Below are positions 1-29,335 of a stretch of DNA of 29,335 bases, in pieces. This DNA comes from a virus. A program made the translations under genes and the position numbers. The notes under the pieces were generated by a model that had not been told where the DNA came from, ran no database searches, and saw only the letters and a program-made list of their open reading frames with translations. How positions within the stretch are numbered: position 1 is the first letter of the stretch; every line of letters begins with the position of its first letter. The DNA is taken from IMG/VR virus record IMGVR_UViG_3300031787_000613, positions 1-29,335 of that record. The stretch is one strand, 5' to 3'.

Positions 1-1000
1 GTTCAACGCCTAAATCTTTGTCGACCACCCACGTGGAAATATCCATCAGCTGTGCTGCTCCTTCCCAGATGTCTTTACAGGCAGTGTGGTTTGGCACTAC
101 CTGCGGTTTACGACAGCTGGCGTTTTCAAAACTAACTAAGCCCCAACCCTCGCCGTCTGCCGTGTTAAAACCTACATCGCAAGCGTTGTAAATGGTATTT
201 AATAGTGTATCTGGAGGAGCGTCCATGTAGTTCATATTAGGTGAGGTAAGGATAAGCCGGTGTTTGTCGTCAAGTCCGCGTTTCGTCATCTCGCGATGGA
301 ACAGAGGCATCACGTCCCATCCGAGATCTTTTGCCCCCATATGGAGGTAAAGCATGGTGTCGGGTTTATCCACCGCAAACTCGGCAAAAGCCTGGATTGT
401 CAGATCAATCCGTTTTCGGGGCTGATTCCGATTTCCATTGAAAACGATAAATTTGTCTAAAGGTAATCCGATTTGTTCGCGAGCTTCCTTTTTATCGATT
501 GGGTAGAACCTGTCGTTATCCACGCCGTGAGGAAGAACACCCAGGCGTGGGATATTTACGCCATGTGACAGGATTCTGTGAGCGCAGTTGACGGTAAATG
601 TAATAGCTAGATCCCAGAAGGGCATGTGTTGAAGCATGTCCGGGTAGTAACTTTCGCTGTCTACCGGGAAGTAAGCGATGAATTTGAACTTCAGATCATC
701 TTTAAGGAAGTGGCAGCGCTCCCAAAATTGATTGACGACCCAGATATCGTTAAGACAGATAACTACGTCCGGCTTCTCTTTTTGTAGAATTTCCGGAATG
801 CGGTTGATTCCGAAGCGGTCTTGAGACCCTCCGGCACACGCTGGGTAGATTTTGTAGGGGTGTGAATGAGGGTCCCCGGTATAGTTGATGCCTAAGACGC
901 AAACTTCATGATCTTTACTCAAGTGCTCTAACACACTGTGTGTTACACGACCAAATCCTGTATTACTGCAAGCATCTCCGTACCAAAGGATTTTTGCCAT
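1..1000 (-). CDS. GT4-type (GT-B fold) glycosyltransferase, C-terminus cut by window edge
   Basis: Reading the reverse strand from the ATG at 1000 gives an open frame of 333 residues that runs off the left edge, so the C-terminus is missing. The frame looks like a GT4-family retaining glycosyltransferase. The N-terminus (residues 1-20, MAKILWYGDACSNTGFGR) resembles the first strand and loop of a GT-B Rossmann domain. Residues 186-197 (VFNGNRNQPRKR) match the G-x-x-x-x-R-K-R start of the second domain. Residues 284-292 (EGWGLVSFE) form the E-x7-E donor-nucleotide motif. It presumably transfers a sugar from a nucleotide donor in the host cytoplasm; acceptor and sugar cannot be told. It is divergent from terL, separated by 54 bases. 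Frame and fold are clear; the substrate is unknown. Confidence 0.85.
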   Translation of the reverse strand, partial: MAKILWYGDACSNTGFGRVTHSVLEHLSKDHEVCVLGINYTGDPHSHPYKIYPACAGGSQDRFGINRIPEILQKEKPDVVICLNDIWVVNQFWERCHFLKDDLKFKFIAYFPVDSESYYPDMLQHMPFWDLAITFTVNCAHRILSHGVNIPRLGVLPHGVDNDRFYPIDKKEAREQIGLPLDKFIVFNGNRNQPRKRIDLTIQAFAEFAVDKPDTMLYLHMGAKDLGWDVMPLFHREMTKRGLDDKHRLILTSPNMNYMDAPPDTLLNTIYNACDVGFNTADGEGWGLVSFENASCRKPQVVPNHTACKDIWEGAAQLMDISTWVVDKDLGVE

Positions 1001-1054
1001 GCTTGGTTTGAGTTTCTAGTACAATCAATATAGCAGTACTGTCAGTTTGTTGAT
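1001..1054. promoter_or_regulatory. Short divergent promoter region between glycosyltransferase and terL
   Basis: These 54 bases separate two divergent start codons, so transcription signals for both genes may sit here or inside the coding ends. A TTGAGT (1008-1013) and TATAGC (1029-1034) lie 15 bases apart, a short spacing for a sigma-70 promoter. A perfect palindrome CAGTACTG is at 1034-1041. The promoter reading is weak. Confidence 0.3.
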
Positions 1055-2575
1055 ATGCCTAGCCGCGCTTCTTTCGCTTACCGCCGCAGTGCTCAGCTAC
1101 AAGCTAAGAGAGCTTCAGACAGCACAGATAAGTCTATCGACACCATATATACTAGAGCTTCGAATGATTTTCACACCTTTTGTACTATTCTAGATAAGAC
1201 GCCAGCACGTCACATGCTGGAATGGCACAGACACTTGATTACAGGGGAATCTAATAAGTACTTATTAGATATCGCTGGACAAAATCTTGATATTTTGGCG
1301 CCGAGGGGATCCGCAAAGTCTACTGTGCTAAACCTTTTTACTGCATGGATTATAGGACGCCATACGACCGAAAAAAGACCTCTTCAAATTATCTACTGCT
1401 CCTACAACATTGCCACAGCTATCCCCAAGAGTCGCATTATCAAGCAAATTATCGACTCTCCTGATTACCGCAAGGTGTTCCCGCGCGTAAAACTGCGCTC
1501 GGGTATGCAGTCAGATATTGGCTGGTCGATTGATTTTGATTACGCGGGCATCCCCAGGCTTGGTGATGAGGAATTTACACTACGTGCGGCGGGGCTACGA
1601 GGCTCGATTACGTCGAAACGTGCTCATATTGTTATAGTAGATGACCCTATTAAGTCGAGCGCAGATATTAAAAACCCTGCAATCAGGGACGAAATGAATA
1701 ACAACTGGAGCTCCGTTATTGCTCCGATTATCTTTGAGGGCGGTCGCTCGATCTGCTTGGGGACTCGCTTCCACCCACTGGACATCCATAAAACGATGTT
1801 CATCCCGGATAAAGGTTGGAAGCAGGTGACACAGGAGGCGATTACTTATGACGACCGTGGCGAACCCGTCAGTTACTGGCCGGAACAGTGGAGTGCTGAT
1901 TACTTATTAGGTCAGAAGGAACTCGATCCTGTTGCGTTCGCGTATCAGTATCAGCAGCAGCCGGTGATGACATCGGATCTGGTCGTGTCGCCAGACCTTC
2001 TTGTTAAGGGTGAGGTTGTTACCGAATTTGACAGTCTGGCTGTCGGTATCGACCTTTCCGCAAGTAAAAATGAAACAAGTGATTACACAGCGTTTGTATT
2101 AGGAGGGAGACTTAAGGATAATTACTACATAATTGATGCACATCAGTGCCGATCCATCGGGAATCTTGAAAAAATCGATCTGCTGTGCGACATGTTGCTG
2201 GAATGGGGCATCCTGACGCAGCAAGACGGGCAGTTTTTCCCGACGTATTCCACAATTACCCTTGTGGTTGAGTCCGTGGCGTACCAAGCATCCCTCGCAG
2301 CTGACCTTAGGCGGGTACTTCTTAACGAAAGAGGCTTGAGCAACCTCCATATTCATGAAGTTAAGGGGTTCCGAGGAGACAAGATTGCTAGATTTAGAGG
2401 CACCCTTGGGCTGTTAGAGAACAAGAAGGTAACTTTTAACAAATACCGTAAGTTTGATGGTCTGTTTGACCAGTTGATCAACGTCGGTGCTACAGCTCAT
2501 GACGATTTGTTGGACGCATACACTTGGTTGATTACCTTTTTACAGCGTCGCGGGAACTTCTCGATCGAGTACTGA
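1055..2575 (+). CDS. terL: Terminase large subunit (packaging ATPase and nuclease)
   Basis: The 506-residue protein is the motor that pumps phage DNA into the prohead and cuts the concatemer. The ATPase domain has a Walker A-like PRGSAKST at residues 83-90, a Walker B IVIVDD at 192-197, and a GTRFHPLD segment near 236 where motif C is expected. The C-terminal RNase H-like nuclease domain shows the acidic triad pattern: D333 in VGIDLSA, E406 in LVVES, and D483/D484/D487 in AHDDLLDA. Length is normal for the family. No small terminase subunit is recognisable nearby; it may lie outside the window. The stop overlaps the next ATG (TGATG), implying translational coupling. Confidence 0.95.
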   Translation: MPSRASFAYRRSAQLQAKRASDSTDKSIDTIYTRASNDFHTFCTILDKTPARHMLEWHRHLITGESNKYLLDIAGQNLDILAPRGSAKSTVLNLFTAWIIGRHTTEKRPLQIIYCSYNIATAIPKSRIIKQIIDSPDYRKVFPRVKLRSGMQSDIGWSIDFDYAGIPRLGDEEFTLRAAGLRGSITSKRAHIVIVDDPIKSSADIKNPAIRDEMNNNWSSVIAPIIFEGGRSICLGTRFHPLDIHKTMFIPDKGWKQVTQEAITYDDRGEPVSYWPEQWSADYLLGQKELDPVAFAYQYQQQPVMTSDLVVSPDLLVKGEVVTEFDSLAVGIDLSASKNETSDYTAFVLGGRLKDNYYIIDAHQCRSIGNLEKIDLLCDMLLEWGILTQQDGQFFPTYSTITLVVESVAYQASLAADLRRVLLNERGLSNLHIHEVKGFRGDKIARFRGTLGLLENKKVTFNKYRKFDGLFDQLINVGATAHDDLLDAYTWLITFLQRRGNFSIEY

Positions 2576-3474
2576 TGAAAACTCACACTTCAACGCTTTC
2601 TGGGTCCCGGATGTGGGTCGCCATAACGGCTCACCAGCCTTTAAACCGTATAAACTCGTTGGTTAACACTGTTCGCGCCTACTTAGACTATGAATTAGAG
2701 GTAAAAATAAATATTTACATAGATTATGAGTCGGAAAAAGATGTAGAGACTCTAAAAAGTATTCTAGAACCTTATTTTTCGAAATTAGATATTGAGATCA
2801 AAGTCTGCGGACCTGAGTACTCTGGATGGGAGCTCACGTGGGCTCATAAAACCGATTTAGTGCTGGCATGTATGAACTACACAGCCGATTTTTATGTTTA
2901 TCAAGAGAACGATATGATCCTGACTTATGAGAATTTAAAATATTGGTTTAGGTGGAAAAACAGGTTAAGTGCAGCTGGTTTTGAGCCGGGTTTCGTCAGA
3001 TACGAGGAGTACGGGGACCTGAAAATCCCCTTCGATAACTACCACACGTTTTCTTTGACGCGAGAAACCCCAAACGTCTGGCACGACGTCGGATTCGAGG
3101 TCAAAAAGATGCTAGTGGTTGACCCCGACATTAAGTTTTTCGCACAGGTATCAAATCCTTACTACGGTGCGATGATCTTAAATCAGGATGATGCAATTAA
3201 GTACGTTAGAAGCCAGAGTATGGATCCTGTTCGGAGCTATGAACTTGTTGGGATCCGTAACTGGCCTTTAGCTGACCGCAGTTCTATGGGTTTAGCTTTT
3301 GAGAACGTTCCAGCAGGGCATGAGCACCGTCGTTGGATCCCCGTGGTTGAAGAAAACGGTAAGTATGTACCGCATAAATGCTGTTTAATTAAACACGATG
3401 ATACAAAGTACACTAAAGAGCTTCTTAAGAAGTCCAGTAACTTGATAGACTGTAAACAGATGTTTAAATTGTGA
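2575..3474 (+). CDS. Putative GT-A-like glycosyltransferase
   Basis: This is a 299-residue protein starting at the ATG that overlaps the terL stop by one base. An in-frame start at 2524 would lie inside terL and is less likely. Residues 12-80 look like an alternating beta/alpha nucleotide-sugar-binding fold, and residues 109-116 (YQENDMIL) contain an E-N-D acidic cluster where GT-A enzymes carry the DxD metal site. The rest is rich in Tyr and Trp. It is unlike the GT-B protein at 1..1000 and the GT17-like protein at 5149..5991. Probable role: sugar transfer during infection; acceptor unknown. The family is inferred from overall pattern, so confidence in the exact class is moderate. Confidence 0.65.
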   Translation: MKTHTSTLSGSRMWVAITAHQPLNRINSLVNTVRAYLDYELEVKINIYIDYESEKDVETLKSILEPYFSKLDIEIKVCGPEYSGWELTWAHKTDLVLACMNYTADFYVYQENDMILTYENLKYWFRWKNRLSAAGFEPGFVRYEEYGDLKIPFDNYHTFSLTRETPNVWHDVGFEVKKMLVVDPDIKFFAQVSNPYYGAMILNQDDAIKYVRSQSMDPVRSYELVGIRNWPLADRSSMGLAFENVPAGHEHRRWIPVVEENGKYVPHKCCLIKHDDTKYTKELLKKSSNLIDCKQMFKL

Positions 3475-3554
3475 AGTGGCGCATCGAGGTGCACAGTATG
3501 TGTCGGTGTGTTATTTTTTGAACGGTCACCACTACCAACAGACTTTACTTAGAG

Positions 3555-3830
3555 ATGACGCGTACAGAGTGCGACGATTTGTCGAACGAGAGCGAGGAAC
3601 AGTCTACTGGTTTAACCCAGCTTAGTGATCCTGTAAATCACCCAGCACATTATACGCAAGGCGGCATCGAATGTATCGAAGCGATTAAAGCCGCACTCGG
3701 TTCAGAAGGTTTTAGAGCGTACTGCCGTGGAAATGTACTTAAGTATCTCTGGCGCACCGAATTTAAAAACGGAGCTCAAGATTTACAAAAGGCAAAATGG
3801 TATCTGGATCGGTTAAACGAAGAGAGCTGA
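3555..3830 (+). CDS. DUF3310 family phage protein
   Basis: This 91-residue protein has the DUF3310 signature: DPVNHPAHYTQGGIECIEAI (residues 26-45), followed by GNVLKYLWR and a C-terminal Asp-Leu-x-Lys-Ala-x-x-Tyr-Leu pattern. The family is widespread in phages, and T7 gp1.7, reported as a nucleotide kinase, is related as I recall it; no kinase P-loop is visible here. The first 25 residues are acidic and poorly conserved. The start is an ATG without a strong Shine-Dalgarno, 80 bases after the preceding gene. The intervening 3475-3554 has no recognisable feature. Confidence 0.85.
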   Translation: MTRTECDDLSNESEEQSTGLTQLSDPVNHPAHYTQGGIECIEAIKAALGSEGFRAYCRGNVLKYLWRTEFKNGAQDLQKAKWYLDRLNEES

Positions 3831-3839
3831 CAGTGAACC

Positions 3840-3845
3840 TATAAT
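3840..3845 (+). promoter_or_regulatory. Possible -10 box TATAAT
   Basis: A perfect TATAAT sits 19 bases before the ATG of the gene at 3865. No good -35 hexamer is found at the usual 16-18 base distance. It also lies inside a small dyad, CCTATAATGTAGG (3838-3850). It could be an extended or activator-dependent promoter, or chance. Confidence 0.3.
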
Positions 3846-3864
3846 GTAGGAAAAGAAATCACTC

Positions 3865-4149
3865 ATGGACGTAAGAGCGTTTGGATCTATTTACGGGCAG
3901 AGTGCTTTTCTGCCTTATACAAGTGGATTTGGTTGGGTTCCCTCTCAAGGTCGTGTCAACTTTCCAGCTTGCCGCGCTATTTTCGTGGATTCCCCGGGGA
4001 ATCAATCGAAAGGTACTCTTGTTGTGGAGTTAACTGATGCTCCTGGGCAATCAGCTCAAGCTTTGAATTTACAGGGGGATACAATTTTTCCCTTATCTTG
4101 TACCGCTCTCCTTAGCGGAACTATCGGCGGAATCTACGTTCTGTACTGA
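3865..4149 (+). CDS. Hypothetical small protein, possibly virion-associated
   Basis: This 94-residue protein is not recognised. It is rich in Gly, Ser, Phe and beta-forming residues and lacks charged helices (for example GQSAFLPYTSGFGWVPSQG near the start and LSGTIGGIYVLY at the end). Such composition is common in small beta-structured capsid or tail decoration proteins, but this is inference only. A possible TATAAT lies upstream, with a GTAGGAAAAG stretch as ribosome binding site. Its stop overlaps the next ATG by one base (TGATG), so it is probably co-translated with the basic protein at 4149. Confidence 0.75.
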   Translation: MDVRAFGSIYGQSAFLPYTSGFGWVPSQGRVNFPACRAIFVDSPGNQSKGTLVVELTDAPGQSAQALNLQGDTIFPLSCTALLSGTIGGIYVLY

Positions 4150-4379
4150 TGGCTGAGATTGCTAAAAAACGCGACCCCCAGAAGTGGGCAGCCGCTAAAG
4201 CAAAAGCCCGTAAAAAACTAGGTGGGCATTCCGCGCGAGCGATGCAGCTCGCAACGAAGTACTATAAAGAAGCAGGCGGTACTTACGAAGGTAAAAAATC
4301 TTCGTCCAACCGTTTAAGTCGCTGGTCTAAAGAAGACTGGCAAACTCGTGAAGAGTACGAAAAGTCTAAAAAAGACTGA
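4149..4379 (+). CDS. Small basic protein, DUF5872-like
   Basis: This 76-residue lysine-rich protein has the segment HSARAMQLATKYYKEAGG followed by YEGKK...NRLSRWSKEDWQTR. From memory this resembles the DUF5872-type family in phages and large DNA viruses (S-A-R-x-x-Q-L-A ... GG-x-Y-x-G-x-K ... L-x-x-W-x-x-x-D-W). Function unknown; strong positive charge suggests nucleic-acid association. The start ATG overlaps the previous stop (TGATG). It belongs to a chain of five tiny genes between the DUF3310 gene and the GT17-like gene. Confidence 0.8.
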   Translation: MAEIAKKRDPQKWAAAKAKARKKLGGHSARAMQLATKYYKEAGGTYEGKKSSSNRLSRWSKEDWQTREEYEKSKKD

Positions 4380-4381
4380 TT

Positions 4382-4585
4382 ATGGACGCAGAAGATTTTC
4401 TTAGCTACTTTTCTGGCGGATCTACATTCCGCGAAAGGGCTTTTAACGACGCCGCCGACCTTATTAAAGCCATCCATAGTTCGCCAAAATCGGACTCAAT
4501 CACTCAGGGTCTCATTAACCCCTTAAAGAATGAGATGTTGGCTAGAGCGTTAGCCGCCAAAGCTATGATGGGTACAAGTGGCTGA
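4382..4585 (+). CDS. Hypothetical small protein
   Basis: A 67-residue protein that I do not recognise. The sequence is mostly helical and amphipathic (MDAEDFLSYF at the start, NEMLARALAAKAMMG near the end). It begins two bases after the previous stop and ends inside the next gene with an 8-base overlap (…AGT GGC TGA / GTG GCT GAC), so expression is probably coupled on both sides. No catalytic motif is visible. Confidence 0.7.
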   Translation: MDAEDFLSYFSGGSTFRERAFNDAADLIKAIHSSPKSDSITQGLINPLKNEMLARALAAKAMMGTSG

Positions 4586-4802
4586 CAGAGCACGCGAAAA
4601 AGGACGCACTGAGCGATACCTTCCGCGTTCCGCGTGGGCTTCTCTCAGTCCTGAAGAGCGTCGAGCTACCGACGAAAAAAAGAAACGAGCTACCGCAGGT
4701 AATAAACCTGTAAACACTCAAGTAGCCAATACAGATAAAGCACGCGAGGCAAGGCGCCGCGCTTCCGAGTACATTAGAAGAAAGACTTCTAAAGATGGCT
4801 GA
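4578..4802 (+). CDS. Small highly basic protein with ASEYIRRK tail
   Basis: This 74-residue protein is dominated by Arg, Lys and Ala, with GTG as start codon embedded in the preceding stop. Residues 17-31 (RSAWASLSPEERRAT) look like a short helix-forming motif. The C-terminus, REARRRASEYIRRKTSKDG, closely matches the C-terminus of the separate protein at 8911..9093 (KKKASEYIKRKKQSSNG). The DNA is also alike (GCTTCCGAGTA), so the tails are probably related by duplication. It ends in an 8-base overlap with the next ATG. A nucleic-acid-binding or assembly role is possible but unproven. Confidence 0.75.
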   Translation: MADRAREKGRTERYLPRSAWASLSPEERRATDEKKKRATAGNKPVNTQVANTDKAREARRRASEYIRRKTSKDG

Positions 4803-5124
4803 TCCCTTCCTCGAAGCTGGCGATCTCTTTACTCGCGCTTTTAATGCACAAGAGTTGGCCTCCCGTCGTCAGATGAGGGCTCAACGGGCCAGTATGCGTA
4901 GTGATGAGTATACAAGTCAACTAGATGATCAAGCATATAACGCTCCTGTACCTCCTATGAACGCACCTTACGGTGTTTTTGAAGAGGAGTTTCAGCCCAC
5001 GGGGGACCCTATGGAAGATATGAAGCAGGAGCTGATGCAGAAGACTCGGGCAAATCGGCGGGCCACGGAAGCCCCCGTGGTTGTTCGCGCCGGGAATGGC
5101 AACGTTACCCCGAGTATGCGTTAA
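4795..5124 (+). CDS. Hypothetical protein, likely disordered
   Basis: A 109-residue protein that I do not recognise. The first 45 residues are Arg/Gln-rich and helical (AFNAQELASRRQMRAQRASM). The middle is Pro-rich and acidic (NAPVPPMNAPYGVFEEEFQP), and the end is again basic. The start ATG is inside the previous gene's GGC TGA end (8-base overlap). The profile fits an adaptor or capsid-internal peptide, but nothing in it decides a function. Confidence 0.7.
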   Translation: MADPFLEAGDLFTRAFNAQELASRRQMRAQRASMRSDEYTSQLDDQAYNAPVPPMNAPYGVFEEEFQPTGDPMEDMKQELMQKTRANRRATEAPVVVRAGNGNVTPSMR

Positions 5125-5148
5125 TATACTGACAGCTTCAGAGATGCT

Positions 5149-5991
5149 GTGCTGTTCGACTGCTTTCTGTATTTCGACGAAAAAGAGCTCTTAGAGCTTC
5201 GTATTAATATTCTGAAAGATGTTGTAGATGGTTTTATTATCACTGACGCAGATCGTACGTTTAAGGGGGATAAAAAGGACTTTACGTGTGTCGACACGAT
5301 CCGTTCTTTAGGTCTTCCGGAGGAGAAGATTCAGGTTTTACACGTCGAACTACCTCCTCCGGATATTGCGCCGAATCCATGGGTTCGGGAGTACTCCCAG
5401 CGAGATGCTCTGGCCGTGGGTATGCGGATGACCCCTCCTGATTCTGTATTTTTCTTCAGTGACGTCGACGAGATCCCCAAACCTGAGGCTCTTCTAGCTG
5501 CGGTCGATTTGGCGAAACAAGACCCTGAGCGCTGCGTCCGTTTATCGATGCCTATGTTCTACGGACGGGCTGATCTCCGTGTTGTAGATCCAGAGCGCGA
5601 CACATCTAAACCCCCTACAAACTGGACTTGTGGAACAGTTGTTCTGCACGAGCACCTAGGTCAAACACTTTCAGAGATCCGTCAAAATCCAAACGATCTT
5701 GTTTACGGAGATTGTGATTCCGGCTGGCATTTCTCTTGGATGGGAGATCCCGCCCGCATGAAGCGTAAGCTTACGTCGTTTTCTCACTGCTACGACGATA
5801 TTCCGTACGCTCACGCTCCTGCGTATAGTCAGGAGATGCTGGATTATCTTGACGCTTACAAAGCTGAAGCCGGTGGTAACGATCCCTTAGGACGAAAAGA
5901 TCATGTTCTGGAGCCCTATCCGCATGAGCTTTTGCCGCCTGAGCTGTTTAAAATAGAGAGAGTACGCGAGTATCTACTTCCCAATGGCTGA
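5149..5991 (+). CDS. GT17-like glycosyltransferase
   Basis: This 280-residue protein matches the GT17 pattern (the family of beta-1,4-mannosyl-glycoprotein N-acetylglucosaminyltransferases, with many bacterial and phage members). It opens with LFDCFLYFDEKELLELRINIL, then VDGFIITDADRTFKGDKK (residues 26-43), WVREYSQRD (78-86), the metal-binding DVDEIP (105-110) and GWHFSWMG (192-199). It should transfer a sugar, often GlcNAc, from a nucleotide donor; the acceptor is unknown. The start is GTG; an ATG five bases earlier is out of frame. The end overlaps the next small gene by 8 bases. It is the third glycosyltransferase in the window and of a different family from the other two. Confidence 0.88.
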   Translation: MLFDCFLYFDEKELLELRINILKDVVDGFIITDADRTFKGDKKDFTCVDTIRSLGLPEEKIQVLHVELPPPDIAPNPWVREYSQRDALAVGMRMTPPDSVFFFSDVDEIPKPEALLAAVDLAKQDPERCVRLSMPMFYGRADLRVVDPERDTSKPPTNWTCGTVVLHEHLGQTLSEIRQNPNDLVYGDCDSGWHFSWMGDPARMKRKLTSFSHCYDDIPYAHAPAYSQEMLDYLDAYKAEAGGNDPLGRKDHVLEPYPHELLPPELFKIERVREYLLPNG

Positions 5992-6148
5992 TCTCATGAC
6001 GGAGCAGATCAAAAAGCCTTTCGCTGGTCGTCAAGGCGGGGGCGAAAAAGAGGGTTCCGAGCGTAATGAAGTCCGTCGTGAAGCTGTCCGTAAAGCACGG
6101 AAAGCTCGTATGATGCGTACAAGGGAGCGGGAAGCCGGTTCTCGCTGA
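5984..6148 (+). CDS. Small basic helical protein
   Basis: This 54-residue frame starts at the ATG inside the end of the GT17-like gene (AAT GGC TGA / ATG GCT GAT, 8-base overlap). After a Gly-rich stretch (GRQGGGEKEGSE) the rest is an unbroken Arg/Lys/Glu helix (RREAVRKARKARMMRTRERE). It fills the gap between the transferase and portal genes, and the junction type is identical to three others in this window, which supports it as real. Function unknown; the charge pattern suggests nucleic-acid or protein scaffolding contact. Confidence 0.7.
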   Translation: MADLMTEQIKKPFAGRQGGGEKEGSERNEVRREAVRKARKARMMRTREREAGSR

Positions 6149-6167
6149 CTTATAAAGGAAAACGTCG

Positions 6168-8405
6168 ATGCCTGCGGACAACCTAAGCGTACGGCAGCGG
6201 TTTAATGAGATTCTAGAAGCTTCTAGAACTCAAGATCGCAGCAAACAATCTGCGACTATGGTTGTCCTTAGTCATCTGCAGCAAATGACGCTGCTGATGA
6301 TGAAAAAAGGGCTGTTTTTTTACTGCGAGCAAGATACCTATAAGGCTCGGACAAAGTTTGTCGAGGATCTTATCCAGCTAAACCGTCTGGATATTCGGTT
6401 TCCTTCGATTATTCGTAACTTTCTTATCGACGGCTGTGGGCTTTTTTACTTTCGACCGGATCCAAAATTAAAGTATCAAATTTACTTCTTCAACAAAACT
6501 CAGTACAGGGTTTATCACGACATCAACGGTGAGATCGAAGAAGTCGTAATCATTTATAGTTATAAGATTCGCAACAGCGCTATCGGTCTGCCTGCAGATA
6601 CGCAAGGACAGAATAAACGGTATGTTCGAATATCTATAACTAACGACAAGATTACAGAATATGAAGCTAATAGTGAGCTCAGTTTTGAACTTGAGCCCGG
6701 ATCTTTAATTACACCTAAAAACAGTCGTCCGAATACACTCGGATTTATTCCGGCTGTTGAGGTTCTAAACAAGCCGAACGCCAGCGGTACAGAGGGCGAG
6801 GGCGAATTCGAGCCCTTCATGCAGCAAATTGTTCTGCATGATCAGATGATGCAGAATATTGCTAAGAACATTGAGTTCTTTGGCAACCCCACACTGATCA
6901 GTTCGCGTCCTCGCAGTGATCTGGTCGAAGCTTCGGATGCGGATCGGACATTCCGTCCCACGATCAGCAGTCAAAGTGGTTTCGCTGGTATCGATTCGCC
7001 GTCGACACGTGTTTCAGAACCTTTTGGTTCTCAGTCTGGTCTCGGCGGACTTCGTGTCCCTCGGATTATCGCGAACGTAGAGCCCTCCGACCGCGTGGGC
7101 TACATGACACCAGACCCCGTTAACGGGGATATGAACCGGTATGCGCTTTTATTACGAGAAGAGATTCGAACAGCCCTGGGTGGGGTTGATGAAATATCAA
7201 TCAGCGCCGGAGCCACTGCGACGGAAATTAAAGGGCTTATGGGTCGCGCTCAAGCGACTGCTCTTCGTAAAAATAAGAGTTTTCTGACCTACGGTTTTTG
7301 TCGTTTGCTGGAAATGATCCTGTACCATCAGGAGCAAATTTTCCGCGAAAGTTTTATTTCGGTTATGGGTTTAGCCCCGCCGAAAGAACCTAAAGAACAA
7401 ACTGAAGAGACACTGCTTAAGTACCAATCGAAGCTAACAAAATACGAAGAAAATGTCGATCTAGCGATCCAAGCTGCACTTGCCGATAACAAAGTCCCAC
7501 GTGGTGTTTTTGGACTTCCCCCTGATGGGGATCGTGCGGTAACGTATCGATTCCAGGGTGATGTGTACGAAGACACTGCGTACGATATCAACCAAAAGTC
7601 AATCGTAGTCCGGAACTTGCAAGAGCTTGGCGTAGATAGTGTCGAAGCTCTGAAGTATTTGTTCCCGGATAAAACTGATCTGGAACGTTCGGAAATGTTG
7701 AAGGGCTTTCCTTTCCGAATGATTCAACAAACGCAGGGCGCAATGTCGCAATTCTTGCTACTATTGAACCAGATGCTACAAGCCCCGCATCCGTTAGCCC
7801 CTAATCAGCCTTTAGCGGCTGATCCTCGGCTAAACCTAACGCCCTTACTTTATAGGACGTTTGACCACCTCGCGCAAGAACTGACTTACTCGGGCAGCTA
7901 TGAGCCAGCAGATCCCAGCTTCGATCCCGAGCCCGGTCTCCCCGGCGGTAGCAGCCCCTCAGGCGGCGGCCCCGGCGGCGGACCAGGGTTCAACCGCTTA
8001 CCCGCAATGGGTAGCCAGTACCCAGGCGGTGCCTTCGGCAGTTATGCCCCAAGCGCCATCGCCGGCACAACAGGCTACGGTCCCTTCTACCAACAGCCAG
8101 TACAACCAGTCTCTGTCCGTATCCTCCCCGAGCAACCCTTGGGAAGCAGCGCTGGGCAGCTTGGACCGGATAGTGTCCCGGCTCTCCCCGTCGCCCAGCC
8201 AGACAGCACCGTCAGCGCAACCCCAACTGACGGCGGCGGATATTCAACAACTCAGTCAGCTTTCACAGGCCCAACCGTGGGCTTACCAAGCCCCTACGGC
8301 TCAGCCGACCTACTACAACAACGGGTCTACGACCCAAACTTCCTATCCGACTTCTACGGAACAACAGGCTCCAAGCCTAAGTCCCGAAACATCCGCCGTC
8401 GTTAA
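6168..8405 (+). CDS. Portal protein with overprinted C-terminal tail
   Basis: This protein of 745 residues should form the dodecameric ring through which DNA enters and leaves the capsid. Residues 1-575 have the look of a portal: an alpha/beta wing (residues 85-200), a Gln/Met-rich helical stem-like part (FMQQIVLHDQMMQNIAKNIEFF near 220) and a long helical region with AGATATEIKG (about 345). Position between small genes and the scaffold-like gene supports this. An AAGGA ribosome site precedes the ATG. From residue about 578 to the end the tail is Gly/Pro/Ser/Gln-rich and is encoded by the same DNA as the first 169 codons of the next gene in the +1 frame. It ends KPKSRNIRRR. The portal call is based on length, order and pattern rather than one decisive motif. 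Confidence 0.8.
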   Translation: MPADNLSVRQRFNEILEASRTQDRSKQSATMVVLSHLQQMTLLMMKKGLFFYCEQDTYKARTKFVEDLIQLNRLDIRFPSIIRNFLIDGCGLFYFRPDPKLKYQIYFFNKTQYRVYHDINGEIEEVVIIYSYKIRNSAIGLPADTQGQNKRYVRISITNDKITEYEANSELSFELEPGSLITPKNSRPNTLGFIPAVEVLNKPNASGTEGEGEFEPFMQQIVLHDQMMQNIAKNIEFFGNPTLISSRPRSDLVEASDADRTFRPTISSQSGFAGIDSPSTRVSEPFGSQSGLGGLRVPRIIANVEPSDRVGYMTPDPVNGDMNRYALLLREEIRTALGGVDEISISAGATATEIKGLMGRAQATALRKNKSFLTYGFCRLLEMILYHQEQIFRESFISVMGLAPPKEPKEQTEETLLKYQSKLTKYEENVDLAIQAALADNKVPRGVFGLPPDGDRAVTYRFQGDVYEDTAYDINQKSIVVRNLQELGVDSVEALKYLFPDKTDLERSEMLKGFPFRMIQQTQGAMSQFLLLLNQMLQAPHPLAPNQPLAADPRLNLTPLLYRTFDHLAQELTYSGSYEPADPSFDPEPGLPGGSSPSGGGPGGGPGFNRLPAMGSQYPGGAFGSYAPSAIAGTTGYGPFYQQPVQPVSVRILPEQPLGSSAGQLGPDSVPALPVAQPDSTVSATPTDGGGYSTTQSAFTGPTVGLPSPYGSADLLQQRVYDPNFLSDFYGTTGSKPKSRNIRRR

Positions 8406-8811
8406 TCACTTCGGTATCGAGGCTCCGGGTATCCTCAATCAGTACGCCACCACGCTCGAAGATGCGCTGATTCAGCAGCATCAAGTGCTGGAGGAAGTTT
8501 CCAATCGCGGGGCTGCTATGGAAGCTATCCTGACGGATCCTGATCACTTAGCTGATTACACCAACCGTTTCTTTACTGAAGTGTATCCTGTAGACGAACA
8601 GCAACCTGCTCAACAGTACAACCCTCAGTACGATCAGGTTCCCGCCGTGCCCGCTTCCGCCGTGGCCGGTGCTCCCTCCCCCGACGCTGATGCTCAGTGG
8701 CAGAACTTCAGCCAAGTCATGAACCAGAGCCCTGAAAACGCTTGGCGTTACCTGTCCAACATGGGTCCCGAAGCGTTCCGCTCAAAACTCTTGTTCTTGG
8801 ACAACGCCTGA
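7900..8811 (+). CDS. Probable capsid scaffolding protein, overlapping the portal gene
   Basis: This 303-residue protein begins inside the portal gene in another frame; 7900-8405 codes for both. The N-terminal half is Ala/Pro/Gln/Ser-rich and probably disordered, with islands that look structured (NPWEAALGSLDRIVSRL at about 81-97, AADIQQLSQLSQAQPWAY). The second half is helical and acidic (GILNQYATTLEDALIQQHQVLEEV, then QNFSQVMNQSPENAWRYLSNMGPEAFRSKLLFLDNA). Low-complexity start plus helical end, placed between portal and capsid genes, fits a scaffolding protein. The start has no obvious Shine-Dalgarno; the only other upstream-half Met (8044) would still leave a large overlap. It is followed directly by a terminator. 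Confidence 0.72.
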   Translation: MSQQIPASIPSPVSPAVAAPQAAAPAADQGSTAYPQWVASTQAVPSAVMPQAPSPAQQATVPSTNSQYNQSLSVSSPSNPWEAALGSLDRIVSRLSPSPSQTAPSAQPQLTAADIQQLSQLSQAQPWAYQAPTAQPTYYNNGSTTQTSYPTSTEQQAPSLSPETSAVVNHFGIEAPGILNQYATTLEDALIQQHQVLEEVSNRGAAMEAILTDPDHLADYTNRFFTEVYPVDEQQPAQQYNPQYDQVPAVPASAVAGAPSPDADAQWQNFSQVMNQSPENAWRYLSNMGPEAFRSKLLFLDNA

Positions 8812-8836
8812 CCTAAACTCAGGGGTGATGGGGACA

Positions 8837-8865
8837 AACCCCGCTTTGAGCGAGCGGGGTTTTTT
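8837..8865 (+). terminator. Rho-independent terminator after the scaffold-like gene
   Basis: CCCCGCT (8839-8845) pairs with AGCGGGG (8853-8859) around a 7-base loop, followed by six T. It ends transcription of the portal/scaffold unit. The T-tail plus following bases (GGGGTTTTTTATTGTC, 8856-8871) recur at the second terminator near 12160. Confidence 0.9.
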
Positions 8866-8910
8866 ATTGTCTAGCGGTACGTTACGATTGAACTAGCGTT
8901 TTTTACAGTT

Positions 8911-9093
8911 GTGCCCTTCAAGTCGGAAAGTCAAAGGCGCAAATTTTATGCCATGCAGGAGCGTGGCGAAATTTCCAAGGAAAAAGTGAAGGAGTACGAG
9001 GAAAAAACTAAAGGGAAGCTGCCCGAACGCGTCAAAGCGAAGAAAAAAGCTTCCGAGTATATTAAACGTAAGAAACAGAGCTCAAATGGCTAA
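8911..9093 (+). CDS. Small basic phage protein with ASEYIKRK tail
   Basis: This 60-residue protein starts with GTG and reads MPFKSESQRRKFYAMQERGE, a beginning that from memory is frequent in small phage proteins of unknown function. It continues as charged helix (ISKEKVKEYEEKTKGKLPERV) and ends KKKASEYIKRKKQSSNG, matching the tail of the protein at 4578..4802. It is the first gene after the terminator. Its TAA stop is within the next gene's start (8-base overlap, AAT GGC TAA). Confidence 0.8.
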   Translation: MPFKSESQRRKFYAMQERGEISKEKVKEYEEKTKGKLPERVKAKKKASEYIKRKKQSSNG

Positions 9094-9253
9094 TCCGATT
9101 GGTCGCCGCAAGCGTATTTCTCCTGCTGACGAGCTGGAAACGCTGAAAAAAGAGCTTTCTGAACTTAAAGCTGCTTATGAGCGCGATATGGCTCTGATCA
9201 GCAACGATATCCAGACTTTAAATAACCAAATTGCTCCCGTTACGCCAGAATAA
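9086..9253 (+). CDS. Small coiled-coil protein
   Basis: This 55-residue frame begins at the ATG inside the end of the previous gene. After a basic start (MANPIGRRKRISPAD) it has a heptad-like helix (ELETLKKELSELKAAYERDMALISNDIQTLNNQI), so it probably forms a coiled-coil oligomer. The overlap junction is the same RTGGCTRA type as at 4578, 4795 and 5984, which supports real translation. Function unknown; an assembly chaperone-like or minor head role is possible from its place before the capsid genes. Confidence 0.72.
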   Translation: MANPIGRRKRISPADELETLKKELSELKAAYERDMALISNDIQTLNNQIAPVTPE

Positions 9254-9283
9254 GGCTACAATACATGTAGTTGGTGTAAATAA

Positions 9284-10033
9284 GTGGGCTACATTCCTCT
9301 CTCCAACTACAAATACGCCACCGGATTACACAGAATTCAGAGCGGACCTGTTTCTGAGGGCTTTATCGTTCTTAGTTCTGGGATTCAGGACATTGGCGCA
9401 GATTTAGGCATCGTTGCGCCCGGTCCGATGACCTCTGGCGTGTACTCAACCACAGCGTGGCGATCAGTCCCACCTGCTGTATCGGGTTATTGGACCGATT
9501 TTCAGGATTCCGACTACCAAGCCAGTGGAGTTCTGAGTGTTTATAACGGTTACAGAGCGTTAAGCGTTACTACGATTGCTAACGCTAAAGTTCAGACGTC
9601 TCTTGGTCCCGAATTTGGGATCAGAGACGCTGGCAAGTACACGTATTTCGGAGGTTCAGCTCCGGATAACCAAGATTACACTCCTTACAACACTCCGGAA
9701 GGGAATACTGCTGCGCAGGGTAAGACCGGCGGTGGAGTCACCCACGGTCGTTATGAGGGCGGTCTTCTAACAAACAGCCTCGGTTCTCAAGGTACGGCTA
9801 ATCGAGCTGAGTGGGTCTACAATCCTCCTGTTTATTGTAAGACTTATACAGAGACAGTTCGTTCTACTGCGCCTGGTTTGATGTCGGCTGCTTTGAGGTA
9901 TATCTACAGGGGCGGTGCAGCTCGTTATGTATCTAATTACGGCTCTATTTACCTGCAAGGTTCCGAGGGTGTACGTAATTTGGTACGTACGTTCAGTCCT
10001 TCTGTCAACAGCAGCAATCAAAAATCGATCTAA
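9284..10033 (+). CDS. Hypothetical virion-region protein
   Basis: This 249-residue protein is not recognised. It starts with GTG (GTG GGC TAC). Composition is Gly/Ser/Tyr/Thr-rich with short beta-like stretches (YIPLSNYKYATGLHRIQSGP, VLSVYNGYRALSVTTIANAKV), typical of virion proteins with beta-rich folds. It lies between the scaffold unit and the capsid gene, so a head accessory role is plausible. No signal peptide or membrane helix is visible. It is followed by an 80-base gap that contains a hairpin and the ribosome site of the capsid gene. Confidence 0.75.
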   Translation: MGYIPLSNYKYATGLHRIQSGPVSEGFIVLSSGIQDIGADLGIVAPGPMTSGVYSTTAWRSVPPAVSGYWTDFQDSDYQASGVLSVYNGYRALSVTTIANAKVQTSLGPEFGIRDAGKYTYFGGSAPDNQDYTPYNTPEGNTAAQGKTGGGVTHGRYEGGLLTNSLGSQGTANRAEWVYNPPVYCKTYTETVRSTAPGLMSAALRYIYRGGAARYVSNYGSIYLQGSEGVRNLVRTFSPSVNSSNQKSI

Positions 10034-10059
10034 CGCTAAAAATGCGACATTTTCTCGTA

Positions 10060-10084
10060 GTTTAACCGCTATTTATGGTTAAAC
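10060..10084 (+). other. Hairpin ahead of the capsid gene
   Basis: GTTTAACC (10060-10067) pairs perfectly with GGTTAAAC (10077-10084) across a 9-base loop. It is followed by TTGTTTTG rather than a clean T-run, so it could be a weak terminator, an mRNA stabiliser for the capsid transcript, or a protein-binding site. Confidence 0.5.
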
Positions 10085-10113
10085 TTGTTTTGTAGTTTCT
10101 GGAGATATCGACA

Positions 10114-11229
10114 GTGTTTGTCGATAATGATTTCCCGAAGCTTCTCGGCGCCGAGCTCTATCGTCCGCACCCCGCGTACGTTGTAGAGATGGCAGCAGAG
10201 CCTGTGGTCGTTCACGACTTCAGCAAGCAGCCAGGCCAGACTGTGCAGTTAGACCGCTACAGGTTCTGGGGCAATCCGGGAAGCAAAGAGTCACGTGAGC
10301 GTACTGCAGAGCAGACCATCGGTACTGCTAACAGCCGCAACATCGTGAAGGACAAAGTGCTCGTGACTCTTCGCGAGTACACCGGTCCTGCTGACCCGAG
10401 TGATCCCACTCAACCGAGCACCTTCAAGATTGCTCGTGAGACCCTGATCACCGCTCAGCGTCTGCTGCTGGATACCGGCAACCTGACCGCTTTCCACCAG
10501 TCGATTGGTTCGCTGACTCTGCTCGACGACTATCGTCGTTGGCGCGACCGGGTGTTCATCAACGAACTCCTGAAAGCTGTTTCTAAGGGTCAGGCTTCTG
10601 ACACCCAAGGTGGTTACTACTACCCTGGTGATCTCGCTGTTGGTTCTCTGACCTACAGCAACGCCGAACAAGCTAAGTTCGACGTCAAGGACGACCTGCT
10701 GCGCGTGGTGAAGAGCCTGCGTAAGCGTAACGTTCCTACCTATCAGGACGGTTTCTATCGCTGCGTTTGCGATCCTACCTTCCTGATGCACCTGCGTCAG
10801 AACAGCGATTTCCGCGAGGTCGCTCGTTATCCTGGCAACGGTCAGATCAACCCCCTCATGTCCGCAATGCAGCCCAACGCTGCGCTGTACATGGGTCAGG
10901 GCTTCGGTCAGGCCACCTTCGTGGCTGGTGAGCCCATCATGCCCACCGGCTTCGTGTTCGAAGGAGTGCGCTTCTTCGAATCCACCAACATGCCTTCTCA
11001 GAACCAGAGTGCCACCATCGGCGGTACCGCTGCTTCTTACGAGAGCGCTATTGGTATGTTCTTCGGTCCTCAGAGCGTGGGCGTCGGTATCGGCGGCAAC
11101 AACGCTCAGGTGCTGCTGAACAACAATGACGACTTCAGCCGTTTCATCATGATGATTTGGAGCCTGTACGCAGGTTTCGAACTCCTGAACGCTGACTTCG
11201 CCACCATCGCGTACTCCTTTAACGCTTGA
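10114..11229 (+). CDS. Major capsid protein
   Basis: The 371-residue product should be the main shell protein (HK97 fold expected). Support is its position after portal and scaffold genes, length, flanking hairpin and terminator, and a shift to optimal-looking codons (CGT/CGC, AAC, GGT/GGC, CTG), as expected for the most abundant phage protein. Residues 20-60 (HPAYVVEMAAEPVVVHDF, then QTVQLDRYRFWG) and the long helix region near 120-165 (ALLxAQRLLLDTGNLT-like, WRDRVFINELLKAV) recall the N4-gp56 type of capsid proteins, though I cannot confirm family membership. It starts with GTG, with GGAG at 10101-10104. Fifteen bases and a very strong ribosome site separate it from the next gene. Confidence 0.8.
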   Translation: MFVDNDFPKLLGAELYRPHPAYVVEMAAEPVVVHDFSKQPGQTVQLDRYRFWGNPGSKESRERTAEQTIGTANSRNIVKDKVLVTLREYTGPADPSDPTQPSTFKIARETLITAQRLLLDTGNLTAFHQSIGSLTLLDDYRRWRDRVFINELLKAVSKGQASDTQGGYYYPGDLAVGSLTYSNAEQAKFDVKDDLLRVVKSLRKRNVPTYQDGFYRCVCDPTFLMHLRQNSDFREVARYPGNGQINPLMSAMQPNAALYMGQGFGQATFVAGEPIMPTGFVFEGVRFFESTNMPSQNQSATIGGTAASYESAIGMFFGPQSVGVGIGGNNAQVLLNNNDDFSRFIMMIWSLYAGFELLNADFATIAYSFNA

Positions 11230-11235
11230 GGAGGT
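11230..11235 (+). promoter_or_regulatory. Strong ribosome binding site GGAGGT
   Basis: GGAGGT lies 8 bases before the ATG at 11244. It is one of the best Shine-Dalgarno matches in the window (most genes here have weak or no such site) and points to high-level translation of the capsid partner protein. Confidence 0.85.
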
Positions 11236-11243
11236 AACTAACG

Positions 11244-12122
11244 ATGGCAATCAACTCTAACCAGCTCCAAGTTGCCAAGATTTATCCTGGTAACTACACC
11301 AATGTTCTTCGTTACTGGCACGAAGAAAAGTCCGTTGTTTTTAACAACGAAAACGGCACTTCCGAAACCCTGACTGGTCAGCCTATTGGCGGTCCTGTCG
11401 GCGTGGTGTTCCGTCCCGGTTGGATTGCCCAACAGGCAATCGGTTATGTCGACCTGTCTTACCAGGCCCTCGGCACCAACAACCAGCTGGACTACTACAC
11501 CCAGCCTTATGGTTCCGGTTTGAACGGCTCTAATCAAGCCTTCAGCAGCGCCAATGTGATCATCCCCTCTCCGGATTTCCACAAGGACATCCGTTCGGAT
11601 ATCACCGACGGTATCAAAGTGCCTGCTGGCGCTTATGTGTATCGTGCCTCTCTCCGTGTGGACGGCGGCGATGTGATCAGCAGCGGTGTGGGTGGCGGTT
11701 CCGCTACTCCTCAGCTGACCCTGGTTCCCGCAATGAACCAAGGTCTCCGCAGCGATGGCACCGTTGTGTCGGGTCAGTTCGGTGTGTCCGTAACCGGTTC
11801 CAGCAGCCGCATCGAGAACGGCAGCAATGCCTCGGTGAACATCATCAACTCCAACAACCTCTCCGCTCTGGCGGCTGAGACCACTTGGAGGCTGTTCGCC
11901 ACCCGCAACCTCGGCGGTGTTGTTGCTTCTGGTCTGACTCTGGCTTCGGGTACTTTCGACCCCCGTGCCGGTGTGGGCAGCCTGAAAGGCAAGGACAAAG
12001 CACTCGCTGTGTGCGAAGTGTGCTGGATCGTGCCTGACTCTGCTCCCAAGCGCGACGACTTGGCTCTTCAGCCTGGCGGCGTGGTGGAGTCCAGTGTTTT
12101 CACTTCGACTGTGCCCTCCTGA
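11244..12122 (+). CDS. Abundant virion protein co-expressed with the capsid protein
   Basis: This 292-residue protein is not assigned to a family. It shares the capsid gene's codon style and unit, has a strong GGAGGT ribosome site, and is closed by a terminator. It should therefore be abundant: a capsid decoration protein, a head-tail structural protein or a second shell protein. The sequence is beta-rich with Gly/Ser/Asn turns (SSGVGGGSATPQLTLVPAM, TGSSSRIENGSNASVNI) and a C-terminal segment with two Cys (AVCEVCWIVPDSAPK). No enzymatic motif is seen. Confidence 0.8.
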   Translation: MAINSNQLQVAKIYPGNYTNVLRYWHEEKSVVFNNENGTSETLTGQPIGGPVGVVFRPGWIAQQAIGYVDLSYQALGTNNQLDYYTQPYGSGLNGSNQAFSSANVIIPSPDFHKDIRSDITDGIKVPAGAYVYRASLRVDGGDVISSGVGGGSATPQLTLVPAMNQGLRSDGTVVSGQFGVSVTGSSSRIENGSNASVNIINSNNLSALAAETTWRLFATRNLGGVVASGLTLASGTFDPRAGVGSLKGKDKALAVCEVCWIVPDSAPKRDDLALQPGGVVESSVFTSTVPS

Positions 12123-12145
12123 TAAACTTCAGGTTCGGGTGGAGA

Positions 12146-12168
12146 CCCTCCTTCGGGAGGGGTTTTTT
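12146..12168 (+). terminator. Rho-independent terminator after the capsid block
   Basis: CCCTCC (12146-12151), a TTCG tetraloop and GGAGGG (12156-12161) are followed by six T. The stable UUCG loop and T-run make this a strong terminator. Its tail GGGGTTTTTTATTGTC (12159-12174) is identical to that of the terminator near 8860 and reaches the stop codon of the convergent gene at 12173. Confidence 0.93.
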
Positions 12169-12172
12169 ATTG

Positions 12173-12598
12173 TCAGTACGTTCCGGATGAGAAAGCCTGC
12201 TTAATCAAACGAATTTCCTCTGGGTTTAACATCTGCTCTCGTTGTACTTTTTGAGCTAGTTGGCGGATAGCAGCGTCTTGCTGTTCGTTGTGTAATCCGA
12301 TTTCTTTGCCTTGGCCGAGTCGGTAGGCTAAGCGTCGTAGTTGGGCGTCAGGGTTAACGTTCTGAACAGGAGATTTAACGCCAAACGCTCCAAGTAACTG
12401 AGGAATAACGTCTGCACCCATTGTCAGAACCCCTGCACCTACATTTCCGCCTCCTACGACAGCTGCGTTTAGTAACCGCTGTCCCCTACGCGGTTCATTT
12501 GGATTCACCAATTCGTATCCGACGTTCGCCGCATCCAATAACGTATTAAGTACAGGAATCGCCTGTCCTGCTAAACGAAATTTAGTGGGGTTCGGCAT
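12173..12598 (-). CDS. Hypothetical protein with Gly-rich hydrophobic middle
   Basis: This 141-residue protein on the reverse strand is convergent with the capsid unit and divergent from the gene at 12661. Residues 45-75 (LLNAAVVGGGNVGAGVLTMG, then ADVIPQLLGAFG) are hydrophobic and Gly-rich and could associate with membrane. The rest is a Gln/Arg-rich helix (EQQDAAIRQLAQKVQREQML). I do not recognise a family. A minor virion, ejection or membrane-active role is conceivable. Being against the late-gene direction, it must have its own promoter, probably in 12599-12660. Confidence 0.65.
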   Translation of the reverse strand: MPNPTKFRLAGQAIPVLNTLLDAANVGYELVNPNEPRRGQRLLNAAVVGGGNVGAGVLTMGADVIPQLLGAFGVKSPVQNVNPDAQLRRLAYRLGQGKEIGLHNEQQDAAIRQLAQKVQREQMLNPEEIRLIKQAFSSGTY

Positions 12599-12660
12599 TT
12601 GGAAGGTACGACTGGCTTTTTTCAGTCTATCTTGGGTAAACTATCTTAGATTATGGCTAC

Positions 12661-13098
12661 ATGATGACTGCCACTCAAATGAAGGAGTACACCTACAAAC
12701 CCAGCGGTGTCAAAGTAGATCTCTTGAGTACTCACGACGATGGTGAGTACCATATGGTTCGGTCTCAAACGACGGGTAAGGTATTTTTCGCTTACAAAGA
12801 GCAGCTCACTGAGTCCGTTAAAGAGCCTGAGGAGGGGGCAAAACCCGTTAAGCAGCGCCGTGGTAGGCAGATTGTTCGTTCGGAAGTTCCGGCGTTGAAT
12901 CGGATTAATCTGAACAACGCCACACCTCAGATGTTGACCCAGATTCTTAAAGGAGTTGGTTTAAAGACTGCAACCGAGATTTACGAACTCAAGCAGTCGC
13001 TTCCTGGTGAGCGCTTTACGAAACTGGATCAACTTCGTTCGATTAAGCGGGTTGATTGGGATGAAGTTCTGGCTGATGACTCGATTTATGTTGAATAA
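12661..13098 (+). CDS. Helix-hairpin-helix (ComEA-like) protein
   Basis: This 145-residue protein has a C-terminal ComEA-like helix-hairpin-helix unit at residues 82-136: INLNNATPQMLTQILKGVG, then A-T-E-I-Y-E-L and FTKLDQLRSIKRV. This matches the INxNxA...L..GxG..xA..I pattern of DNA-binding HhH domains. Residues 1-50 may form a small beta domain (KVDLLSTHDDGEYHMVRSQ), followed by a Lys/Glu-rich linker. It probably binds DNA without sequence specificity. Its place in the late cluster suggests a role at the packaged or ejected DNA. The 3' end overlaps the reverse-strand endonuclease gene by 56 bases. Two Met codons in a row make the exact start uncertain by one residue. Confidence 0.8.
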   Translation: MMTATQMKEYTYKPSGVKVDLLSTHDDGEYHMVRSQTTGKVFFAYKEQLTESVKEPEEGAKPVKQRRGRQIVRSEVPALNRINLNNATPQMLTQILKGVGLKTATEIYELKQSLPGERFTKLDQLRSIKRVDWDEVLADDSIYVE

Positions 13099-13603
13099 CG
13101 TTTAAATAAGCGAACTCACCGAAATATTTCAGGGCCGCCTCGTTATATGCGAAAGCGGCTTCTTCTTCTGTTAAATAGCCTCCTAGACTTATTCTTTTGT
13201 AATTAACTCTAATTCGGGCGTAGAATCTACCATCTCGTTTATCATGATGTACTCCTTTATATTTTTTTAGTCCTCTAGGTCTTTGGTTCGCAGCTTGTTG
13301 TGATCTTGTCGCTAATCTAAGCTTGCCAGTATTTTCATAATCATGATCTGAATGGTCTATTTCTAAATCCCCAGGATCTTTATTCGTCTTAAGAGCGTAA
13401 TAAACTCTATGGTTTAAATAAGCTGTATTAAGGAGAGAAAACTCATAGTATGTCAAATTTTTTCGTTTGCATTTGTTACCTACAGGATCCCCTACTTTTA
13501 CTCTGTTCGAAGGTCTTTTAATCCACCGTAATCTCTGAGGAATACTTTCGTCGATTTGTACCCATTCCCGAATTAGATTGACATCTATAAATTTTGAATT
13601 CAC
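13043..13603 (-). CDS. HNH homing endonuclease with AP2 domain
   Basis: This 186-residue protein shows an HNH core at residues 81-107 (EIDHSDHDYENTGKLRLATR, then SQQAANQ) with the preceding LNHRVYYAL segment, followed by an AP2-type DNA-binding domain (KKYKGVHHDKRDGRFYARI, ISLGGYLTEEEAAFAYNEAA, about 113-168). This is the standard layout of free-standing phage homing endonucleases. It is on the opposite strand to its neighbours and more A+T-rich than they are, as expected for an invader. It starts with GTG. Its last 18 codons run antisense through the 3' end of the HhH gene. It probably cuts an allele lacking it and spreads by repair. Confidence 0.92.
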   Translation of the reverse strand: MNSKFIDVNLIREWVQIDESIPQRLRWIKRPSNRVKVGDPVGNKCKRKNLTYYEFSLLNTAYLNHRVYYALKTNKDPGDLEIDHSDHDYENTGKLRLATRSQQAANQRPRGLKKYKGVHHDKRDGRFYARIRVNYKRISLGGYLTEEEAAFAYNEAALKYFGEFAYLNVIQHKSSHQPELHPNQPA

Positions 13604-13635
13604 GTAGACTGAGGCAAGTCCTAGGAGTATAGCGC

Positions 13636-14256
13636 GTGGCCCAGTTCACTCAGCAGGAGTTGGAGCAACTACAAAGTTATCTTGCTCAACAGGGTGTTGT
13701 ATTTCAACCCGATACAACCGATGCAACTAAGAGAGAAGTAATCTACGCCGCAGTAAATCAGTTAACTAGAAACAGTCCACAAGTTTTCGGGTACAGACTT
13801 GATGATTTTAATTTTAGTCGTACTGCGTATTTCCTAGGTTATAATATTGCTACAGTGCCCGCTGGCGATTACGCCAGGTTAATGGAAGCGTGTAATAGCA
13901 TCCCCAGCGAGTTCTACTATGACAAAATAGTTGAGCAGCTAGAGCGCTGTGCAGATGCTGAGAGATTAACAGAGCTTGCTACTGGTCGTGCAACCAGTCG
14001 TCAAGAAACTATTCTAGGTGATGTCAGCCGTTCTATTAACATTCAAGACAAACGAGAAACTGCACGTATCTGGAGAGAGAATTTTCTATACGAGACCGAC
14101 AGGTTAGCGCATATGCTCTATGTGCCAAACTATAGGGATCCTGTTGCTGCTCGTTATCGATTTGAACGGAGTGGGGGCGAATTCATCCAAGCTATTCCTG
14201 GTCCTCCTGATGTGTCACGAGCTGATCGTCTGTTTTTCTACGCAAATTGGCGCTAA
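13636..14256 (+). CDS. Hypothetical head/tail-region protein
   Basis: This 206-residue protein starts with GTG and is not recognised. It is mostly helical and charged (FTQQELEQLQSYLAQQGVVF, LEQLERCADAERLTELA-like stretches) and ends with an aromatic segment (ADRLFFYANWR). Size and position downstream of the capsid unit would suit a head-tail adaptor or completion protein, but no family motif confirms it. The upstream neighbour is the homing endonuclease; expression probably depends on a promoter before 12661 or in the short gap at 13604-13635. Confidence 0.7.
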   Translation: MAQFTQQELEQLQSYLAQQGVVFQPDTTDATKREVIYAAVNQLTRNSPQVFGYRLDDFNFSRTAYFLGYNIATVPAGDYARLMEACNSIPSEFYYDKIVEQLERCADAERLTELATGRATSRQETILGDVSRSINIQDKRETARIWRENFLYETDRLAHMLYVPNYRDPVAARYRFERSGGEFIQAIPGPPDVSRADRLFFYANWR

Positions 14257-14281
14257 CATACACATAAAGTAGAGCACTCTA

Positions 14282-16009
14282 ATGGCTGGGCTTTTAGGAG
14301 ATTTAGTCGGGGCTGGGCGCCAGGGAATGCGCGAGTTACAGACACTTGAGCCTGTTGTCCGTGCCTTCTTCGAGTCCTTTGTTAAGAAGGGCGGCCCTGT
14401 TCCGGTTCAGCCCCGGATTAATGTTCCTCCGAATCCCGCCACGGGGCGATTCCAAAAACAACTTCCTGGTCCTCGCGAAGTTCCTGCAGGCAGTATCCCT
14501 CGTCAGGCTCAATATCCCCAAGCTCCTCAGGTTACTCCCGTCGGTCCTCGTCGCGGTCCCGGTCTTCCTCAGGCACCCGGCCAGATGCCGCTCCCAATTC
14601 GGGAGGCGCTTTCTACTCCGGGCACAACAATTATGGGGCGTTCAAGCGCGTTAGTCCCTAGCTCCCCTCAAGCACCTGTACCAGCGTGGGTTCCTCAGTC
14701 CCAGGCAGCTCAGCAACTTTTGTCGACTGACCCAGGCACTTATCGGTCGATCCTGGATATTTCCAATAAAGCCAGCGATGCCTATGGCATTCCTGCTGCT
14801 GAAATTTTTGACAACCTCGTAGGCCCTCGTGGCATCGACTACTTACGCGCTCTGGAGTACGGCGAGCCTGGTGCTTTAGTTCGGCAGGGTTCTTCTTTAG
14901 CGACCAAAGGTGGAGCGAGCGGCATCCCTGGCGGCTCATCTCGTCCTGGCGGGGAAGTTCCCGGCTCCTTAATTCGTTCTTCCGGTGGCGAGGTTACTGA
15001 CCCGATCATCGAACGAGTTCGGGTAGAAGATATCACCCGTGGTGGAGCAATGACTCCCGATCAAGAGTCTGCTTTAACCTCTCTTGCTAGCCGCCCTCTC
15101 ATGGGAGGCGACGCTGTAACGGCCATGGGTACACGTAATGCTGTTGGAGGTACCCGTCAAGCTGATCTTTCCAACCTTTATAAAGCTGCCGCTGGTTTAG
15201 CCGGTGTGGGAGGTCTCGGCGCACTCCTTAATATGACCGGCGAAAGTGAGCGACAAGATCAAGGTCCGACAGCAGAGGAATCAAAGCAAGCAATGCTTGG
15301 TTTAGTCCGGAGTCAGCTCAGTCCGGAATCTCCCATGGGTCCAACCACGGCGAATCCTGAAGTCGGTGCCAAGATTCCCGCAGTTACCGGCGGCAACCCT
15401 GCGGCTCAGATTCCTGCTCCTTTAGGAACTCCGAACCTTCCGAACACCGCTAACCCCCCAGCTCCGGAGGCGATGGAGCCCGCGATGCGTGGTATGACTC
15501 AGCCCGGCATGATGGGCGCAGGTCAGGTAGTTATCCGCACTAATGACGGTGAGTCGAATTATCGTCAAGCTGCTGCTAACGCTCAAGCCCAAGGTGCCGG
15601 TCGCTTAGGGTCTGGCGCTCGTGGTATGTACGCCGTAGAACGAGCTGCAGCTACGAAGGCAGGTCAACCTGAAGCTTCGATCGCCGCTCTGCGAGGTATG
15701 GGCGCTCCGACTGCTTTCGGTATTGAGACCGACGCTGCTTTCGAGCAATGGGCTAAAGCTAACCCAGTGTTGGCCTATCGCCTGATGGAACAGCGCCGCA
15801 CGATGCCTAGTCAGCAAATGCCCGTGGTAAAACAGACTGAAATTACGTCTGAAGCCGGTACAAATGTGAATAAACTAGTAGAAGGCTCGATGAAGATGGG
15901 CGTGGAAGATCCTACCGGTCAATTCCAAGGAAGTGCCGATCTTCGTCAGTTTATGGCCCCTCGGTCTGCCGCTTATATCGGGCAGCCACCCATCAACATG
16001 TACCGCTGA
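14282..16009 (+). CDS. Large Pro/Gly/Ala-rich virion protein
   Basis: This 575-residue protein is the largest unknown in the window. Residues 40-135 are Pro/Gln/Arg-rich and disordered (PRRGPGLPQAPGQMPLP). Residues 145-200 look folded (GTYRSILDISNKASDAYGIP). A hydrophobic Gly/Ala stretch lies at about 300-318 (YKAAAGLAGVGGLGALLNM). The later part is again Pro/Gly/Met-rich with a helical patch near 425-475. It resembles in layout internal or ejected virion proteins that leave the head with the DNA, but no motif proves this. A GQFQG peptide near its C-terminus recurs near the N-terminus of the next protein. The short gap before it lacks a clear promoter. Confidence 0.75.
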   Translation: MAGLLGDLVGAGRQGMRELQTLEPVVRAFFESFVKKGGPVPVQPRINVPPNPATGRFQKQLPGPREVPAGSIPRQAQYPQAPQVTPVGPRRGPGLPQAPGQMPLPIREALSTPGTTIMGRSSALVPSSPQAPVPAWVPQSQAAQQLLSTDPGTYRSILDISNKASDAYGIPAAEIFDNLVGPRGIDYLRALEYGEPGALVRQGSSLATKGGASGIPGGSSRPGGEVPGSLIRSSGGEVTDPIIERVRVEDITRGGAMTPDQESALTSLASRPLMGGDAVTAMGTRNAVGGTRQADLSNLYKAAAGLAGVGGLGALLNMTGESERQDQGPTAEESKQAMLGLVRSQLSPESPMGPTTANPEVGAKIPAVTGGNPAAQIPAPLGTPNLPNTANPPAPEAMEPAMRGMTQPGMMGAGQVVIRTNDGESNYRQAAANAQAQGAGRLGSGARGMYAVERAAATKAGQPEASIAALRGMGAPTAFGIETDAAFEQWAKANPVLAYRLMEQRRTMPSQQMPVVKQTEITSEAGTNVNKLVEGSMKMGVEDPTGQFQGSADLRQFMAPRSAAYIGQPPINMYR

Positions 16010-16014
16010 GTCCG

Positions 16015-16416
16015 ATGGCTGACAACTACCTCACCCCTTTCGGTGCTGGCGCTTTTTCGCCAAATGCTCCTAAGTTAGATCTTGGGATTGATTTTTCCGG
16101 TCAATTCCAAGGTGGTTTTCCTGAGTACGGGCGTCAGGTTATGGCACCCAGTCCTGTTAAACCTGGGCAATCTTTCGGTGAGTTAGCTCTCGGGATTGGT
16201 TCTATTGCTGAGGGTATCGGAAATGTAATCCGAGGTGTTAAGGGTATGGAGCCCGCGCCTATGGGTATGGCCACGCGTGCTCTCTCTGACTACTTTGGTC
16301 AGAAGCAAGACACCACTTTAGAGCGTATTCTTGATCGTTTATTTGCGGAAACTCAGGATAAGTTTACCCGCAATGAACGTTCTTCCTCTGAAAGCCAAGC
16401 GCAGCTGGCTGCGTGA
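16015..16416 (+). CDS. Hypothetical late protein
   Basis: This 133-residue protein begins five bases after the previous stop and is surely co-transcribed with it. Residues 1-50 are Pro/Gly-rich (YLTPFGAGAFSPNAPKLDLG). Residues 55-80 form a Gly-zipper-like hydrophobic stretch (LALGIGSIAEGIGNVIRGV) that might contact membrane. The C-terminal third is a charged helix (TTLERILDRLFAETQDKF). It shares GQFQG with the C-terminus of the 14282..16009 product, encoded by an identical 16-base DNA segment. Function unknown; a small ejection or tail-associated protein is plausible. Confidence 0.72.
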   Translation: MADNYLTPFGAGAFSPNAPKLDLGIDFSGQFQGGFPEYGRQVMAPSPVKPGQSFGELALGIGSIAEGIGNVIRGVKGMEPAPMGMATRALSDYFGQKQDTTLERILDRLFAETQDKFTRNERSSSESQAQLAA

Positions 16417-16444
16417 TTCGCACTCACTAATTTAGAGCTCACAC

Positions 16445-16999
16445 ATGGCCTCGACTAGCACCAACAAGCAACCTTGTCTTGTAGATCGTCCTTTTTTACG
16501 GGGCGCACGTATTACCAGCGCGACTCCCGTTGCGGATCCTACGAACCCAAATCTCACCGATTTGGTTCAACTTGTCCGCGTGGGTGACCTCCCTTCTGAG
16601 GACGCTGCTTTAGTCGAGGATATCGCAATCGTCTCGAACGAAGACTATCCAGATAACAGCGGTAGGCGAACCGTCGATATCGGTTTTTATGTCTACATGC
16701 CTAATCAGGCAGCTCCTTCAACTTCTTCCGCTCTGATGATCGGTCGAGTTGAGGTCGGTCTGAGTGGCTCAACTGTTGGTTACCCTCAAAGTGTCCAACT
16801 TTTAGCCACCAACGCCCCTACACCTCAAGTAGGTAATACCGCTTTAGCCGCTCCGATTGAGCTGGGTAAGTCTGAAGGTTTGTACCTTGAAAAAGGCTAC
16901 ATTCTCTGCGCAGGTTACCTAGGTTTAGGTAATGCGGCTGTCTCTGGCGGTTTGAGTCCTTCCGGTATCACGATCCTGGCTCAAGGTGGATTCTATTGA
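16445..16999 (+). CDS. Hypothetical beta-rich virion protein
   Basis: This 184-residue protein is not recognised. Alternating hydrophobic and polar residues with Gly/Ser turns (DIGFYVYMPNQAAPSTSSAL, IGRVEVGLSGSTVGYPQSVQ, LYLEKGYILCAGYLGLG) suggest a beta-sandwich, common for decoration, tail or fibre-attachment proteins. It lies in a co-oriented series with the 511-residue protein that starts three bases after its stop. No signal peptide or catalytic motif is visible. Confidence 0.78.
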   Translation: MASTSTNKQPCLVDRPFLRGARITSATPVADPTNPNLTDLVQLVRVGDLPSEDAALVEDIAIVSNEDYPDNSGRRTVDIGFYVYMPNQAAPSTSSALMIGRVEVGLSGSTVGYPQSVQLLATNAPTPQVGNTALAAPIELGKSEGLYLEKGYILCAGYLGLGNAAVSGGLSPSGITILAQGGFY

Positions 17000-17002
17000 T
17001 CC

Positions 17003-18538
17003 ATGGCACGCCGACGCGGGTCAGATAGTTTTAACTTCAACTCGTTCAAAACGAACGCGGGTTTAAACAAAGTACCGACAATTAAGGGTTCTGATAATCA
17101 GGGGGAGCTTCTGCGCCCCCTTCCTTTTGAACGTCGGTTTAGACCCGCCATTGGGACGAAAGATTTTAGCGTTGTTAGCGATTACGATTATGCCTCGCTT
17201 TGGTGTCGATGGCGTCGTGGTTATGAGATGTCGATGTACGCTCAAGAGGCGTACGGCGGATTGACGTACAGTTTTAAATACTTCGTCTCTGGTACCCCGG
17301 GAGTTGGTGTTTTCCTCCCTGGTCTCTGCTTCATGTACCCAACAACTCGGGTCGACATGAAGATGTGGATGGTGGGTGTCCGTCCACGTGATTCGTTTCG
17401 TTTTATTGACTTCGACTACGCTATTCAATCTGTAACAACTTACAACGAGACCACTTACGCTGTTCGTCTGAGCAGCAACTTCGGGGCACCAATTTCCTTC
17501 TTTACGGGAGAAGTAGTTTCTAATCGCTTCAACTCGGACGGGACAGATAAAAAGTTTGGGTTCAATAATTACACAGTTACTGCCGTGGGTATTAATGGTG
17601 TGCCTGCTAGACCTTCTTATGCTCCTATTTTCAATACATTGTTTCTCTCGTTTTCAGCAGATAACAGCTGGTCTGTTGTTGACGAAAATAAAATGACGAT
17701 TCCTGCGTCCGGTCCACCCGCTGTTGGTGAGTACCTGACGACGGAGATGCGAGCTCAATGTACGTGCCCGGATTTTTTAGGTAGGGAAGGTTTTGATCTC
17801 TACCAAGCTTCTATTAAACGTAAATACCCCTACACAGGCGTCTTGAACACGGCGCCTGGTTTTTACGACGCGGGTGTTGATCAGACTAATCGTATTTCTA
17901 ATTCGTTGGATAATCCCGGTTTTGCTAGAACATTTGGTTTTATATACACTAATCAGATTTACAACATACCTAGATACACTCAACCTGTTTATTCTGACCC
18001 TAACTTCTTCTATTACCAGCCGAAATGGTGTAAGCACATTTACGCCGCTATGTGGGACTTACAACGTAAGTACGGTCAAGAAAACATGACGGCGCCGTGG
18101 CTACCACAGCCTACGGACGAACCGATGAACGAGTACTACCGAGAAAAGTTTGATCGCGATCTTAAGAAGCAGTCTGATTTTCTTCGTCGGGAGAAGGATC
18201 TCCGTTGGTGGCAACGGTACTCGCCAACGAAAGACGATATGCCAACTCACATGACATATCCAGATATGTATAATATGATGTCTAAGACATTAAATTACGG
18301 GGATTTAACTGGACCTTCAACAATTAACAAGGGTTATTTTGAAATGTTTACGGTCGACGAGTTCGACCCGTTTGCTCCTATCAACTTCGACGACTTAATC
18401 ACCTATGACGGCGGAACGTACGAAAACGGTGTTCTGGTGGAGCAGCCGACTAATATACTGGACGGGGGCGAGTACGCCAACGGTGTTCTAATACCACCAG
18501 TTGGTTTCCCGTCTCTCATCAATGGTGGAACGTACTGA
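17003..18538 (+). CDS. Large virion-region protein with SWIM-like Cys/His motif
   Basis: This 511-residue protein is Tyr/Phe/Trp-rich, typical of structural proteins, but carries C253-T-C255 and W-C343-K-H345-I, the CxC...CxH spacing of a SWIM zinc finger (the insert of 87 residues is longer than usual). After this motif comes a charged helical part (EYYREKFDRDLKKQSDFLRR, then EKDLRWWQRYSP). The last 45 residues hold an imperfect repeat: DGGTYENGVL, DGGEYANGVL, and NGGTY at the very end. SWIM domains bind zinc and contact DNA or protein. Here the motif could organise a tail or connector part, or bind DNA. Its stop overlaps the next start (TGATG). Confidence 0.82.
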   Translation: MARRRGSDSFNFNSFKTNAGLNKVPTIKGSDNQGELLRPLPFERRFRPAIGTKDFSVVSDYDYASLWCRWRRGYEMSMYAQEAYGGLTYSFKYFVSGTPGVGVFLPGLCFMYPTTRVDMKMWMVGVRPRDSFRFIDFDYAIQSVTTYNETTYAVRLSSNFGAPISFFTGEVVSNRFNSDGTDKKFGFNNYTVTAVGINGVPARPSYAPIFNTLFLSFSADNSWSVVDENKMTIPASGPPAVGEYLTTEMRAQCTCPDFLGREGFDLYQASIKRKYPYTGVLNTAPGFYDAGVDQTNRISNSLDNPGFARTFGFIYTNQIYNIPRYTQPVYSDPNFFYYQPKWCKHIYAAMWDLQRKYGQENMTAPWLPQPTDEPMNEYYREKFDRDLKKQSDFLRREKDLRWWQRYSPTKDDMPTHMTYPDMYNMMSKTLNYGDLTGPSTINKGYFEMFTVDEFDPFAPINFDDLITYDGGTYENGVLVEQPTNILDGGEYANGVLIPPVGFPSLINGGTY

Positions 18539-19122
18539 TGACATCTACTCCTTCTATTTTACTTCTCAAGCGCTCCGGTCTTTCATCTGATCGACCTAGC
18601 GGTGTTGTTGTACAGGGAGGCGAGCTCGCTATTTCGCGAGGTGCTACTGACCCTGGTCTTTATTTTGAAGACACCGGAGGAGCTATCCGTAAAATTGGAC
18701 CCCCGCACTACGGCACTACCGCACCAAACTCAACTCCTGCGGGTATTCCTGGTAATTCGGTCGGGGAACTCTGGACAGATAGCAGTAGCCCAAACTCTTA
18801 CCTAAATGTTTGGACTGGTTCCACGTGGGTCAAAATTGGAGCTGGGTACGCTGATTCGGCTGCCTTTGCGACCCAAGCGAATACGGCTTTACTCGCGTCC
18901 GGAGCTATTTTTGCTAGTGGCACATTCGCTCAGACCTCTTCCACCGCGATTCTGTCGTCCGGCAGTTTGTTATCTAGTGGCACCGTGATTGCCACGGGCA
19001 TTCCTGTTGCTGCGATCGACGCAGCTTTGCCGGTATCTGCCCAACAAGGGACACTGTTTTATCAAACAGCAGCCCCGAGTGGGCTCTATATTTATACTGC
19101 TGCTGGCTGGGCTCAGGTTTAA
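18538..19122 (+). CDS. Tail fibre-like protein
   Basis: This 194-residue protein has a fibre-type N-terminus (GVVVQGGELAISRG, LYFEDTGGAIRKIG) and two copies of a G-x-L-[WF]-...-[VI]-[WY]-...-W module: GELWTDSSSPNSYLNVW, and GTLFYQTAAPSGLYIYTAAG at the end. The same module occurs three times in the product at 26337..27125. Between copies is an Ala/Ser/Gly stretch with a degenerate repeat (LLASGAIFASG, ILSSGSLLSSG). It is probably part of the tail fibre or its tip and binds the cell surface. Its stop shares TTAA with the stop of the convergent Dps-like gene. Confidence 0.8.
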   Translation: MTSTPSILLLKRSGLSSDRPSGVVVQGGELAISRGATDPGLYFEDTGGAIRKIGPPHYGTTAPNSTPAGIPGNSVGELWTDSSSPNSYLNVWTGSTWVKIGAGYADSAAFATQANTALLASGAIFASGTFAQTSSTAILSSGSLLSSGTVIATGIPVAAIDAALPVSAQQGTLFYQTAAPSGLYIYTAAGWAQV

Positions 19123-19655
19123 CCGCGTAGAGTCGCTTTTAACATCCAGGAAGCTTTAAACATCTGGCCTACGAGCTCCGCCATGTAGTTTTCTACATCC
19201 GGAGCTTTGATTTCACGAGCCAGTTCGCCAATTTCCTTCGCCTGCATACCGATTTTCTCTAGGTTTTGCAGGTAAGTAATCAACATTTCGCGAGCTTCGT
19301 ACGATTTTACGTGCTTGAAACCTTTATAAGCACCTAAAAGACCTTTTTCGCACATCGGCATGAGCGTGTCCATGGTCCGGACGAACTCCGTAACCTGATC
19401 AAACTGGTCGATGTGCGCGAAATACTGCTTCTTGAGGAATTTGTGCAGCGGAAGGAACAGAGGTCCTTCGATATTGAGATGAATTAAGTGCGATTGAGTG
19501 TAAATCTGGTGCAGATGTGACGAAAGGGCCACGAGTTGGATTAACAAATCCTCCAACGTGACCCTTCGCTCCTCTAGTTCTTGAATTACTACCGTTGTTT
19601 CCGAGGGAACGAGCTCAGACGCCGGCGTGGATTCAAAAGAACCAGAGAATGTCAT
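19119..19655 (-). CDS. dps-like: Dps-like ferritin (DNA-protection / iron-storage family)
   Basis: This 178-residue protein matches Dps across its length. Residues 59-90 (starting IHLNIEGPLFLPLH) align without gaps to the Dps ferroxidase segment AHWNMRGANFIAVH...IDHLDTMAE. H59, H71, D86 and E90 fall on the four known ligands (H51, H63, D78, E82 in E. coli numbering). The position of D67 is Lys75 here, so the second iron site may be altered. The C-terminal helix (AELVGQMFKASWMLKATL) has the conserved W-x-L-x-A-x-L. Residues 1-30 form an extra tail. Dps forms 12-mers that oxidise and store iron with peroxide and can coat DNA. It lies on the reverse strand within late genes, six bases after a regulator gene, without its own Shine-Dalgarno, so translation is probably coupled. 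Confidence 0.85.
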   Translation of the reverse strand: MTFSGSFESTPASELVPSETTVVIQELEERRVTLEDLLIQLVALSSHLHQIYTQSHLIHLNIEGPLFLPLHKFLKKQYFAHIDQFDQVTEFVRTMDTLMPMCEKGLLGAYKGFKHVKSYEAREMLITYLQNLEKIGMQAKEIGELAREIKAPDVENYMAELVGQMFKASWMLKATLRG

Positions 19656-19661
19656 TTGTTA

Positions 19662-19922
19662 TCAGGCTGCGAGAGCCATTTCGGTTTCAACAGTATCTAC
19701 TTTAGCTGCAGAAGTACCCTGCAGATACTCTTCGAGTGCGTCTTTCTTGATGCGGTACAGGGACTTTGCACCATTCGGTTGCAGGTTCACGTACACGGAG
19801 GTGGGCCAGCCTCCGGGTTGGTTTGCTTCAGATAAAGCGATGCGCTTGCGCACAAAACCAGAGCTGCAGTTCAAAAGTTCAGCGGTTTCAGCAATGGTGA
19901 GCAAGGTTTTACCGTCCGACAT
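19662..19922 (-). CDS. Small HTH DNA-binding protein (excisionase/MerR-like)
   Basis: This 86-residue protein begins LLTIAETAELLNCSSGFVRK, a typical winged-helix start of the excisionase/HTH_17 type. It is followed by a wing-like region (YVNLQPNGAKSLYRI) and KKDALEEYLQ, the usual 'recognise-and-locate' ending. It is the first gene of a two-gene reverse operon with the Dps-like gene (gap of six bases) and so probably its regulator, perhaps autoregulatory. The promoter should be in 19923-20038, shared divergently with the gene at 20039. Excisionase function is possible but no integrase is in the window. Confidence 0.8.
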   Translation of the reverse strand: MSDGKTLLTIAETAELLNCSSGFVRKRIALSEANQPGGWPTSVYVNLQPNGAKSLYRIKKDALEEYLQGTSAAKVDTVETEMALAA

Positions 19923-20038
19923 TGTGTATGCGGAAGAAAAGTTACTGAGTTATGGTACCACTATTCGCGCTGTGGTGCTGGGTCTCCGGGCTTTGTAACG
20001 TCAATTTAAGCTTTTTGTAAGTATGATGAGTCTAGTGC

Positions 20039-20296
20039 GTGAGACTCAACGTGATCCGGATCGCTGGGGAGGTTTTTAAAGGATATAACCAGCCGAAACG
20101 CGACGTTCAGAGTGGCAAGGAGTACTCCGTTGCGGCCAAAGAAGGGAACAAGGTCCGTCTCGTGCGATTTGGTGATCCGAATATGGAAAATCGTAGCGAT
20201 AACCCAGATCGCAAGAAAGCTTTCAGATCACGCCATAGCTGTGATGAGAAGAAAAGTAAACTTACAGCAGGCTATTGGTCGTGTAAAAATTGGTGA
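20039..20296 (+). CDS. Small conserved phage protein with YWSC motif
   Basis: This 85-residue protein starts with GTG. Residues 25-85 have a distinct conserved look: KEYSVAAKEGNKVRLVRFGD, then RSRHSCDEKKSKLTAGYWSC and KNW at the end. From memory such a 'VRFGDP...RH.C...YWSC..W' pattern recurs in phage proteins of unknown role; the two Cys and neighbouring His could bind a metal. A TATGAT (20022-20027) is 11 bases before the start but has no matching -35. It is divergent from the HTH-Dps operon. Confidence 0.8.
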   Translation: MRLNVIRIAGEVFKGYNQPKRDVQSGKEYSVAAKEGNKVRLVRFGDPNMENRSDNPDRKKAFRSRHSCDEKKSKLTAGYWSCKNW

Positions 20297-20360
20297 GCCC
20301 TGTGCACTTTAATACTGTAAGGTAATCTGGGCTAGCATTAGGGAAGCCGAGATTCCGACC

Positions 20361-20615
20361 GTGGGTAAGCAGCGCAACGGCAGGACAGAGCTGTCCTGCG
20401 GTTTACACGTCGAAGACGAGTTCGTTTTGACGCGCATCCGTAATCGAGCTAAATCTATTGACGACCCGGCTAAGCGGGACCAGTTCTTCTGGACGATCGT
20501 CATCAAAATGATCTGCAAGGAACGTGCGTATAAAACTGTTATGGATCAAATCGGAGTGTGTGTAGACACGAACGTCGATCTCTTTGACGATGAAGACCTC
20601 TCCGTTAAAGAGTAG
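20361..20615 (+). CDS. NblA-like phycobilisome-degradation adaptor candidate
   Basis: This 84-residue protein starts with GTG. Residues 16-64 (HVEDEFVLTRIRNRAKSIDD, then QFFWTIVIKMICKERAYKTV) resemble the two-helix core of NblA: the '[L/V]-x-x-E-F-x-L' opening, a central charged break, and the '(M/I)-x-x-[KR]-[ED]-x-x-Y-K-x-[LVM]' ending. NblA bridges phycobilisomes to the Clp protease in cyanobacteria, and some cyanophages carry it to dismantle the host antenna. The acidic tail (VDTNVDLFDDEDLSVKE) is not part of classical NblA. The match is by eye; an unrelated helical phage protein is the main alternative. It precedes the lysin gene. Confidence 0.5.
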   Translation: MGKQRNGRTELSCGLHVEDEFVLTRIRNRAKSIDDPAKRDQFFWTIVIKMICKERAYKTVMDQIGVCVDTNVDLFDDEDLSVKE

Positions 20616-20652
20616 ATAGAGACGGTAAAATTGACGTAAGGATATTAAAAAG

Positions 20653-21825
20653 ATGCCTGTTTCAAACCCGGTAGCACAACAGTGGTTAGACCTAATTGCT
20701 TACGCAGAAGGTACTGATCGTGCTCGAAAGGGTGCAGGCTATGACGTAATGTTCGGTGGCAGTCGCTTTACGGATTTCAGCCGTCACCCGGATCGGGTTA
20801 TTACCACGCCTACTTTTCCAAGAGGTAGCGCGGCTGCCGGACGTTACCAATTTATGCCCGGCACTTATGCGGGTGTGGCTAAGCAGCTTGGTCTTAGAGA
20901 CTTCAGTCCCAGCGCCCAAGACCAAGCTGCTCTTGAACTGATTGAGCGCCGTGGCGTTAACCCCTATGCAGATCGTCCTACGCCGCAAACTGTCGCAAAA
21001 TTAGCTCCAGAGTGGGCCTCTCTCCCGACGTTACAAGGTAAAAGTTACTATGGTCAGCCCGTTAAATCCTTTGCTGAGCTTCAGAAATTTTTAGGCTCCA
21101 CTCCTGTTCAAGCTGGGCAGACGAGGCAAGCGACTGCTCAACAGACTGGCACTCCGCAGAAACCTAAATTCAACTTTCAGGAAGCACTTAATAGTGTTCT
21201 ACAGAAGTTCGCTGTTCAATCGTTAGGGCCTCAGTCTGCTGAGTTCACACCTGAAGTGCAGCGTTATCTCGCCGTGGCATCTGATGTCGATGCTGGTGAC
21301 TCGGACGTCGTAGAAGACTATGAGACTAAAGCGCTTCAATCGATGTTGAATGATGGCGGTGCGGCTACAGGAGCTTTTGGTTTATTAAAAGACGTACTCG
21401 ATCTCAAGCGACAGGAAAGTGAGTACAACAAGGCAGCGTCCAGTGCTGCTACTACTCCCACTTCTGGTGTAACTGCTTCCGCTTCTCAGAACACAGGGGA
21501 ACTGATGAGCATTGTTGATCTTGGAAAACGCTTGCAGGAGAAGGGATTTCGGATAGGAGAGCACCCAGCATTTGGAAAAGTCGGGCAACACGCTCCTAAA
21601 TCTCATCACTACGCTGGCCACGCTTTAGACATTACAGACTGGGGCGAAGGCGATTGGAAAACACGAACAAAACAGTTAGGGGAAGCGCTTAGGTCTGCTG
21701 TTCCCGGTGCGGAAGTGTTTCACCCAGGTTATGACCCTGTGGGAGGACATCACGAACACGTGCACTTTGCCGTTCCGGGAGGTCAGGTTCGTGTGACTGA
21801 GCAGTTAAGAAAACTGTTAGGTTGA
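20653..21825 (+). CDS. Two-domain lysin: lambda R-type transglycosylase plus M15-like peptidase
   Basis: This is a 390-residue protein. Residues 8-148 match the lambda R (GH104) lytic transglycosylase almost motif by motif: WLDLIAYAEGTDRARKGAGYD with the catalytic E19, FTDFSRHPDRVI, SAAAGRYQFMPGTY, LGLRDFSPSAQDQAALELI and WASLP. Residues 285-380 look like an M15/LAS metallopeptidase: S317-x-H319-x-x-G-x-A-x-D326, then H369-V-H371, the zinc-binding set. It would cut both glycan strand and stem peptide of peptidoglycan. No signal peptide or membrane segment is seen, so it needs a holin or acts as a virion lysin. The middle (150-280) is a Gln/Thr/Ser linker with a helical patch. It has a weak ribosome site AAGGA. 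Confidence 0.9.
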   Translation: MPVSNPVAQQWLDLIAYAEGTDRARKGAGYDVMFGGSRFTDFSRHPDRVITTPTFPRGSAAAGRYQFMPGTYAGVAKQLGLRDFSPSAQDQAALELIERRGVNPYADRPTPQTVAKLAPEWASLPTLQGKSYYGQPVKSFAELQKFLGSTPVQAGQTRQATAQQTGTPQKPKFNFQEALNSVLQKFAVQSLGPQSAEFTPEVQRYLAVASDVDAGDSDVVEDYETKALQSMLNDGGAATGAFGLLKDVLDLKRQESEYNKAASSAATTPTSGVTASASQNTGELMSIVDLGKRLQEKGFRIGEHPAFGKVGQHAPKSHHYAGHALDITDWGEGDWKTRTKQLGEALRSAVPGAEVFHPGYDPVGGHHEHVHFAVPGGQVRVTEQLRKLLG

Positions 21826-21856
21826 TTGTTATACTTGATTCAGAGCTGTAGTAATC

Positions 21857-22399
21857 ATGGGCGCTTCTCCTCAACAAAAGGCTATGGAAGCTGCTAAAGC
21901 CTCCGTCGAGGAAGCTCAAAAGCAACAGCAGCAGCTGTATCAAGATATTAAAGGTCGCTCTAAAACATATCAAAACAAAGCTTTAGGTCAGCTGGAAACA
22001 CTTGAGGGTGCTGCTGGTACAACTCTGCCTGACTACATTTCGGCAGCCAAATCTCAGTTCGGCGAGATTCCTACGATTCAAGCGACACAACAGAAGTATC
22101 AGGATATGTTGAGCAACTTTGATCCAGGTTTAATTGGATCCGCGTCTGATCAACGTTTGCGTGATTCGTTGATGCAGAGTGCTCAACAGTATGCACAAGG
22201 CATCAGCAACGTGGCTGGTGAGGTAAGCGGCCGTTTATATAAAACTCTCGATGAACCCCAAAAGCAATTTGAGCGTCTCGCCGGCAGTGCCGCTACTAAC
22301 TTACAGTTAGATCCCATGGCGATGATGATGGCTACACGCCCTAAAACTATTCGTTCTGATGTCGGATCGATGAAGGATCTGTACACCTATAACATTTGA
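21857..22399 (+). CDS. Hypothetical helical late protein
   Basis: This 180-residue protein is dominated by Gln/Ala/Lys helices (MEAAKASVEEAQKQQQQLYQ; QDMLSNFDPGLIG; SAQQYAQGISNVAGEVSG). This fits a coiled-coil internal virion or ejection protein. It lies directly after the lysin, in the same direction. No catalytic motif. Its stop overlaps the next ATG (TGATG), so the two are probably made together. A TATACT (21830-21835) precedes it but without a convincing -35. Confidence 0.75.
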   Translation: MGASPQQKAMEAAKASVEEAQKQQQQLYQDIKGRSKTYQNKALGQLETLEGAAGTTLPDYISAAKSQFGEIPTIQATQQKYQDMLSNFDPGLIGSASDQRLRDSLMQSAQQYAQGISNVAGEVSGRLYKTLDEPQKQFERLAGSAATNLQLDPMAMMMATRPKTIRSDVGSMKDLYTYNI

Positions 22400-22725
22400 T
22401 GCACATCCCTGCGTCAAAACATGAACGCCGTGTGGGGTTTCACGCCGAAGCCCCATTCGCTAAGCACGACTATCGTTTTCGCAGCAGAGATGTAATCAGA
22501 ATGGCTGGTAGTGTTTGGTCGGAGTCTCCGGCTGAGCACACTAAAAAACTACAACGCGAACGTGAGGTAGAACGTACAAGGCACTCTCCTGTAGGTTTAG
22601 GATTCGCTAATAGGGATGACTTTGGTCCGGATAATACATTCCCTAGCGTAACATCGCTCAGCAGTATACGCGCCCCAGAGGACTATATGCCTCGTAAAAC
22701 TCCAGGACCCTATTCTCAGTTTTAA
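22399..22725 (+). CDS. Hypothetical small late protein
   Basis: This 108-residue protein starts at the ATG overlapping the previous stop; an in-frame TTG one codon earlier is less likely. It is basic at the start (HERRVGFHAEAPFAKHDYRF) and Pro/Ser-rich at the end (APEDYMPRKTPGPYSQF). I do not recognise it. Its last 68 bases overlap, tail to tail, the methyltransferase-like gene on the other strand, so both C-termini share DNA. Confidence 0.7.
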   Translation: MHIPASKHERRVGFHAEAPFAKHDYRFRSRDVIRMAGSVWSESPAEHTKKLQREREVERTRHSPVGLGFANRDDFGPDNTFPSVTSLSSIRAPEDYMPRKTPGPYSQF

Positions 22726-23236
22726 GTAAACTAGGAAAGTAAAAAATAAAACCAAAGCATTTATTGGTGTTTACTTTTTGAAAGTCTTTCGTATCGGTCA
22801 GAATTCTGGGGTGATCTTTCATAATGCAAACGGGAAGATCAAGCCCGATCCGCTGCGTGGTAATTAAGGCAACTTCTGAAGAAGTTAAAAACAGGATCCC
22901 TTCGTCAAATTCAGCTTTTCTGTAGCGACGAAGCATTTCCTCCATCCAGATCCTTTGAGCTGATTTAACGAATCTCCTCTTTTTTACGTAAAGTCTGTAC
23001 TCAGGCGGTTGTTCGTTGGAGTACAGCACGCTCTTAGGCGGATATAGATAGACGTTTTTTGACTTCCACGGCTGTTTGAGACCGTTTTCACGCGGAGAAA
23101 AATATTTTTGAGCACCCACGTACGTATTCGCGTTTTCGCTGGATGCGGGATCAAGCTCGATAGATCCGCCAAAAAAAGCAGCCGTTGTCGCCAGCACATT
23201 GACTGGCGATATGTAATCTTCAACGGCGCAAGGCAT
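22658..23236 (-). CDS. Dam-like phage N6-adenine methyltransferase homologue with degenerate active site
   Basis: This 192-residue protein has the layout of phage Dam-type methyltransferases: YISPVNVLATTAAFFGGS, IELDPASSENANTYVGAQKYF and ENGLKQPWKSKNVYLYPPKS (residues 50-69), then a GILFLTSSEVALITTQRI strand-helix. The usual catalytic [DN]-P-P-[YFW] is replaced by Y65-P-P-K68, losing both the Asn/Asp and the aromatic residue. It may therefore bind DNA or SAM without methylating, or have a changed substrate. It is the last gene of a reverse-strand run and overlaps the previous gene by 17 bases. Confidence 0.72.
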   Translation of the reverse strand: MPCAVEDYISPVNVLATTAAFFGGSIELDPASSENANTYVGAQKYFSPRENGLKQPWKSKNVYLYPPKSVLYSNEQPPEYRLYVKKRRFVKSAQRIWMEEMLRRYRKAEFDEGILFLTSSEVALITTQRIGLDLPVCIMKDHPRILTDTKDFQKVNTNKCFGFIFYFPSLLKTENRVLEFYEAYSPLGRVYC

Positions 23237-23642
23237 CTTCTGAGTATTCCTTAATCAACTGATCTACTTTATCTAAATCAATGACGTGCACCGATAAACC
23301 AAATGGTGCGACCATTACAACCACGGGGGCATCTGTTTCTTTTTCTTTGTCGATGACGTTGATCAACTGAGACAGACAGTCCGCCAAAGAGTCATTCAAC
23401 ATCTCTTCAGCTAGCGCCCTGTCCTTAGCAATTTCAGAAACAGTCATGTACTGACTTGCTTCAGAGTTAGATGGGTTAAAGAACAAAGCACCCGCACCTT
23501 TGGCTTTGCGGAATTCTGCGTACAGCGTGGTTACGTCGCCCAGAATCATACGAACCGTGTTTTCGGAAACACGATTCTTCACTTCACTTTTACCGAACAG
23601 CATGTTCTTGAGCTGTTCGCCGATCTCACGAAACTTGTTCAT
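23220..23642 (-). CDS. Hypothetical protein
   Basis: This 140-residue protein is not recognised. It is mixed alpha/beta (ENTVRMILGDVTTLYAEFRK; DAPVVVMVAPFGLSVHVIDL) with a helical, acidic end. It overlaps its upstream gene by 17 bases and its downstream gene by 17 bases, so the three genes 23964→22658 form a tight translational unit. A regulatory or nucleic-acid-metabolism role is suggested only by the neighbours. Confidence 0.75.
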   Translation of the reverse strand: MNKFREIGEQLKNMLFGKSEVKNRVSENTVRMILGDVTTLYAEFRKAKGAGALFFNPSNSEASQYMTVSEIAKDRALAEEMLNDSLADCLSQLINVIDKEKETDAPVVVMVAPFGLSVHVIDLDKVDQLIKEYSEDALRR

Positions 23643-23964
23643 TGTCGTAATTTGAAAAATTGTTCCAGGCGTCGCTCAACACTTTAGTCGAGTCGTACAG
23701 GAAGTTCGAAGGGTTGTTTTCCGAAGGATCTAGTTTGCAGAAGTGACGCCCTTCAACTAACCCCGAAGCGCCTCCTGAAACAATACCCTGATGTATCAAT
23801 TTGTCTATACGCACACTAGGAATACCTAAGCGCACCGCCAAAGCTTTTTTAGAAATGAACGCCGTGGTGATCTTCCCGCTTTTTGAATTAGCGATCATTT
23901 GAAGTGAGGTGTCGATGTTGTTCAACACCTTCAGGATTTCTAGAAATTCAGATTGTTGTGCCAT
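23626..23964 (-). CDS. Probable HTH DNA-binding protein
   Basis: This 112-residue protein has a helical N-terminus (FLEILKVLNNIDTSLQMI), then a likely helix-turn-helix at residues 38-62 (ISKKALAVRLGIPSVRIDKL, then IHQGIV), and a wing-like end (VEGRHFCKLDPSENNPSNFL). The form is that of an excisionase- or MerR-type regulator with an added oligomerisation helix. It is first in the reverse-strand run leading to the methyltransferase-like gene and follows a structured 138-base gap that may hold its promoter or leader. Confidence 0.7.
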   Translation of the reverse strand: MAQQSEFLEILKVLNNIDTSLQMIANSKSGKITTAFISKKALAVRLGIPSVRIDKLIHQGIVSGGASGLVEGRHFCKLDPSENNPSNFLYDSTKVLSDAWNNFSNYDNEQVS

Positions 23965-23983
23965 GTTGTTTTAAAAAGGGCTG

Positions 23984-24093
23984 CACCGCCACCCAGTACT
24001 AGGCAGCGGTGTTCAGTTACCGTCTCCGAGAAAAGGCAAAAATCGGAGAACACCCTCAGGGTACCAGACACCGGCCTTTCTTACTGGTCTGGT
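23984..24093 (-). other. Three consecutive hairpins in a leader region
   Basis: Within the only sizeable gap of the reverse block (23965-24102) there are three dyads: CACCGC/GCGGTG (23984-23989 and 24006-24011), CTCCGA/TCGGAG (24024-24029 and 24043-24048) and ACCAGAC/GTCTGGT (24063-24069 and 24087-24093). The array sits upstream of the HTH gene at 23964. It could be a terminator/antiterminator, a structured leader or a small RNA. No long T-run follows in either direction. Confidence 0.5.
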
Positions 24094-24102
24094 GGCTTTA
24101 CT

Positions 24103-24522
24103 TTACAGGAGGTTTTCCAGTTGTGTTGCAAAGTCTTGAGGTTCGTCAATCAAGAGACGGATGAGATTCGTCAGTTTGTAGTCGATTTTAGAGGTGTTGA
24201 CTTCTCGCTCATTAAGGATTAGCCAGTATTTATAAGCATTCAGAAGGTACATATGGGTCTGTTTAGCTCGTAGTGCCTGTCCCTTCCACTTTTCGTAGTC
24301 AAAGCTATTGGAGTGCCTAGAGCTACCTGTCTTTAACTCCAGCTCGCGAATTTCGATCTGAAGCTCGATGTCCTTTATGGTGTATTCGATTGACGAGATC
24401 CTGGCCCGGCATTCGTCGAGCGCTGTGGGTTGTTTGTTGTCGGTGTAGATCCAAGTCGGGAGGTTATCGATTACGTAACGCTCTTCCCAGAGGCAGGGCT
24501 TTACGGGAGCAGTAAAACTCAT
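24103..24522 (-). CDS. Hypothetical helical protein
   Basis: This 139-residue protein is not recognised. The middle forms a probable coiled coil (CRARISSIEYTIKDIELQIE, then IRELELK), followed by a basic and aromatic stretch (FDYEKWKGQALRAKQTHMYL). It overlaps its upstream gene by four bases (ATGA) and so is probably coupled to the winged-helix gene. It is the last gene before the hairpin-rich gap, which may terminate its transcript. Confidence 0.72.
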   Translation of the reverse strand: MSFTAPVKPCLWEERYVIDNLPTWIYTDNKQPTALDECRARISSIEYTIKDIELQIEIRELELKTGSSRHSNSFDYEKWKGQALRAKQTHMYLLNAYKYWLILNEREVNTSKIDYKLTNLIRLLIDEPQDFATQLENLL

Positions 24523-24851
24523 TCGTTTAAAACTGAGTGAATTAAGGGGTTAAATCTACCGTCGATACAGTAAAGAACATGCGACTCAAATTCAATCTGC
24601 TTAACCAGACCGTATTTTTTGAGCCGCTTCAGCTTTTTAAAAACATGATCTTTGGATGTTCTTAGCCCAGCTGTTAGTTCTTTGGCTGACAACGGTTGGG
24701 CGTAGTTTAGCAGATGCAGGATTTCGGCGTAGAACCTTACACAGGCGCGGAGTTCTTTATCGTAGAAATCGTTCGTAGCGACAGTGATTTGTTGTGCTTG
24801 ATCTCGATTAAGTCCTTGATCATCTGATTGGGTAGATTTTTTTGAGTCCAC
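24519..24851 (-). CDS. Winged-helix DNA-binding protein
   Basis: This 110-residue protein starts with GTG. Residues 46-95 give a winged helix of the MarR/replication-initiator type: ILHLLNYAQPLSAKELTAGL, RTSKDHVFKKLKRLKKYGLV, then KQIEFESHVLYCI as wing. It should bind DNA and control phage genes. The first 38 codons (24737-24851) are read from the same DNA as the last 38 codons of the preceding HNH-like gene in another frame. No alternative downstream start is visible before the HTH, so the overlap appears real. Confidence 0.75.
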   Translation of the reverse strand: MDSKKSTQSDDQGLNRDQAQQITVATNDFYDKELRACVRFYAEILHLLNYAQPLSAKELTAGLRTSKDHVFKKLKRLKKYGLVKQIEFESHVLYCIDGRFNPLIHSVLNE

Positions 24852-25396
24852 GTAAGGACGTCGAGCCTGATCTCAGGCGTGACTTTAGCAGCTGGGCTCT
24901 TGGCTCGCATCATGTGATATGGATTGATGCACTCTGGATCACCACACGTCGTTAAAATTTTGTCCTTGCGGGACAGTTCAACACCATAAAATTTCGCGAA
25001 CACGAATCGGCGTGGTCTCATCAGGATCTTGTCGTGTGAATCGACAAGACGGCTGAAGCAGTTCGGAAGATACAGGTGAGCGTCATGGGTGATCTCGTGA
25101 CGGTTCTGAGCGAACCAGGCTGCGATCCGATCAGAGTCTGATTTAGCGGTCTTCAGCTCGGTTAGGCAGATCGGGCAGGCAAACAGACCGGATACAGGTC
25201 TGATTTTTTTAAAGTCCTCGGGGTGCAGGCAGATCTGGTTAAAGCGGCGGCACTTGCAAGTCAGTGCTTTGGCGTTGACGTATGTGTCGACGCGGAAGTG
25301 GTCGAGGGTCTCGGTTTGAAGAATCTCACCCTGAGTCTCACCGGGATCGATTGGGACGAGGAGACCGAAGACGGAAATCAGTGTGCTGAGAGACAT
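24737..25396 (-). CDS. Zinc-finger / HNH-like DNA-binding protein
   Basis: This 219-residue protein starts at the ATG at 25396, preceded by AGGTG at good spacing; an in-frame GTG at 25405 lacks such a site. C47-K-C49 and C56, then C74-P-I-C77, look like a zinc knuckle. Residues 148-162 (LTTCGDPECINPYHM) match the C...C-[IV]-N-P-x-H-[LM] end of His-Me finger HNH proteins. The C-terminus (TPEIRLDVLTWTQKNLPN... LRTISTIKN) resembles a helix-turn-helix. It may be a homing-type nuclease or a regulator derived from one. It is the first gene of the reverse block and faces the control region at 25.4-25.75 kb. Confidence 0.72.
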   Translation of the reverse strand: MSLSTLISVFGLLVPIDPGETQGEILQTETLDHFRVDTYVNAKALTCKCRRFNQICLHPEDFKKIRPVSGLFACPICLTELKTAKSDSDRIAAWFAQNRHEITHDAHLYLPNCFSRLVDSHDKILMRPRRFVFAKFYGVELSRKDKILTTCGDPECINPYHMMRAKSPAAKVTPEIRLDVLTWTQKNLPNQMIKDLIEIKHNKSLSLRTISTIKNSAPV

Positions 25397-25476
25397 GGAG
25401 TGCACCTAGTGCTATGGAGCTCACCTAAGCATAGCGTGTCGGGAGCCCTTCTAAAAAGAAGTTTTTCTATTAAAGG

Positions 25477-25496
25477 CTCTACTTAACGTAAATTGC
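25477..25496 (+). repeat. Left arm of perfect 20-bp inverted repeat
   Basis: CTCTACTTAACGTAAATTGC. The exact reverse complement is at 25619-25638, with 122 bases between the arms. Flanking bases on both sides do not pair, so 20 bp is the full arm. It overlaps the first AATTGCG repeat. Confidence 0.95.
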
Positions 25497-25618
25497 GCGA
25501 CGCATGAGTCTCACTGGTTTTCGCTCATTTAAATTGCGGTGTAAATCGTGCTAATTGCGATTGAGCGTAGTTTATTTAAGACGATTATTTTTAATTACGT
25601 AGCTAAGGCTATTTAGAT

Positions 25619-25638
25619 GCAATTTACGTTAAGTAGAG
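25619..25638 (-). repeat. Right arm of perfect 20-bp inverted repeat
   Basis: GCAATTTACGTTAAGTAGAG, the exact reverse complement of 25477-25496. Two identical sites in opposite orientation could be operators for divergent promoters, arms of an invertible segment, or origin elements. Confidence 0.95.
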
Positions 25639-25758
25639 GGCATTCAGAGAAAGTTTTTGTCGAGAGGGTTCACTTTTGCAAACCGTGGGGGTAATCACGA
25701 CAACTATAGGTAAAACCTTGTGTTAACATCTGGATATCCAAAACTTGCTACACCTACC

Positions 25759-25923
25759 ATGACTTTTAAAGTCTGCTGGGAAGCGAGAGCTCCTAAGGCA
25801 CCTCCTACTGACTTCTGGGACCGCTGTAAAGAAGAGGCGTTCCTGTCTAACGTACCTGCTTGGATGTTGGCAGAAGAGGGCTTCACGCACGAAGAGGTTG
25901 ACACGATGCGCCGCCTCCGGTAA
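25759..25923 (+). CDS. Small hypothetical protein
   Basis: This 54-residue protein starts at the ATG at 25759; an in-frame GTG at 25720 would add 13 residues (starting MLTSGYPKL) of less protein-like sequence. It is acidic and aromatic: MTFKVCWEARAPKAPPTDFW, then EEAFLSNVPAWMLAEEGFTH and EEVDTMRRLR. It is the first forward gene after the control region, 26 bases before the sigma-like gene, and so probably expressed with it. No family recognised; the size suits a small host-takeover or regulator-partner protein. Confidence 0.65.
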   Translation: MTFKVCWEARAPKAPPTDFWDRCKEEAFLSNVPAWMLAEEGFTHEEVDTMRRLR

Positions 25924-25949
25924 GCTCTCGGAGCACCCAAATCAAAATC

Positions 25950-26303
25950 ATGTTCAACATGCAGCGGAAAGGCGCCCAGAGCCGCCGTGATCGGTTCCTG
26001 CGCTTTTACGAGCTCTACTGTGACGGGCTGACCTACCAACAAATTGCAGATAAAGAAGGCATTACTCGGGAACGCGTCCGTCAAGTACTGCACAAAGGTG
26101 CAACAACTGAGGAATTTAAAAAGCTAAAAGAGCTAATCGATCTGCGTCGCCAGAACTCATGGCGGACAAAAGAAGTTGAGAATCTGTTAGCTACGGGCAG
26201 CTCGTGTCCTCAAATCGCTAAGCTTTTAAATATCTCTGTCGATGCCGTTAAAAGGATCAGCGCCAAAAGGACAAAGCGTTTAAAAGCTCAATCAGTAAGC
26301 TAA
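25950..26303 (+). CDS. Sigma-region-4-like protein with two HTH motifs
   Basis: This 117-residue protein begins with a basic stretch. Residues 15-50 (RFLRFYELYCDGLTYQQIAD, then KEGITRERVRQVLHKG) match the sigma-70 region 4 helix-turn-helix, including the diagnostic T-R-E-R-V-R-Q. A second HTH follows at about 84-106 (SCPQIAKLLNISVDAVKRIS). No sigma region 2 is present, so it cannot act as a full sigma factor. It could bind -35-like DNA or the RNA polymerase beta-flap as a phage transcription switch. The start may be either Met1 or Met4. It stands beside the divergent control region, a likely target. Confidence 0.82.
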   Translation: MFNMQRKGAQSRRDRFLRFYELYCDGLTYQQIADKEGITRERVRQVLHKGATTEEFKKLKELIDLRRQNSWRTKEVENLLATGSSCPQIAKLLNISVDAVKRISAKRTKRLKAQSVS

Positions 26304-26336
26304 ACTTAACTTTAGGAGGGAGGGTTTCACTTTCTG

Positions 26337-27125
26337 ATGCCGGAAATCAATAATCCTCCCTGCCCAGTACACGGTGCTATACCCCGTGCTCTACATGAGC
26401 ACAATTTTACGGGTATTGTTACTGTAATCGAAAACATTATCGACACAATTAGCGGCGTGGGCACGATCTCGTATACTAAGTGCCCTTACGGGTACCCTTG
26501 GAACTTCGAGGGAGTTGTACGCGCTCTAGAGGACTTAAACGCATCGATTAGCGGTATTGCTCCTGGTGTTGTCGGCGGTTCTGGAATTTATATCACCGAG
26601 AGTGGCGGTGTCTCTGTTGTTAACGCAAACTACGGTGTAATCACGTCTGGGGGTCTTGGCGCCGGTAACAACGTTGCCTTCACGTACATCCCCGGTAAGA
26701 CCGTCATCAACACCTCGGCAACTCTGAGCGGAGCCGCCGTGGCAGTTAACGTTCAGAGTACCGCACCTCTTGGTGTTGAAGGCACACTTTGGTACGATAC
26801 CAACCAAGGTCGACTATTCGTATACGCTTCTGGGGATTGGTATCAGACGAACGCAGATGCGTTTGCCATCAAGGGTGCATATGCACCGTCTGGTACTGGA
26901 CTTAACAGCCCCACCAGAGACGGTCTGCTCTGGTACAACACCCAGATCGGTACTCTGTTTATTTACGACGCTACAACCAGCGGTTGGTACGAGACCGCGC
27001 CCGGCGACAAAGGCGCATCGTATTCGACTGGCGCCCCGATCCCAGAGAAAGAAGGTGAGCTCTGGTACTCCACTGACGAATCCGTGCTCAAGGTATGGGA
27101 CGGCACCGACTGGATCTCCGTGTAG
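26337..27125 (+). CDS. Tail fibre / adhesion protein with three W-Y repeat modules
   Basis: This 262-residue protein begins PEINNPPCPVHGAIP. After a Gly/Ser/Val beta-rich middle (VVGGSGIYITESGGVSVVNA) come three copies of a module of about 30-50 residues: EGTLWYDTNQGRLFVYASG, DGLLWYNTQIGTLFIYDATT and EGELWYSTDESVLKVWDGTD. The module also occurs in the product at 18538..19122. Such G-x-L-W-Y repeats are common in phage tail fibres and probably form beta-hairpin units along a fibre. A purine-rich ribosome site (AGGAGGGAGGG) precedes the ATG. It starts the tail-fibre block at the right end of the window. Confidence 0.82.
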   Translation: MPEINNPPCPVHGAIPRALHEHNFTGIVTVIENIIDTISGVGTISYTKCPYGYPWNFEGVVRALEDLNASISGIAPGVVGGSGIYITESGGVSVVNANYGVITSGGLGAGNNVAFTYIPGKTVINTSATLSGAAVAVNVQSTAPLGVEGTLWYDTNQGRLFVYASGDWYQTNADAFAIKGAYAPSGTGLNSPTRDGLLWYNTQIGTLFIYDATTSGWYETAPGDKGASYSTGAPIPEKEGELWYSTDESVLKVWDGTDWISV

Positions 27126-27151
27126 AATGTGCTGGTCTCACATGACTTCAC

Positions 27152-27271
27152 ATGGCAAAGCCTAAAGGCCAAGCTCTGATCCAATCCAAACCGAAAAAGA
27201 CTCGCCAAGGGCATGGCCTGCACTCCAAACCGAATCACGGTCGTAAAAAAATGAGGGGCCAAGGAAAGTGA
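27152..27271 (+). CDS. Very small basic protein
   Basis: A 39-residue frame reading MAKPKGQALIQSKPKKTRQG, then HGLHSKPNHGRKKMRGQGK. From memory, near-identical short 'KTRQG.G..SKP..GRK..RGQGK' proteins occur in many cyanophages. It lies between two fibre genes in the same direction, and its length and charge suggest an RNA- or DNA-binding peptide or small virion component. Function unknown. Confidence 0.75.
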   Translation: MAKPKGQALIQSKPKKTRQGHGLHSKPNHGRKKMRGQGK

Positions 27272-27299
27272 GTAGACTTGGTTAAACTCTTGTAGGAAA

Positions 27300-27773
27300 G
27301 TGGCGTTAACCATCTTTAGGGCTGGAGAGAGTATCGAAGTCGGCGATATCGTCGCAGTTACCTCGAACAGCGTGGCCCGCAAAGCCGTTGTTGGTGACGC
27401 CACCCGTTTTAAAGCTGTAGGCGTAGCGATTAGTTCTGGGTCGTTACACGCACCGGTTCAAGTCGTCGTCGACGGCGAAGTCCATACCTTTTCGGGTCTT
27501 ACTCCCGGTGATTACTTGTACCTAAGTAACTCTCCGGGAGATTACTACACCAGCTATTACCCAATGGTGTCGGGTCTTAGCGACACTCTCTACGGTTCAG
27601 CAAATATTGCTGCCTTCGCCCGAGCTACCTCTACATCGGGTGTTGTGTTGCAACCTTCGGCGTCACTGTTAGCTGACGTATCAATTCCCTACATCGTCAC
27701 TGAAGATAGCCCTGTCGAAGGAATTTACACGATTCTTACTGAAGACGGCGATATAATTGAGCAAGAGGGCTGA
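27300..27773 (+). CDS. Tail fibre-associated beta-sandwich protein
   Basis: This 157-residue protein starts with GTG. Residues 1-95 (FRAGESIEVGDIVAVTSN, GVAISSGSLHAPVQVVVDGE, FSGLTPGDYLYLSNSPGDYY) have the pattern of small beta domains found near the ends of phage tail fibre and spike proteins. The acidic C-terminus (VTEDSPVEGIYTILTEDGDI) is distinct. It lies six bases before the next fibre gene. It probably assembles with, or caps, the fibre. Confidence 0.78.
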   Translation: MALTIFRAGESIEVGDIVAVTSNSVARKAVVGDATRFKAVGVAISSGSLHAPVQVVVDGEVHTFSGLTPGDYLYLSNSPGDYYTSYYPMVSGLSDTLYGSANIAAFARATSTSGVVLQPSASLLADVSIPYIVTEDSPVEGIYTILTEDGDIIEQEG

Positions 27774-27778
27774 GCAAC

Positions 27779-28681
27779 GTGGCTTCAGAAAAGATTTCTC
27801 AGTTTAATAGTCTTACAACCGTTGCTAGCGGTGACTATTTTCCTGTTGTAGACGTATCAGAAGCGTTAGACGCAAATAAGAATAAACGCGTTCAAATTGG
27901 TGTACTTGACGATCGTTTCGTCAACTCTGACGGCGACACGATCACCGGCACTTTGACTGCTAGCGGTATCGTTGTACCTAGCGGTGGTTCCCTCACCATC
28001 GTCGACGGCGCTTCGGTCACCGGGCTTCCTGACACCACTCAGCTGATCAACCGTTCGATTCCTGAGATCAACCTCAATTTGATCCGAGGCGACACCTGGG
28101 ACGGTTTTTACATGTATTTACAGGAGGCTGATGGCTCTCCTGCTAATCTCTCTAATTCCACTGTAAACTCCTACGCACGTACGTCGACTTACGACGTCAT
28201 CACCGATCTCAACACTACCGTTGTTACTCCCGGCTCTGGTTATATTCGGGTCTGGGCCTCGTCCGCTCAGACTGCTCTTCTCCCTGCGACCTCTGGTCAG
28301 CAGATCTATTGGGATGTTCAGCGCACTCACGATGAGCTCGCGGCTGGTGTCTCCGGATTCACTAACAGTGCCTCTGGCACTCTGGCTGTCGTAACGACCA
28401 CCTATCCAGGTATCTCGCGGTACGACTCCGTGATCATCAGCGGCGTGGCTGTGTCCGGCCTTCCCGCCAATGTTTATAACGTTCTGTATCCGACTAACTC
28501 AAGCGGTCAGAATCAACTGAACCTAATTACATCTTCAGTTCCTTACCAGTTCGCTATTCCTCAACTTTCGACTTCGGGCACAAATGTGGCGGCAACCGGC
28601 GTATATGCGACCGGTATCGCTCTTTATTCGCGTAGAGTCGATACAATGGTGAGAGGAATCGTGTTCGTCACTCTCCCCTGA
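27779..28681 (+). CDS. Tail fibre / baseplate protein
   Basis: This 300-residue protein starts with GTG. Residues 5-50 (KISQFNSLTTVASGDYFPVV, NKNKRVQIGVLDDRF) are the common fibre attachment domain of phage fibres. Residues 95-135 (INLNLIRGDTWDGFYMYLQE, ANLSNSTVNSYAR) resemble the N-terminal domain of baseplate upper proteins (BppU-like). The remainder is Ser/Thr/Gly-rich beta sequence. It should form part of the host-recognition apparatus. No peptidase or lyase motif is seen. Confidence 0.8.
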   Translation: MASEKISQFNSLTTVASGDYFPVVDVSEALDANKNKRVQIGVLDDRFVNSDGDTITGTLTASGIVVPSGGSLTIVDGASVTGLPDTTQLINRSIPEINLNLIRGDTWDGFYMYLQEADGSPANLSNSTVNSYARTSTYDVITDLNTTVVTPGSGYIRVWASSAQTALLPATSGQQIYWDVQRTHDELAAGVSGFTNSASGTLAVVTTTYPGISRYDSVIISGVAVSGLPANVYNVLYPTNSSGQNQLNLITSSVPYQFAIPQLSTSGTNVAATGVYATGIALYSRRVDTMVRGIVFVTLP

Positions 28682-28696
28682 CGGAAGTTTTAAAAC

Positions 28697-29335
28697 ATGG
28701 CTGACGTAAACGCAACGGTAATCACTATTGGTCGGTCGGCCCCGATTCCTAAGGGTCAACAGACGATGCAGGAGAGCCTGCCCGTTGTTGTTGCCAGCGA
28801 CCAATCTGCTGTTCCCGTCAGCATTCAGAACCAGCAGATCTCGGAAGTCAGCCTGAGTCTGCTCGGTATCCCCCGTACCGAAACTGCTCTCGGTATCTTC
28901 TCCGACGTCACCACCTACGACGTCAACCCCAACGAGTGGGCAAGCACGGGCGGTGGTTCTACCGTTCACCTTGCCAGTGAAAGCGCAGCCAAGATTTTCC
29001 TTCCTGCAGCTAGCGGCAGCGCTACTCAGACTCTGAGCAGCCGAAGGTTCTTCCGTTATCAGCCGGGCCGAGTTAGTTCCGCTACGTTCGGCGTCCGCTT
29101 CTCTGAGTCGACTGATGCGACTGACGTCAAGAAAGCCGGCGCTTTTGACGGCAAAGATGGTTACTACTGGGAAGTTCAGGGCGGTGCTCAGGACTTCACC
29201 GGAGATGCCCGCACTAATAAGAACTTCAACTTCTTATGCGTGCGTCGCAGTAGCGCATTCGAAACTAACGCTCCTGGCATCCGCACTCCGGACGCTGGCG
29301 ATGGCGATGTCGGTACTGCCGGCAGCGATCTGGTT
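28697..29335 (+). CDS. Virion/tail protein, cut by right edge
   Basis: An open frame from the ATG at 28697 runs off the window; 213 residues are visible. Residues 20-50 (QQTMQESLPVVVASDQSAVP, VSIQNQ) contain the 'LPVVxASDQSAVPV' phrase frequent in phage structural proteins. Later come a Phe/Arg-rich beta part (RRFFRYQPGRVSSATFGVRF) and DGKDGYYWEVQG...FLCVRRSS, reminiscent of a fibre or baseplate domain. It is in line with the preceding fibre genes, 15 bases apart. C-terminus and full length unknown. Confidence 0.75.
   Translation, partial: MADVNATVITIGRSAPIPKGQQTMQESLPVVVASDQSAVPVSIQNQQISEVSLSLLGIPRTETALGIFSDVTTYDVNPNEWASTGGGSTVHLASESAAKIFLPAASGSATQTLSSRRFFRYQPGRVSSATFGVRFSESTDATDVKKAGAFDGKDGYYWEVQGGAQDFTGDARTNKNFNFLCVRRSSAFETNAPGIRTPDAGDGDVGTAGSDLV

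Follow-up and report, generated by a model that had tools for sequence, protein, structure and literature searches.

In phages T7 and P-SSP7 the portal gene is followed by the scaffold gene (gene 8 then gene 9 in T7; gp8 then gp9 in P-SSP7): a 99-nt gap lies between the two in T7 and a 1-nt overlap joins them in P-SSP7. In phage lambda the scaffold start lies within another head gene: Nu3 begins inside C and is read in frame with it. Among virus reference genomes, +1 overlaps have a median length of 14 nt (IQR 8–26; PMC8903798). Here we analyze a 29,335-nt stretch of viral DNA (IMG/VR record IMGVR_UViG_3300031787_000613; hereafter the window) in which portal and downstream gene stand in the T7 and P-SSP7 order but, unlike lambda C and Nu3, occupy different frames of 506 nt of shared DNA. 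Tailed phages rarely have out-of-frame overlaps of this length between two structural genes, and the literature searched yielded no account of one between portal and scaffold.

The window derives from an S-EIV1-like cyanophage: terminase, portal and capsid protein are homologous to those of Synechococcus phage S-EIV1 and lie in the same order (53%, about 42–44% and 69% identity, respectively). S-EIV1 (KJ410740.1) is the only isolate found in the lineage, is the best match for both major capsid protein and terminase, and belongs to a group that accounted for 3.3% of the cyanophage content of one marine survey (PMC5332604). It carries the same portal and the same downstream gene, with an overlap of 554 nt and the frame relation seen in the window. 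However, of the 325 codons of the downstream gene the record includes just the last 133 (AHV82225, L142 8321–8722), whereas the gene's conserved start is at L142 7745; the overlap is therefore missing from the annotation. Standard gene calling thus shortened the second gene in the lineage's only isolate.

The portal ORF of the window (6168–8405, plus strand, as are all features below unless stated) encodes 745 aa from an ATG. Its product is a Caudoviricetes portal by profile (PHROG 20475, virion structural protein, E = 2.1e-162; also the portal families phrog_64 and phrog_104) and by fold, the AlphaFold2 (AF2) model matching the solved portals of 80alpha, T7, SPP1 and P-SCSP1u in Foldseek with E down to 2.9e-11. 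The portal core, residues 1–577 (6168–7899), is single-coding and shows the codon-position pattern of one gene. The remaining 506 nt (7900–8405) encode portal residues 578–745 plus the stop and, at the same time, residues 1–169 of a scaffold-like protein: its ORF (7900–8811, 303 aa, ATG) is in the +1 frame relative to portal and lies between portal and the major capsid gene (10114–11229; phrog_1357, major head protein, E = 2e-22). Neither frame is interrupted over the 506 nt. The coordinates, residue ranges and KPKSRNIRRR tail given in the initial annotation match the ORFs derived again here. We consider it highly probable that 7900–8405 is a genuine and old case of dual coding by two head-assembly genes, the second started internally and both contributing flexible arms.

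Conservation of the overlap and selection on both frames

Relatives were collected by querying viral contigs with portal and scaffold and by one scan of genome contigs. After duplicates and truncated portals were dropped, 215 distinct sequences were assigned to clades by best reference: A (that of the window, n = 71), B (S-EIV1, n = 76), C (L229, n = 40) and D (L276, n = 28). The +1 overlap is kept in all 215, each with a complete portal, at lengths of 443–641 nt (A, 497–509; B, 524–641; C, 446–566; D, 443–524). The first searches favor close relatives in their ranking; in an additional motif scan, which was unranked, overlaps above 400 nt were present in 90 of 92 complete portals, on contigs partly shared with the set of 215. 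Two single contigs carry frame-breaking indels – one within the overlap, exchanging the portal and scaffold frames (L373), and one in the portal core, which is split between frames (L332) – that could be sequencing errors or real mutations. An outgroup without the overlap was not found in these scans, most of which favor close relatives, and distant ones may exist unseen. Portal stops soon after residue ~577, which the initial annotation had named as refuting evidence, are absent in every lineage of relatives. Assembly error as the source of the overlap is rejected by the same arrangement in 215 distinct sequences and an isolate.

Both frames are thus open and conserved in relatives, as befits a dual-coding pair. 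Between the four clades, portal cores are only about 41–55% identical; judged from its presence in all four, the overlap is older than their split and hence not recent. The suggestion of a recent overprint made from the window alone must accordingly be given up: the overlap is not limited to close relatives but fixed throughout a cyanophage lineage that is widespread. It constitutes a natural, deeply sampled dual-coding system, with hundreds of genomes, two frames and an embedded start.

Variation by codon position differs between single-coding and shared DNA. Pairwise differences at portal codon positions 1, 2 and 3 in clade A are 0.155, 0.075 and 0.511 in portal-only DNA vs. 0.213, 0.119 and 0.226 in the overlap; in the S-EIV1 clade the third-position difference drops from 0.48 outside the overlap to 0.19 inside, and the pattern in clades B–D is like that of clade A. 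Third positions of the scaffold frame also differ less within the overlap than at the single-coding level. A gene in the portal frame alone would not give this pattern, nor would one in the scaffold frame alone: both frames are constrained.

Ratios were obtained from OLGenie-style counts written for the present analysis, with bootstrap intervals. For clades A–D the portal ratio in the overlap is 0.37, 0.60, 0.57 and 0.62, and the scaffold ratio 0.38, 0.28, 0.45 and 0.54, with all intervals below 1; as controls, the portal frame imposed on scaffold-only DNA gives 1.19–1.72 and the scaffold frame imposed on portal-only DNA 0.78–0.86. Purifying selection acts on both frames within the overlap, which is what the initial annotation had proposed to look for among relatives; its claim that both frames code is borne out by frames that are open, conserved in 215 of 215 sequences and selected. 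Mean column conservation is alike in the two (0.45 and 0.47), and conserved segments show no significant correlation between frames in either direction (rho 0.06–0.14), as partitioning might have given.

The openness of the portal frame was assessed in two ways. Just beyond its own stop the frame has a stop density of about 6% per codon (in the window's clade), so that 165 open codons would arise by chance with a probability of about 4e-5. When the scaffold protein is held fixed and its codons are redrawn synonymously, the portal frame remains open in 0 of 2,000 redraws for the window, 0.15% for S-EIV1, none for L229 and 2.25% for L276. Since it is almost never open in these redraws, a portal frame open by chance is rejected. 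The converse redraw (portal protein fixed) is a weak test, leaving the scaffold frame open in 0.6–46% of cases; the case for the scaffold frame is therefore carried by the comparative evidence.

Initiation of the downstream gene

In two clades the start of the scaffold-like gene is preceded by a Shine-Dalgarno sequence embedded in portal codons: AAAGGAG followed by ATG in clade B (AAAAGGAGATGAGTTATG) and AAGGAG followed by GTG in clade C (AAGGAGTTAAGTTACAGTG). Synonymous variation of the portal frame at this site is matched or undercut in only 3 of 476 windows of clade B and in none of 414 of clade C. Clade A has, in the seven codons that end at the start, less synonymous variation than in any of the 496 seven-codon windows of portal-only DNA – in the window the strongly suppressed region is 7875–7902 – and TAC TCG GGC AGC in this region is invariant in all 71 sequences. 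Synonymous suppression at the start is absent from clade D. The start codon itself, ATG or GTG, is kept in all relatives. Together these data show that most clades conserve an initiation site within the portal codons.

The clear Shine-Dalgarno of S-EIV1 has no counterpart in the window: no such sequence precedes the clade A start, where the site corresponds to the AAAGGAG / AAGGAG found in S-EIV1-like and L229-like phages. Nor is a Shine-Dalgarno present at several other genes of the window. An RNA hairpin around the clade A start was considered and rejected, folding being no better than that of shuffled sequences (z between −0.24 and 0.27). Positions 7875–7899 of the window are thus codons nearly frozen synonymously, with neither a Shine-Dalgarno nor a significant RNA fold.

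Could the downstream frame be non-coding until after the portal stop? The second gene would then begin where GenBank places it in KJ410740.1, as a protein like the 133-codon AHV82225, and the portal frame alone would code in the overlap; a scaffold frame that stays open in 0.6–46% of redraws with the portal protein fixed agrees with this. Yet the reading is extremely improbable, given that clades B and C carry an embedded Shine-Dalgarno and start codon, that the scaffold-frame ratio is 0.28–0.54 against the higher values in control DNA, and that an NPW-type motif of the scaffold frame (described below) is conserved across clades.

Programmed frameshifting that yields the scaffold chiefly as a fusion to portal is likewise most unlikely. 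It would give a role to the invariant block just before the clade A start, where no Shine-Dalgarno is present, but a scaffold-frame stop stands no more than 15 nt before the start codon in 213 of the 215 sequences (7882–7884 in the window): this leaves almost no room to shift and speaks against a fusion, as do the universal ATG or GTG and the good Shine-Dalgarno of two clades. Internal initiation appears the best reading of the route to the scaffold-like protein, favored by the embedded Shine-Dalgarno and start with suppressed synonymous change in two clades. Portal and scaffold-like gene probably share one transcript, since an intrinsic-terminator-like hairpin with a T run (8836–8862) lies directly 3′ of the latter.

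Two predicted flexible arms and the probable identity of the downstream protein

The folded part of the portal model stops at about residue 570 (AF2), and residues 571–745, with block pLDDT of about 25–46, are predicted to be a largely disordered, low-complexity tail rich in Gly, Pro and Ser. Tail sequences diverge strongly from clade to clade; nonetheless, short motifs stand out in the window: GSADL (residues 711–715, 8298–8312), identified by alignment of portals; PNFLSDF (residues 723–729, 8334–8354), with a short predicted helix at 725–729; and the basic tip KPKSRNIRRR (residues 736–745, 8373–8402). G711 and D714 do not vary in 62 aligned portals, and GSAD is found in 71 of 71 sequences of clade A and 62 of 76 of clade B, with none in C or D. 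The basic tip noticed in the window alone proved to be a feature of nearly all relatives and, on average, of all four clades: mean net charge over the last 20 residues is +4.9 to +8.1.

Disorder, low complexity and strong divergence between clades are also what one might expect if only the scaffold-like frame coded, the portal tail being processed off or passively read through and kept open by base composition; related portal folds in PDB and BFVD, moreover, are often just 440–560 residues long. Set against this are the portal-frame ratio (0.37–0.62 in the overlap vs. 1.2–1.7 on scaffold-only DNA), the portal frame's near-constant closure in synonymous redraws, and the conservation of GSADL and the basic tip, which make scaffold-only coding very unlikely. 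Processing of the tail after translation is possible.

The scaffold-like protein is predicted to begin with an arm of similar character. Block pLDDT over residues 1–160 is about 30–53, suggesting a largely disordered stretch of Pro, Gln, Ala and Ser; the C-terminal half is helical (helices 162–226 and 263–302, 8383–8805; block pLDDT up to 84) and lies almost wholly 3′ of the portal stop. The low-complexity character that the initial annotation ascribed to both products is thus in line with the AF2 models. Within the arm, residues 79–95 (NPWEAALGSLDRIVSRL, 8134–8184) form a conserved motif, with a low-confidence AF2 helix at 80–95. This island had been singled out from the window as a sign of coding, and it is indeed conserved across clades: an NPW-type motif is present in 210 of 215 sequences, from all four.

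No trustworthy match to the scaffold-like protein was obtained in PHROG, Pfam or PDB – it has no family in the protein libraries searched – and hhalign against the gp9 scaffolds of T7 and P-SSP7 gives probabilities under 1%, with no sequence similarity detected. By profile it does not class as a phage scaffold. These negative results are what one would expect of some other head or neck protein, dual coding being real all the same; we regard this alternative as unlikely, though deserving of weight. The gene's location, between those for portal and major capsid protein, together with a predicted helical fold with a disordered N-terminal part, is that of a phage scaffold; its 303 aa are close to the 307 of T7 and 265 of P-SSP7; and from 8811 to the capsid gene at 10114 there is no other evident scaffold candidate. 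From gene order, size and predicted fold we infer a scaffold role.

If portal and scaffold-like genes are dual-coded as proposed, one mRNA would carry both. Ribosomes starting at 6168 would make the 745-residue portal, whose last approximately 170 residues would be a flexible arm rich in Gly, Pro and Ser that carries the conserved short motifs and, at its end, the basic tip; others, starting at 7900 inside the portal gene in the +1 frame, would make a separate scaffold-like protein with a flexible Pro/Gln/Ala/Ser arm of about 160 residues bearing one amphipathic helix, and a helical C-terminal half. Both arms may act inside the procapsid, the portal arm touching scaffold or DNA. A more specific proposal, which we offer as doubtful speculation, is that the overlap is kept because the two proteins work as a pair: the portal arm, with its basic tip, would bring in scaffold or DNA as the procapsid nucleates; the arm would have been born when portal was read into the scaffold gene, and the shared DNA would tie together the evolution and relative translation of the two.

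As to direction, three observations suggest that the portal tail, rather than the scaffold arm, is the newcomer: many related portal folds have only the shorter length given above; in T7 and P-SSP7 the two genes are adjacent and the scaffolds of similar length; and the scaffold ratio is below the portal ratio in three of four clades.

Neighboring genes

The S-EIV1 terminase (AHV82220, L142 2538–5078) contains an intein domain (Pfam Intein_splicing, residues 202–526, E = 1.4e-11); the terminase of the window (1055–2575, 506 aa) aligns to it in two separate segments and seems to lack the intein. Between terminase and portal the window carries a glycosyltransferase family 17 gene (5149–5991; Pfam, E = 3.9e-15).

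At 60784–62010 of KJ410740.1 (L142 9242–10468) the S-EIV1 record has no full major capsid gene: the CDSs placed over the capsid protein match (60859–61986) are an antisense one and a shortened sense one. The window has a 319-aa ORF on the minus strand opposite its major capsid gene (10291–11250). In relatives this antisense frame contains 2–4 stops on average; the ORF thus looks like a side effect of codon bias.
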